Source: Alkalicoccus chagannorensis DSM 18086 (GTDB lineage Bacteria > Bacillota > Bacilli > Bacillales > Salisediminibacteriaceae). From it: 51,084 nucleotides of DNA. A program made the position numbers and the translations under genes. Shown piece by piece: positions 1 through 51,084 of the stretch (position 1 is the stretch's first letter; each line of letters starts with the position of its first letter). The DNA lies in NCBI RefSeq assembly GCF_000429725.1, contig NZ_AUCK01000028.1, positions 1 to 51,084 on the forward strand, written 5' to 3'. The notes under the pieces are model-generated. The model made no database searches and was not told the DNA's origin. It saw only the letters and a program-made list of their open reading frames with translations.

Positions 1-1252
1 CACGTCTGTTGATTAACCAAAATTTAGGTTTGATAAATAGCCCTTGGTTCTCCGTTCATACAACCAGGTGGCCAGGGCGCTTTTCCATTCTAAAGGAAGC
101 GTATGATGCAGGAACATGCGCAGAAAACCCTTTAGAGATAAAGGTTTTCGGACGATTTTTTTAACGGATTCAAAGACCCATTTCACAAGGATATATGCCA
201 TCAGTGCCGCAAACAGCTGAGAAAAGACCGCATTTTTCGTCGTGCCAAACAGAACCGGTACATTCAACTGCCCCTTGATCCATTGAAAGAACGATTCGAT
301 CTGCCAACGCGTCTGATACATGGATGCAATCGCTTCTGCTGAGAGATCGCGTATGTTTGTTGCAACACGGATCGGGTGACCTTTGTGGTCATGAAATGTA
401 ACCACCCGAAACCGGTGCGCGGTTCGGGATTGTTCCGTTCCAAGTTGACAGGTGATGTCGTCTGTCACGTTCGAATGGGTTGGGACAAAACGTTGAAGCC
501 CGTGAGGGCGATGGTATTTGACGTTCTCTCTTAGGCGAATGACAAAACGCTGATCTTGTCTTTCGTACTCATCCAACTGGGCATGTTTGCCGTATGCACG
601 GTCTGCCACAAGAATAAATGAGCGATTAGCTAAAGATACGCCTGCGGGTCCATCATGGACCCGTCCAATCGTTTCTTTGACTTCAAACGGCATGCCGGTC
701 TCGGGTGTATAGGCGACATGCAGTTTGATTCCTGAACGTTTTCCGTGAAAAGGAGCCCAGGGGAGTCGAGTTTCTCCAACCGTCATCGTTGTAGAATCGA
801 TCAGAAGTAACGCATGTTTGATTGGTTTTGATCGACGCTGAGCCCGATTACATCGGGTTACCAAGAGATGAAACAGATCCTTGATCACTTCGTATGGCAA
901 CTCCGTTGCCTTCTTACTGATCGTAGAAAAGTTCACAGGAGCAAGATCGGAAGCAGCCATCTGATCGGCGCCATCCCGGTAGCCTTCCCATTTCTCGAGG
1001 GCGGCAGCTAAAAGAAAATCAATCAGATCTCGAACACGAAATTTACGGGCAACATCCTCGTAGCCGTATGTTTTTAAGCATTGTTCAAGCTCTTCTTCGG
1101 CAATCAATTGATCAAATAAAGCGGAAATTGTGGTAAACTGATTCATGGGAGACACCTTCTCTGATGATGTTGGTTTAGACGCTTTACATCTTATCAGGTC
1201 GGTGTCTTCTTTTCTATTTTTTGTGGTAGTTATTGGCTAATCAACAGACGTG
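1..1252 (-). mobile_element. IS4-family insertion sequence
   Basis: The element is bounded by terminal inverted repeats: CACGTCTGTTGATTAACCAA at 1-20 and its near-perfect complement at 1233-1252 (one mismatch in 20). One transposase gene on the minus strand fills the interior. The left end coincides with the window start, so any target duplication on that side cannot be checked. The right end abuts a coding frame that continues to 1447 without its own beginning, which suggests insertion into a gene. Confidence 0.9.
13..1146 (-). CDS. IS4-family DDE transposase
   Basis: This transposase of about 377 residues cuts and joins the element ends. Visible catalytic features are an aspartate in LLLIDSTTM (about residue 117), a second in LVADRAYG (about 180), and the IS4 signature Y-x2-R-x3-E-x6-K in YQTRWQIESFFQWIKG (about 280). 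A DUF4372-like N-terminal region precedes the DDE core. I place the start at the ATG at 1146 because GAGAAGGTG lies just upstream; a GTG at 1155 belongs to that ribosome binding site. Length is normal for the family and no frame break is seen, so it may be active. Confidence 0.93.
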   Translation of the reverse strand: MNQFTTISALFDQLIAEEELEQCLKTYGYEDVARKFRVRDLIDFLLAAALEKWEGYRDGADQMAASDLAPVNFSTISKKATELPYEVIKDLFHLLVTRCNRAQRRSKPIKHALLLIDSTTMTVGETRLPWAPFHGKRSGIKLHVAYTPETGMPFEVKETIGRVHDGPAGVSLANRSFILVADRAYGKHAQLDEYERQDQRFVIRLRENVKYHRPHGLQRFVPTHSNVTDDITCQLGTEQSRTAHRFRVVTFHDHKGHPIRVATNIRDLSAEAIASMYQTRWQIESFFQWIKGQLNVPVLFGTTKNAVFSQLFAALMAYILVKWVFESVKKIVRKPLSLKGFLRMFLHHTLPLEWKSALATWLYERRTKGYLSNLNFG

Positions 1253-1447
1253 GGTTTTAACGACTTTTCAGAGGAGATTCTACAAGATCTAATCAAGGAA
1301 GGCTATGAAGGAGATGCTTTGATGGCGGAGTTTCGACATCGTAAGAATCAAATAGGCGGTGCTGCTCTGTCTTTCGTGGAAGATACCCGCAGAAACGGAG
1401 AGAAGATGTCGTTGGAGAAGTTATTTAGAGAAGAGGATCATGGCTGA
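1253..1447 (+). pseudogene. C-terminal gene fragment cut by the IS4 element, AbrB-antitoxin-like tail
   Basis: An open frame runs out of the right end of the IS to a TGA at 1445-1447 and encodes about 65 residues with no start of its own; the only possible start is a GTG formed by the last bases of the inverted repeat. The segment LIKEGYEGDALMAEF and the charged tail resemble the C-terminal part of some SpoVT/AbrB-type antitoxins, but this match is weak. The missing N-terminal part should lie to the left of the window if the gene was simply interrupted. Confidence 0.5.
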
Positions 1448-1533
1448 CGGACTCATTTATAGAAACAGCATGGCGAACCGTCTTTATATGAAATAGATTG
1501 GAGAATAATATGGCTTAAACAGGAGGGACTGGC

Positions 1534-1719
1534 ATGGGAGGTCTTATTGGTTTTTTCATTTTCAGTGCAGTCGGTATGTACATTCTCTATTTTGTCATCG
1601 AATCGGCTGTCAAAAAGGGAGTCAACGACTCGATTCTCGGTCAATATCTGAAAGAGAAGTACGGGGAGGAAACAGAGGCATCGTCGGTTCAACAGAATGA
1701 TTCCGGCAACGAAGATTGA
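1534..1719 (+). CDS. small single-span membrane protein, DUF6019-like
   Basis: The 61-residue product has one N-terminal transmembrane segment (about residues 3-24), then a short charged cytoplasmic tail rich in Glu and Lys. The hydrophobic segment followed by ESAVKKGVNDSI resembles the small Bacillus DUF6019 proteins, whose function is unknown. AGGAGGG sits eight bases before the ATG, and a strong terminator follows at 1794, so it appears to be a one-gene transcript. Confidence 0.75.
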   Translation: MGGLIGFFIFSAVGMYILYFVIESAVKKGVNDSILGQYLKEKYGEETEASSVQQNDSGNED

Positions 1720-1793
1720 GGAATGGTGGTAAAGGAGCATAGAGGTGGCAGAAGGGCAGAGAAGCTGGGAGAAAAGTATCGCCTTTCTTCTTC

Positions 1794-1833
1794 AGGGTGG
1801 CGTCTCCACGGTAGACGCCACCCTTCGTTTTTC
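1794..1833 (+). terminator. intrinsic terminator
   Basis: A perfect 12-bp stem (AGGGTGGCGTCT at 1794-1805 with its complement at 1813-1824) encloses a 7-base loop and is followed by TCGTTTTTC. It ends the 1534 gene on the plus strand, and lies 3 bp beyond the end of the convergent DUF3221 gene. Confidence 0.85.
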
Positions 1834-1835
1834 GC

Positions 1836-2225
1836 CTATTCAGATAGTACAACGATGCTGTCTGCTTCCCGCTGTGGAGGGAGAGAGTCCTCCTGCGTTC
1901 CGCTCCACTTCATCAGTACCTGCATGCCGATGTCGAGGTCTTCGTTTTCATCAGGGTCAACCCCATAATAGGCACCGTCCCGGTCCTGCGCTGCTTCGAT
2001 CCACTCGCTGCTCGATTTCTCCTGCAGCGCTTCTTCGTCGATGTCAGGAACGACCAGAATCTGGTCCCACCTATCTTCATGCTCGAGCCCATCGACAATT
2101 GTTCCCTGCTCCTGGCCTCCGCAGGCAGCGGAAGTACTCAAAAGTGCGAACGCCAATGCAATCAGGCTGATTTTCCTCCTTAAGCGTTCTCGCTGCGGAA
2201 GAAGCACCTTACCATAGGATGTCAT
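1836..2225 (-). CDS. DUF3221 (YobA-like) lipoprotein
   Basis: The 129-residue product has a basic N-terminus, a hydrophobic stretch and a lipobox ending LSTSAAC at about residue 35, so it should be lipid-anchored outside the membrane. The mature part reads as DUF3221: a QILVVPDIDEE strand, a conserved Trp-Ile segment (SEWIEAAQ), an AYYGV strand and a terminal basic-to-acidic strand pair. The family has no known function. The start at 2225 is preceded by GGAAGGGAGGG. It is last in a three-gene minus-strand run (3169 to 1836) with gaps of only 24 and 35 bp, so co-transcription is likely. Confidence 0.85.
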   Translation of the reverse strand: MTSYGKVLLPQRERLRRKISLIALAFALLSTSAACGGQEQGTIVDGLEHEDRWDQILVVPDIDEEALQEKSSSEWIEAAQDRDGAYYGVDPDENEDLDIGMQVLMKWSGTQEDSLPPQREADSIVVLSE

Positions 2226-2260
2226 CGTGGCACGCCCTCCCTTCCGAAAATTACATGCTT

Positions 2261-2839
2261 CTACTCGACCGCATGCCCCATCGTCGACGACACGGGCGTT
2301 TCTTCGTAAAGGACCTGTCCGTCGGAATCATAAAACGTGACGTCGTAGTCGGTATCAAGCTCGGCCCGGCCATAGGAGATGATGGCGGCTCTGTCCCCGG
2401 ATCCTGTATCGTGAATCATGTCCTGATTGTCAGAAGAAATATGGATCTGCTCTGCTTCCTCGTACAACGTTTCGTCCTGGAAAAGGACATAGGCCATCGG
2501 CGTTTCCGTCTCTCTGACACCGACGGTCACCTTGGCGTTGTTGCTGCTCCATGAGGACGAAGAAATGGAAAGGTCACCAGACTCCTCTGTTTCCTGCAGG
2601 GTGTGCTCGCTGCTCTCGGTGAAAACAAAGGTTTTCGTTTCGAATTCCGCAATCTTAATAGGATCGAGGTGTTCTTCCTCTATGTAATTTTCGACTGCAG
2701 CGCTGGATGGCGCGGTCAGGTCTCCCGGATCTGTTGTGGTAAAAGACTCGACTGCCACAGCGATGGCAGTAATGAGAAAAGCGACTCCGAGGAATGCGCC
2801 AATAGCCGTATACTTGATTTCGATCACCGTCCTTTTCAA
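2261..2839 (-). CDS. membrane-anchored acidic extracytoplasmic protein, unknown
   Basis: I do not recognise a family. The 192-residue product has one N-terminal membrane anchor (about residues 10-30, AFLGVAFLITAIAVAV) and a strongly acidic, Ser/Thr-rich extracytoplasmic domain that looks beta-rich, with YVLFQDETLYEEAEQ and YDVTFYDSDGQVLYEE. The start is a TTG at 2839, chosen because GGAGG lies five bases upstream and no nearby ATG has a binding site. It is the middle gene of a run with the 2864 membrane protein and the 1836 lipoprotein. Confidence 0.7.
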   Translation of the reverse strand: MKRTVIEIKYTAIGAFLGVAFLITAIAVAVESFTTTDPGDLTAPSSAAVENYIEEEHLDPIKIAEFETKTFVFTESSEHTLQETEESGDLSISSSSWSSNNAKVTVGVRETETPMAYVLFQDETLYEEAEQIHISSDNQDMIHDTGSGDRAAIISYGRAELDTDYDVTFYDSDGQVLYEETPVSSTMGHAVE

Positions 2840-2863
2840 GTTGTCCTCCGGCGTAGCGCCGTC

Positions 2864-3169
2864 TCAATACATGATTTGATAATAGAGGGAGATGGAACCG
2901 CCGGCGATAAAGATCCCCCCGCATGCTATGACCATCATAAGGTTGCTCCTGCTCTTGTACAATCCGCTCACATGATCGGCGACAGCGAGTCCGATGATTC
3001 CGAGTCCTGCGATCAGCGAACCAACGAACCCGTACCAGGCATTCATCGGCTCCCCGTAGTCTCTGTTAAAAAACTCCTGTAGAACGAAGCCGGAACTAAG
3101 AATGAGAGCGAAAGTAAAAACGACAACGTATCTCTTTCTCCAGGTCGGAGCTGGTTCTTTCTCTTTCAT
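2864..3169 (-). CDS. small three-span membrane protein, unknown
   Basis: The 101-residue product has three predicted membrane segments (about 13-30, 44-65 and 77-97) and a charged N-terminus (MKEKEPAPTWRKR). No family is recognised. AGAGAGGA precedes the ATG. It is the first gene of the run of three; the 300 bp upstream hold a possible promoter and a shared terminator-type hairpin. Confidence 0.65.
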   Translation of the reverse strand: MKEKEPAPTWRKRYVVVFTFALILSSGFVLQEFFNRDYGEPMNAWYGFVGSLIAGLGIIGLAVADHVSGLYKSRSNLMMVIACGGIFIAGGSISLYYQIMY

Positions 3170-3356
3170 CGTCTCATTCCTCTCTTCTTTCCTTTATTGG
3201 GCATACGGATACCAACGTGCAGCGAATGGTACAGGCCAGCTGCCGGTATGTGGATAACCAGTTACTTCCTTTAGATAGAGTATATACCAGAAGAGGGACG
3301 CGAGAAAGAAAAAGGAGCGACGGCTCCATCCGCGCTTTTCTTTTCATGGATAGAAA

Positions 3357-3407
3357 AACGTGCCGAGACTTCGCTCCATAAGGGGAGGTTCCGGCACGTT
3401 TTTTTGA
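3357..3407. terminator. intrinsic terminator hairpin
   Basis: AACGTGCCG at 3357-3365 pairs with CGGCACGTT at 3392-3400 and is followed by a run of seven T on the plus strand and preceded by AAAAA, so the hairpin could stop transcription in either direction. It separates the three-gene run from the glycerophosphodiesterase gene. Nothing else is seen between 3170 and 3474. Confidence 0.75.
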
Positions 3408-3474
3408 GTAGGTTCAGGGGAGACGGTAGAAAGCAGCTGCTTTAACAAAAAGCCTCTCGGCGCTGTTCCGGCGG

Positions 3475-4200
3475 TTAGGCTTCCGCCCAATCGGTTGTAA
3501 GGGTCAGATCGTTCGTCGCGATCCTGATCGCCGGATCCAGGTCCAGGATGCGCTTCATTTCCTGTGGGTCATCAACGGTCCAGACGCCGATCTCGATACC
3601 TGCCTGCTGCATGGCGTCCACGACCGCTTTGGTAAGAAAGCTGTAGTGGATGGCAAGGAGCGTCGAACCTGTCGCTCGAAGCTGTTCTTCCAGCATGACC
3701 GGCCGGCCGTAAATAAGCAGCCCCTTTCGCAGGGAAGGGTTCAGCTGATTGATTTTTTGGATGCTTTCGTGATCAAACGACGTAATCATCACGCGATCCT
3801 GCATGTCGTGATCGACGATCAGCTGCACAAGCTTTTCTTCGATCGTCGGATACAGGTCTCCCGCTTTCTTGATTTCAATATCGAGCAGCATGTCTTCCGG
3901 CAGCTGTTCGAAGACCTCCTGCAGCGTCGGAATGCGTTCTTCGAAAGCCTGTCCATACAGCTTCTCCTTGATGACAAGCTCCTTCAGCTCCGCAAGCGTA
4001 TGCGCGGCCACGAGCCCGGATCCGTTCGTCGTCCGGTCGACGGTGAAATCGTGGATAACGACCAGTTCTCCATCCTTCGTTTCCTGCACATCAAGTTCGA
4101 TCATATCCACCTGCGGATGCTCCGCTGCAAGCTGGAAGGCGCGGTGGGTATTTTCCGGAGCCCGGTCCGACCATCCCCGGTGAGCGATAAAATGATTCAT
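3475..4200 (-). CDS. glycerophosphodiester phosphodiesterase
   Basis: The 241-residue product hydrolyses glycerophosphodiesters to glycerol 3-phosphate and an alcohol. It begins with the family signature FIAHRGWSDRAPENT (metal and phosphate ligands), followed by IELDVQETKDGELVVIHD with the acidic metal ligands and catalytic His, and later LLDIEIKK and VMITSFDHESI, all typical of the GDPD TIM barrel. No signal peptide is present, so it should be cytoplasmic. The start at 4200 is chosen because AGAGGAGGAG sits just upstream; an in-frame ATG 45 bases earlier has no such site. It stands alone. Confidence 0.95.
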   Translation of the reverse strand: MNHFIAHRGWSDRAPENTHRAFQLAAEHPQVDMIELDVQETKDGELVVIHDFTVDRTTNGSGLVAAHTLAELKELVIKEKLYGQAFEERIPTLQEVFEQLPEDMLLDIEIKKAGDLYPTIEEKLVQLIVDHDMQDRVMITSFDHESIQKINQLNPSLRKGLLIYGRPVMLEEQLRATGSTLLAIHYSFLTKAVVDAMQQAGIEIGVWTVDDPQEMKRILDLDPAIRIATNDLTLTTDWAEA

Positions 4201-4678
4201 GCGTTCTCCTCCTCTAAACGTGGTCACGTTCATCGATTTCATCATATCAAAAGGAAGGCTGAAAAGGGAGGAAGAGGATCAACGTAGGAGCGGAGCTGTG
4301 GTGAAACGTCCTAGTTTTGGTGGAACTGAAGTGGCTCGCATCCTGAGCCGAGGATCTAAAATGAAGTGAAGCGACTCACCCGCATTTAATTTCGATAGGT
4401 TGCATAACTTGAGGAAGTATCAGCATATTAGGTTTGTGCTTTTAGCTTCCCTGACGAAGACAAATGACAGCGATTTGATTGGAAAAGGAAGAAAGGACAT
4501 AAGCTGCAGTTTAAAAGCCTTTTTTTCTTTGAAGAATGGACTAGAGGTGATAAAAATATATTTTTTCTCTTTCATATCCCTCATTATCTGACACAATTGT
4601 AGTGATACGAGTCGACACTTTGTGAAGTAAAATGGAGATTAGTCGAAAGAAAAATGTAATCCTCCATGTATGTAATTA
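4201..4678. other. intergenic region without recognisable gene
   Basis: This stretch lies between the glycerophosphodiesterase and AraC-type genes. A 63-codon plus-strand frame at 4400-4591 exists but has no ribosome binding site and low-complexity content, so I do not call it. The part after about 4400 is AT-rich. No clear terminator or operator was found. Confidence 0.5.
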
Positions 4679-5437
4679 TTATAATTGTTGCTGTTGTTTA
4701 CGCCATTCTCTGGGGGAAACATCGCTGGTTTCGCGAAACCATTTACTAAATGAATGGACGGTATGGAAGCCGAGGACGCCGGAGATTTCTTCTATAGTCT
4801 CGTTAGTTGCTCTTAGTCTCCAACATGCTTCTTCAAATCGTTTTAGTTGTTGAAACTCTTTAGGTGACTGGTGATAGACAGCTTGGAACTTCTTTCTGAA
4901 TCCAGATTCACTCAGGCCAGACGACTTTGCTAGTTTTGATATTTTTAACGGTTGATGCAAATGTGTTTCAATATATTTTCCGGCCTCCTGTATGGTTAAC
5001 GGAAGTGTGAGGTTGTTAGCTGTTTGTTCAACGAAATTCAGTAATAAATACATCCAATTTGTAAGAATAAGGGGGGCTGAACTTCTAGAAATAGCTTTGA
5101 GCCATAAGTGAAAAAGTTGCTCGTATTCAAATAGCAGCGGTGTAGGAAGAAACCATATTTTCTTTGGCTCTCCCATAGAAAAAAAAGGTTGGACATCTTT
5201 TATGAGATCTCGATTAATGTGAATAATAGCAAATTGTATATCCGTGTCAGATGTATAGGAGTGCTCGTGCTGACCTTGAATAAGTAACGCAGTTCCAGGG
5301 ACAATTCGATCAGATGAATTGTTCATATGAATATGCCCATAACCTTTTAATACGACAGTCAATTCTGGTTCTGGGTGAACATGTTTTTCCATCTTCCATC
5401 CTTTGTTGTGATTCACAATCGCGCTTTTAATATGCAC
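4679..5437 (-). CDS. AraC-family transcriptional regulator with cupin sensor domain
   Basis: The 252-residue product has an N-terminal cupin-like ligand domain (about 1-140; HVHPEPELTVVLKGYG resembles the sugar-sensing double-stranded beta helix) and a C-terminal pair of HTH motifs (about 155-250), with LKISKLAKSSGLSESGF as the first recognition unit and a GFHTVHSFSKWFRE stretch as the second. The start is a GTG at 5437 behind AGAGAGGTGAT. It lies downstream of the isomerase and dioxygenase genes on the same strand and probably regulates this locus in response to a sugar-derived ligand. Confidence 0.9.
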   Translation of the reverse strand: MHIKSAIVNHNKGWKMEKHVHPEPELTVVLKGYGHIHMNNSSDRIVPGTALLIQGQHEHSYTSDTDIQFAIIHINRDLIKDVQPFFSMGEPKKIWFLPTPLLFEYEQLFHLWLKAISRSSAPLILTNWMYLLLNFVEQTANNLTLPLTIQEAGKYIETHLHQPLKISKLAKSSGLSESGFRKKFQAVYHQSPKEFQQLKRFEEACWRLRATNETIEEISGVLGFHTVHSFSKWFRETSDVSPREWRKQQQQL

Positions 5438-5502
5438 AAAAATATCACCTCTCTAAATTTGATTTTACAGTAAAAGATGGGAGGATGTATTTTCTCCTGG
5501 CT

Positions 5503-6297
5503 CTATTTTTTTAACATGCTTTTAAATCTTGAACCCATTTCTAGGCACAGCTCGTCTAAATCTACCATCGGCTGCTTCGTGTATGGAATGGTTTGTAAAT
5601 AATGCGGAGGACCATATTCAGGGGTGAAAGTCAAAGATGAAGCATGTTGCTGCTGGTGAAAGTCATAGATTTGCTGCCACCATTTCTCAAATGTTAATAA
5701 GTAAGGTTGAAATTCTGGAGCACGTGGGTCAGATACTTGCGGACCTTGTTCAAAACCTACACGACCATGAATATGTTCGGTATGACGAATGGCGATATCC
5801 AACTCGTCTTTAAAATCATCTAACATTCTTTCGCATACACAGCACCAATGGCTGAAATCAGCTGTGATCCTCAACTCCGGTACTTCTTTTAATATTTCAG
5901 CTGTTTCCCATGGAGTAAATAAGATTCTGGATCTGTGAGTTTCATGGGAAATCGGGATATTCATCTGCTTTTCAATCTCAATGCTGTTGTGAAAGAAAGC
6001 TACTTTGTCCTTGAATCTCATTGAATCCTTTCCGCTGTGACTATTGATTTTCAAAGGGTTAAAAGACATAGCTTCATACACTTGACTTTGAAATGAGTCA
6101 CTATGATCGCCTTGAGTATTTATTTGCGGGATAAAATCTAACTGGTATGCTTTGAGCAATTCTTTAAAAACAGCTCGATCCTCATTTCGTACAAGAGGTC
6201 CTTCAACACCGTCATACCCTTGATCATGAATACTCTTTAATATTTCATCTATCGGAGCTTCCATCCCCCACAAAGACTTCATAATTTTTATGTGCAT
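5503..6297 (-). CDS. sugar phosphate isomerase/epimerase-like TIM barrel protein
   Basis: The 264-residue product belongs to the xylose-isomerase-like TIM barrel superfamily. Metal-ligand patterns can be followed: NSHSGKD, PISHETHRSRILFT with an acidic ligand, ITADFSHWCCVCE with Asp and His, and EHIHGRVGFEQGPQV. AAAGGAG precedes the ATG. The protein probably acts on a keto sugar or sugar acid; substrate cannot be read from sequence. It is the second gene of the minus-strand run headed by the dioxygenase, 113 bp downstream of it, with a hairpin in between. Confidence 0.85.
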   Translation of the reverse strand: MHIKIMKSLWGMEAPIDEILKSIHDQGYDGVEGPLVRNEDRAVFKELLKAYQLDFIPQINTQGDHSDSFQSQVYEAMSFNPLKINSHSGKDSMRFKDKVAFFHNSIEIEKQMNIPISHETHRSRILFTPWETAEILKEVPELRITADFSHWCCVCERMLDDFKDELDIAIRHTEHIHGRVGFEQGPQVSDPRAPEFQPYLLTFEKWWQQIYDFHQQQHASSLTFTPEYGPPHYLQTIPYTKQPMVDLDELCLEMGSRFKSMLKK

Positions 6298-6363
6298 CGG
6301 GTTCTCCTTTCTTGATTAATCCGTGAATTGATCTACCGATAGCACTTCCGATACGAATTATCG

Positions 6364-6408
6364 CGGCCGTCTTTCTTTAAGAGTGAAAAGAGAAGACGGC
6401 CGTTTTTA
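6364..6408. terminator. intercistronic hairpin
   Basis: CGGCCGTCTT at 6364-6373 pairs perfectly with AAGACGGCCG at 6393-6402. The T-run follows on the plus strand, not on the strand in which the flanking genes are transcribed. It may therefore be an mRNA-stabilising or processing hairpin between the dioxygenase and isomerase cistrons rather than a full terminator. Confidence 0.5.
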
Positions 6409-6410
6409 CT

Positions 6411-7310
6411 TTATAATCCCCAAGTCTTTCTTGCTTCTTCTACTGTTATAAGGTCTTTTTCTTTGCCCCATGCATAGTGTCCTTTAGGGTTTTTACCGAC
6501 CCATCGCTCATCTGTGGCTTCGGATGCTGCTTGATATCTTGTATCTGCACTCATTCTAAAAGAATCAGAGTCATTATTGAAAGAACTGTGCATCATGAAC
6601 ATGCCGAAAATAATAACATCTCCAGCCTCAAATTCGGTTGTAGCCCACTGTCCATTGAAATGGTCTACAAGTTCGATAGGATCATTCGAAAACCACCCTG
6701 TTTCAACATGATCACGATCAACGTCCATTTTCCCGTAAGAATTTTTGACTTTTTCAAAATGTTGCGATCCAAGCAGCATAGCTAATGGACCTTGCTCATA
6801 AGTGACATTACCTAAAGGTGTCCACATCGTATACAAATCTTTTGTTCCACGGCCCATGTAAACGATATCGTAATGTGCACCTGTGTTTCCTCCTGGTGGA
6901 ACGGCACGTGGCCACTTGTAGTCAAGAGTAAGTGCTTCCTCTCCAAGTAAATGACTAAAAAAATCCATAACCTCTTCATTCGTTACGAGCTCATAAAAAG
7001 GAGCTAGATCTTGATTTTCATCAGAGGGAACACCGCCAAAAAAAGATCCTTTTACATCTTCTTTGGCAATAGCATCAATCAGAGGATAATCGGTATTGAT
7101 TTTCCCTTGGTTATTTAACCGGTCAACAAGTGCCTGACGAGCAAGTTGTATATTCTCTTTGTTGTGAAATTGACGGATGAGTAGATATCCGTCTTCTGCT
7201 AGTCTTTCAGATAACCTGTTGAAATCCCCTAAAATGTCATTCGAATCACGTAATGTTGTGAGGTATTTCGAGCCCATTTCTAAATACGCATTTCCCATTT
7301 GAAGTTTCAT
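6411..7310 (-). CDS. phytanoyl-CoA dioxygenase (PhyH) family oxygenase
   Basis: The 299-residue product matches the Fe(II)/2-oxoglutarate-dependent PhyH family. The iron triad can be assigned tentatively: His and Asp in TGAHYDIVYMGRG (HxD, about 150-155) and a distal His in IIFGMFMMHSSFNNDSD, followed by an Arg (SFRMSADTRYQ) that should bind 2-oxoglutarate. The start at 7310 is chosen because AAGGAGG lies nine bases upstream; an ATG 51 bases earlier lacks a site. Its place with a sugar isomerase and ABC transporter suggests oxidation of a sugar-derived or substituted substrate, which is inference. It is transcribed divergently from the ROK regulator. Confidence 0.9.
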   Translation of the reverse strand: MKLQMGNAYLEMGSKYLTTLRDSNDILGDFNRLSERLAEDGYLLIRQFHNKENIQLARQALVDRLNNQGKINTDYPLIDAIAKEDVKGSFFGGVPSDENQDLAPFYELVTNEEVMDFFSHLLGEEALTLDYKWPRAVPPGGNTGAHYDIVYMGRGTKDLYTMWTPLGNVTYEQGPLAMLLGSQHFEKVKNSYGKMDVDRDHVETGWFSNDPIELVDHFNGQWATTEFEAGDVIIFGMFMMHSSFNNDSDSFRMSADTRYQAASEATDERWVGKNPKGHYAWGKEKDLITVEEARKTWGL

Positions 7311-7756
7311 CGTTTTACCTCCTTCTTTGTAATATCTATTATTATAAGTAATCGGTTTCATTTTTTCTTTATCAAAAAACGGAATTAGTTTGTTAAAAAC
7401 GAGACGATTTTGATGAATATTAATAACGAAACTATATATTAATTAAATTAATTAATTAACAAGGTCCGTGTTGAAGTTTTACGCTGTATAATCAGGGCTA
7501 GAAACTTGATTTACTAGGGAGTTAAATGTAAATAAATAGATTTTAATTAAGTGGCATAAAAATGAAAGAAGGATTTTAGCGACCTCTTAGATACTGATGG
7601 ATTTTTGGTTCTAAAAGTTTGTAATTCCCTAAAAGATGAAGAGCTTTTCAAAAGTCTTTAACGATATTTTACCTTGAAGCCTTACTCGATGTAAGGGAGA
7701 ATGATGTTTATATGCTATAAATTTCAACGTAATCGATCTTGATAGGAGAGATGGAT
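7311..7756. promoter_or_regulatory. divergent control region between dioxygenase and ROK genes
   Basis: This 446-bp AT-rich region separates two divergent genes and should carry promoters for both. It contains a run of overlapping TTAATTAA units at about 7437-7460, similar in sequence to the AAGTTAATTAACTT palindrome upstream of the binding-protein gene, and a TATAAT at 7487-7492 without a well-spaced -35. A shared repressor (the ROK protein) acting at both places is plausible but inferred. Confidence 0.45.
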
Positions 7757-8983
7757 ATGGCAATGTCAAACATTACTGGTAGCTTTCAATTGATGAAATC
7801 GCTCAATCGTTCGCTAGTTTTGAATAAAATTCGATCTGCGGGTGCTGTTTCTCGGGCCGAGATTGCTAAAGAAACGAAACTAACCCCCCCGACAGTCACA
7901 AAACTTGTAGGTGAATTGATTGAATCGAATCTAGTTAAAGAGAGTGACATGGGTACCTCAAAAGGTGGGCGAAAACCAGTTCTTTTAACCATTAACGATC
8001 GTCAATTTTTCGCTATTGGATTGGATGTTGGCGCTCGAAAAATAAGAGGAGTATTAACGGATTTAAATGCGAAAGAAATAGTCAATGATCAAGTGGATCT
8101 GCATAAAGATATCTCTTCCGACGAGTTGACAATGTTGATGATAAAAATGATTAAGTCTTTAATTACAGTATCTAATGTCAAGAAGGAGCAGATTGTCGGG
8201 GTAGGTGTTGGTATGCATGGCATTGTAGACAATGAGAAGGGAGTTGCAAGGTTTGCGCCAAGTTATCATTTACGGGAGATTCCCATTAAAGATTCATTGA
8301 AGGAGGCCGTGAATCTTCCGGTTTTCGTTGAGAATGATGCAAAGGCTATGGCGTTGGGCGAATTATGGTTTGGAGCCGGGCGTGGATTCGACAATTTGAT
8401 TTGTGTCAACGTCGGTGTTGGTATAGGTGCAGGAATCATCTTTAACAATCGCTTGTACCACGGGAATAATTCAGTTGCAGGGGAGGTTGGTCATACGATC
8501 ATTGATTTGAATGGAAGAAAGTGTTCATGTGGAAGTTACGGTTGTCTTCAAACCGTGGCTGGAGGAGATTCAATTGCTGAAAGGGCAATTCGTGAATTAT
8601 CCTTCGGAAGAAAGTCTTTATTAATGAATAAAACATCAACAAGGGATGAAATCAGCGGTGAGCTTATTTACCAATGTGCAATTGAAGGCGATGAATTATC
8701 TCAAGATATTTTGAGCGAGACCGGAAAATATTTAGGTATTGGCATGACAAACATGATCAATTTAATGAATCCTGCAAAGCTTATTATCGGTGGAGGCGTG
8801 TCTAAAGCGGACAATTTCATCCTTGATCCTTTGAAAGAAGTCGTTTCTAAAAAAGCTTTGACAGATGAAGTGAAAAATACCGATATCACCAAATCTGAAT
8901 TGGAAGATCGTGCTACTGTTATTGGGGCCGTAACCATTGTGCTAGCGGATCTTTTCACACCGGATCTTTTGAACCTAAAGTAA
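7757..8983 (+). CDS. ROK-family transcriptional repressor (XylR/NagC type)
   Basis: The 408-residue product has an N-terminal winged HTH (about 10-70; SRAEIAKETKLTPPTVTKLV) and a ROK sugar-kinase-like domain. The domain shows the ROK glycine motif (GVGIGAGIIFNN), GEVGHTIID, the zinc motif CSCGSYGCLQ, and a late GGGVSKADNF. Such proteins repress sugar genes and release DNA on binding the sugar. The ATG at 7757 is preferred over earlier starts because GGAGAG lies six bases upstream. It is followed by the transporter genes and likely controls them and the divergent dioxygenase operon. Confidence 0.93.
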   Translation: MAMSNITGSFQLMKSLNRSLVLNKIRSAGAVSRAEIAKETKLTPPTVTKLVGELIESNLVKESDMGTSKGGRKPVLLTINDRQFFAIGLDVGARKIRGVLTDLNAKEIVNDQVDLHKDISSDELTMLMIKMIKSLITVSNVKKEQIVGVGVGMHGIVDNEKGVARFAPSYHLREIPIKDSLKEAVNLPVFVENDAKAMALGELWFGAGRGFDNLICVNVGVGIGAGIIFNNRLYHGNNSVAGEVGHTIIDLNGRKCSCGSYGCLQTVAGGDSIAERAIRELSFGRKSLLMNKTSTRDEISGELIYQCAIEGDELSQDILSETGKYLGIGMTNMINLMNPAKLIIGGGVSKADNFILDPLKEVVSKKALTDEVKNTDITKSELEDRATVIGAVTIVLADLFTPDLLNLK

Positions 8984-9064
8984 AAGTTAGAGAGCGTTAA
9001 CATCATAGCTGTGTGGGCATAAAAGAGAGTTGACTTTTTTATGACAAAAAGCTACCATTGCAAT

Positions 9065-9078
9065 AAGTTAATTAACTT
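9065..9078. promoter_or_regulatory. candidate ROK operator palindrome
   Basis: AAGTTAATTAACTT is a perfect 14-bp palindrome 44 bp before the start of the substrate-binding protein gene, followed by a further half-like TTAACTAAG. XylR-type ROK repressors bind AT-rich inverted repeats of similar character. A related TTAATTAA cluster lies in the divergent region at about 7440-7460. Binding is inferred. Confidence 0.45.
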
Positions 9079-9121
9079 AACTAAGAAACTTTGTAACCGC
9101 ATTCAAAGAGGGGGAATTAAC

Positions 9122-10480
9122 ATGAAGAAGCAAGAAACATTGAGAAGTTTGCGTTTGGCAGTGACGGGGATTAGCCTGGTAGCCATCCTAGCAGCGTGTG
9201 GCGGTGGCGAAAATGATCAAGAAGAAAATAATGGAAATGATGGCGCGGATGAGAACAATGGAGCAGACGGTGATGGAGAATTATCTGGGGAAATCGAAGT
9301 TTGGTCATGGAACATTGCTGCATCTTCTTTAGAATTAGCAGCGGAAGAGTTCATGGAAGAACATCCCGATGTCACGATTGACGTGCAAGATAGTTCAACT
9401 GATGATGTTGTCGAGCAGTTAACTGTAGCACTCTCGGGTGGGGCTGGTCTTCCAGATGTTGTATCTCTAGAAGCTCCGCAAATTGATAGTTTCATGAATC
9501 AATTCCCTGACGGATTTATGAATCTCTCAGAACGAGGGTTTGATGAATACGAAGATGATTTCACAGAATTTAAAGTTGAAAATAACCAAAATGAAGATGG
9601 CGATTTCGTTGCTATGCCATGGGATATAGGCCCTGCTGGAGTCTTCTATCGAGTTGACTATTTTGAAGAAGCAGGTGTAAACCCTGATGAAATTGAAACA
9701 TGGGATGATTTTGCTGAGGCTGGTGAACAGATTTATGACGAAGTAGGTGTGCAGATGGTGTCCCAGGAAGTGTCTTCAGACGATGCGTTGACGCGCGTTT
9801 TTGCTAACCAGCAAGGAAGCTATTACTTTGATGAAGAAGGCAATATTGATATAGAATCTGATGAATTTGAACGGTCATTTGAAGTATACCAAGATATGTA
9901 TGAGAGCGGTATTATTCATAATGCATCAAACTGGGATTCTTTTGTTTCTTCACACGTGAATGGAGAGGTTGCTACATCGATTAATGGTGTCTGGATGAGC
10001 GGAACGTTGATGGATCAAGCAGACGATCAAGAAGGACTCTGGGATGTATTTGAACTTCCTGTCTTTGAAGAAGAGGGCACTTCGGCAGCTAACTCCGGGG
10101 GTTCTGAAATCGCAGTAATGAATGAGAGTGAGAATCCAGATGTTGCTTATGCTTTTGCAGAATTCTTTACAACAGATGTCGATATTCAAATGGCCGCTTT
10201 TGAAGAATATGGTTTATTCCCATCTCTAATTGAAACATACGATGAGCCATACTTTTCTGAACCAGTGGGGTATTTTAACGAATCAGCGATTTTTGAAATA
10301 TTTGCTGATGTCGCAGAAGATATCGAGCCTACAAATTTCACCGAGGATGCACCTCGAGCTGAAGATATAATTCAAGATGCTCAAAGTGACATTATTCTAG
10401 AGGGCTCGGAAGTTTTACCAGGATTGGAAGATGCAGCTAACCGCCTTGAAAGTGAAACTGGAAGAGAAAGAAATAATTAA
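9122..10480 (+). CDS. ABC transporter sugar-binding lipoprotein
   Basis: The 452-residue product is an extracellular solute-binding protein of family 1. It has a signal peptide with lipobox LAAC at about residue 26, an acidic Asn/Asp/Glu/Gly linker, then the mature domain starting GEIEVWSWNIAASSL. It includes SGGAGLPDVVSLEAPQ and AMPWDIGPAGVFYRVDYFEEAGV, both typical of the family. The ATG at 9122 is chosen for the GAGGGGG upstream. It delivers an unidentified sugar to the two permeases encoded next. No ATPase gene is present, so a shared MsmX-like ATPase from elsewhere is expected. Confidence 0.95.
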   Translation: MKKQETLRSLRLAVTGISLVAILAACGGGENDQEENNGNDGADENNGADGDGELSGEIEVWSWNIAASSLELAAEEFMEEHPDVTIDVQDSSTDDVVEQLTVALSGGAGLPDVVSLEAPQIDSFMNQFPDGFMNLSERGFDEYEDDFTEFKVENNQNEDGDFVAMPWDIGPAGVFYRVDYFEEAGVNPDEIETWDDFAEAGEQIYDEVGVQMVSQEVSSDDALTRVFANQQGSYYFDEEGNIDIESDEFERSFEVYQDMYESGIIHNASNWDSFVSSHVNGEVATSINGVWMSGTLMDQADDQEGLWDVFELPVFEEEGTSAANSGGSEIAVMNESENPDVAYAFAEFFTTDVDIQMAAFEEYGLFPSLIETYDEPYFSEPVGYFNESAIFEIFADVAEDIEPTNFTEDAPRAEDIIQDAQSDIILEGSEVLPGLEDAANRLESETGRERNN

Positions 10481-10495
10481 AGGAACAGGGGACCT

Positions 10496-10530
10496 CAAGG
10501 GTCTGATTACATAAAGTAATCAGACCCTTG
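10496..10530 (+). other. perfect intercistronic hairpin without T-run
   Basis: CAAGGGTCTGATTAC at 10496-10510 pairs perfectly over 15 bp with 10516-10530 around a 5-base loop. No T-run follows, so it is not a normal terminator. It lies between the binding-protein and permease genes, where such stems often protect the upstream message from 3' decay and raise binding protein over permease levels. The role here is inference from that common pattern. Confidence 0.75.
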
Positions 10531-10582
10531 CTCCCATATAAAAAACACCAAATTCAGATGGATCACTACTGGAGGGAAGAGG

Positions 10583-11485
10583 ATGGCAACGCATGAAAAG
10601 GGGAAAGCTCTTTCAACAAAAAAAAGTTGGATAAACCCAAAAACAGCTCCATATGTATTTATAGCACCTGCAGTGCTATTTTTTGCATTGTTCACTGTTT
10701 ATCCTGCTATTTCATCTTTTTTACTGAGTTTTCAAACTTCTGAAGGAGGAGAGATGGTTTTTGCGGGGCTCGACAACTATGCCCGTCTCTTCACTGACAA
10801 TTTGTTCTATACAGCACTTGGAAACACTTTTCTTATCTTAATTGTTCAAGTCCCAATTATGTTGTCACTTGCTCTTTTGTTAGCAGTCATGTTGAACTCT
10901 ACGTTCGTGAAAATGAACGGCTTTTTTCGAGCAGCTTTCTTCTTGCCTTCTGTAACATCCTTGGTTGCAGCAGCGCTGGTTTTTTTGATCCTGCTTGATA
11001 CAAATAATGGCCTCGTTAACTTCGTTTTAATGCAATTAGGAATTGATCCTATTGCTTGGTTCTCTGATGGTTTTTGGGCTAAGGTCGCATTAATGTTAGT
11101 AATTACCTGGCGTTGGACTGGGTACAATATGGTTATTCTACTTGCAGGTCTGCAAAATATTTCGAAGGATCTCTATGAAGCAGCTGAAATTGATGGAGCT
11201 GGACGGGTTAGAAAGTTCTTTTCTATTACGGTACCTCAGTTGAAACCAGTATTACTCTTCACAACAGTTTTGTCGACAATCGGAACGTTACAATTATTTG
11301 ACGAGCCGTACATAATGACGGACGGTGGACCCAACAATGCTACATTGACTGTAATTATGTACTTATATAATAACGGGTTCAGGTATTTCGATTTTGGCTA
11401 TGCTTCTTCAATTGCTTATGTCTTGGTTGTAATTATTGCAATACTGTCATGGATACAGATGAAGGTTGGAGGTGACCGTGACTAA
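10583..11485 (+). CDS. ABC sugar permease, MalF/UgpA type
   Basis: The 300-residue product has six predicted membrane segments after a short basic N-terminus and the conserved EAA loop EAAEIDGAGRVRKFFSITVP (about 205-225), which docks to the ATPase. The segment TDGGPNNATLTVIMYLY near the C-terminus is a hallmark of the sugar-permease A subunit. GGAGGGAAGAGG precedes the ATG. Its stop codon overlaps the start of the next permease by one base (TAATG), so the two subunits are translationally coupled. Confidence 0.95.
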   Translation: MATHEKGKALSTKKSWINPKTAPYVFIAPAVLFFALFTVYPAISSFLLSFQTSEGGEMVFAGLDNYARLFTDNLFYTALGNTFLILIVQVPIMLSLALLLAVMLNSTFVKMNGFFRAAFFLPSVTSLVAAALVFLILLDTNNGLVNFVLMQLGIDPIAWFSDGFWAKVALMLVITWRWTGYNMVILLAGLQNISKDLYEAAEIDGAGRVRKFFSITVPQLKPVLLFTTVLSTIGTLQLFDEPYIMTDGGPNNATLTVIMYLYNNGFRYFDFGYASSIAYVLVVIIAILSWIQMKVGGDRD

Positions 11486-12312
11486 TGAATAAAGAGAAAC
11501 TTCTAAATAAAATAGTATTGTATGTTTTGTTATTAATCGGTGTCCTTCTTTCCTTATTTCCGTTTTATTGGATGTTCATTGGCGGGACAAATCCATCGGG
11601 AGCAGTGTTTAACATGCCGCCTCGATTAATCCCTGGGGAGTTTTTATGGGAGAATTTCACTAACCTTAACGAATCAGTAGGGATTCTTCGCTCGTTGTTC
11701 AATTCTCTATTCATCGCTGTTACTTTTACAGTATTAGCAGTATTAATAGCAAGCATGGCAGGGTATGCTTTTGCAAAGTATTCTTTTAAAGGACGAGAAG
11801 CAATCTTTTTCACGCTCCTTCTTGCAATGATGATCCCTTACCATGTCACGTTAATTCCTTTGTTCCGTATGTTTGCTGCTATGGATTGGCTAAACACGTA
11901 TCAAGCCGTTATATTACCGCAGCTATCGTATCCGTTTGCGATATTTCTAATGAGGCAAAACATGAAAGCTATCCCTTATTCATTATTAGAATCTGCGCGT
12001 GTTGACGGAGCTGGTGAATTGAAGATTTTTTTCAAAGTTGCCTTGCCTACCATGCGACCTGCTCTTGCAGCCGTAGCTATTTTTCTTTTCATGTTTCAAT
12101 GGAACAACTTCATGTGGCCTTTAGTTGTGTTGAATACTAGTGAGATGGAGACTCTCCCTGTAGCGTTATCAAGTTTGATTGGTCTATCCCGCATTGATTA
12201 CGGACAAGTGATGATGGGTGCAACAATCTCCGTTGTTCCGGTAATCATATTGTTCTTGATACTACAAAAACAATTCATTTCTGGGATTCTAGGGGGCGCA
12301 GTAAAAGAATAA
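11485..12312 (+). CDS. ABC sugar permease, MalG/UgpE type
   Basis: The 275-residue second permease subunit has six predicted membrane segments, the N-terminal LSLFPFYWMFIGGTNP motif and the EAA loop ESARVDGAGELKIFFKVALP (about 168-188). It forms a heterodimer with the preceding product. GGAGGTGA upstream, inside the previous gene, is the ribosome binding site, consistent with coupling. Confidence 0.95.
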   Translation: MNKEKLLNKIVLYVLLLIGVLLSLFPFYWMFIGGTNPSGAVFNMPPRLIPGEFLWENFTNLNESVGILRSLFNSLFIAVTFTVLAVLIASMAGYAFAKYSFKGREAIFFTLLLAMMIPYHVTLIPLFRMFAAMDWLNTYQAVILPQLSYPFAIFLMRQNMKAIPYSLLESARVDGAGELKIFFKVALPTMRPALAAVAIFLFMFQWNNFMWPLVVLNTSEMETLPVALSSLIGLSRIDYGQVMMGATISVVPVIILFLILQKQFISGILGGAVKE

Positions 12313-12526
12313 TTGACTGATTAGAGTTCAGGAAATATAAGACTTTTACATTTAAAAAGCTCACCTTTTGTATAAGGGAAAACGGAATTAATTGCTATCT
12401 CATCATGGATATGAGAAAGACTTTGTGTTGTTTGTATATCCCCTCAATGCTTGTTTCTGTTTGATCTTTTTGTAGCTCACCGTGATATTGAATGCATAAA
12501 GTAGATGAGAAAGGAGGGGATGGATA

Positions 12527-13147
12527 ATGTTCGGACCATTTTATCAAGCGTTAAATGATGCTCTTGAGTGGGTTTTGCGAGTAATTTATCTGCATGTGCT
12601 GTGGATTTTATTCACCTTAGCAGGCGGCATTGTTTTTGGGTGGATGCCTGCTACGCTTGCAGTATATGCAGTTTTGAGAAAACTCTTTACACAAAAAGTC
12701 CAAAAAATAACAATTTTCCCTCTTTTTTGGAATGAATACAAACAAAATTTCCTTAAAAAAGCGTTTGTTGGTTTTATCTTTTTGGCGCTTACGGGAATAT
12801 TGTACGTCGACTTTTTATTCTATCAATACATGGAATCTTTTTGGGGAATCTTGTTTTTCATCTTTGTTTTTTTGTTTGCGATGGTCCTAACCTTTTTGTA
12901 TGTCTATTTCCCTCCTCTTTATGCTCATTTTAATTTGAGAATGAAAGAGTACTTTAAACAATCAATCTTGTTTGGTTTCATTCATCCTTTTACCACGGTA
13001 GTTATCGTTTTATCTATAGGCACTTACGTGGTTGCGAGTTACTTTTTACCCGTACTTATTCTTTTTTTTGGCTGGATACCAATTGCATTATTTATCATGA
13101 AAGCCACTCTGTTTAAAATTGAATCTTCACCTCATTTATCTAAATGA
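12527..13147 (+). CDS. YesL-family (DUF624) membrane protein
   Basis: The 206-residue product has about five membrane segments and the DUF624 pattern of an N-terminal LYxxLxW-like stretch (WVLRVIYLHVLWILFTLAGG) with GWMPATLAVYAVLRK after it. DUF624 proteins are commonly encoded with sugar ABC transporters in Bacillus and have no proven function. AAAGGAGGGG precedes the ATG. It follows the permease gene after 214 bp with no clear terminator, so it may be in the same transcript. Confidence 0.88.
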   Translation: MFGPFYQALNDALEWVLRVIYLHVLWILFTLAGGIVFGWMPATLAVYAVLRKLFTQKVQKITIFPLFWNEYKQNFLKKAFVGFIFLALTGILYVDFLFYQYMESFWGILFFIFVFLFAMVLTFLYVYFPPLYAHFNLRMKEYFKQSILFGFIHPFTTVVIVLSIGTYVVASYFLPVLILFFGWIPIALFIMKATLFKIESSPHLSK

Positions 13148-13574
13148 AGAATACATTGTAGTAGTTTCTTTATGGCGAAGGTATTGCTATGGAGTTCGTT
13201 CATTCGATTTATCAATTCGGCGTTTCGTGTAGCAACAAGGACATCAGTTGAGAGTTGTGGTGATCAAATGACTGCTTAGATAAAATCATTAGATCAGTAG
13301 AAGTTATAAACCCTTGTCATTATTAACGACCGAATTTATTTACTTCGGTGAATATACTTGGCTAGGACTCTTGTTCAGTGTCAAATGCAAAAGTATTTTT
13401 ATAAATTAGCTGAAATGATGAGAGTGGTTCAAATATGTATTAACTTTCTCTTACTTCGGAAGTTCTGACACCGCTTGGCCTTCCCCTGTATGCAGCCCCC
13501 ACTCGTTCTTGCATGAACAACAACCGTCCCCCGGGCGCTCCGGAGGACGGTTGTTGACTTTTTAGAGTTTTATA
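13148..13574. other. intergenic region holding a convergent terminator
   Basis: No gene is supported in these 427 bp between the YesL gene and the convergent thioredoxin gene. The only clear structure is a terminator hairpin at 13518-13561. The first 300 bp are AT-rich with no strong promoter match that I could see. Confidence 0.6.
13518..13562 (+). terminator. intrinsic terminator
   Basis: CAACAACCGTCC at 13518-13529 pairs with its perfect complement at 13545-13556 over 12 bp, followed by ACTTTTT on the plus strand. It lies between convergent genes (YesL from the left, thioredoxin from the right). The T-run favours the plus strand, but the stem may serve both. Confidence 0.8.
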
Positions 13575-13898
13575 TTACTTGAAATACCCGGACAAGAATT
13601 CCTGCGTCTCTTCCGGTGTTTTCGCGTGTTTACTGTGCAGGTGACCGATCTTCTCGTCGTTTTTGAAGATAAGCAGGCTTGGAATCCCCATGACATCGTA
13701 TTTGTCCGCGATGTCCGGGAGCTGATCGCGGTCGACTTCGTACATAGGCAGATGCTCGAACTGTTCCTCTACCGTCGGGAAGAAGGCTTCCATGCGGCGG
13801 CAGTCCGGGCACCATCCTGCTGTAAAGCGGACAATGACAGGTTCGTCGGAAGCAATAACTTCCTCAAAGGTGGATGTTTCTTCAATGGCGTTGGACAT
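13575..13898 (-). CDS. thioredoxin-family protein, WCPDC active site
   Basis: The 107-residue product is a single thioredoxin fold with active site FTAGWCPDCRRME (Cys at about residues 29 and 32) and the cis-proline loop MGIPSLLIFKNDE. The Pro-Asp between the cysteines differs from the Gly-Pro of standard thioredoxin and resembles Bacillus thioredoxin-like proteins such as YdbP/YtpP. It should reduce disulphides in the cytoplasm; no signal peptide is seen. AAAGGAGAGG precedes the ATG. Confidence 0.92.
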   Translation of the reverse strand: MSNAIEETSTFEEVIASDEPVIVRFTAGWCPDCRRMEAFFPTVEEQFEHLPMYEVDRDQLPDIADKYDVMGIPSLLIFKNDEKIGHLHSKHAKTPEETQEFLSGYFK

Positions 13899-13991
13899 GT
13901 AAACCTCTCCTTTATAGTTCTCTTTTTTTCAAAGAAGTATCGTGCTGTGATCATATCATACGAGCGGCGAAAGAGGAAAAACAGCTGTTTC

Positions 13992-15179
13992 TCAGCCGGA
14001 CGTTTTGGCGTGAGCCCGGCGCCGCTCCCGGACATAATACGCCCAAAGCCGGAGCAGAATGAGGAGGAAGCTGACGATCAGGATCGGATAGATCGTGACA
14101 TTGAACTGCTGCATCGCCGAAAGCGATCCGTAGCCCTGCTCCAGCGCATCCGGAAGCATCAAGGAAAAGAAGTTCCAGGATAAGAGCAGCAGCAGCGCGC
14201 CAAATAGCAGCGTATACAGTTTCGGTACGCGCAGCGCCGTCTCTTTTCGCGCTTCCGGGTCATCAAACATGTCCGGTTTCTCCTCCTGCACTGCATAAGG
14301 CTTCCGCCAGATAGACCATCGCTGCCAGCCGCTCTCTCTATCATACACTGCCTCCCATCCAGCGTCTCGGTGAAGAGAAGGCGAATCGATATCACTGCGA
14401 CGGTGAAGGATCGTTTGGTAAGCGACGGTCCGAGGTTCTTTCGCAGCGAACTGGAACCAGAAGCCGCCTGGCCGGACATGCACGAGCCGCCACCCGGCTG
14501 CTTCCTGTTTCTCCAGCCACCGTTCGAGCGAATCCGGTGCGTACATCCAAAACGGCTTGATCACACTGCGCTGGTGTTTTTTTGTCGTTGCGGCCTCGGG
14601 TGGAGAAGGGGAGGGCGGCTTCTCCTGCAGGCGGGAGGCTTCTTTTTTCAGCGCAATCAGGTGATAGATTCCAAGGAAAAACACCCCGATCTGCACCGCC
14701 GCAAACGTATACGTGATCCACCAGAACGGACTGTCGACCCGGGTGAATCCGGCATCGGTCTGAAAGTACATGAATCCCAGAAGCATCGCCTGGGTCAACA
14801 GCGAGAAGAGGACCCATCCGTAAAAGATCCACCAGAAGGTTGTCAGTCGGTTGTTTCGCGCAATCAAGTCGTTGCGGACGACGGAGGTCTGCACTTCCGA
14901 AGCTGGTTTTTCGTTGGCGTAAAAGCCCCACTTTTTAGTCGTCGCTAAAACGCTCCACCCGTCTTCTGTCATCGCCTTCGGCAGTCGATGACGCTTTTGT
15001 TTGTCATACGTAATGGCTACCGTTTCATAATCGGGAAGGCGGGAGGCGAAATGAAACCGGCTCTTTTTCGGTTCCACCGCCGTCAGCGTATATCCCTTTT
15101 CTCCCATCTTTTCGAGCCAGCGCTCGGTTTGATGAATGTGGAAACTCCAGAACGGTCTCCACTTGCGGAAGCTGCTCAT
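13992..15179 (-). CDS. DUF2812 membrane protein, tandem-domain
   Basis: The 395-residue product holds two copies of the DUF2812 module, each with a WLEKMGEKGY- or WLEKQEAAGW-type segment followed by a beta-rich part (about 1-95 and 205-300) and then membrane segments (pairs at about 120-185 and 330-385). DUF2812 genes regularly follow PadR regulators; the function is unknown. Its ATG overlaps the stop of the PadR gene by four bases (ATGA), so the two are translationally coupled. Confidence 0.85.
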   Translation of the reverse strand: MSSFRKWRPFWSFHIHQTERWLEKMGEKGYTLTAVEPKKSRFHFASRLPDYETVAITYDKQKRHRLPKAMTEDGWSVLATTKKWGFYANEKPASEVQTSVVRNDLIARNNRLTTFWWIFYGWVLFSLLTQAMLLGFMYFQTDAGFTRVDSPFWWITYTFAAVQIGVFFLGIYHLIALKKEASRLQEKPPSPSPPEAATTKKHQRSVIKPFWMYAPDSLERWLEKQEAAGWRLVHVRPGGFWFQFAAKEPRTVAYQTILHRRSDIDSPSLHRDAGWEAVYDRESGWQRWSIWRKPYAVQEEKPDMFDDPEARKETALRVPKLYTLLFGALLLLLSWNFFSLMLPDALEQGYGSLSAMQQFNVTIYPILIVSFLLILLRLWAYYVRERRRAHAKTSG

Positions 15180-15514
15180 GACTTTCCCTCCTTATGCGCC
15201 TGGGCATTGTGATACAGCTCCTCCAGCCGCTCCATTTCTGTATGAAGGACCTTTTTTCCGAGATCCGTAATTTCATACGTCTTTTTCCGTTCTTCATCGG
15301 CATAGACGAGAATCAGGTGGTCCTTCAGCATCTTCGTCAGGCTGCCGTACACCGTTCCAGACCCGAGCACGAGCCGGCCGCCGGTGATCGACTCGACGTA
15401 TTTGATGATGCCGTAACCGTGCCGCGGTTCCGGCGCCAGGCTAAGCAGAATGTAGAACGCCGTCTCGGACATGGGGATGTATTTTTTGATGACCCTCGCA
15501 GGCGTGTCGCTCAT
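15176..15514 (-). CDS. PadR-family transcriptional regulator
   Basis: The 112-residue product is a short PadR: winged HTH with the family pattern LSLAPEPRHGYGIIKYVE, GSGTVYGSLTKMLKDHLI and a wing KKTYEITDLGKKVL, followed by a dimerisation helix. It probably represses its own operon through the palindrome at 15543-15581 and responds to envelope stress or a small molecule. AAAAGGAG precedes the ATG. Confidence 0.93.
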   Translation of the reverse strand: MSDTPARVIKKYIPMSETAFYILLSLAPEPRHGYGIIKYVESITGGRLVLGSGTVYGSLTKMLKDHLILVYADEERKKTYEITDLGKKVLHTEMERLEELYHNAQAHKEGKS

Positions 15515-15542
15515 TGGGATGCTCCTTTTATATTAAAAGTAG

Positions 15543-15581
15543 ACTATGTCATAGCATGAGTGTATCACACTGTGACATAGT
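15543..15581. promoter_or_regulatory. candidate PadR operator
   Basis: ACTATGTCA at 15543-15551 and TGACATAGT at 15573-15581 form a perfect 9-bp inverted repeat with 21 bp between. The left half contains a nested palindrome (CTATGTCATAG). ATGT/ACAT half-sites are typical of PadR operators. The site is about 30 bp upstream of the padR-like start codon, where a bound dimer would block the promoter. Confidence 0.7.
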
Positions 15582-15594
15582 GGAAAACTATTTT

Positions 15595-16014
15595 TTCCAT
15601 TCGTTGACCGTCCCGCAGAAGAGCAGACGTGGAACGCTATGCTCCGGGAAGCTTCCCGACTGAAAGACATGAAGACGCCTGCTGAAAGAACAGCAGCAGC
15701 CATCCGCTGCATTTTTGGTCTGTAGAGAGGAATGACGGGAAGTACGTCGCTTCGTGGGAAAAAGGAGACGCTTGCCTGCTCGAAGCAGGCGGAAATCTGC
15801 TTCAGGCCGGTCGCTTCGCTGCTTTTTTGAGCCAAAGCTCCGAAATGGAGCCAGTTTGAAGGAGGAAGGTGCCGCTGGGATAACAAAAGGAGACGCCTGG
15901 TCCGAATTTTGAGCCAGATGGCTGGCCCCACGGAAAAATAGTCTTCTCAAAGGGATACCATTCGATTGGGACTTCCTGTAGAATTGAAGAAAATGGAATG
16001 CGGAGGACCTTTGT
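15595..16014. repeat. intergenic region with degenerate dispersed repeat
   Basis: No gene is supported in these 420 bp. The stretch has short GC-rich inverted segments (for example GCCTGCTCGAAGCAGGC at about 15773) and phrases such as AAAAGGAGACGC at two places, similar in style to the intergenic blocks at 17.3, 21.3, 23.7 and 31.6 kb. Several long open frames on the minus strand are composition artefacts without ribosome binding sites. Confidence 0.45.
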
Positions 16015-16506
16015 ATGCGTACCTACACGATCGAGCGCCTCACGCCGGAGACGTTTCAGCGGTGTTCGGCGATCTGGAATGTCGATGAAGAGAAAGACAT
16101 GGCTGCCTGGTGTTACGAAGAGCTGGTGCAGGGGAATCGGGAGACGTTCGTTTATGTGGAAGACGGCCTCTGCCGCGGAGAAGCCTCGCTCGTGTTTGAG
16201 CACGAGGATCCGCACTATGTCATCCCGGGCAGACGTTTGTATGTGTCGAGAATGATCGTGCGGAAGGAAGATCAGGGGCGCGGGATCGGTCGTCTGCTGC
16301 TGGACTACCTCATCACGTACGCCGCTTCGCTCTCTTACCGGGAACTCGCGCTCGGCGTCGATACAGACAATGCACCGGCTAATCGTCTCTACGAGCGGTC
16401 GGGTTTTACGACGGTGCTTGCAGTAGAAGAGGATGAAGCAGGGGAATATCGAAAGCTGTTGAAGCAGCTGGACCCCAACGAAAAGTCGATCAAAAGGGGA
16501 TGTTGA
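16015..16506 (+). CDS. GNAT-family N-acetyltransferase
   Basis: The 163-residue product transfers an acetyl group from acetyl-CoA to an unknown amine. The acetyl-CoA loop is clear: YVSRMIVRKEDQGRGIGRLLLDYL (motif A, about residues 78-101; Q-G-R-G-I-G), followed by LALGVDTDNAPANRLYERSGF (motif B). CGGAGG precedes the ATG at 16015. The stop lies two bases before the start of a remnant S66 peptidase gene. Confidence 0.92.
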   Translation: MRTYTIERLTPETFQRCSAIWNVDEEKDMAAWCYEELVQGNRETFVYVEDGLCRGEASLVFEHEDPHYVIPGRRLYVSRMIVRKEDQGRGIGRLLLDYLITYAASLSYRELALGVDTDNAPANRLYERSGFTTVLAVEEDEAGEYRKLLKQLDPNEKSIKRGC

Positions 16507-16508
16507 TC

Positions 16509-16640
16509 ATGGAAAAACTACCGAGGTTACAAAAAGGCTCTGCCGTCGCGGTGCTTGCTCCTTCGGCGGGACTCGCCGCAGTACTTCCCGATATTTAAAC
16601 AGATACTTCCTCCAGCTTGGAGAAGGAACAGAAAGACAGG
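16509..16640 (+). pseudogene. remnant of an S66-family (LD-carboxypeptidase/MccF-like) gene
   Basis: An ATG behind AAAGGGG opens a 29-codon frame containing GSAVAVLAPSAGLAAVLPDI, which matches the start of S66 serine peptidases (KGDxIxIVAPSxxxA). TAA at 16596-16598 stops it. In a shifted frame the next bases read RYFLQLGE, as expected for the following helix, so the gene appears frameshifted and then deleted. The rest of the roughly 300-residue peptidase is absent. Functional members cleave murein LD-peptides or microcin-type peptides. Confidence 0.6.
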
Positions 16641-16695
16641 TGCCTTCCGGGGACATGGGACGAAGACAAAAGGAAAGAAAGGAGACGGCGGAGTG

Positions 16696-16863
16696 ATGGG
16701 GGAACAAGGATTGATCGCGCTGTTCAGTCTGATGATCATGAGCATGGTATTGGTACTGGGCAGGAAGCTGCAGCGTTGGGATAAGCAGAAAAAGAAAATG
16801 CTCGGTATCAGTGTCATGACCAGCATGATCCTCTTTCTGTTTGTGCAGCTGGTAGTTGGGTAG
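16696..16863 (+). CDS. small two-span membrane protein
   Basis: The 55-residue product has two hydrophobic segments (about 5-20 and 33-53) joined by a basic loop (GRKLQRWDKQKKKM). No family is recognised. The ATG at 16696 follows GGAGACGGCGGAG. It precedes another small membrane protein gene on the same strand after 83 bp. Confidence 0.6.
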   Translation: MGEQGLIALFSLMIMSMVLVLGRKLQRWDKQKKKMLGISVMTSMILFLFVQLVVG

Positions 16864-16946
16864 CGCATGGCAGTGATGAAGAGACGAAGCGGTGGATGGG
16901 AACCAATCTTGGTCTGCTTCGTAAACGAGAGGAAGGAGGGAAGCCC

Positions 16947-17168
16947 ATGTTTACGATGCTCGCAGCGTTAGCCATTGCCGCCTTGATGTATGTGTTCATG
17001 ATCCGCAATATTGGAAGTGGGACGATGCGCCTCGGGGCGATGATGTCCAAGGGAGCCGATGAAGTCGCGCAGGAGGGGACGCGAACTGTTCCATGCCCTT
17101 CCTGCGGCAGAAAGGTTCCAAGAGGTGGGGACGCCCTGTACTGCACGTCCTGCCGGAAATGGTTTTAG
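16947..17168 (+). CDS. membrane-anchored zinc-ribbon protein
   Basis: The 73-residue product has one N-terminal membrane segment (about 3-20) and a C-terminal zinc ribbon with two CxxC pairs (PCPSCGRKVPRGGDALYC and CTSC). The start is fixed by GGAAGGAGGG seven bases before the ATG at 16947. The zinc ribbon should face the cytoplasm and may bind protein or nucleic acid; no function is known. A terminator follows at 17242. Confidence 0.7.
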   Translation: MFTMLAALAIAALMYVFMIRNIGSGTMRLGAMMSKGADEVAQEGTRTVPCPSCGRKVPRGGDALYCTSCRKWF

Positions 17169-17241
17169 GGAGAAAGATGAGCAACGAGGTCTTTCTGCTT
17201 TACGATCGTCTCTTCCTCTGCCGGAGTACATTTGCTGCCCG

Positions 17242-17275
17242 AAGCCTTCCTGTCCGGAAGGCTTTTTTGTTTTTG
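17242..17275 (+). terminator. intrinsic terminator
   Basis: AAGCCTTCC at 17242-17250 pairs perfectly with GGAAGGCTT at 17256-17264 around a 5-base loop, followed by TTTTTGTTTTTG. It ends the transcript of the 16696 and 16947 genes. Confidence 0.9.
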
Positions 17276-17690
17276 TAAGAAAGATGCCATAGGAGAAAGA
17301 CGGCGCGCGGCGCAGGAAGCACGGAAATCCTGCTTTAGGGTGCTTCATGCCGGCGGGGTTTCGGCGTGCGGCGACAGGGTTCTGCGCATACCTCGACGTA
17401 CATCCCGCCTCGTCTGGCGGGGCTGAAGCGATCTGGCGGGCTTTTTCTCCGCGGCGACAAGGTTCTGCCGCGGGGCATCGAGGTTTACGGGGCCGGGCGT
17501 CGAGCTTAGCCTCCCGAGTCGACGGGGTTTCTGCCGGACCGGAGTCCAAGACGAAGGAGCAGCCGGCTGCTTCTTGGTACGGCGAACAGATGACACCCTG
17601 CGCTGCACCGTGTTCCGGCCGCCGTGCGCTTCTGGTCGCTTGCTTTTTCCCTTGAAAAGGAGTAAGACTGAAGAAAATGAGATTATTCGG
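17276..17690. repeat. GC-rich intergenic repeat block
   Basis: No gene is supported here. The block starts with AAGATGCCATAGGAGAAAGA, nearly repeated at about 21263 after another gene set. It also contains GCGGCGACAGGGTTCTGC at 17368-17385 and the same 18-mer with one change at 17451-17468, 83 bp apart, with a weaker third copy near 17515. It looks like a degenerate dispersed element upstream of the two-component system. Confidence 0.55.
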
Positions 17691-17701
17691 GGGGTGCTTC
17701 G

Positions 17702-18394
17702 ATGAAAGAGAAGCTGCTGGTTGTCGAAGATGAAGAGAAAATAGCGCGTGTGCTGCAGCTGGAATTGGAGTATGAAGGGTATGACGTGGCGATCGTGCAT
17801 GACGGGATGGAAGCCTGGCTGAACATCCAGGAGAACGACTACCACCTGTTTATTCTGGATGGGATGCTTCCGGGGTTGAGCGGGATCGAGCTGCTGCGGC
17901 GGATTCGGCGTGAGCACAAACAGGCGCCGGTGCTGATGCTTACGGCCCGCGATGCGACGGTCGATAAAGTGACCGGCCTGGATCAAGGGGCGGATGACTA
18001 TGTCACGAAGCCGTTTGATATGGAGGAGCTGCTGGCACGGATCCGTGTGCTGCTGCGGCGCGGGGGCGGCAGCCAGAGTCAGGGCGAGGAGACGCTGTCG
18101 TTTGCCGACGTGGAGGTGAACCTGCCGCGTCGGGAGGCGAAGCGGGCAGGAGAAAAGCTCGATTTGACGCCGCGGGAATACGATCTGCTGATCTATCTGA
18201 TGGAACACCCGTACCACGTGTTGTCCCGCGAGCAGCTGCTCGACCGCGTCTGGGGGTTTGATTACGCCGGGGAGACGAACGTCGTGGACGTCTACGTCCG
18301 CTACCTGCGGCAGAAGCTGGATAAGCCGTTTGACAGTACGTACGTCCAGACGGTCCGCGGGGTCGGCTACGTCTTGAAGGATGAAGCCGAATGA
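17702..18394 (+). CDS. OmpR/PhoB-family response regulator, YkoG-like
   Basis: The 230-residue product has a receiver domain (about 1-118) with acidic pocket VVEDEE, phosphoacceptor Asp in LFILDGMLPG (about 53), Thr in VLMLTARDA and Lys in DYVTKPFD, and a C-terminal winged HTH (about 130-228; LDLTPREYDLLIYL, VDVYVRYLRQKL). It overlaps the kinase gene by ATGA. The gene order regulator-kinase-PepSY-PepSY recalls the B. subtilis ykoG-ykoH region with ykoI and ykoJ. Its likely targets carry the phased repeats at 20498-20537. Confidence 0.95.
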   Translation: MKEKLLVVEDEEKIARVLQLELEYEGYDVAIVHDGMEAWLNIQENDYHLFILDGMLPGLSGIELLRRIRREHKQAPVLMLTARDATVDKVTGLDQGADDYVTKPFDMEELLARIRVLLRRGGGSQSQGEETLSFADVEVNLPRREAKRAGEKLDLTPREYDLLIYLMEHPYHVLSREQLLDRVWGFDYAGETNVVDVYVRYLRQKLDKPFDSTYVQTVRGVGYVLKDEAE

Positions 18395-19746
18395 AGCTGG
18401 CCCAACGGATGACGCTCTATTCGACGGGGCTGCTGCTGGTCATCCTCCTCGTTGTCAACGTCGGCATTTATCTCGTGTTCCAGCAGAATCTGCTCGACGG
18501 GGAACAGGACCGCACGCTGGATCAGGCCCGGACGATGACCGAGGCTGTCAGTGCGCAGCCGGACCAGGACCCGGCCTCCTTTCTGGAATCCTATGTATCC
18601 GGCGACGGCATGATCCGGGTGATCAGCCCGGATGGCAGCAGCCTGTTGACCGTCACGACGCAGAACATCGCCCTGGCCGAGCTTCCGACACCGGAGCCGC
18701 AGACAGGCCGAGAGACGACGCGGGTATTTGAATTTGAAGGGGGCCCTTATGCTTCCGCCCAGGTCCCGCTGCTGTGGGAGGAGGGCGCGGTCGTCACGCT
18801 GGAGGTGACAGAGCCGATGCCGATGTACGAGGAGACGCTGCAGATTCTGCGCTTCGTCCTCATCCTGGCAACGGCGGTGATCCTGCTTCCTTCCTTTCTG
18901 GCCGCGCGCTCGCTCAGCGGGTTTGTGCTGCGGCCGGTGCAGGCGCTCGTGTCTACGATGAAGGACATTGAAGCACAGGGAACGTTCAAAAAGATTGATC
19001 TGGAACGAAAACGCAAGGACGAGCTGGCGGACATGGGCCGGACGTTCAATCACATGATCGACCTGCTGCGTGAGAACTACGAGAAGCAGCAGCAGTTCGT
19101 GTCCGATGCTTCTCATGAACTGAAAACACCGCTGACCGTAATCGACAGCTACGCGCAGCTGTTGAAACGGCGTGGACGGGACCAGCCGGAAGTGTTGGAG
19201 GAAGCCGTCGGGGCGATCTCTTCCGAGGCTTCGAGAATGAAAGAGATGACCAACCAGATGCTGGCCCTCGCTTCGGGTGACAACAGCGCGGCGGAAAGAG
19301 GACCGGTGCACCCGGGTCCGTTATTTGCCGAGACGGCCCGGCAGCTCTCCGTCGTCTATGAACGGGAGATCGACGTGCAGACAGACGAGGGTGCTGTCAT
19401 GGAAGGCAATGAACTGCAGCTGAAGCAGCTCGCGTACCTGCTGATCGAGAATGCACTGAAATACAGTGAGCATGCGGTGTCTGTGCGCGTCTATCGATCA
19501 GAGGGCAGGGTTATCTGCCAGGTCGCAGATCAAGGCATCGGCATGGCAGAGGAAGATCTGCCGTTCGTTTTCGACCGCTTTTACCGGGTCGATAAAGCCC
19601 GTACGAGGGCCGGCGGAGGAACGGGTCTTGGCCTCTCCATTGCCAAGCAGATTACGGAATCACACCTCGGCACGATTCACGTCGACAGCAGCCCTGGAGA
19701 GGGAAGTACCTTTACGGTCGAATTTCCGGAGGAGGATCAGGTATGA
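18391..19746 (+). CDS. sensor histidine kinase, YkoH-like
   Basis: The 451-residue membrane kinase has a first membrane segment (about 10-31), an extracytoplasmic sensor (about 32-155), a second span (about 155-178), a HAMP linker, and the dimerisation H-box FVSDASHELKTPLTVIDSY (His at about 243). The ATP-binding domain shows LLIENALKYS, VADQGIGMAEED and GGGTGLGLSIAKQI. It phosphorylates the upstream-encoded regulator. Its last four bases overlap the PepSY gene, so all three are one operon. The signal is unknown. Confidence 0.95.
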   Translation: MKLAQRMTLYSTGLLLVILLVVNVGIYLVFQQNLLDGEQDRTLDQARTMTEAVSAQPDQDPASFLESYVSGDGMIRVISPDGSSLLTVTTQNIALAELPTPEPQTGRETTRVFEFEGGPYASAQVPLLWEEGAVVTLEVTEPMPMYEETLQILRFVLILATAVILLPSFLAARSLSGFVLRPVQALVSTMKDIEAQGTFKKIDLERKRKDELADMGRTFNHMIDLLRENYEKQQQFVSDASHELKTPLTVIDSYAQLLKRRGRDQPEVLEEAVGAISSEASRMKEMTNQMLALASGDNSAAERGPVHPGPLFAETARQLSVVYEREIDVQTDEGAVMEGNELQLKQLAYLLIENALKYSEHAVSVRVYRSEGRVICQVADQGIGMAEEDLPFVFDRFYRVDKARTRAGGGTGLGLSIAKQITESHLGTIHVDSSPGEGSTFTVEFPEEDQV

Positions 19747-20441
19747 AGAAAACCATCCAATTGATGATGATTCCTGCGGCGACCGCACTGGTACTGGCTG
19801 CGGTGCTGTTGTTCTTTTTCCAGCAGGAAGAAACCATGGAAGGCAGCACGGTGATCGAAGCGATCGAGAACCGGTATCAGGCTGACGTCACGAACCTCTA
19901 CCTGGAATCCGACGGGTATCACGTGTCTTTTACTACCGCTTCCGGTGAATACGAGGCGCTGATCGATGCGGTGGATGGGGACGTGCTGGACATGGAACAG
20001 ACGCGGGTGCTGGAAGGCGAGGAGGAACCTGCACAGGAAGTTCTCAGCGAAGACGAGGTGCGCGCCATCGTTGAGGAGACCGTGTCGGGGGATGTGAGCA
20101 TCGACACGGTGGAACGGATGGGAGAGGATCATGCGCCCTACTACCGCGTCACGTTCCAGGTGGAGGACCGCAGCGGGAGAATGGAACTGGATGCCTTCAA
20201 CGGCTCGATTGACCTGTTTACGCTGGAGGAAGAGACACCGCTGGAACCTTTGTCAGAAGAAGAAGCTGTCGCGATAGCACTGGAGGAGCACGAAGGCGAA
20301 GTCGATGGTGTCGATCTCGAAGAAGAGGACGGCAGGCTCGTGTTCGAGATTGAAATTGAGAACGAAGCGAGCGGCGTGGACGCAGACATCATCCTCGACG
20401 CCTATACAGGGGAAGTATTGTCCGTCGTGTTCGAAGAGTAA
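19743..20441 (+). CDS. PepSY-domain membrane-anchored protein, YkoJ-like
   Basis: The 232-residue product has an N-terminal membrane anchor (about 8-27) and three successive PepSY-like repeats of about 65 residues, each ending in an ALIDAVDGDVL / MELDAFNGSIDLF / IILDAYTGEVLSV motif. The mature part is very acidic. PepSY domains are thought to bind or inhibit proteases at the cell surface. Coupling by ATGA overlap to the kinase suggests it modulates the sensor. Confidence 0.88.
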   Translation: MKKTIQLMMIPAATALVLAAVLLFFFQQEETMEGSTVIEAIENRYQADVTNLYLESDGYHVSFTTASGEYEALIDAVDGDVLDMEQTRVLEGEEEPAQEVLSEDEVRAIVEETVSGDVSIDTVERMGEDHAPYYRVTFQVEDRSGRMELDAFNGSIDLFTLEEETPLEPLSEEEAVAIALEEHEGEVDGVDLEEEDGRLVFEIEIENEASGVDADIILDAYTGEVLSVVFEE

Positions 20442-20497
20442 GCATCGGAAGAAAAAACACGCGTGTGCTTTTCGGAAGAGGCGGGGCAGGCCTTCCT

Positions 20498-20553
20498 TTC
20501 TCATGAAGTTCTCATGTTCGTTTCACGATGCTCTCATCTTTTCTGGGTAGAGT
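20498..20553 (+). promoter_or_regulatory. phased response-regulator binding repeats and -10 box
   Basis: Four units start at exact 11-bp steps: TTCTCAT at 20498 and 20509, a degenerate GTTTCAC at 20520, and CTCTCAT at 20531. A -10-like TAGAGT lies at 20548-20553 and no -35 is evident, so the array takes the place of the -35. This is the layout of PhoB/OmpR activators bound on one DNA face. The gene controlled is the second PepSY gene at 20595; the neighbouring regulator is the obvious candidate. Confidence 0.75.
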
Positions 20554-20594
20554 AGAACAAGAGCACCATACTCATCACAGAAGGAGAGGATCGG

Positions 20595-21161
20595 ATGAAA
20601 AGAACCATGCTGGCGCTGGCAGCGATGATCGTCATTGGAGGCACATCCGCCTTCGCCCTTACCGGCGACGAGCCTGACGCAGATCTCTCAGAACTCGACA
20701 AGAGCCCCGCCGAGCAGGAGCAGATCACAGCGGAAGAGGCCGCCGAAGCCGCCAAAACAAAGGCCGAAGACGCATTGGATGAAGCAGAGCTGGAGGTCGA
20801 CCATGGCCGCCTCGTCTACGAGGTGGAGCTCGAGGCGAGAGGGGAAGCGCACGAGCTGCACGTCGACGCGTATACCGGAGACGTCGTGACAGCAGTGGAG
20901 GATCTTTTTGAATCGGAAGAAGCGGATCCGGAACCCTCTGTCTCCGCCACCGAGGAAGCAGAGACACAGGACGAACAGCTTACCGGCCGGCAGGCAGCGG
21001 ATATCGCTCTGAACTACATTGGGAAAGGCTATGTGGATGACATCGACCTCGAATGGGAAGACGGCCTGCTCGTGTATGAAATCGAAGTGGAGCACGTCGA
21101 CGACGACGTGGACGTGTATGTGGATGCCTACACCGGAGACGTCCTCGGTGTCGATGACTAA
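20595..21161 (+). CDS. secreted PepSY-domain protein, YkoI-like
   Basis: The 188-residue product has an N-terminal signal peptide (LALAAMIVIGGTSAFA, cleavage at about residue 20) and two PepSY repeats (about 45-105 and 130-186), each with a LVYEVELE / LLVYEIEVE strand and a VDAYTGDV end motif. It is very acidic. AGGAGAGG precedes the ATG. It has its own promoter with phased repeats, so it is probably the induced output of the two-component system. Confidence 0.88.
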   Translation: MKRTMLALAAMIVIGGTSAFALTGDEPDADLSELDKSPAEQEQITAEEAAEAAKTKAEDALDEAELEVDHGRLVYEVELEARGEAHELHVDAYTGDVVTAVEDLFESEEADPEPSVSATEEAETQDEQLTGRQAADIALNYIGKGYVDDIDLEWEDGLLVYEIEVEHVDDDVDVYVDAYTGDVLGVDD

Positions 21162-21366
21162 ACGAAACGAAGAGAGACAACAGGCACCACCGCCGAGGAG
21201 CAGTGGTGCCTTCTACATGTGGAGAGCTTATCGAAGACGTTATTTTCAGGCTCGTAAAAAAGATGCCATAGAAAGAAGACGGCGTCGCGCGGGAAGAACG
21301 AAGAACCCTTTCTTCCTTCAACAAGCCTTGGGCACACGAAGTTACGACAAAAAGGGACCCGGCACG
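21162..21366. repeat. intergenic copy of dispersed repeat
   Basis: AAGATGCCATAGAAAGAAGACGGCG begins near 21262 (the first 12 bases also occur at 17281) and is followed by a GGGAAGAACGAAG phrase also found near 31648. The CACCACTGCTCCTCGGCGG/CCGCCGAGGAGCAGTGG-type hairpin (GCACCACCGCC with its imperfect partner near 21184-21211) may terminate the PepSY transcript. No gene is supported. Confidence 0.5.
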
Positions 21367-23391
21367 TCAGGAGTCAAACGACGAAAATTGTTGAACAATA
21401 GATCGCTTTTCGTTGAGCCAGGGTATAAGTTCGTCTTCTGTTAACGGTCGACTAAAGAAATAGCCTTGAAATTGCGTACAGCCTTTATCTAACAAATAGG
21501 ACAACTGATACGACCTTTCTACACCTTCGATGAGTAACTCCAGCTCGACACTGCGAACGAGCTCTAACAGGGCATCAAGCACCGGCGCTTTATCCTGAGA
21601 CGAGGGGATTTGCTGAACAAAATAGCGGTCCACTTTAATCTGGTGAATCGGGAACTGATCCAGGTAGCTTATTTTCGAATACCCTGTGCCGAAATCATCC
21701 AAAGCAATGCGGAAACCTTCCTCCCAGAGTTTTCTCAAATGGGTTGGGATGTGCGAGTCAGAAGTGAGTTCCATGGTTTCTGTAATTTCGAGTTCGATGC
21801 TATCTGCCTGCAGTTGAAAGTCACGCGGAAGCTGCAGTAAAGCTTCGATAAACGCATGATCTTTTAAAGAAGAAGAGGAGATGTTGAATGCCATCGTTCC
21901 AGCATATCGGTACTCCTGCTGCAACCGGCGAAGCAGCTCCAGGCCCCGCTTCAGTAGTTGCAGAGTAAACGCAGTGATCAGTCCATTCTTCTCTGCTGTT
22001 GATATAAATGTGGAAGGAGGTATCGCTCCGATCTCGGGGTGCTCCCACCGGGACAAAACTTCGAGACCAAGTACTTCGCCCGTCTGCCCATGCACTTGAG
22101 GCTGATAAACAAGGAAGAGGTCTTCGGTATCCAGGCTTTGCAGAAGATCCCGCTTGATAAGAAAGGTTTTTACGTGTTCTGCCCCCAGCTCCTGGCTGTA
22201 AAACATCACGTCACCTTCCGCTTTGGCGTGATTTTTCAAGCTGAGTCTCGTCGCATCCATGGCCTGCAGCAGATGGAGCGTTGTTTCGCCATCTTTCGGA
22301 GAAGAGACAACGCTTTTGCGGCAGGACACTGAGAGCATATCCAGCGGACCCACTTCAAAGGGAGGCTCCACCGTTTCATGCAGTTTCTCTAAGATGTTTT
22401 TCATCTCATCGCTGGATAACGTTCCTTCGAAGGTCAATAAAAACTCATCCCCAGTATACCGGTATATTCGATGTTCAAGGAAGGATTTCTGCAGACGAAA
22501 AGCCAGTTTCTTAAGAAGCTGATCAGCAACTTCATGTCCGTACAGATTATTCGTTTCCTGAAAATCCTTAATGCTCACCGTCACGAGGGTGAAGGGGACG
22601 CGGTCGCGAGTCAATTCATCCATATCCCTGATCAACTGACCTCGGTTCGGAAGGGACGTCAGGCTGTCAAAATAGGTATCTTCCCGTAAAGCCTGCAACG
22701 TGAATTTTCGTTCATTGATGTTCTGAAAGAAACAGGCGACATCCCCGTTCTTGTGGGGGAGAAACGTGATCTCAAACCACGTATTCAACGTTTCGGCATA
22801 AAACTCCAGGGTCTGTCGGGCTTGTGTTTCACGGACCTCCTCCAACGTATCGACAAGTGGATGAGCAGCAGAGACGTTTAAGCTTTCCTGGATATCCTGA
22901 TTCAACATGTCTTCTCTTTTTTTATGGAGGGAGACTTCGGCTTTATGGTTCATGAATTTAATTTTATTGTCTTCATGGAGTAAGATGAACGAATCATTCA
23001 TCGATTCGATGACTTCCATTGCGTTTTTTTCCATACAGATCGAGAGCGTGATGTCGGTGTGAGAAATCAAGATAAGGGCGTTCTTCTCCTTCGTCCCTAA
23101 AGGTTTCGCTTCCAGCTTGAACCACGTTTCCGAACGGGAAAAGGGGCACCGGTAAACATGCTCGTACACGTCCGTGATGCCGTGGAAGAGCGACAGCAGC
23201 TGGTAGGGTGAAGTGGAGATTCCAGCCAGATGAAGGAAATTGAAATAATTATCCACGGGGGAAAGATGATCAGGGAACTCTGCTTCTATGAAGTCGTTCC
23301 AGGCTTTATTGCTGTATATCATGGTTCCTTCTCGATTGATAACAACCAAGTTATCATCGATCGCGTCTAGAAAAGATTGAGATACGTCCAA
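21367..23391 (-). CDS. PAS-PAS-GGDEF-EAL cyclic-di-GMP signalling protein
   Basis: The product of about 674 residues has two PAS domains (about 5-110 and 120-235), a GGDEF domain (about 240-400) and an EAL domain (about 410-665). The GGDEF site reads YTGDEF, one change from consensus, so synthesis activity is doubtful. The EAL domain keeps LEVLSRWEHP, ALDDFGTGYS, IKVDRYF and LIEGVER, so c-di-GMP hydrolysis is likely. No membrane segment is seen. GGGAGG ends only one base before the ATG at 23397 but seven before a TTG at 23391, so I choose the TTG start. Confidence 0.9.
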   Translation of the reverse strand: MDVSQSFLDAIDDNLVVINREGTMIYSNKAWNDFIEAEFPDHLSPVDNYFNFLHLAGISTSPYQLLSLFHGITDVYEHVYRCPFSRSETWFKLEAKPLGTKEKNALILISHTDITLSICMEKNAMEVIESMNDSFILLHEDNKIKFMNHKAEVSLHKKREDMLNQDIQESLNVSAAHPLVDTLEEVRETQARQTLEFYAETLNTWFEITFLPHKNGDVACFFQNINERKFTLQALREDTYFDSLTSLPNRGQLIRDMDELTRDRVPFTLVTVSIKDFQETNNLYGHEVADQLLKKLAFRLQKSFLEHRIYRYTGDEFLLTFEGTLSSDEMKNILEKLHETVEPPFEVGPLDMLSVSCRKSVVSSPKDGETTLHLLQAMDATRLSLKNHAKAEGDVMFYSQELGAEHVKTFLIKRDLLQSLDTEDLFLVYQPQVHGQTGEVLGLEVLSRWEHPEIGAIPPSTFISTAEKNGLITAFTLQLLKRGLELLRRLQQEYRYAGTMAFNISSSSLKDHAFIEALLQLPRDFQLQADSIELEITETMELTSDSHIPTHLRKLWEEGFRIALDDFGTGYSKISYLDQFPIHQIKVDRYFVQQIPSSQDKAPVLDALLELVRSVELELLIEGVERSYQLSYLLDKGCTQFQGYFFSRPLTEDELIPWLNEKRSIVQQFSSFDS

Positions 23392-23399
23392 AGCCATTC

Positions 23400-23856
23400 C
23401 TCCCAGTAATGGTAGATCAAAGTGAATAAAAATACCTAATTAGATACTTATTACTATATCACTATTATACAAAAAAGTAATGAACAAACATGTAGGATAA
23501 TCGTGGAGTATTTCCTGTTTCTCCTTCGCCTCGCGAGGGGTCGTGGAGGACAAGCCCCTGAGCAAGTGTCCGCCGAAAGCGGATGACATCAACAACGAAC
23601 GATAACATAGCCTAAAAAAAGAGCGTCACCCATTCGATGGCTCCGACGTGCCTTGAGGAATGCAGGTGTTGACTGTGGCGCCCGGGTAGAACGAAAAGCC
23701 GATGTGCGCGAAGAACCTGGTGTACACGCCGTTCCAACCAAAAGGAGCTTTCCGCTTTGGGCGCCGCGGACAAAAAGGGAGCCACCTGGGATGGAAAAGG
23801 GAAAATTTGCAAATGGCGGCCTCGTGTGGTACAAAGAAGGCACTGATATAGAACCA
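23400..23856. repeat. intergenic region with dispersed-repeat-like block
   Basis: The first 100 bp are AT-rich and should hold the promoter of the GGDEF-EAL gene. From about 23630 to 23800 the sequence is GC-rich; ACGCCGTTCCAACCAAAAGG near 23729 parallels a block near 31695 (ACGCCATTCCGAGCAAAAGG). Overlapping open frames on both strands here have no ribosome binding sites. The last part leads into the TPP riboswitch. Confidence 0.5.
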
Positions 23857-23948
23857 CCACGCTGGGGGAGCTGCGCGGCAGCTGAGAGAGACACGGTCTC
23901 GACCCTTATTCACCTGATCCAGATGATGCTGGCGGAGGGAAGCAGTGG
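23857..23948 (+). ncRNA. TPP riboswitch (THI element)
   Basis: All conserved parts are present in order: P1 strand CCAC-GCT, GGGGGAGC, the pyrimidine-sensor motif GCTGAGAG, ACCCTT, CACCTGATC, the pyrophosphate-sensor segment CTGGCGGAGGGA, and the closing strand AGC-A-GTGG. Such RNAs bind thiamine pyrophosphate. A terminator hairpin lies 26 bases downstream and tenA begins 95 bases after the aptamer, so high TPP should stop transcription before tenA. Confidence 0.95.
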
Positions 23949-23974
23949 CAGGGCAGCAGCGGCTCCCTTGTTCT

Positions 23975-24003
23975 CTTCTTTCTTTCGAGGAAGAAGTTTT
24001 TTT
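23975..24003 (+). terminator. riboswitch-controlled terminator
   Basis: CTTCTTTCT at 23975-23983 pairs over 9 bp (one G-U) with AGGAAGAAG at 23988-23996 around a stable TTCG tetraloop, followed by seven T. Its position between the TPP aptamer and tenA marks it as the expression platform. Confidence 0.88.
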
Positions 24004-24043
24004 GCGTGGAGAAAAAGACACATCACAAGAGGAGTGCATCAGA

Positions 24044-24718
24044 ATGAGATTCAGTGAACGGCTTCATGCCAAGCTCCAGCCGATCTGGAGAGAGAATCAC
24101 CGCCATCCGTTTGTCGTAGAAATGGGAGAGGGCACGCTGGATAAAGAAAAGTTCCGCTTCTTCATGGTGCAGGACTACCTGTACCTGATCGAGTACGCGA
24201 AGCTGTTTGCCATCGGGGCAGCGAAAGCAGAAACCGTCGACACGATGGGGCGGTTTGCGGCGCTGCTGGACTCGACGATGAACGAAGAGATGCAGCTGCA
24301 CCGCGACTACGCGAAAAAGTTCGGCATCACCGAGCAGGAGCTGGAAGAAGCTTCTCCGTCTCCGACGACACTCGCCTACACGCACTACATGCTGCACGTC
24401 GGTCAGAGCGGTTCCCTGCGTGAACTCATAGCCGCTCTGCTGCCATGCGCCTGGAGCTACTGGGAAATCGGGACAGAACTCGCCGCGATTCCGGGAGCCG
24501 CCGATCATCCGCTGTACGGAGAATGGATCCGCATGTACAGTTCCGAGGAATTTGCGCAGACCGCGCAGTGGTGCATCGACCTGCTGGACGAGCTGACGGC
24601 GGACAGTCCGGAAAGCGAACTGGAGAAGCTCGAGACAATCTTTTTGAACACGACCCGCTTTGAATACTTGTTCTGGGACATGGCCTATCACCAGGCGATG
24701 TGGCCGATGGATGCCTGA
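24044..24718 (+). CDS. tenA: TenA-family thiaminase II / aminopyrimidine aminohydrolase
   Basis: The 224-residue all-helical product salvages thiamine breakdown products by hydrolysing aminopyrimidines (or thiamine). The family core is clear: HPFVVEMGEGTLDKEKFRFFMVQDYLYL with the active-site Asp, and ALLPCAWSYWEIG with the catalytic Cys (about residue 133), plus FWDMAYHQ near the C-terminus. The ATG at 24044 is chosen because AGAGGAG lies nine bases upstream. The TPP riboswitch supports a thiamine role. Confidence 0.95.
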   Translation: MRFSERLHAKLQPIWRENHRHPFVVEMGEGTLDKEKFRFFMVQDYLYLIEYAKLFAIGAAKAETVDTMGRFAALLDSTMNEEMQLHRDYAKKFGITEQELEEASPSPTTLAYTHYMLHVGQSGSLRELIAALLPCAWSYWEIGTELAAIPGAADHPLYGEWIRMYSSEEFAQTAQWCIDLLDELTADSPESELEKLETIFLNTTRFEYLFWDMAYHQAMWPMDA

Positions 24719-24810
24719 TCAGGCAAGGAGTACGGATGGACGAGACGGTTGCTAAAAGAAGAAACCTTTTCCTGGTCTGCATCGTATAGTATAAGCAAGA
24801 GGTGAGGGAC

Positions 24811-26499
24811 ATGAAAAAAGGAGCAGGGTTTTGCTTTGGGCTGCTGATCTGGTTCGTGTGGAGCTCGCCGGCTGCCGCATTCGAACTAACCATTCCCGAG
24901 GCGCAGATCGATGTCTACTTACAAGAAGACGGCACAGCGCAGGTGGAGGAATCCTTCACGTACGAGTTCGAAGGAGACTTTAACGGTGTCATCCGTGACC
25001 TCATCGAACCTGAAGGCAGTACGATTTTCGCTTTGGAAGCATCGGAAGACGGCGAGCCGCTGGACGTGGAAGTAGAAGGGGACAGCGAATACCGCATACA
25101 GCGTCCCGGAGAAGACGAGATGTTCACAGTGGACATCACGTATACTATCGAGGACGCGGTCGTCCGTTATGACGATTTCGGCGATTTCTTCCACGCTTTC
25201 TTTGACCACTCCAACGAGACCGCATACGAAAACCTCATGATCCGGGTGCAGCCGCCGGGAGACAGCAGCGATGTCATCATCGAAGGATTCGATGCCTTGG
25301 AAGGGGCCGGCTCCCTGGAGGAGGACCACATGGCTGTCTTCGATCCTGGACGCGTCCCTTCCGGGGAAAATGGGGATATCCGGGCTGCCTTTGATGCGGA
25401 GCTCTTCCCCGATGCCCAGCGGACGTCCGATGATTCCTTGGAAGCGGTGCTGGAAGAGGAGCGGGAGGAAGCCGCAGCGGCAGCCGCGGCGGCAGAAAAT
25501 CGTGCCGGCCTGATGGCAGGAGCAGCGCCGTTCCTGATAGGATTCTTTGCGCTCGCATCCCTTCTGCCGATCTGGATCGACCGCCGCAAGTATCTGCCGA
25601 ACAAACAGCGGGCGCTCGCCAAAAGCTATGAGAAAGGCGCACCGGAGCTGCAGATGAGCCTGCCGGCGACGATGTTCTACGTACAGCCCGCCGTCACCTC
25701 CGAACTGCTGACGGCCTCGCTGCTCGATCTGGTCCGGCAGGGCTATGCGGAGCAGGAAGACGCGGACCGCTTCCGCCTGATCCGACGCGAAGGCATGAAC
25801 GGCCATGAGCAGATGCTGACTGCGATGTTATTCGACGACATGGGAGACGGCGAAACGTTCCGTCTCACCGACATGGAGGAGTGTCTCAAGCAGGAGAAGC
25901 AGTACCATGAATTTGAAAAGAAAAAAATCGACTGGTACAAGGAAATCCTTCAAGAGAAAAACGAGGCCGCACTGAAGATTCCGCGTACCGGCCTCCGGAT
26001 TTTGTGCAGTGCGGTCGGCATCCTTGCGATTGCAGCCGCTGTCCCGTATTTTATTTTCGGCCTGCTGCTTCCGGCCGGCCTGCTCACGCTGGTCGGCCTC
26101 GCCGGTATCACAGCCGCGGCCCTGCACCAGCCGCGGACGGAAAAAGGCTGGCGGCTTCTCGGTGAGTGGCACGATTTCAAGAAAGAAGTCGCTGCCTATG
26201 AGCAGGAAGATTGGAAGAGGCTTGATCCTGAGGAGCAGCGAATTGCCTTTATCTACGGCTTGGGTCTGAACGTCAAATCGGTGAGAGAGCTCAGCAAATC
26301 GATGCCGAAAATGAAGGACCAAGCCGTATCGATGCAGGCCGACAATTCCCTGCCGGTCTTCATGACCGCCGGCCTGTTTGCAAGTACGCAGTTTTCCTCG
26401 CACACGGCCGCGGCTTCCAACAGCTTCAGTTCGACCGGTACGAGTGCAGGCGGCGGTGCCGGAGCTGGTGGAGGTGGAGGCGGATCCGGGGGGTTCTGA
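24811..26499 (+). CDS. DUF2207 membrane protein with Gly-rich tail
   Basis: The 562-residue product has a signal peptide (cleavage after PAAA), an extracytoplasmic DUF2207 domain (about 25-205; YLQEDGTAQVEESFTYEF), an alanine-rich segment, a span at about 228-252, a cytoplasmic part (LTASLLDLVRQGYAEQEDA resembles a winged-helix insert), two more spans at about 395-440, and a Ser/Gly-rich end finishing GGGGGGSGGF. Such tails are typical of the family. Function is unknown. AGAGGTGAGG precedes the ATG. A fragment of a second such gene end lies at 30512-30564. Confidence 0.88.
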   Translation: MKKGAGFCFGLLIWFVWSSPAAAFELTIPEAQIDVYLQEDGTAQVEESFTYEFEGDFNGVIRDLIEPEGSTIFALEASEDGEPLDVEVEGDSEYRIQRPGEDEMFTVDITYTIEDAVVRYDDFGDFFHAFFDHSNETAYENLMIRVQPPGDSSDVIIEGFDALEGAGSLEEDHMAVFDPGRVPSGENGDIRAAFDAELFPDAQRTSDDSLEAVLEEEREEAAAAAAAAENRAGLMAGAAPFLIGFFALASLLPIWIDRRKYLPNKQRALAKSYEKGAPELQMSLPATMFYVQPAVTSELLTASLLDLVRQGYAEQEDADRFRLIRREGMNGHEQMLTAMLFDDMGDGETFRLTDMEECLKQEKQYHEFEKKKIDWYKEILQEKNEAALKIPRTGLRILCSAVGILAIAAAVPYFIFGLLLPAGLLTLVGLAGITAAALHQPRTEKGWRLLGEWHDFKKEVAAYEQEDWKRLDPEEQRIAFIYGLGLNVKSVRELSKSMPKMKDQAVSMQADNSLPVFMTAGLFASTQFSSHTAAASNSFSSTGTSAGGGAGAGGGGGGSGGF

Positions 26500-26785
26500 T
26501 GAGTAAAGGGGCAAGAAGAAGCCTTTTCTTTGCAACGAAGAAATCGGGCAGGTTGTTATCGTTTATCGACAGAAAAGATAGAAGAGCAGAGGAGACATCC
26601 ATCTGCTCATTTACATAAAATGGTTTAAATGGGATAGTTGACTCAAGAAAAAAGCGTAGGTGCTTTCAGTGTGATCGGTGCACAGATATCTCTTCCAGAG
26701 ACATGGTGGTTTTTGTATGGAAGACCTGTGACATTTCTCTGATTAAAAGGCGCCGTGAGACCTTGTTCTAAGAAGGAGGAGTTGG

Positions 26786-27184
26786 ATGTCCACCGGAGCT
26801 GTACACCATATTGAATGCTACGTCTCTCATCTGGAGCGCAGCGCTGCTTTTTGGGGATGGTTTCTTGAAGAGATGGGTTACACGTTGTTTCAACAGTGGG
26901 AGCATGGGCGCAGTTGGAAGCTGGGGAACATGTATCTTGTTTTTGTGCAGGTAGAAGATCGCTTCCAAGAACCACCGTATCATCGATGCCGGGTGGGGCT
27001 GAATCACCTCGCCTTTCACGCCTCATCGCGTCAGCAGGTGGATGAGGTGACAGCGAAATTGCAAAAACGTGGCATTCCTATTCTTTACGAAGAGCAGCAT
27101 CCTTACGCTGGAGGAGAGGATCACTACGCTGTTTATTTTGAAGACCCGGATCGGATGAAAGTAGAATTGGCAGCTCCAGAATAA
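26786..27184 (+). CDS. VOC-family (glyoxalase/dioxygenase fold) protein
   Basis: The 132-residue product has the paired beta-alpha-beta-beta-beta modules of the vicinal oxygen chelate fold: VHHIECYVSHLERSAAFWGW at the start, GLNHLAFHASS in the middle and YAVYFEDPDRMKVELA at the end. Metal-binding positions are His (about 7), His (about 75) and Glu (about 128). It could be a resistance or detoxification enzyme; substrate unknown. AAGGAGGAG precedes the ATG. The 286 bp before it hold no supported gene. Confidence 0.9.
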   Translation: MSTGAVHHIECYVSHLERSAAFWGWFLEEMGYTLFQQWEHGRSWKLGNMYLVFVQVEDRFQEPPYHRCRVGLNHLAFHASSRQQVDEVTAKLQKRGIPILYEEQHPYAGGEDHYAVYFEDPDRMKVELAAPE

Positions 27185-27255
27185 GAGAGCGTCTCACATT
27201 CGTCTATGGAGCAAAGAAAAGCGGGCTCAGCGCGTTTAAGGGGAGGCAGGCATAG

Positions 27256-27555
27256 GTGATCTCGTTCTTTCAGATGTTCGCGGGGACGTTGATCCTTTTA
27301 ATAACAGGCATGTCCTTTGCTGTAACGATGTCTTCGTTGATGCTCTCCCTGCTGCTCATTGGCTTCCTTGTTTGGTTCAGTGAGAGCTTGCCCGCTCCTC
27401 AGCGGGAAGTGAAGCGGATGCTTGCAGCTAATTCAATAAAAATGGGATACGAGAATATGGACGTAACAGATAGGCTGTGCGGCTTTTTTGCCGACATCCC
27501 GGCAAACGCGGGCTGGAGGGATAATCATGAAAATCACCTAGATGACAGCAGTTAG
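27256..27555 (+). CDS. possible small membrane protein
   Basis: The 99-residue frame starts with a GTG at 27256 behind AAGGGGAGG. The first 45 residues form two membrane segments (LILLITGMSFAVTMSSLMLSL region); the remainder is polar and ends inside the start of the next gene, so the true product could be shorter in origin. No family is recognised. Confidence 0.45.
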   Translation: MISFFQMFAGTLILLITGMSFAVTMSSLMLSLLLIGFLVWFSESLPAPQREVKRMLAANSIKMGYENMDVTDRLCGFFADIPANAGWRDNHENHLDDSS

Positions 27556-28018
27556 TGTCGTGTGTTTCCTTGGAGGGTGCAGCGCTGCTGGTTCTTCTGA
27601 TTCAGAAGCAGAAGTCTTTAACACAGAAGAAGAAGCACTGGAGGATTTCTCCGAGGGCGTGCATGGAGAGATTCTCATCATTCACACAACCTCAGGCGAT
27701 CAATTGATGGTGGCGAACCGGGTTCAGGATAACTTTCATATCGGGGAATCGTTCAAGACAGACGGGGGTTATGCTGCCGTGAGGCTCACGACCGGCATTT
27801 CGCTGCATGACACGTCGAGTACGGAAGGAACCACCACCTCTCAAGACGGCAACGAGTACGCAATCATCATCACGGACGAACAAGAAGAACAGGCTGTCCC
27901 GTTCGCAGAAAATTGGTATGTCTCGGTTATGAAAGCGGGGGATTCTTCAGAAGAGTCGGATGACGGAACCCTGTATCACGGCGAAAATGCCATCGAATCG
28001 GTGGAAGTCTTGGACTGA
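27527..28018 (+). pseudogene. acidic lipoprotein gene with an in-frame TAG at codon 5
   Basis: GGAGG lies seven bases before an ATG at 27527, which opens MKIT then TAG (27539-27541) and continues in the same frame for 158 codons from the ATG at 27542. The residues after the stop complete a signal peptide with lipobox FLGGC, so the start at 27527 looks original and CAG to TAG would explain the break. Reinitiation at 27542 could still give a lipoprotein, though with a short uncharged signal. The mature part is acidic and beta-rich, resembling DUF4352-like or similar exported domains only in general character. Confidence 0.6.
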
Positions 28019-28049
28019 AACCAACGCTTAGGCGAAAAGGAGGGAGAAG

Positions 28050-28238
28050 ATGGACTTTCTCAAGCGGGCTTATAAGCACATGTTGTTTACCTTTTTCTTT
28101 TCTGTAATCACGCTCGCTGTGATCGATAGGGTCGGAGGTGCAGAAATAGACTGGTCGGAAAACCTTGCCTTCTCTCTCTTTGCGGCGGCTTTTTTCTCGC
28201 TCAAGTTCGTGAGACTGCCGAGCCGGGAAGCTGACTAG
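28050..28238 (+). CDS. small two-span membrane protein
   Basis: The 62-residue product has two hydrophobic segments (about 9-27 and 38-53) with basic residues at the N-terminus (MDFLKRAYKH). AAAAGGAGGGAG lies just upstream of the ATG, a strong site. It follows the lipoprotein gene by 31 bp and is probably co-transcribed. No family is recognised. Confidence 0.65.
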   Translation: MDFLKRAYKHMLFTFFFSVITLAVIDRVGGAEIDWSENLAFSLFAAAFFSLKFVRLPSREAD

Positions 28239-28297
28239 AGAGATGATCAACCGAGTAGGTATCCGATGGCAGATGATACAGGCCTGTAACAACATAG

Positions 28298-28519
28298 GCA
28301 GAACGCCACTCCGAAAGGTTTGTTGAAAGACCTCCATATGAGGAAGGAATACGAGGACTTGATCTGTTTATGTTGGTTGATAGGTCCGACCAAAAGGCGC
28401 TTGGCTATTTTTCTAATATTTAGGTGGTTGTCATTCCAAGCGGATACTTCGAGTCGGAAGAAGACCGTCTCCTTTTTAAAGCATTGTCCAGAAACGAGTT
28501 TCCTGAGGTGGCCACATGA
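28298..28519 (+). pseudogene. decayed coding remnant, unknown family
   Basis: A plus-strand frame without a start codon reads protein-like text (RGLDLFMLVDRSDQKALGYF, then after a TAG at 28421 IPSGYFESEEDRLLFKALSR) and ends at TGA 28517-28519. Upstream the frame is closed by TAG at 28295. The amphipathic, charged composition is unlike random intergenic DNA. I cannot name the family. The remainder of 28239-28635 shows nothing else. Confidence 0.35.
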
Positions 28520-28635
28520 AAGACCGGATAGAAACTTGTATGTTTCATTTGGACTGCGGTTAGGAAGGAGGAATCATGACATAATTCATCAACACATCTC
28601 ATAAGCCAAACGTCGCAGGACCGGGAGTTAGGGAA

Positions 28636-29850
28636 ATGGGAAACAAACATAAGGAATGGAAAAAGCTATCTATTTTACTTTCGTCTATCGGGATTGCAGG
28701 TATAGGAGATTTTATCTATCTTGTAGCTATCAATATTATTGTCTACCAATTAACTGGATCAGCGGCAGCAGTGGCAGGCCTCTGGATCATTGGTCCGCTT
28801 ACCAACATATTGACGAAGTTTTGGACCGGAAGCTTTATCGATTATCGAAGCAAAAGAAAAGTAATGATGATCACTTATGTGGTGAGGGCTGTTTTTATTT
28901 TTCTCATTCCCTTTGCACCGAATATGATAGTCATCTACAGTCTGCTGGTATGTTTGAGCATTGCTAAATCTTTCTTTGGACCGGCCTCCATGACCTATGT
29001 TGCGATGGTTGTCGAACAGCCGAGGAGAAAGCGATTTAATGCGATACGTTCGTTTACGACGTCAGGGGCATTCATCGTAGGACCTGCAATAGCAGGAAGT
29101 TTGATTCTGTTAACCTCAGTGGAGATAACACTATGGATGAATGCTGGTCTCTTTATTGCTGCTGCGCTGCTCTTATCTATCCTGCCTGAAACGGAATTAA
29201 TAAAGGAAGATGCGGTTCCGAAACTCACATGGCAACAAGTGAAAAGTGATTTTTCTGTTGTCATAGCCTTCCTGAAAGAGAATAACTACATTGCTGCTGT
29301 CTACATGGCTTTTATTGCAGCGATGCTGTTCTCCTATGCGATGGATGCGCAAGAAGTGGTGTTTACGCAGCAGGTTATTGGATTGTCGGAGCTTGAATAC
29401 AGTCTCTTGATTAGTATTACTGGCGTTGGATCTGTCGTAGGCGCTCTTCTTTTGTCAGTATTCTCCCATCTGTTTTCGTTGCGATTCATGATTGTCATTG
29501 GCATCACGATGACTACCGTAGGTTATGTTATTTATGCTTTCTCTTGGTCTTTTATGTCCATCGTAACCGGTTTTGTCATACTAGGATTTTTCAACGTCTT
29601 TTTAAATGCAGGAATTACCACCTTTTATCAAAATAACGTTCCGACGACAGTCATGGGTCGTGTTACGAGTATTTTTCAGCTGGTGCAAAGCTTGCTGCAA
29701 GTGCTGTTTATCCTCGCTGTTGGTATAACTGCTGACATCATCCCGTTACGCCTAACAATAATTGCAGCTTCACTGGCCATGCTGGTGGTCTCTATGATAC
29801 TGTCAGCAGCTGTCTTCTTCCCGTCCAAGAAAAAATTTTACAAGGAATGA
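28636..29850 (+). CDS. MFS transporter (efflux type)
   Basis: The 404-residue product has twelve predicted membrane segments and the MFS motif A equivalent after helix 2 (GSFIDYRSKRKVMMI, loop 2-3) with a similar ISITGVGSVVGALLLS stretch at the start of helix 8. Overall it resembles the MFS_3/MdfA-like drug or macrolide exporters. The ATG at 28636 is preceded by GGGAGTTAGGGA. It stands alone. Confidence 0.9.
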   Translation: MGNKHKEWKKLSILLSSIGIAGIGDFIYLVAINIIVYQLTGSAAAVAGLWIIGPLTNILTKFWTGSFIDYRSKRKVMMITYVVRAVFIFLIPFAPNMIVIYSLLVCLSIAKSFFGPASMTYVAMVVEQPRRKRFNAIRSFTTSGAFIVGPAIAGSLILLTSVEITLWMNAGLFIAAALLLSILPETELIKEDAVPKLTWQQVKSDFSVVIAFLKENNYIAAVYMAFIAAMLFSYAMDAQEVVFTQQVIGLSELEYSLLISITGVGSVVGALLLSVFSHLFSLRFMIVIGITMTTVGYVIYAFSWSFMSIVTGFVILGFFNVFLNAGITTFYQNNVPTTVMGRVTSIFQLVQSLLQVLFILAVGITADIIPLRLTIIAASLAMLVVSMILSAAVFFPSKKKFYKE

Positions 29851-29960
29851 TGGGTCCCCGTGTCCACGATTTCTTTTAGAAGACACGTTTCGAAAATGCG
29901 GGTTCAGACAAACACTCTCAGATCCGACTAAGTACTACAAATACCTGGAGGGAGCGGAAA

Positions 29961-30212
29961 ATGAAACAGTATGTACACTTCACACTTGGGCATGCCGGCT
30001 ATTTCTTGATCGGATTCATGGCGATGCGGGCTTTGGCAGCCGAGGATATGCAGGGATTCGTGATGTTGAATATCGGCATGCTCCTCCTCATCATTTATGT
30101 ACATTTTTTGGAGAGATACCTCGAAAAGCCAAAGTACAGCGGTTCGATCAAGGCTAGTCTCATGGCTCTTTTTCTAGTTTCCGTAGGCGCTCTGTTTTTA
30201 TCATCTGGTTGA
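29961..30212 (+). CDS. small three-span membrane protein
   Basis: The 83-residue product has hydrophobic segments at about 9-26, 32-48 and 62-80, with a basic loop ERYLEKPKYSGSIK. GGAGGGAG precedes the ATG. No family is recognised. It stands 110 bp after the MFS gene with no terminator seen between, so co-transcription is possible. Confidence 0.6.
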   Translation: MKQYVHFTLGHAGYFLIGFMAMRALAAEDMQGFVMLNIGMLLLIIYVHFLERYLEKPKYSGSIKASLMALFLVSVGALFLSSG

Positions 30213-30511
30213 GGAAAAAGGGAAACGCAGCAGGAACAAAGAGTTGTAGAATGTGATCTCATGAATAGATCGATGATGAGACACAGACGCAGGACTTCAA
30301 AAATGTCGAGATGGTCGTGAGGCTGGCGGCAGTATAGCAGAAGGAAGAGTATCTCCAGTGCACGCACCGAATCATTCATGATCTCGATGTACACATCAAT
30401 GGCTGCAAGGGCGAAACCCCCGGGGTGACTAATCGTTTTGAAAATAGCAGCATCAGTAGCGTCACCCACATCATGGAAGCGCATGAAAGATGACGGTTAC
30501 CGGGACACCAA
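30213..30511. other. intergenic region, possibly gene relics
   Basis: Both strands carry protein-like but start-less or overlapping frames here (for example a minus-strand frame 30484-30095 that overlaps the preceding gene). None has a ribosome binding site. With the gene-tail relic that follows, the stretch is probably decayed coding sequence. Confidence 0.3.
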
Positions 30512-30564
30512 GCAGCTTCAGTTCGACTGGCACGAGTGCAGGCGGTGGTGCCGGGGGGTTCTGA
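30512..30564 (+). pseudogene. 3'-end fragment of a DUF2207-type gene
   Basis: About 53 bp repeat the end of the 24811-26499 gene: the frame reads SFSSTGTSAGGGAGGF then TGA, against the same residues with a longer glycine run at 26421-26499. Nucleotide identity is high outside the glycine run. The rest of the gene is missing, so this is a relic of a deleted paralogue or of a partial duplication. Confidence 0.7.
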
Positions 30565-30620
30565 TGTATCAAACAAGGATAACAAAGCGGTATCATACAG
30601 GGAAAAGAGGTAGATAGCTG

Positions 30621-30917
30621 ATGGAAATGGATTTTTTCTGGCTGGCGGTCGGCTTGATTGCAGCATCCTATTTTATTGGGGATGGCATGAAAAACTTTCG
30701 GAATCCGAGTGCGAAAAGCATGATGGATCACCTATCGGAGCACGAGGAAAAAGAGCTGATTCATGAAAAGCACGTTCATTATACGCTTGGCATCGAGAAG
30801 AAAGATGCGCAGGCGTTAACGAAAGAATATAAGGATGTGCCACATGTCAAAATCAACGGCAGCATCTATTATCCAAAGAAGCGGCTCCTCGAATGGGTCG
30901 AAGAAGTCGGGAAGTGA
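30621..30917 (+). CDS. small membrane-anchored protein with MerR/excisionase-like C-terminus
   Basis: The 98-residue product has one N-terminal membrane segment (about 4-20), a charged helix (KSMMDHLSEHEEKELIHEKH) and a C-terminal segment VKINGSIYYPKKRLLEWVEE, which resembles the wing and last helix of excisionase-type HTH domains (YYPKxxLLxWI). AGAGGTAG precedes the ATG. Function is unknown. Confidence 0.7.
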   Translation: MEMDFFWLAVGLIAASYFIGDGMKNFRNPSAKSMMDHLSEHEEKELIHEKHVHYTLGIEKKDAQALTKEYKDVPHVKINGSIYYPKKRLLEWVEEVGK

Positions 30918-31013
30918 TGGTTTGATTGATCAAGGCAAATAAACTAGCCTTCTCTCTAGACGGCCGCTTCAGGTAAACGATCCATGAAAGACAGAAGAAG
31001 GAGGCAGCCTTCC

Positions 31014-31091
31014 ATGCATATCGGCTATACGGACATTCATCTGCACATGCACGAGGAAGAACGTATGCACGCCATTGAGGGGTCCGAATGA
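31014..31091 (+). CDS. 25-residue His-rich small protein, possible
   Basis: AAGGAGG sits nine bases before an ATG that opens a 25-codon frame (HIGYTDIHLHMHEEERMHAI core) ending with TGA. Five His in 25 residues suggest metal binding, or the frame may be the start of a truncated gene. The rest of 30918-31226 holds nothing I recognise. Confidence 0.4.
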   Translation: MHIGYTDIHLHMHEEERMHAIEGSE

Positions 31092-31226
31092 AGAGGCATA
31101 CGACTGGAAAGATCCACGCCAGCACACGTCGAAAAACATCGTGAAAAAGAGCAGTTGTTTGTGTCGATGCACACATATGGATAGAATACAGGGAAGCTTG
31201 CTGACAATAACGAGGAGGACGAACGA

Positions 31227-31529
31227 ATGTATGAGCACATGGTGTTTTTTAAATTCAATGACCAACTAACCGCGGAAAAAGAGGCAGCGCTCCTGCAGAT
31301 GCTGCAGGGATTCCAAGACAAAATTCCTGGCATTACAGGTTTGACTGCCGGAAGAAATGAAACAGACGAACAAGAACGGATGCAGGGTTATACGCTGGGG
31401 CTGCGGGTCACGTTTGAAGATAAAGCCGCCTTGGATCACTACATCACGCATCCGGAACATGTGGCATTCCTAGGCGCTTTGGAAGGTGTCATTGAAGACG
31501 TCGTGGTCATGGATTATCCGATCACGTAA
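31227..31529 (+). CDS. Dabb-family (stress-responsive A/B barrel) protein
   Basis: The 100-residue product matches the dimeric alpha-beta barrel family: YEHMVFFKFND at the start, a central GLTAGRNETDEQERMQGYTLGLRVTF and ALDHYITHPEHVAFL near the end. Function within the family is mostly unknown, some members being stress-induced or polyketide cyclases. CGAGGAGG precedes the ATG. Confidence 0.92.
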   Translation: MYEHMVFFKFNDQLTAEKEAALLQMLQGFQDKIPGITGLTAGRNETDEQERMQGYTLGLRVTFEDKAALDHYITHPEHVAFLGALEGVIEDVVVMDYPIT

Positions 31530-31940
31530 CGTCGCAGAAGACGAGCGTCCACAAACTGGAGGCTGTCAGGCATCGACAGCGTTCTTTGAGTGATAGGAAT
31601 GTATAAGTTTTCATACAAGAAGACGACGGCTTCATACGCTGCACGGGAAGAACGAAGCACGTGTTCTTCCCTTCAAAACCTGCAGCGCTTCCGCACGCCA
31701 TTCCGAGCAAAAGGCGCTTTGCGCTTTTGTTCCTGGACGTATGCCTGCTGTAGGATGTGCTGAGAACAGGAAGGAATCTTCTGCAACATGGAGAATGACA
31801 GGAGATGCTGGAGCAGCTTCTCGAATGAGACAGGATAAGGGCGCCGAATAACCCGAAACCTGAGTCCATCTAGAGAACCAATCGAAGGTGCTTCTGCGTC
31901 GAAAAAATCAAAAACGATCATACATAGGGGGAGAACACAC
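31530..31940. repeat. intergenic region with dispersed repeat
   Basis: GGGAAGAACGAAGCACGTGT near 31648 and ACGCCATTCCGAGCAAAAGG near 31695 recur in altered form at 21.30 kb and 23.73 kb. GGCGCTTTGCGC-type short palindromes are embedded. Open frames on the minus strand here lack ribosome binding sites and run antisense into the lipoprotein gene. No gene is supported. Confidence 0.5.
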
Positions 31941-32780
31941 ATGAAGAAATTCGGACTGACAGCAGTAGCAGCGGCGGCTGTACTCGCCGCCTGCGGAGAA
32001 GGAAACGACAACATGAGCGTCGAGGAGGTGCTCAGCGCCTCCGGGGAGAACATGGAAGAGGTCGACTCCTACCGCGCCGACGTAACGATGACGCAGCTCA
32101 TCGGCACGGGAGAGGCGGAATTGGGCGACTTGGAGATCAGCATGGAATCGACCATGGAAATCACGCAGGATCCTTACCATCTGTATCAAAACGCGGTCGT
32201 CTCCGATCCGTTCGCGGAGGAGGAGCAGGAGATCGAGATGTATCATGTCGAGGAAGGCGAGTACATGAACAACGTGGTTGGGATGGACGTCTCTGATGCG
32301 GAATGGCTCTTTATCCCGGGGGATGGACTGGAAGAGGACCTCGGTCAAGACATGCAGATGGACCCGACCGAGCAGGCCGATTACCTGCAGGAAGTCGCCG
32401 ATGATGTCGTCATGAACGAAACCGATGATACGTACGTTCTGGCCGTCAGCGGGGAAGATGTCGACATCATGGAGCTGATGGAGAGCGACCTGGGGGAAGA
32501 CGTGCTGAGTGATTTTGATGACGTCGGAGCATCGGAAGAACTACTGGAAGTCGATCACTTCCACATGGAGGTCGTCATCGATAAAGAAACCCTGTATCAG
32601 ACGGACGCGAACCTCGAGATGGTGATCGAAATCGAAGAGATGGGCGAGCAAGTGTCGATGGAACAGGACATGGCCATGACGCTGTACGACTTTGATGAAG
32701 TCGGAGAGATTACCGTGCCGGAGGAGATTGTGGAGAATGCCGAGGAAATCGATCAAGAGGACATGATGATGACCCCGTAG
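31941..32780 (+). CDS. acidic lipoprotein, DUF6612-like
   Basis: The 279-residue product has a signal peptide with lipobox VLAAC (about residue 17) and a mature domain with the pattern EVLSASGENMEEVDSYRADV followed by a long series of beta strands, as in LolA-fold-like DUF6612 lipoproteins of Bacillus. Asp and Glu make up a very large share, typical of halophile surface proteins. AGGGGGAG precedes the ATG. It is a single gene. Confidence 0.8.
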   Translation: MKKFGLTAVAAAAVLAACGEGNDNMSVEEVLSASGENMEEVDSYRADVTMTQLIGTGEAELGDLEISMESTMEITQDPYHLYQNAVVSDPFAEEEQEIEMYHVEEGEYMNNVVGMDVSDAEWLFIPGDGLEEDLGQDMQMDPTEQADYLQEVADDVVMNETDDTYVLAVSGEDVDIMELMESDLGEDVLSDFDDVGASEELLEVDHFHMEVVIDKETLYQTDANLEMVIEIEEMGEQVSMEQDMAMTLYDFDEVGEITVPEEIVENAEEIDQEDMMMTP

Positions 32781-32950
32781 CATGGAGAGACGACCTCTGC
32801 TGAACGATAGGCGGAAAAGGAAAGGGATGCATCATTTCCATGTTCCAAAGCACGAATCATTAAATTCAAAAAATTCTGTTAATGAAAGGCAGGATAGGAT
32901 ACTATAGAGAGAAGGGATCCGGTTTTCCTCATAAGGGAGGATGTATCGTG

Positions 32951-33451
32951 ATGAAAGGCATCTTGGTTGTACTCTTGCTGCTTTCCAGTTTTCTTTTCGC
33001 GCTGCCGGCATCGGCTGAGACAGAGACGATCTATGAGAACGAGTCGTTCCGCATCTTCAGTGCCGAAGCAGATGATCACACGATTCATATTGAAGGCGAG
33101 GCCCGTGTCTTCGAAGCAACGGTTTCCTACGTTGTTGTGGAAAATGGAACTGAGATATTGGATGGGTTTACGACTGCGACAGCCGGCGGCCCCGAATGGG
33201 GAGAGTTCGATCTGGAGATTGATGTCGTAGAAATGGATGAAGCAGGGACTCGTGACCTGACCGTCACCTTGTTTGAAGAGAGTGCGGAAGATGGCAGCCG
33301 CACGCACGAACTGGACATACCAATCACCATCGGGGAAGAAGGTGACGAGCTCCCGGCTACCGCCACTGCTTCCCCGTCCATGCTGCTTGCCGGCCTTGCT
33401 TTGGCTCTGGCAGGGATCCTGCTGTATCCGCGCCGCCGCTCCACCGTATAA
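32951..33451 (+). CDS. Gmad2-like surface protein with LPATA sorting signal
   Basis: The product of about 166 residues has a signal peptide (cleavage after PASA), one immunoglobulin-like beta domain (about 22-125; FRIFSAEADDHTIHIEGEAR) resembling Gmad2 and a C-terminal sorting signal: LPATA, a hydrophobic stretch and YPRRRSTV. Sortase would link it to the wall. LPxTA rather than LPxTG points to a class D-type sortase, which is inference. AAGGGAGG lies before adjacent GTG (32948) and ATG (32951) candidates. Confidence 0.78.
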   Translation: MKGILVVLLLLSSFLFALPASAETETIYENESFRIFSAEADDHTIHIEGEARVFEATVSYVVVENGTEILDGFTTATAGGPEWGEFDLEIDVVEMDEAGTRDLTVTLFEESAEDGSRTHELDIPITIGEEGDELPATATASPSMLLAGLALALAGILLYPRRRSTV

Positions 33452-33507
33452 ATCCAGGAAATCCGGATCCTTGATCATGAAAAATCTAAACACCGCCTCG
33501 TAAAAAC

Positions 33508-33546
33508 AGCAGCTGTCCTTGTAAAAAGGAAAAGCTGCTTTTTTTT
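33508..33546 (+). terminator. intrinsic terminator
   Basis: AGCAGCT at 33508-33514 pairs with AGCTGCT at 33533-33539, with an inner CCTT/AAGG pairing, followed by seven T. It ends the LPATA protein transcript. Confidence 0.85.
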
Positions 33547-33670
33547 CTGCAAAGACGCTGGTTCGCACCCTCATTTCCAGTTATCTGTAACTTTCATGGC
33601 ATGCTGTCGACTGTAGAAGTAAGAGACGCCAGCAGAGATGCTGGAGACAGAATCCAGAGGGGGATGCAGC

Positions 33671-34933
33671 ATGGCATGGAAGACATCAACGCTCTGCTCC
33701 GGAACCATGATACTTGGCGCATTACTTGCCGCGTGTGGAGAGAATACGGACAGCGAGCTGGAAGAAGCGGAACCGGATAACGAGGACCCTGCGTCTGCAG
33801 AGGCAGAAGAAGAGACCTATGAGGCTGCGGACGTCGATGAAGAGGTTCCGCGCGCCGCTCGCAATTTCGGGTGGGACCTGTTTGAAGAAACGCTGGAGGA
33901 AGAGGAGAACGGTTTAGTATCTCCTATCAGCATCAGCACGGCGCTTTCGATGACGATGGCTGGTGCGGATGGCGACACGAGAGAGGAGATGGCAGAGGTG
34001 CTGGCGCTGCATGACGTGGACGAGGAAGACATCCATGCTTCCTTCCAGGCATGGATGCACGTGCTGGAAGAAGCGGATCCGGATACGGAGCTCTCCATCG
34101 CCAACTCGATCTGGAAAGAGGAGGAGTATCCATTTGAAGATGCTTTTATTCAGAAGCTCGAGACGTACTACGAGGCCCAGGTTGAACCGTTAACAGATGA
34201 AGAACCGATTAATGAATGGATAAGCGAGCAGACGAACGGCCTGATCGAAGACATGATTGACGAAGTACCTGAAACAGTTGTGATGTATTTAATTAACGCA
34301 GTATATTTTCAGGGCGATTGGACGGAACCTTTTGAAGAGAGCATGACGCAGGAACAAACCTTTACGACGTCCACCGAAGAAAAGGTCGACGCCATGATGA
34401 TGATGCATGCGGAAAAAGAACCAACCTATGATTATAGTGAAGAAGATGCCTTTCAAGCCGTGTCATTACCATATGGAGAAGAAGAAGCGTGGTCGATGAA
34501 TGTGATTCTACCGAACGAAGACGAGGGCTCCCTCGAACAAACCATCGACTTTCTGCGAGAAGAGGGTCCACCATCCTTTGAGGAGAAAACCGGGATGTTT
34601 CGGCTGCCCCGTTTTACGATGGAGCAAGAGATGGAACTAAATGATCCTCTGCAAGAGCTCGGGATGACAAAAGCATTCAACGGAGGGGAGGCCGATTTTT
34701 CCAGGATGGCACAAGGAGGCGGACCTTCTATCAGCGAAGTGCTTCATGACACTTTCATTGAAGTAGACGAAACAGGGACCGAGGCCGCCGCAGCCACCAG
34801 CGTAGCGATGGAAGAGTCTGAGCCGGCTCATGACTTCGAGATGGTCGTCGACCGGCCGTTCCTGTTCACCATTCAGGATGAAGAGACCGAGGCGCCGTTG
34901 TTTATCGGCTATGTGAATGAACCGGAGGAATAA
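33671..34933 (+). CDS. serpin (serine protease inhibitor) lipoprotein
   Basis: The 420-residue product has a lipobox (GALLAAC) and a very acidic linker, then a full serpin fold: LVSPISISTALSMTMAGADG, ANSIWKEEEYPF, LINAVYFQGDWTEPFE, SLPYGEEEAWSMNVILP and the hinge-containing DTFIEVDETGTEAAAATS, ending VVDRPFLFTIQDEETEAPLFIGYV. Hinge residues are small (TEAAAATS), so it should be inhibitory. P1 falls in the following acidic EESEPA stretch by count, so specificity is uncertain. ATG at 33671 follows AGAGGGGG. It likely shields the cell surface from proteases. Confidence 0.93.
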   Translation: MAWKTSTLCSGTMILGALLAACGENTDSELEEAEPDNEDPASAEAEEETYEAADVDEEVPRAARNFGWDLFEETLEEEENGLVSPISISTALSMTMAGADGDTREEMAEVLALHDVDEEDIHASFQAWMHVLEEADPDTELSIANSIWKEEEYPFEDAFIQKLETYYEAQVEPLTDEEPINEWISEQTNGLIEDMIDEVPETVVMYLINAVYFQGDWTEPFEESMTQEQTFTTSTEEKVDAMMMMHAEKEPTYDYSEEDAFQAVSLPYGEEEAWSMNVILPNEDEGSLEQTIDFLREEGPPSFEEKTGMFRLPRFTMEQEMELNDPLQELGMTKAFNGGEADFSRMAQGGGPSISEVLHDTFIEVDETGTEAAAATSVAMEESEPAHDFEMVVDRPFLFTIQDEETEAPLFIGYVNEPEE

Positions 34934-35061
34934 GGAGATTCACACAGGAGCCTGAAGCAGGGCAGGGTGATAGGAGAAAGGAAAAGAATCGCCGACACCC
35001 ATCGCATGTCGTCATGCAGGGGGTGTCGTTTTTCTCCAGGCCGGGAGGAAGAAAGCGAGAG
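34889..35061 (+). repeat. direct repeat copy 1 (serpin 3' end and terminator)
   Basis: This copy spans the last 15 or so codons of the serpin gene, its terminator and the bases after it. It matches 35429-35603 with roughly 90 percent identity by eye, including AGGGTGATAGGAGAAAGGAA. The copies are 540 bp apart. Confidence 0.9.
34993..35033 (+). terminator. serpin terminator
   Basis: CGACACCC at 34993-35000 pairs with GGGTGTCG at 35021-35028, followed by TTTTT. A second copy lies in the downstream repeat at 35533-35575. Confidence 0.85.
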
Positions 35062-35069
35062 ATGCCAAT

Positions 35070-35282
35070 CTAGTTGCTCTCCACTTTTTCTTTTTTCTCG
35101 TGGTATTTAATATAAAGTAAATTAATGACGTATGCTATGATAATTCCAGTAATGAAACCTAAAACCATAGGGCCTATATTAGGTACATCTAAAATTGCTG
35201 CTAAGATGAGAGCAAATACACTTGTCATGATCGCAGCATAGAAACCTCTCCACTTCGAGTTCAAGATCCTAATAATATTCAT
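35070..35282 (-). CDS. small AT-rich two-span membrane protein
   Basis: The 70-residue product has two hydrophobic segments (about 14-32 and 35-57) and a basic C-terminus (YIKYHEKKEKVESN). TTGGAGG lies five bases before the ATG at 35282. The gene is much more AT-rich than its surroundings and sits exactly between the two direct repeat copies, so it looks inserted. No family is recognised. Confidence 0.65.
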   Translation of the reverse strand: MNIIRILNSKWRGFYAAIMTSVFALILAAILDVPNIGPMVLGFITGIIIAYVINLLYIKYHEKKEKVESN

Positions 35283-35428
35283 ATAATCCTCCAATTTGAT
35301 TTGTTGTAAAAATGAGAATTTACAAACAATTCTTCGCGTGCTTGTTCTAATCAAAGTAGGATAAACTGTATAATAAAACTTTACCATTTTAAGGATAATA
35401 TTTAAACTCAAGAGGGATTGAAGTGATG

Positions 35429-35603
35429 GAGGCGCCGCTGTTTATCGGCTATGTGAATGATCCGGAGGAATAAGAAGATTCCCACAGGAGCTTGAAGCCG
35501 GGCAGGGTGATAGGAGAAAGGAAAAGAATCGCCAACACCCCCTTGCATGCCGTCATGCAGGGGGTGTCGTTTTTCTCCAGGCAGGGAGGAAGAAAACGAG
35601 ATT
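35429..35603 (+). repeat. direct repeat copy 2
   Basis: The copy carries a serpin gene end (EAPLFIGYVNDPEE in frame, no upstream serpin), a second terminator hairpin and, antisense, the last residues of the XRE regulator gene. Differences from copy 1 are scattered point changes and one extra base in the terminator loop. Confidence 0.9.
35533..35575. terminator. terminator of repeat copy 2
   Basis: AACACCCCC at 35533-35541 pairs with GGGGGTGT at 35560-35567, followed by CGTTTTT on the plus strand. It overlaps the C-terminal codons of the convergent XRE gene. Confidence 0.7.
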
Positions 35604-36182
35604 CATGAGGATCAGGACCACGGTGCCAAGAGCCAGGCTGAGCAGAGTGCTGATGCCTGGGTCAAACGGCCAGACCGGATAGAGCAGGAAGGCAGTCACG
35701 AAAAGCCCGTCCATCCAGACGATTCGCTTGGACCCGGCTGTTCGGTGGAAATAATCCCACGAGCCGATCCACGTCAACACGCATCCAATAAGAAAGATCG
35801 CTCCCCACCACACTTGCGAATACCAATCGGGAAGACCTCCCATGTCATCAGAGCCGGGAACGCCTAAAAATCCCACAGCACCGACCAAAAGGAACACTCG
35901 TCCAAAAACGGCGGCCATATGCATGCGGATGGCATTCTTCGTATTTGAAGACGGCTCCTCGAGAGAGGCTTGCCCCTGCCTGGATTCTTCGGGGGAGGTC
36001 AGCTCGTGCACCTCACAGTCAAAGAGGGAAGCCAACAGGACCAAGTTTTTTGTGGACGGCTTGGATGCATCGGTTTCCCATTTCGATACGGCCTGCCGGC
36101 TGACGTCCAGCTGCTCGGCGACGTATTCCTGTGATAATTGTAACGACGTTCGTTTGTGACGAATAGAAGTACCCAGGGACAT
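35553..36182 (-). CDS. XRE-family HTH membrane protein
   Basis: The 209-residue product has a classical XRE HTH (about 8-62; LSQEYVAEQLDVSRQAVSKWE) and a C-terminal region with four predicted membrane segments (about 93-110, 122-142, 152-172 and 180-200). Such HTH-plus-membrane proteins are common Bacillota regulators of unknown ligand. AAGGAG precedes the ATG. Its C-terminal codons lie inside the second direct repeat copy. A candidate operator lies upstream at 36229-36280. Confidence 0.88.
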   Translation of the reverse strand: MSLGTSIRHKRTSLQLSQEYVAEQLDVSRQAVSKWETDASKPSTKNLVLLASLFDCEVHELTSPEESRQGQASLEEPSSNTKNAIRMHMAAVFGRVFLLVGAVGFLGVPGSDDMGGLPDWYSQVWWGAIFLIGCVLTWIGSWDYFHRTAGSKRIVWMDGLFVTAFLLYPVWPFDPGISTLLSLALGTVVLILMNLVFFLPAWRKTTPPA

Positions 36183-36228
36183 AGAACAAGCTCCTTCTCT
36201 CGATCAGGTTACGACCATCATACCAAAC

Positions 36229-36280
36229 AGAGCGGTTGCCTGCTGCCAACAACAGCGCAACAATCGGTTGCAACCGCTCT
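36229..36280. promoter_or_regulatory. inverted-repeat operator candidate
   Basis: AGAGCGGTTGC at 36229-36239 and GCAACCGCTCT at 36270-36280 form a perfect 11-bp inverted repeat. The right arm overlaps a 12-bp palindrome CGGTTGCAACCG (36265-36276). The site is about 50-100 bp upstream of the XRE gene, a place where autoregulation would be expected. Confidence 0.55.
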
Positions 36281-36440
36281 GGTACAGCTTTTTTTCAAAA
36301 TAAAAGGAGAAATAGCTTTATTGATGGGAAGACTTTCATGCAGGATGGCGATGCTGCTATGAGGAGTCCGAGCGGTTTTATTTGTAGCCGCAGAAAGGTT
36401 TCATGAATATTCTTTAGTAACAGCCGATAAGAAGAGTCAG

Positions 36441-36830
36441 TTACATGTTCACGTTATAGTTCAGAGCCAACTCATCTCCAGGCAGACCGCGGATGCCACA
36501 GTTGGATTTCGGGGTTTCGAAGATGGTGGTTTCTATATCTTCATGGGCGAGGTCAGGCTCCTGCTGCAGTCGGTGGAGCAATAGGCGGATCAGGTCTTTC
36601 TTTGCTTGCATGGATCTGCCTTCAAAAAGACTTATCTCAATGATGGTGTAGGCTTCCGTCCGGTCGCTTGGGTAATGGAAATCATCCTGCTTCATCGGGA
36701 AGAACCGGTGAAACTTTTTGTCTTCCGGAAACGAGAACGCTTCAACCATAAAGGCGTGAATGACAGAAGACATGACAGCTTTTTTTTGATTCAACTGGTT
36801 TTTGCATCCATAGACTTTGATTTGTCCTAT
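36441..36830 (-). CDS. tautomerase-family protein with ATA at the start position
   Basis: Reading from an ATA at 36830 gives 129 residues beginning (M)GQIKVYGCKNQLNQKK and matching Bacillus tautomerase-superfamily proteins of this length (FHRFFPMKQDDFHYPSDR, YTIIEISLFEGRS, IFETPKSNCGIRGLPGDEL). AAAGGAG lies exactly eight bases before the ATA. The next permitted start is a TTG at 36794, which lacks a site and would delete the first beta strand. The residue after the start is Gly, not the Pro1 of classical tautomerases. Whether it is expressed is uncertain. Confidence 0.75.
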   Translation of the reverse strand: MGQIKVYGCKNQLNQKKAVMSSVIHAFMVEAFSFPEDKKFHRFFPMKQDDFHYPSDRTEAYTIIEISLFEGRSMQAKKDLIRLLLHRLQQEPDLAHEDIETTIFETPKSNCGIRGLPGDELALNYNVNM

Positions 36831-37089
36831 AGTAGACTCTCCTTTGTACTTGCAATATGTCGTTTGTGCAGAGTAAGGACAAGAGTGACTTCTGAGTCGG
36901 AGCTTAGTTCTGCATCATTCTCCCTGTACTCTATCTAATGATAAAGGAAAGCCTCGCGATGATGAATAGGAATTATTATGAAGGAGACTTCGGTGAACGT
37001 TTGTCCTCCAACCGAAAGGGAAAAATCCATTTAGTGACGCTGCTCGCTATCTCCAGACAACAGACGATAAAGAGGCAGGTAATTTCAGC

Positions 37090-37244
37090 ATGGACGTCAT
37101 ACCGTCGATGATCTCGATTGTCATTTCCGCTCTTATCATGACAGAAATCCTATTCATGAACCGGCAAACAAGGCATTGGCCGATTTTGGCTCTCTTATTT
37201 TCGGGACGATGCTGCTCGTCCTGTTCGTTCACTTACCGTTATAA
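37090..37244 (+). pseudogene. frameshifted small membrane protein gene
   Basis: From ATG 37090 the frame gives a 38-residue two-segment membrane start (MISIVISALIMTEILFMNRQ, WPILALLFSG). At about 37200 a one-base loss shifts it; the other frame continues GTMLLVLFVHLPL then TAA at 37242-37244, completing the second hydrophobic span. The ribosome binding site is weak. A terminator follows at 37263. Confidence 0.5.
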
Positions 37245-37262
37245 CATGGCGATAGACGTTTC

Positions 37263-37306
37263 AAAGGCCAGCCCCGGCAGTAAGTTCCGGTGCTGGCCTT
37301 TCGTTT
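37263..37306. terminator. bidirectional intrinsic terminator
   Basis: AAAGGCCAGC at 37263-37272 pairs perfectly with GCTGGCCTTT at 37292-37301. The stem with flanking A and T runs lies between convergent genes and probably stops both. Confidence 0.8.
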
Positions 37307-37354
37307 AATCCAGTCAAACAACTACTTCTTTACACACAGGAAGCCTTGTCAGCC

Positions 37355-39499
37355 TCATGTCTGTCTTTTTCCGGGCCACCAGTTGCGGTGGCCGAGGAGC
37401 ACGGCAATAGCGGGCACGAGCATCCCGCGCACGAGGAAGGCATCGATGAGAATGCCGAGTCCGACGACAAAGCCGAACATGTACAGTTCCATCATCGGCA
37501 TCGTGGTGAGCACTCCGAACGTTGCCGCGAGAATCACCCCCGCCGAGGAGATGACGCCGCCGGTCAAGGTGACCCCGCGCCGGACGGCTTCCTTGGTTGC
37601 AGCATGCCTTGTCTCTTCGCGGATTCTCGACATCAGCATGATGTTGTAATCGACGCCGAGCGCAACGAGAAAGACGAACGAATAGAGCGGAATCCGGTAG
37701 CTGATTGCATCAAACTCCAACACCGTCGTGAAAAAGAACCAGCCGATGCCGAGCGCAGACAAATACGACAGCAGGATCGTCGACATCATGTAGATGGGTG
37801 CGACCAAGGAGCGTGTCTGCCAGGCGAGCATGATAAATAGCACGAGCGTGACGCCCGCAGCAACGGTGATCGTGTCGCGGTCATTGACGTCTCTTACATC
37901 GGCTTGATTCGCGGTTTCGCCGGCAAAGGAGAGGCTGCCTTCCGAGAAGCCGGCTGTCTGCAGCAGCTCGGGAGCCTCGGTCCGCATCGCTTCGATTGCA
38001 TCGAGCGATTCTGCTTCGTACGGCTGCTGTGCGAGAATCAACTCCAGCAGCACCGCCTGCCCGCTTTCATCCAGCGCGTCTCCCGCTTGAAATGCCTCCG
38101 CTTCCGGCACCTCGACGTTCAGGACATCGCTTCGTTCTTCCAGCATCGCCGCGAGCGCTTCGGTCTGCTCGAGAGCATCCTCGCCGGTCAGGCCGTCTTC
38201 CTGTTCCAAGAGGACGGTCACCGGAGCGAGCTCTCCCGGCGGGAAACTTTCCTCCAATTGTTCAAAACCGACCCGCGAGTCCATGTCGTCCGGAAACGAG
38301 TTCAGCAGGTTAAAAGAATATTGCACCTGCGTGACGTTGAGGGCATTCACAACGAGAAACGCCGTCACAAGACCAGTCGTCACAAGCGGGCGCTTCGTGA
38401 CGATCCGGGCCACACGGGCCCAGAACGGATGCTGGTTTTCTTCGGGTAACGATTCTACTTTGGGCACCTTCGGCCAGAAAGCCCGTCGCCCGGCTGCTGT
38501 GAACAAGGCCGGTACAAGTGTGAGTCCTGCAGCAAGCACCATCAGGATCGTGATGGAAAAGACCGGTCCGAAGTTCTGGTAAGGACCGTAGTCAGCTGTG
38601 ATCAGCACGACCATCGCCGCAAAGACGGTCGCCCCGCTGAAAAAGATCGGAGCAGCGACCCCGCGGACGGCCCGAGGCATAGCTTCGTATTTATCCTCCC
38701 GCTGCCGGAGTTCTTCACGAAACCGGGAGAACACGAACAAACTATAGTCCACCGTCGCTCCGAAGAGAAGAATCATGACAATGGAAAGCGACTGCGCTTC
38801 AATGACCAGCCAGCCCTGCGAAGCGAGCAGGCCGAGCAGACGGTCCGTCACCTGGTAGACGAACAGCGCCGCCACCAGCGGAATCATCGCCAGCCACGGC
38901 GAGCGGTAAATGACGATCAGGAGCAGAAATACGAGCGCGATCGTCCCGAGCAGGAGCAGTACGTTCGCATCCCCGAAGATGGCGACCGTATCCGAAGCGA
39001 TGCCGGCAGGACCGGTCACAACCACCTCTCCCGAAGCAACCGCCTCGTCGGCCACCGCCGTCACGGTCCCGACCGTTTCCTCTACCTTATCGAGCTCCAG
39101 CCCGTCCACCAATGCAAACGGCAGCATGATCACATTCTCATCATCCGAAAGAAAAGATGCCTGCGCCACGTCCGGCATCTGATGATACGGGATAAAGCCT
39201 TCCACTGCCTCCAAGTCTTCCTCTGCCAGCCGTTCGCTGACCGCCTCGACGTCCGCGGTCTTATCCCAGCCGCTCAATACAAGCAGGCCGAGCATCTCCT
39301 CCTCGCCTGGAAAGTACGTCGCGATCCGTTACTCTGTTACTGCCGAAGGAGCGTCCTCCGGCAGATCGTTTTCTCCTGTATTCACCGTCTGATCCTGCGC
39401 GCTGGGTGCCATGCTCATCACTCCCGCAAGCATTACCCACACCAGTATCGTCAGCCAGACGAAGCTGCGCTTCATCGTCAATCTTCCTACATGCGGCAT
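37355..39499 (-). pseudogene. MMPL/RND-family transporter gene with in-frame TAA
   Basis: The full frame from the ATG at 39499 (GGGAGG eight bases upstream) encodes about 713 residues but has TAA at 39331-39329 after SAVTE (codon 57). Downstream the same frame continues RIATYFPGEEEM and the whole transporter: twelve membrane spans, two MMPL domains (GATVDYSLFVFSRFREE and ALGVDYNIMLMSRIREE) and an RND-type extracytoplasmic loop. Translation of the rest could only restart at ATG 39295, losing the first span. Intact members export lipids or drugs. Confidence 0.85.
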
Positions 39500-40173
39500 T
39501 CCTGTCGCCTCCCATCTCTCTATCTGAACCCACCTTAGCAGGGAATGATGAACAGAGCATGAACGAGGGGGCTGGGGAGGAAGATATACTCGCTTGGCAT
39601 GGAGGAGGTATGCGTGAAGGGTGATAAGAAGGTGGGAGAGGAAGTCCTGAGCAATTTGTAGGTGGAGAGGAAAAGTCATTAGTTACTATATATAGTGTTT
39701 TGAATGATTAAATGACATCATATTGTTATTGTAATGACAATCATATACAATGGAGGAAATATCCAATCGATACTGGTATCTAGGGATGCCTAATTGAAAC
39801 GCTTGTTCAAAGAAGGTGTCCGATCTCAATGTTCATCAAGAACCAGCAATTGACATGGGGAAAATCTTCAGCATCCTTTTCTTCGTAATTCGGAAGCCAA
39901 CTTGACATTGTCGTTCGTAAAAGGCTAGTTAAAAATATGAACGTTCGCATTACAGGCTGAGGCTTTTTGGAACGAGAAATGATCGCTGGCGACGGAGAAA
40001 ATGATCCGTTCGAAAAAGTGTACTTTTTCGAACGATTGTTTTATTAAAAAATAATACGTTGATCTTCTTCAATAAAAGTTGGTGATAATTTATATAATTA
40101 ATAATTAGAAACGAATTGAAAAAGTTAAAATTAAATGCGAACTTGCGTTTCATTTAAATGGAGGCTAAATTAA
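39500..40173. other. intergenic region at the border of the AT-rich block
   Basis: No gene is supported. The composition shifts to AT-rich at about 39.68 kb. ATTGTAATGACAAT (39728-39741) is a short inverted repeat of unknown role. A long hairpin lies at 40007-40034. Confidence 0.5.
40007..40034. other. perfect 13-bp inverted repeat
   Basis: CGTTCGAAAAAGT at 40007-40019 is mirrored by ACTTTTTCGAACG at 40022-40034 with only two bases between. The loop is too short for a normal terminator, so a double-stranded palindrome bound by a protein, or a transposon end relic, is as likely. Confidence 0.6.
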
Positions 40174-40363
40174 ATTAAAAAAATAGTATACTTTGATGAG
40201 TCCTCAGCATTAGATACTCTCGATTTAGATAATGAGGGACGGTCAGAAGAAATATGGAAAACGTTCGGATGATGAGTTATACCATGGTGCTGTTGAGATT
40301 CGTCATACCGTTCTTCTTCCGTGGAGCAACGATGTATCAGAGGACCAATATGCATCAATTTAA
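40174..40363 (+). pseudogene. gene remnant, DUF6414-like N-terminus with ATT at start
   Basis: TGGAGG lies nine bases before an ATT that opens (M)KKIVYFDESSALDTLDLDN, which resembles the first strand of DUF6414-type proteins (KKIVYFDExSA). TGA stops it after 33 codons at 40270-40272. Another frame then reads SDDELYHGAVEIRHTVLLPW to TAA at about 40363, consistent with a frameshift. The gene is truncated; family assignment is tentative. Confidence 0.4.
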
Positions 40364-40536
40364 ATTAAAAAGACCATCATGTTCATGTATGGGAGAGGTT
40401 CCTTCGACTTATTACGGAAACGTGTATTACATCGATCTCTTATGTCATAAGCTGTCGTCATATTATTATAGTAAAAAATGAACGACAGACACGAACATGC
40501 GAAGAGGTACGCGTTCCCCAAAACCACGTAAGAGCC

Positions 40537-40556
40537 TCTTCTACTTGACGGTTACA
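40537..40556 (+). repeat. solo IS21-type right end
   Basis: TCTTCTACTTGACGGTTACA is identical to the last 20 bp of the IS21-family element at 47466-47485. Similarity fades a few bases further left. It is the trace of a deleted second copy. No gene is seen in 40481-40854 apart from this and the hairpin at 40772. Confidence 0.8.
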
Positions 40557-40771
40557 CCTTTCCTAAAAATCCTGTAAGTGCCACTTTAGATTAGCAGTTA
40601 AAGCCTTTTCTGACCAAGTTCGGAAACTGGGAGAAGGAGATATTGAATAGCTTCACTTTCGGCTATTCAAAAAGCGATCAAAAGAAAAGCCTTTGGTTTT
40701 CGATGGTATGATCTTTTTCCTATAAGTATTTAACTGCATCACTAACATAAACATACGCATTTTTAATTAAG

Positions 40772-40804
40772 ATAGGGGTATCGGTTATATACCGATACCC
40801 CTAT
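40772..40804 (-). terminator. 14-bp perfect hairpin, probable terminator
   Basis: ATAGGGGTATCGGT at 40772-40785 pairs with its complement at 40791-40804 around TATAT. It lies 51 bp after the stop of the minus-strand secreted protein gene; only a short T-rich stretch follows on that strand (CTTAATTA). Confidence 0.65.
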
Positions 40805-40854
40805 ACCTACAATTGAATTTGAACCTAAAACATCAATTGAACTTTTAATTTTAT

Positions 40855-41922
40855 TTATAAATCATCTAACCCTCTCGTATATGTCTGATGACCAATCCCT
40901 TGCGCTGACAAATTTCTATAGAAATCGCCATAGATGCTGTGGGAGAATGCAGCAATACTTTGTGTGTTTACTGCCCTAATTCCAGGACGTGTAGTATGTG
41001 GATAGCTAGATACATCCTGTCCTAGATTATAGTCAAACTCCCATCTCCCATAGTCAGATGCTCGACTGGTGTAATCAGTGACTGCGATGTCTGGAATGAA
41101 AAATGACCACTGAACCTCAGGTGGACCCCATGTTAGGCTTATAGATAATTCATTTCCCGATGCTACGTTCTCTGGGCTGTGATCAACTAAGTGCATAGTA
41201 TCATAATCTTCTAGACTAGATCGCGTGTGTTGTTCGTTACTGTTATATCCTTGTGCCGGATCCATTTGATTTTCATACTTTACATCCCATACAGAACCAG
41301 GTCCATTGTTAAATTCTGTAGTTCCTCTGTTCGAATATAGAATAGTTGAATTTATCTGTCCAGCGACTACACTACTGTCAACATAATCATATATGGTAGT
41401 AGTGTGATTATCTATGGCCTCTGCACCAAATTCTTGTGTTGAGGCACCTAAAAGCTCTATCTCATCACTGTCGTCTTCTAAATTCTCAACCATTTTTTCG
41501 AGAGGACTAACTCGCTCTAAATCCTCAACATTCTCTTCCTCTACTTGCATATTTAAATTCTTTTCCGCCTCATTTTCTATACTGGAGTTATACTCTTCTT
41601 CAGTAATATTAGAAAAGTGAAAGTCCGTCTCTATACCCTCATTCTTTATTGAGAACCCCATTAAATGATTATCGTCTTCGAAGTTCACCGTTCCAGAAAT
41701 ATAATCTGAGACAATGTCTTTCTCAATTGGCTCTCCATTGTTGTGAATAAAAACATCCTCGTATTCCGCTAAATATTCATCAACTTCAACTTCCATACTT
41801 TCCAACTCATCGATAGAATAAGCATCGCTGTCATTCGGTAAATCTTCAAACTCAGCGTGCACAGTTTTCTCTGAAACGAAGAAAAGCAATGTTAAACTAG
41901 ATAATGCCAAAAATGTTTTCAT
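40855..41922 (-). CDS. secreted acidic protein of unknown function
   Basis: The 355-residue product has a signal peptide (cleavage at about VHA, residue 23), an acidic helical N-terminal half (about 24-155; Asp/Glu-rich) and a beta-rich C-terminal half with aromatic and Gly residues (ISLTWGPPEVQWSFFIPDI, SDYGRWEFDY). The second half may be a separate extracellular domain released from an acidic propeptide. No family is recognised. AAGGAG precedes the ATG. The gene is AT-rich and lies near the quorum-sensing pair, so it may be one of its outputs. Confidence 0.75.
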   Translation of the reverse strand: MKTFLALSSLTLLFFVSEKTVHAEFEDLPNDSDAYSIDELESMEVEVDEYLAEYEDVFIHNNGEPIEKDIVSDYISGTVNFEDDNHLMGFSIKNEGIETDFHFSNITEEEYNSSIENEAEKNLNMQVEEENVEDLERVSPLEKMVENLEDDSDEIELLGASTQEFGAEAIDNHTTTIYDYVDSSVVAGQINSTILYSNRGTTEFNNGPGSVWDVKYENQMDPAQGYNSNEQHTRSSLEDYDTMHLVDHSPENVASGNELSISLTWGPPEVQWSFFIPDIAVTDYTSRASDYGRWEFDYNLGQDVSSYPHTTRPGIRAVNTQSIAAFSHSIYGDFYRNLSAQGIGHQTYTRGLDDL

Positions 41923-42416
41923 AAATTTTAAATCTCCTTTTTTATGTAATATTTCAAAATATCTATCCTAACTCTATTGGTTTATATCTCTATACACAAG
42001 CTTTAGAAGGGTTAAAAATATAAATATACTTATATTATAAATTGCAAAAGGATTCATCTATTTCACAAAGACATAATAGAGAACTAAATACCCAAGTAAT
42101 TACATTTGCGATGGGGTTAGGTGCAACCAAGGTACTTTACCAGAAACCTCACCTATTGACCACTATTCGCTATACTTTTACCAATACGAACTAAGAAGAT
42201 TACCTTCTGTGTCGAATAGTGTCCTAGGTATTTAAAAGTCCTGAGAGCAGGCATACTATATTCTCCTTGGCTTAATCAAAATACGGTTGACAATGTAATG
42301 TAATTAAAGCTAAGCTTTTCAAAAGATTAATTAAAGCAATGATTATAAAAACTATTTCAATCGTTTTGAGTATTCTAAATCAATCATATTTTATATTAAG
42401 AACCTTTACATAAGCC
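41923..42416. other. AT-rich intergenic region, possible relics
   Basis: This should contain the promoter of the secreted protein gene. A 9-bp inverted repeat CACTATTCG/CGAATAGTG sits at 42161-42169 and 42213-42221. On the minus strand around 42050-42225 a frame with three stop codons still reads protein-like phrases (LFDTEGNLLSSYW), hinting at a decayed gene. Nothing is certain. Confidence 0.35.
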
Positions 42417-42432
42417 AAGGAGGTAACAATTT

Positions 42433-42681
42433 ATCGTATTCAATGAGTCAGGATTATTAGTAATAGCTTTAATTTTAGGAATTGGTATTAATCTCTTAGC
42501 TAGGAAGTTCACAGAAAAAAAAGATTCATTTGAAATTTTAACTTTTTCAATTTTGCTGATTATTAGTGGCTTTGGTATTTACTTTTTGAAATTTAATTTT
42601 CTAATAAATACCTTTGGTTTAACTTTATTTGTTGTTGGTTTTCTAATGGGAACCTTTCATTTCTTATTCAAAAAAAATTAA
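42433..42681 (+). CDS. 82-residue membrane protein with ATC at the start position
   Basis: AAGGAGG (42417-42423) is followed after nine bases by ATC, which opens an otherwise unbroken frame to TAA 42679-42681. The product (IVFNESGLLVIALILGIGIN at the start) has three hydrophobic segments (about 6-21, 34-50 and 56-77) with a basic loop LARKFTEKKD. No ATG, GTG or TTG start exists before the last ten or so codons apart from internal TTG codons without sites. The reading frame has normal membrane-protein composition, so I think it is or recently was a gene. Confidence 0.55.
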   Translation: MVFNESGLLVIALILGIGINLLARKFTEKKDSFEILTFSILLIISGFGIYFLKFNFLINTFGLTLFVVGFLMGTFHFLFKKN

Positions 42682-42724
42682 GCTTCAATATAATTTCGAA
42701 TTAAGAGTAATGCCCGAGTTCGAC

Positions 42725-42857
42725 AGTGACTAGGTCCATGCTCAAGCGAATAAATATTTTGAGAGAGCATCGCAAGCCACTCATTCAAGGTATCAGCTTA
42801 CCTAGTCACTTATTGAACTGGGGATAAATAACTGATCCCAGAATTGAAAACAATTTC
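42725..42857. ncRNA. candidate structured RNA between convergent genes
   Basis: AGTGACTAGGT (42725-42735) pairs perfectly with ACCTAGTCACT (42800-42810) and encloses ATGCTC/GAGCAT (42738-42743 with 42765-42770) and AAGC/GCTT (42774-42777 with 42796-42799), giving a possible three-way junction. Two more hairpins follow at 42818-42841 (CTGGGGAT/ATCCCAG) and 42842-42855 (AATTG/CAATT). It may be a 3'-UTR/terminator array or a small RNA. No known family is recognised. Confidence 0.4.
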
Positions 42858-42888
42858 ATGTAAGCAAATCATATTATAAAACTAGAAT

Positions 42889-43017
42889 TTATGCTTCGTA
42901 AGGCGAGTCCAATGGAGAATACTTATCCTGATCTTCTGCACTAAAAATATCCATTTCATGATTATCCATGAATCCTACAGAAAAAGCTAAAAACATTGCA
43001 AATAAAATTTTTTTCAT
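42889..43017 (-). CDS. PapR-like signalling peptide precursor
   Basis: The 42-residue product begins with a short Sec-type signal (MKKILFAMFLAFSVGFM), continues with an acidic segment and ends KYSPLDSPYEA. B. cereus-group PapR is a similar exported precursor of about 48 residues whose C-terminal peptide (ADLPFEF type) is imported and binds PlcR. Here the last residues SPYEA or LDSPYEA would be the signal. GGGGAGG lies six bases before the ATG at 43017. It diverges from the PlcR-like gene, start codons only 40 bp apart. Confidence 0.75.
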   Translation of the reverse strand: MKKILFAMFLAFSVGFMDNHEMDIFSAEDQDKYSPLDSPYEA

Positions 43018-43057
43018 TTTTGTCCTCCCCTTTTTAAAATTTAGTGAGGTGTCAAGT

Positions 43058-43942
43058 ATGAGTACGAATAGCCTTGGTAAAGAAATTGTTGCATTGAGAA
43101 CATCTAACAATATGACTCAAAAGCAGCTCAGTGATGGTATATGTACACAACCTACTATTAGAATGATAGAGAGAGGTGACATAACGCCTGCCTTAGATAC
43201 AATTTATTTTATATCTTTAAAACTTAAAAAACCTCTTAGATATTTCATAAATATTTTGTTTTCTGATTCATTCTCTAGAATTGATAAATTAGTTGTGTAC
43301 ATAGAAGAACTAACAACTCAACAAAAGTATGAAGTTGTAAACGAGATTGTTGTTAAAGAGCTTTATGAAAATATAGAAAATGAATGGTATCAACACTTTT
43401 TAAAATGGCAGTATTACTTGAGCGCTTATGAAATAAAGAAAATCGATTTCAATGAAGCAATTAAAAGTTTAAAAGAACTAATTCAAAAGAAATATGATTT
43501 GATAATCATGAGAGATTTTTTGAAAGAAAGAATTTACAATACAATTGCCTTCTTATACGCCAAAAATCAAGAGATCGATTTAGCTTTGTTTTACTACAAC
43601 AAGATTAATTTCGATGAAGAAATTATTATTTCGCCCAGGCATAACATAAATATTTATTATTTAAGGGTGATGTTTAACAAATCTAAAACGTTATTTGATA
43701 GCGGAAATTATACAGATGCAATTGCATTGATTAAAGAAGGCATAGATAAATCCATAAAAGCGGAAAATATGTCTTTTATAGGTAATTTTTATTACTATTT
43801 AGGTATGAGCTATGAAGTGAATAATAATTCTTATCAAGATATTCGATCGTGTTATAAAAATGCCGAATACTTTTTTGACTTGTTGGGAAGAGAATTACAC
43901 TTGAATATCTTGCATAGTAAAAAATCAGAGTATATCAATTGA
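43058..43942 (+). CDS. PlcR-family quorum-sensing regulator (HTH-TPR, RRNPP)
   Basis: The 294-residue product has an N-terminal XRE HTH (about 5-62; MTQKQLSDGICTQPTIRMIE) and a TPR-type helical peptide-binding domain (about 70-290). FLKWQYYLSAYEIKKIDF and the later YYYLGMSYEVNNNS and KNAEYFFDLLGRE stretches closely follow PlcR of B. cereus (285 residues). It should bind DNA when loaded with the peptide encoded divergently. The ATG at 43058 follows GTGAGGTG. Its stop lies 4 bp from that of the convergent O-methyltransferase gene. No classical PlcR box (TATG-N8-CATA) was found. Confidence 0.88.
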   Translation: MSTNSLGKEIVALRTSNNMTQKQLSDGICTQPTIRMIERGDITPALDTIYFISLKLKKPLRYFINILFSDSFSRIDKLVVYIEELTTQQKYEVVNEIVVKELYENIENEWYQHFLKWQYYLSAYEIKKIDFNEAIKSLKELIQKKYDLIIMRDFLKERIYNTIAFLYAKNQEIDLALFYYNKINFDEEIIISPRHNINIYYLRVMFNKSKTLFDSGNYTDAIALIKEGIDKSIKAENMSFIGNFYYYLGMSYEVNNNSYQDIRSCYKNAEYFFDLLGRELHLNILHSKKSEYIN

Positions 43943-43946
43943 AATG

Positions 43947-44582
43947 TCACAATTTTATCGATAAGGTTAATCCATCTTTAATAGGCAGAATGCTTGTTTG
44001 TAGCCTTTCATCTTCGCTAGTACGTTTATTATATTTTTTTATTGTTTTTGTTTTATCGTCTTCAAGTTCCCATCTAACATGGCCTCCCCACATTGTATTA
44101 TCCGCTATTATTAGTCCACCTTGACGTACTTGATCCAATATACTATCAAATGCTTGCAAGTATAGTTCTTTTTCTAGGTCAATTAAAACAATGTCGTAAA
44201 TATCCTTGTTATTTTTTGTGAATTCTAGAGCGTCTCCAACATGAATATAAACTTTATTCTCTACATTCGAGCGTGAAAAGTAATCTCTAGCTATTTCGGC
44301 ATTATTACTGGAAAAATCTGTATAAATGACTTTTCCATTCTCATTTAATGCCTTAGCAAACCATATTGTACTATAGCCAATCGAAGAGCCTAATTCTAAA
44401 ACATTACTTGCATTCATCATTTTGGTCATTATACTAAGGAAGTTTCCTACTTCAGGACCTATGATTTGAGCGTTCTCATTAAGTGCGTATAATTCCATTT
44501 AACGGTAAATGTTATCTCTTGTATTAATATGCTCTTCTAAATACTTACTGACACTTGGAAGAGTTACAGCATTTAGCTTAAT
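43947..44582 (-). pseudogene. class I O-methyltransferase gene with TAA at codon 28
   Basis: The 183 residues after an ATG at 44498 contain the SAM-binding core of CCoAOMT-like O-methyltransferases: IIGPEVGNFL, VLELGSSIGYSTIWFA, DIVLIDLEKELY and GGLIIADNTMWGG. In the same frame upstream lies the normal N-terminus (LPSVSKYLEEHINTRDNIYR), separated by TAA at 44501-44499 and beginning at ATT 44582 behind AAAGGTGAG. So either the gene is broken or a shortened protein starts at 44498, where no ribosome binding site is visible. It would methylate a hydroxyl of an unknown product. Confidence 0.8.
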
Positions 44583-44954
44583 TATTTTATCTCACCTTTG
44601 CTGTTTGGAATAAGTATTGATGAATAATCTCTTTTGGGATTTTCGTGCTCCAAGAGCTCATTTTTATTGAAATCATACTCTAGTATTATAATTTCATTAT
44701 CATTATAGATTAGAATTTTATAAAAAGATCAATTTTCTGCTATGCCTTTCTGAGTCATAATCATCAGGGTGATCTGAAGTATCCTCCATTATTTATGGAG
44801 TTCCCCCAATCTTATTTATAATATCAGAAGCAAATTCTTCTGATATTTCTTTATATTCATCTGATATTGTATGAGCAATAAATTCTTTTGAATTTAATCC
44901 ATTACAAAGCTGTAAAATAGGGGTCTTCTATTTCAATTTTTGTATTTTCACTGA

Positions 44955-44959
44955 TTCCT
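44955..44959 (+). repeat. IS21 target-site duplication, left
   Basis: TTCCT lies immediately before the left end of the element and is repeated directly after the right end at 47486-47490. Confidence 0.85.
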
Positions 44960-45096
44960 TGTAAACGCTAAACTAGAGAGAGCAATTTATCACAATTAAG
45001 GGAGAGCAACATTTCACAAATAAGATTGACCAATTTCCATACAAATATGACACTTTCAATAGGCTGCCCTAGTTTATTGAAGGTGAGGAGATTGGA

Positions 45097-46650
45097 GTGA
45101 GCAGATTCATGAAATATGCAGAAGTTCGTAAGCTGCAAGATCAAGGTTTTTCTATGAATGCCATTGCTAAGAAACTGAAAATGTCGAGAAATACGGTGAA
45201 GGAGTACATAGGCATGGAGCCGGAGGAGTTCGAAGATTTCCTTGTTTCCCTGCGTACACGTTCCAAAAAGTTGGATCCCTTCCGGGATGAGATTTTCAAG
45301 TGGCTGCAGGAACATCCAGATCTAACCGGAGCTCAAGTCTATGACTGGCTGGAAGAACGAATGCAGTTCAACGAGACCGCAGAGAATACGGTGCGAAATT
45401 ACGTCAAGGAGCTACGGGAGATATACCACATTCCAAAAACGGTGAGACAGCGGGAGTATGCATCGATTCCTGAAAGCTTCCCGGGCCAGCAGGCCCAGGT
45501 GGATTTTGGACAAACGGTCGTCGAAACAATTGCAGACGGAAGGAAACACCTCTACTTTATCGCCTTCATCTTGTCCCATTCCCGGTACAAATATGTTGAG
45601 TGGCTGGATCGGCCTTTTCGAACATCGGACGTTGTGAGATGTCATGAGAATGCCTTTGCTTATTACGAGGGGATGCCCGTAGAGATGGTGTACGACCAAG
45701 ATGCTTTACTTGCCGTAAGTGAGAATGCGGGAGATCTCATATTGACCGCGACGTTCACCAAGTATCAAGCAGCTCGAGGCTTTCAGATATACTTGTGCCG
45801 AAAAAGCGACCCGGAATCAAAAGGGAAAGTGGAGCAGGTCGTGAAGTTTGTGAAATACAACTTCAGCAAACATCGACTGTTCGAGACATTGGATAACTGG
45901 AATGACGCCTGTCTGGCTTGGTTAAATCGCACCGGTAATCACAAGGTTCACCACAACATAAAAAAGAGACCTTCCGAAGTGCACGCCCTGGAAAAGCAAC
46001 ACTTGCGGAACGTCTCAACGAGTTACCTGTTTGAGGATGTTCTCCCTATCACTATAACAAGAAACATTCAGAAGGACAATGTCGTTCGCTACCTGCAGAA
46101 TCGTTACAGCGTTCCGACAGGGACGTACCAAGAAGCATCAGCCAATAAAGCCTATCTTCAAGTAACAGAAGACCAGACGCTCTTGATCCGACTGAAACCT
46201 ACGGGACCGGTCTTGGCTCAGCATGCACTCTCACTGGAAAAAGGCTTGGTCATTTCCGATCCACTACACCGGGAGAAGAAAGAATCAACACGGAGCCTAT
46301 TGGTTCACCAGCTGACCGAAGCTTTTTCAGATAAAGCGGGCATCCAATAGTTTATCGAAGCCCTTTCGGAAAAGTATCCACGGCATTTGGTTGATCAGCT
46401 GAAAGTGATTCAAAAAGCTATCCGCCACCATCCAACAAGTGCCGATGGCGCGTTGAAAGAGGTGCAGAAGCTGCAATTAATCAGCGGTAATGATTTTCGC
46501 GATATTATTTCCTCCCTAGAACTGCAAAACCTGAGCCAGGAACCGCCTGCTTCTGACCTGACATTGAATCAAAAGTACATCGATCTGGCAGCGCCCGAAC
46601 GCTCCAGTGCGACCTACCTGAGTGTTTTGAGTGGAGGTCGAAAATCATGA
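45097..46650 (+). pseudogene. istA: IS21 transposase gene istA with in-frame TAG
   Basis: The frame from GTG 45097 (AAGGTGAGGAG upstream) has an N-terminal HTH (FSMNAIAKKLKMSRNTVKEY) and the DDE core (AQVDFGQTVVE, VYDQDALLAV and ESKGKVEQVVKF). TAG at 46348-46350 follows GIQ; the same frame then continues FIEALSEKYPRHLVDQLKVI to the normal end at 46650, so one CAG-to-TAG change would explain the break. The DDE core is complete before the stop; about 100 C-terminal residues are cut off. Confidence 0.9.
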
Positions 46651-47425
46651 GCCATCCTTTTGATTCCTTACAACAACAATGCCGAACCTTACGGTTGGCA
46701 GAGACGGCAAAAGAGCTGCCCACCCTTCTACGCAAGGCAGAAGCGAAAGGTTGGACGTATCACGAGTTCACGCATGAACTTCTTTCCTATGAATTGCAAT
46801 GCCGGGAACAAAAGACGGTCGAGCGCTTGATGAAATGGGCGGATTTCCCGGAAGTGAAGACGCTGGACGCCTATGATCTTAAGGAACAAAACGCTTTAGG
46901 AGAAAAGGAATTTCATGTGTTGAAAGAATTGCATTGGGTCGAAGACGATTTCACGTTAATTTTAATGGGGCCAACAGGTGCAGGTAAAACGCACCTGTCC
47001 GTCGCATTAGGCGTTCATGCTGTGCAGCAAGGCTTCCAAGTTTCTTTTGTGTCCATGGCGCACCTTATGTATATCTTGAAAACGAGGGAGCATATTAAAA
47101 AATCCAATACCCGCTATAAGCGAATTATTGGATCGGATCTGATCTGATCATTATTGATGATGTCATGTACATGACGTATGAAGCGCACGAAGCCCATTTG
47201 TTTTTCCAGTTCATCTACGACCTATACGATAAAGCTGCCTTTATCTTAACGTCAAACAAAGGGCCGAATGAATGGGGAAAGTTCCTCGGCGATCCTACGT
47301 TGACGACAGCTATTTTAGATCGCCTGCTCCATCGGAGCGAAATCATCACCTTTGGCGACGAAACAGACAGTATCCGCATGAAATACCGAAAAACGATTTT
47401 TTCCGAAAAGGGTGGTCTGTCTTAA
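46647..47425 (+). pseudogene. istB: IS21 helper ATPase gene istB, frameshifted
   Basis: The product is an AAA+ transposition helper with Walker A LMGPTGAGKTHLSVAL (about 105-120). At 47136-47145 GATCT is repeated twice; one unit is a 5-bp tandem duplication that shifts the frame and gives a TGA right after RIIGSDLI. The rest (IIDDVMYMTYEAHEAHLFFQ, with Walker B) continues in the other frame to 47425. The gene overlaps istA by 4 bp. Confidence 0.9.
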
Positions 47426-47485
47426 TTGGGGAATCTTGATCTATCTTATTTGTGAAAAAGTGATCTCTTCTACTTGACGGTTACA

Positions 47486-47490
47486 TTCCT
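47486..47490 (+). repeat. IS21 target-site duplication, right
   Basis: TTCCT follows the right end directly and equals 44955-44959. Confidence 0.85.
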
Positions 47491-47711
47491 ATAGTAATTG
47501 CTCCTGAAACAGGAATTATTTCTGAATGCATTCTTGACAATGTATAGTTCATGCTAACTCCTCTCACTACTTTCTCTATTGAATTACAACAATTATCTAC
47601 GTATCCATAAAATTTTAGGTGGAAATAAGTAAGCTTATTTTTAAAAAATGTATAGGTGTTGTAATGATTTATCAGAAAATATACTATGGCAAGGAGAAAG
47701 CAAAAATATTG

Positions 47712-47721
47712 ATGATATCAT
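47712..47721. promoter_or_regulatory. small palindrome upstream of MFS gene
   Basis: ATGATATCAT is a perfect 10-bp palindrome 27 bp before the MFS start codon. A TATACT at 47680-47685 may be the -10 box. A regulator binding here would lie downstream of the promoter and could block it. The remaining part of 47553-47748 has no gene. Confidence 0.35.
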
Positions 47722-47748
47722 TTACAGTTACAGCAACGGAGAAATTTT

Positions 47749-49026
47749 ATGAAGAAAATTCTAGAATCATTTAAAATAAAATCTGATTACTTTAACTTAT
47801 TAAAAAATAATCCAGATTTCCATAAATTAATGTGGGCAGTTATTTTGTCTCAAATTGGAACTCAGATGCATCGGTTTGGCCTACCGTGGTTAGTCTACGA
47901 TATTTCTGGGTCAGCAGCCTTAATGGCTGTAAATTTCACTGTTTCTCTAATTCCAGGATTTATATTTGGTCTATTAGGAGGAATTGTTTCAGACAGGTAT
48001 AGTAGAAAATTCATTCTAATATCAGGAGATATACTAGCGTTTTTAGTGATATCTGTTTTCCTGTTGCTGTATTTATTATCAATGCCTATTGGCGTTTTAT
48101 CACTATTTATACTAACCTTTGCTCTATCTACATTAAGCGCACTTTCTACTCCTTCATTTGATGCTGCAGTCCCTAAACTTGTTTCAAATAAGGAAATTGT
48201 AGATGCAAATGGCTTATTTAATGTTTCAAGATCTTTCATAAGTCTTGGAGGCCCAGTATTTGCTGGAGTGATTATCGGTTTTTTTGGACCTTGGTCTAAT
48301 ATATTGTTGAACGGATTGTCATTTCTATTTTCTGCAATATTGATAATTTTCATAAGGCGCGATATCAATAGTGATATGAAATCGACTAAAGAATCTGTTT
48401 TAGAAAACATTAGTCAAGGTGCTAACTATGTCAGACAACATATCTGGCTCACACATGGAATTGTAATTATTTTTGGAGTCTTCTTAGCTACTGGAAGTGT
48501 GGGTAGTTTAATTCAGTTTTATTTGAGAGAAGGACTCAATTTAGAAGGTTTTATGTTTGGGTTCTCATTCACTTTATTTGAATTTCTACCTATGCTAGTT
48601 ATGGGTATTTATGCTCCAACCTTAGCTAAGAAATATAACTATGAATCGCTTATTGTGGTCGGGAGTATTGCTTTTTCTTTATCCCTAGTTGGTTTGGGAG
48701 CTACTACAATTTATCCCGTAGTTATAGGGTTCGGAATGCTTTTGAATGGATCAGCCGTCTTAATTATTATTAGCTGGAACTCAATGAGACAAGAAAGAGT
48801 TCCGAATAATCTGTTGGGAAGAGTATCAGGAGTTGCGTTTACTCTGCAATCTACTGCCCTTCCAATTGGTGGTGCTATCTCATCTTTTTTGGTTAATTTT
48901 ATTTCAGCACAATTCACTTTCATAATCTTCGGTGCGATTTGTTTAGCAATTTCAATCTATATAATATTTACCCCTTTCCTTAACAATGATTATTTGCGAT
49001 TGAATAAAGTAAACCAGGAAACTTGA
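47749..49026 (+). CDS. MFS exporter (MFS_3/EntS-like)
   Basis: The 425-residue product has twelve predicted membrane segments, an N-terminal cytoplasmic stretch, RFGLPWLVYDISGSAALMAV in helix 1-2 and motif A-like GGIVSDRYSRKFILI. It resembles MFS_3 exporters of siderophores, macrolides and peptide antibiotics. AACGGAG precedes the ATG. It diverges from the broken ThiF-like gene and shares its AT-rich composition, so it may be the export or self-resistance function of the same cluster. Confidence 0.9.
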   Translation: MKKILESFKIKSDYFNLLKNNPDFHKLMWAVILSQIGTQMHRFGLPWLVYDISGSAALMAVNFTVSLIPGFIFGLLGGIVSDRYSRKFILISGDILAFLVISVFLLLYLLSMPIGVLSLFILTFALSTLSALSTPSFDAAVPKLVSNKEIVDANGLFNVSRSFISLGGPVFAGVIIGFFGPWSNILLNGLSFLFSAILIIFIRRDINSDMKSTKESVLENISQGANYVRQHIWLTHGIVIIFGVFLATGSVGSLIQFYLREGLNLEGFMFGFSFTLFEFLPMLVMGIYAPTLAKKYNYESLIVVGSIAFSLSLVGLGATTIYPVVIGFGMLLNGSAVLIIISWNSMRQERVPNNLLGRVSGVAFTLQSTALPIGGAISSFLVNFISAQFTFIIFGAICLAISIYIIFTPFLNNDYLRLNKVNQET

Positions 49027-49055
49027 ACAAATTTTCTAACTTAAAACCCGCTTCC

Positions 49056-49110
49056 AGATCTTGATCAAACTAGGCCTTCCCTAAGGGAATACCTAGTTTG
49101 ATCAGGATCT
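49056..49110. terminator. long inverted repeat, probable terminator
   Basis: GATCAAACTAGG at 49063-49074 pairs perfectly with 49092-49103; outer AGATC (49056-49060) and GATCT (49106-49110) extend it, and CCTT/AAGG pair inside. It lies 30 bp after the MFS stop. The T-run is weak, so an alternative is a relic transposon end. Confidence 0.55.
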
Positions 49111-49172
49111 AGAAGGATTTGTACGAAGATCATAAGGTAATAAATATTAAATATAGAAGTAGGGGGTTTCAA

Positions 49173-49898
49173 ATGAATATAAAATATGTGGTGTCTTTTG
49201 TGTCAGCTTTGGGTATTTTAGTACTGTTTTCGACTTATCTTATTAGTGCTGAAACTTTTGACTCTGTTTTCGAAGGCGATACTGACAGATCAGAAGAGGA
49301 TGTGGAAGAGAGGGTTGAATATTTACAAGGCAATGGGCTCTCCGAACAAAAAACTGTTAAATTTAATAGCCGCATAAATACTGAATATATGAGTGAATTA
49401 GAAGGAAACTTAGTCGAGGAGTCTAAAAACAAATTGGATGCTTCACATAAAGAACTAGATAACACCATGCTTCAACTTACGTTGAAATTAAAAGAGGATG
49501 AAAAAAAATCCGAGGAATCAGATTATCAAGCTATTTATGAAAGTGAATTTAATGGTGTATTCAAAATGCCAGGGCAAAGAGCCTTTCCGTTTGAAGGAGA
49601 GGGAGACTTTGAATACGTAGAAAATGAGGAAACTGGAGACAGTTTTTATTATGGCCATGTTAGCAGTCAATTGAATGAGGCCAATCTTTCTGATGAGGAG
49701 CAAGAGCAACATTCATTAGCAGGCTTTAATTCAGGATTCATCATCGTATTTGATGCCAATAACCCAAATGATTATTATATTGCCTCTACCATAGGATTTG
49801 AAGAGCGCTCAGGTACTCAAATATTTGGGGATTCTAGTATATATCAAGAATGGGAAAATGCAGTTGTGTCTTCAGGAGGTGAAATGAATTGGAATTAA
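49173..49898 (+). CDS. exported acidic protein of unknown function
   Basis: The 241-residue product has an N-terminal signal or anchor (IKYVVSFVSALGILVLFSTY, about 3-22), a charged helical segment that may form a coiled coil (about 70-120; ESKNKLDASHKELDNTMLQL) and a C-terminal part with aromatic beta strands (DSFYYGHVSSQLNE, GFIIVFDANNPNDYYIASTI). TAGGGGG lies eight bases before the ATG at 49173. No family is recognised. It follows the MFS gene on the same strand. Confidence 0.7.
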   Translation: MNIKYVVSFVSALGILVLFSTYLISAETFDSVFEGDTDRSEEDVEERVEYLQGNGLSEQKTVKFNSRINTEYMSELEGNLVEESKNKLDASHKELDNTMLQLTLKLKEDEKKSEESDYQAIYESEFNGVFKMPGQRAFPFEGEGDFEYVENEETGDSFYYGHVSSQLNEANLSDEEQEQHSLAGFNSGFIIVFDANNPNDYYIASTIGFEERSGTQIFGDSSIYQEWENAVVSSGGEMNWN

Positions 49899-50140
49899 CA
49901 AAAAATTGTCATTATTGAGTTCTTCAACTTAGACATGAGTTTCAAAAACATCATGGCAGAAAACAGATTGTTTTCATTAAAAAGGTGTAGCATTGAGGTG
50001 GCGATATTTCTTATACGATAGTGTTCTTACTCGGTTGTACTGTCAGCTTTCGGGGACGCGGATGGTTCACCCACGAAGGAAATGGTTGTCGTTACGTGAA
50101 AGCAAACGACCCTTGATCTTGATTGGACAAGGGGGATGTT

Positions 50141-50701
50141 ATGAAAAGACGAAAACCCACGGTCATCACGATCGCGAGTGTTTTAGGCGGAGGGAAAACA
50201 ACCGTCACGCAGCAGTTGCGAAAGGCCCTGCCTCGCTCCAGTGCCATTTTCTTTGATGACTACGATTTGGACGGTCCTTCGGATATGGTAGATTGGCTTG
50301 AGCGAGGAGCTGATTATCAAGAATGGGATGTAATGAACTTAGTAGAGGACGTAGAAAATCAACGGACGCAGAAGTTGGATTACGTTCTTTTGGATTTTCC
50401 TTTCTCCTACATTCATCAGCAGATGAGGGAATATATTGACTACTCCGTCTTCATTGATACACCATTGGATTTAGCTCTGGCTCGTCGAATCATCAGGGAT
50501 TATGCAGATGATTCGACGGAAGAGATTGTACGTCGTATGGCATTTTATTGCTCCAGCAGCAGGGCAGCATACCTGGAGATGTTACATACCATCAAACCGA
50601 GTGCCGATGTCGTGATTGATGGAAATCAGCCAGTCTATGCCATCGTAGACACGATTGTGGATTCGATAATGGTCCATGCCTCCCACAAGGAGAATCCCTA
50701 G
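50141..50701 (+). CDS. P-loop nucleoside/uridine kinase-like protein
   Basis: The 186-residue product has a P-loop (ITIASVLGGGKTTVTQQL, about 9-26; GGGKTT), an AIFFDDYDLDGPSDMVDW stretch typical of uridine-kinase-like enzymes, YVLLDFPFSYIHQQM as the second acidic strand and a lid-like RRIIRDYADDSTEEIVRR. It probably phosphorylates a small substrate. The ATG at 50141 is used because AAGGGGG is five bases upstream. GC content returns to the level of the left part of the window here, so the AT-rich block ends at about 50 kb. Confidence 0.85.
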   Translation: MKRRKPTVITIASVLGGGKTTVTQQLRKALPRSSAIFFDDYDLDGPSDMVDWLERGADYQEWDVMNLVEDVENQRTQKLDYVLLDFPFSYIHQQMREYIDYSVFIDTPLDLALARRIIRDYADDSTEEIVRRMAFYCSSSRAAYLEMLHTIKPSADVVIDGNQPVYAIVDTIVDSIMVHASHKENP

Positions 50702-50771
50702 TAGAAGAGGTTCTAGAGAGAGTTCACGTTCCCATTTTGGCTGTATGAAAAACGAGAAAGGAGCACAAACA

Positions 50772-51084
50772 ATGAACACGTTGACACTTCGTCATGCCCG
50801 GGAAGCTTTGGCAATGACACAGGAAAAATTGGAAGCGAATCAGGCTGCTAATGGGCTGCCTTATGGTATTTTACATAATCTTGGGGAGGACGATCACCCG
50901 CTGCTGCTGGCAGTAGAAGAAGAGGAGGACGTCCTGGCCCTGCTTGTGCGGACGCCGCCGCACCACCTGATTCTTACGGCGTTTACAACCGACATGGATC
51001 CCGTGTGGCGAAGTGCTGTCGAGGAGCTTGCTGTTCATGATGTACCGAGCATCATCGGCAGTGTCCCGGCAGTGGAATCGTTCC
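50772..51084 (+). CDS. GNAT-like acetyltransferase, N-terminal part (runs off window)
   Basis: AAAGGAG precedes an ATG at 50772 and the frame stays open to the window end (104 codons). It contains PLLLAVEEEEDVLALLVRTPPHHLILTAF, here cited in parts (LLLAVEEEED, LVRTPPHHLI), which is the usual N-terminal module of a GNAT subfamily found in Bacillaceae. The acetyl-CoA loop should lie beyond the window. The assignment rests on this half only. Confidence 0.7.
   Translation, partial: MNTLTLRHAREALAMTQEKLEANQAANGLPYGILHNLGEDDHPLLLAVEEEEDVLALLVRTPPHHLILTAFTTDMDPVWRSAVEELAVHDVPSIIGSVPAVESF

Follow-up and report, generated by a model that had tools for sequence, protein, structure and literature searches.

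A putative new member of the PlcR/PapR type of quorum-sensing pairs, with divergent genes and a new signal, in Alkalicoccus chagannorensis

In the Bacillus cereus group, papR, the gene of the signal peptide, has the same direction as plcR, the gene of its receptor. In Alkalicoccus chagannorensis DSM 18086, a salt-loving and alkali-loving Bacillus relative, the gene of a PlcR-like regulator and a short ORF for a putatively exported peptide are arranged back to back, which raises the question whether these two genes form a pair of the PlcR/PapR type and whether such a pair still works. The locus is part of a window of 51,084 bp, a whole contig of the 3.52-Mb draft genome, and comprises the following features:

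42889..43017, minus strand: divergent exported propeptide ORF, 42 aa, conserved beside homologues of the regulator
42892..42912, minus strand: predicted mature signal, encoded by the last seven codons (LDSPYEA) and placed by C-terminal alignment with relatives
43018..43057, no strand: gap of 40 bp between the two start codons, with ribosome sites at 43023-43030 (minus) and 43046-43051 (plus)
43058..43942, plus strand: PlcR-type regulator, 294 aa, with HTH_3 at residues 12-63 and the RNPP_C TPR domain at residues 82-293

The regulator ORF is intact and preceded by the ribosome site GAGGTG. With an N-terminal HTH and a C-terminal TPR domain of the RNPP_C family, its 294-residue product displays the layout of RNPP/RRNPPA receptors (about 250-500 aa), and both Pfam matches lie above the curated cut-off (RNPP_C, 6.9e-41; HTH_3, 5.4e-9). 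In a sequence search of the PDB, PlcR (2qfc) was the sole strong relative (7e-33 over residues 2-286), and the stretch FLKWQYYLSAYEIKKIDF aligns with FLQWQYYVAAYVLKKVDY of PlcR, which bears out the HTH-TPR protein with PlcR-like stretches described in the initial annotation. An AlphaFold2 model calculated from a 14-row alignment (pLDDT 87.3, pTM 0.73) retrieved PlcR as the top five chains in Foldseek, followed by ComR, Rgg and PrgX; Rap was also ranked below PlcR, and some unrelated TPR proteins were among the weaker matches. Due to TM-scores of 0.63-0.67 and a large r.m.s.d. against PlcR, the domain arrangement of the model is poorly fixed. In the comparison with PlcR, PrgX and Rap that had been proposed for this protein, the best solved relative, by sequence as well as by fold, is PlcR.

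The peptide ORF is likewise intact, with the ribosome site GGGGAGGA, a MKK start, a hydrophobic core and the C-terminus SPLDSPYEA, and thus represents the adjacent small exported propeptide gene typical of RNPP/RRNPPA systems; export is predicted here from charge, hydrophobicity, inspection by eye and a simple filter. By eye, the hydrophobic core of the propeptide is followed by acidic residues, and a clear signal-peptidase site could not be made out. The 42-codon gene had been predicted next to the regulator and is found there, with the two ATGs 40 bp apart, and the comparison of its end with that of PapR holds, since SPYEA has Pro, the aromatic residue and Glu in register. The signal region aligns with C-termini of relatives such as TLDLPYEA and APLDLPHEF, and a length of exactly seven residues would follow from the analogy with PapR7. 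Because the start codons are so close, both promoters must presumably overlap the neighbouring coding starts and each other. A promoter scan of positions 42600-43250 gave four matches, including a promoter-like one at 43011-43040 (plus strand), against 2.8 in shuffles and was therefore given no weight. Between the peptide gene and the gene at 40855-41922, an inverted repeat (GTGACTAGGT / ACCTAGTCAC, positions 42726-42830) noticed by eye is perhaps the remnant of a small mobile element.

A signal-peptide ORF alone proves little, since 17 short ORFs of the 51-kb window, the peptide ORF among them, pass the same ribosome-site and signal-peptide filter; it is conservation that counts. If the ORF encoded some other small secreted peptide or had arisen by chance, with the receptor answering to something else, the abundance of such ORFs, the atypical signal sequence and the two Alkalicoccus receptors for which no peptide gene was found would be explained. 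One of the two is a second PlcR-clade receptor in the same genome (L002, contig C5: 158505-159386, minus strand), which keeps most of the pocket residues and has Arg at position 89; no peptide gene was found beside it. The other, its sister in A. urumqiensis (L009), is still adjoined by a subtilase-like ORF, and here too no peptide gene was found beside the receptor. Against such a reading stand the C-terminal core and the divergent place of the peptide gene, both conserved across genera. A receptor match is present in all eight Alkalicoccus genomes, and a divergent exported peptide ending DLPYE[WRD] lies beside the receptor in six of the seven genomes other than that of the window, A. urumqiensis being the seventh. 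Searched as a DNA pattern, with TGG also admitted in place of the stop, the C-terminus D-x-P-[YFHL]-E-x occurs at 33 places in the eight genomes, of which the 30 with a locus were read; the three others, all in genome G002, are without one. Among the 30 places are seven short exported ORFs, each the divergent neighbour of a PlcR-type regulator, and none with this core away from a receptor, which makes it very improbable that the peptide is not the ligand. In the genome of the window, a DLPHEG match was rejected as a peptide gene because it is the end of a 323-codon ORF. As Glu is fixed in the pattern, its conservation was judged from the receptor-linked peptides of relatives.

A survey of divergent HTH-TPR and short secreted ORF pairs in related genomes, as suggested in the initial annotation, was based on 397 genomes of the order, searched with a profile. 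Combined with the loci from the family and the genus and with the named ones, the matches listed amounted to 99 loci after removal of 20 duplicate loci and of L044, which has a stop in the receptor frame; near-copies and L123, equal to locus L045, were retained. The same peptide filter was applied in all positions, covering 320 bp upstream and 260 bp downstream. Candidates were divergent at 65 loci, downstream codirectional at 16, convergent at 8 and upstream codirectional at 1, and 18 loci had none, whereby one locus may count for more than one position, not every candidate (some of the 65 included) is pheromone-like, and the counts are not population frequencies since the loci are the best matches plus a hand-picked spread of 40 further ones. 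With L123 dropped and Pro demanded near the end, 62 of 98 loci were divergent by the scan and two more by hand (L037 and L039). The resulting labels were 63 divergent (the 62 from the scan and L037), L039 probable, 7 downstream, 1 convergent and 26 none; the peptide of L039 was later read and confirmed. Labelled divergent as well is L038, whose candidate of 61 aa is without the core and is probably not a pheromone. Conservation of the peptide gene beside homologues of the regulator holds in part: a divergent exported peptide stands beside many of them, in several genera, but no candidate in any position was found at 18 of the 99 loci or, with the Pro filter, at 26 of 98.

Several variants were observed in passing. 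In L006 and L007 the DLPYED unit is present twice. The propeptides of L037 and L039 (about 3675-3830, minus strand) continue after DLPHEF with six more residues, SVK[LV]DK, so that their signal may lie inside the propeptide or have to be trimmed at its C-terminus. Near the pair of Texcoconibacillus texcoconensis (L043) an apparent second copy of the propeptide ORF is found at 1731-2012 (minus strand), and in the Lysinibacillus alkalisoli homologue (L044, 4001-4861) the stop lies in the HTH region and a convergent short ORF ends TLPYEH. Alkalicoccus relatives (L010-L014) also have another divergent RNPP-like pair, with peptides ending GLPY[KR]HG or DLP[YF]RHR and, close by at four of the five loci, a protein of 208 aa that begins M[AS][DNK]VLFIKAN; this type of pair is not among the matches listed for the genome of the window.

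How the regulator is related to PlcR was examined in two trees. In a quick tree of the 98 loci and PlcR, a branch with an SH-aLRT of 100 sets 43 rows, including PlcR and the regulator, apart from 56 other PlcR-like rows, and this membership in the PlcR clade agrees with the fold ranking. The branch is labelled divergent in 35 rows, none in 7 and downstream in 1; the next group, of 54 rows, comprises 28 divergent, 19 none, 6 downstream and 1 convergent. A more careful tree of 50 rows, to which seven plasmid receptors were added and in which two labels were corrected by hand (L045 to downstream, L075 to convergent), contains 38 divergent, 7 none, 3 convergent and 2 downstream. PlcR itself lies in a group of six rows (support 100/99), four of which have a known or candidate peptide, in each case downstream of the receptor and either codirectional or convergent, and the window receptor forms one group with three plasmid receptors (98/96). 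Clustering with XRE-TPR proteins that bind no peptide had been named as evidence against a pair: the regulator groups with PlcR in both trees, which comprise no XRE-TPR protein known not to bind peptides and no row entered by name for Rgg, NprR, PlcRa or TprA.

In the PlcR clade as sampled, no label is more frequent than divergent (38 of 50 rows), and a peptide gene downstream of the receptor is found neither in the window pair nor in most of the clade. The initial annotation was right that the genes diverge here; the arrangement is not peculiar to this pair. That divergent order is ancestral would be the simpler reading, not a proven one because the tree is rooted at the midpoint. A published survey describes Bacillales systems, PlcR included, as encoding the pheromone immediately downstream of the receptor (PMC9765709). 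If divergent order is the commoner one in the PlcR clade, searches restricted to downstream peptides would miss many signals. The RRNPP_detector paper plots orientation per cluster (PMC10075063), and the pairs described here were found by name neither in the sections of it that were searched nor in the passages searched of a structural-phylogeny paper from 2025 (PMC12700828). No published description of the window pair was found in a search that covered papers outside the supplements of the existing RRNPP pair catalogues, and for Alkalicoccus and quorum sensing the literature searched yielded only work on mushroom storage.

The signal had been predicted to differ from known PapR pherotypes. 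PapR7 is given as ADLPFEF (PMC6568020, PMC3519770) and PapRa7 as CSIPYEY (PMC3519770). SPYEA keeps Pro and Glu of LPFEF at the C-terminus and has Ser where PapR has Leu. Among the 38 divergent peptides of the 50-row set, 25 have one of the endings LPYEx, LPHEx and LPFEx, with the six further residues after the core in L037 and L039; the other 13 end FPYEG, FPFEH, LPLEG, SPYEA, [LI]PSED (four), IGWRY (three) or PPEYR (one) or are without the core (L038). A hydrophobic residue before Pro is a trait of PapR and is present as Leu or Phe in the LPYE, LPHE, LPFE, FPYE and FPFE peptides, whereas Ser in this place is found, among the 38, in the window peptide only. The core DLPYEx and its variants offer a readable code for dozens of apparently uncharacterised pairs.

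On the side of the receptor, peptide-contact residues are kept in nearly all rows (PlcR numbering: Asn159 in 49/50, Asn201 in 50/50 and Lys204 in 45/50), and the window receptor has the equivalents of all three. The residues reported to contact the Glu of PapR are Lys89, Gln237 and Tyr275 (PMC6568020); these are replaced by Gln, Asn and His in the window receptor, and the same trio is present in L063, whose peptide ends DLPYEV. At position 89, 47 of the 50 rows have Gln, Lys, His or Arg, and L071, L072 and L074 have Asp. The propeptides of these three end DPGIGWRY and carry Arg where PapR has Glu, an apparent charge swap of the contact between PapR Glu and PlcR Lys89. Such a swap, one event in one lineage, fits the divergent peptide as ligand, and it makes the specificity of receptor and signal directly testable. 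Moreover, the window receptor alone of the 50 rows has Arg instead of Ser35, a position presumed to lie in the recognition helix.

The origin of the pair can be approached from its nearest relatives and from the genes around it:

40855..41922, minus strand: secreted-looking protein, 355 aa, next long ORF on the strand of the peptide
43947..44498, minus strand: O-methyltransferase, homologous to the gene beside the receptor on pE73 (55%)
44715..44964, minus strand: ThiF-family remnant, broken, beside the IS21 element (tblastn with pE73 ThiF, 8e-6)
45097..47425, plus strand: IS21-type element with a transposase ORF (rve domain), IstB homology in ORF 46647-47147 and a further short ORF at 47165-47425
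47749..49026, plus strand: MFS transporter, with 60% identity to its counterpart in the pE73 cluster

The nearest receptors (best 3 of 24 records) are located on plasmids, namely pG5.M11b_1 of Lysinibacillus fusiformis (50.9% identity), pE73 of Exiguobacterium alkaliphilum (46.1%) and pLI0213a of Macrococcus bovicus (45.0%), where they are annotated only as helix-turn-helix proteins. Conversely, the best match to the L. fusiformis receptor among the 397 genomes of the order is the genome of the window (4e-89 vs 1.4e-64 for the next). The divergent peptides of these plasmid pairs end LPYEA, LPYEV and LPYEI, respectively, with gaps of 52, 46 and 41 bp. After the receptor gene, pE73 carries an O-methyltransferase gene, an ORF of 84 aa, a ThiF-family gene and the genes of a TPR protein and an MFS transporter; in the window, the ThiF remnant and the IS21 element, whose terminal inverted repeat is imperfect (44993-45033 / 47436-47476, 76%), lie between O-methyltransferase and MFS. 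The O-methyltransferase is probably truncated, since its homology starts upstream of the ATG in the same frame and across a stop. Relatives of the pair were not found in viral contigs (23 pattern matches), and phage records gave one weak match. Taken together, the locus is probably a quorum-sensing pair of the PlcR/PapR type with a new signal that was taken up from a plasmid.

The O-methyltransferase and ThiF genes of the linked cluster are damaged, and the pair itself may be partly degenerate, as suggested by Ser before Pro, Arg for Ser35 and the failure to find a PlcR box. This leads to the question whether the locus is a decaying relic of the plasmid cluster, with open ORFs and a system that no longer works in this genome. 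The ThiF remnant and the inserted element, the two substitutions unique in the 50-row set and the low G+C content of the receptor gene (27.7%, vs 46.3% for the window) are in line with decay. However, neither ORF is broken and each has a good ribosome site, and the PYE core, the Asn and Lys residues for backbone contacts and the compact divergent layout have all been kept, so that loss of function appears rather doubtful.

Neighbouring genes point to secreted products as the likely output of the family: a subtilase in Alkalicoccus and, on plasmids, small clusters for antimicrobial or modified peptides. A subtilase-like gene follows the peptide in five of the six other Alkalicoccus pairs (Pfam was run on that of L006 only), L004 having a different gene; a subtilase follows the peptide in Salipaludibacillus (L040) too, and in Salsuginibacillus (L045), with the peptide downstream of the receptor, it is divergent from the receptor. 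A Yip1-domain gene and a C39-peptidase ABC transporter come after the peptide gene in Rossellomorea sp. SC111. The M. bovicus plasmid (L153, 5264-7522) carries, beyond the pheromone gene and on its strand, genes for DUF5819, an SdpB-like HTTM protein and a DCC1-like protein, an arrangement suggestive of an SDP-like peptide system under quorum control; an annotated 55-codon ORF on the other strand separates the peptide from the DUF5819/HTTM genes, and the SdpB model match of the HTTM protein is below the cut-off. In the window, the 355-aa protein is a possible but weak candidate for a target. It was set aside: it could be assigned to no protein family, a search of 34 further genomes of the bacterial family gave no match, and there are partial matches on three Priestia plasmids only (28.8% over 75%).

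The PlcR box has been described as TATGnAnnnnTnCATA at the promoter (PMC2464732). Neither this box nor a TAT-N10-ATA palindrome was found when the window locus and PlcR-clade loci of Alkalicoccus were searched, and a palindrome inside the peptide gene, TTCATGATTATCCATGAA, was judged to be a chance match and rejected as a PlcR box. Exact TATGnAnnnnTnCATA matches are present in two of 46 divergent gaps (L068 and L073; 0.05 in base shuffles), and five matches with one mismatch compare with 1.35 in base shuffles. TAT-N10-ATA palindromes number 14 in 42 PlcR-clade loci, vs 2.5 in dinucleotide shuffles (highest 7), and nine of them, three being near-copies, lie 26-45 bp before the receptor start, vs 0.18 (highest 3); this motif and the interval -46 to -25 were picked after a first look at the data. 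Since this PlcR-box-like palindrome lies upstream of the receptor start in some relatives, the receptor may control the peptide promoter jointly with its own.

By analogy with PlcR, PlcRa and TprA, the propeptide would be exported by Sec, trimmed extracellularly to its last seven or so residues (LDSPYEA) and re-imported by an oligopeptide permease. It could then be bound in the TPR groove against the conserved residues Asn161, Asn207 and Lys210 and alter DNA binding of the receptor dimer. As the receptor belongs to the PlcR clade, activation is likelier than repression, TprA being an example of the other sign. Under the latter, the receptor would repress the divergent operon and the peptide relieve it, as in TprA/PhrA: TprA is a PlcR homologue with its peptide gene in the opposite direction and is described as usually repressing (PMC7595303), and a receptor bound in the 40-bp gap would be expected to block both promoters. 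Given that the receptor shares a clade with the activator PlcR, in trees that held no TprA, repression is rather unlikely. A wider and likewise rather unlikely proposal is that divergent genes with overlapping promoters were the original PlcR design and the plcR-papR order a late rearrangement, that compact plasmid versions (gaps of 41-52 bp) control small peptide-modifying or antimicrobial clusters, and that the imported LDSPYEA signal could also be heard by the chromosomal paralogue L002.

In conclusion, the pair appears, judged from its sequence, to be a new member with a new signal within the known PlcR/PapR type, and it is most useful as a pointer to a broad group of divergent PlcR-type pairs of which little has been described. 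It shares with PlcR-PapR of the B. cereus group an HTH and TPR receptor (28% identity in the Foldseek alignment) and a short exported propeptide with a C-terminal Pro-aromatic-Glu core. Unlike papR, which lies about 70 bp downstream of plcR (PMC6753895), the window peptide gene is divergent, with 40 bp between the ATGs; it encodes SPYEA instead of LPFEF, the Glu-contact residues of the receptor differ, and no PlcR box was found at the window locus. PlcRa of B. cereus ATCC 14579 is a PlcR paralogue with its peptide gene upstream (PMC4147580, PMC3519770), and the active PapRa heptapeptide, CSIPYEY, has the PYE core of the window peptide (PMC3519770). In contrast to the latter, PapRa is described as a protein of 93 aa with an internal active part.

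The peptide core of TprA-PhrA differs from the PapR-type core. In published descriptions of this Streptococcus pneumoniae system, TprA is a PlcR homologue, the two genes have opposite directions, as in the window, and the pair acts on a locus for lanthionine-containing peptides (PMC7595303); unlike the activator PlcR, TprA is a repressor relieved by its peptide. The closest likeness found is to the pairs on pG5.M11b_1, pE73 and pLI0213a, with 51, 46 and 45% receptor identity, divergent peptides and similarly short gaps. These plasmids have kept Leu before Pro and Ser35, and pE73, which has O-methyltransferase and MFS in common with the window, carries ThiF as an annotated CDS where the window retains a remnant.
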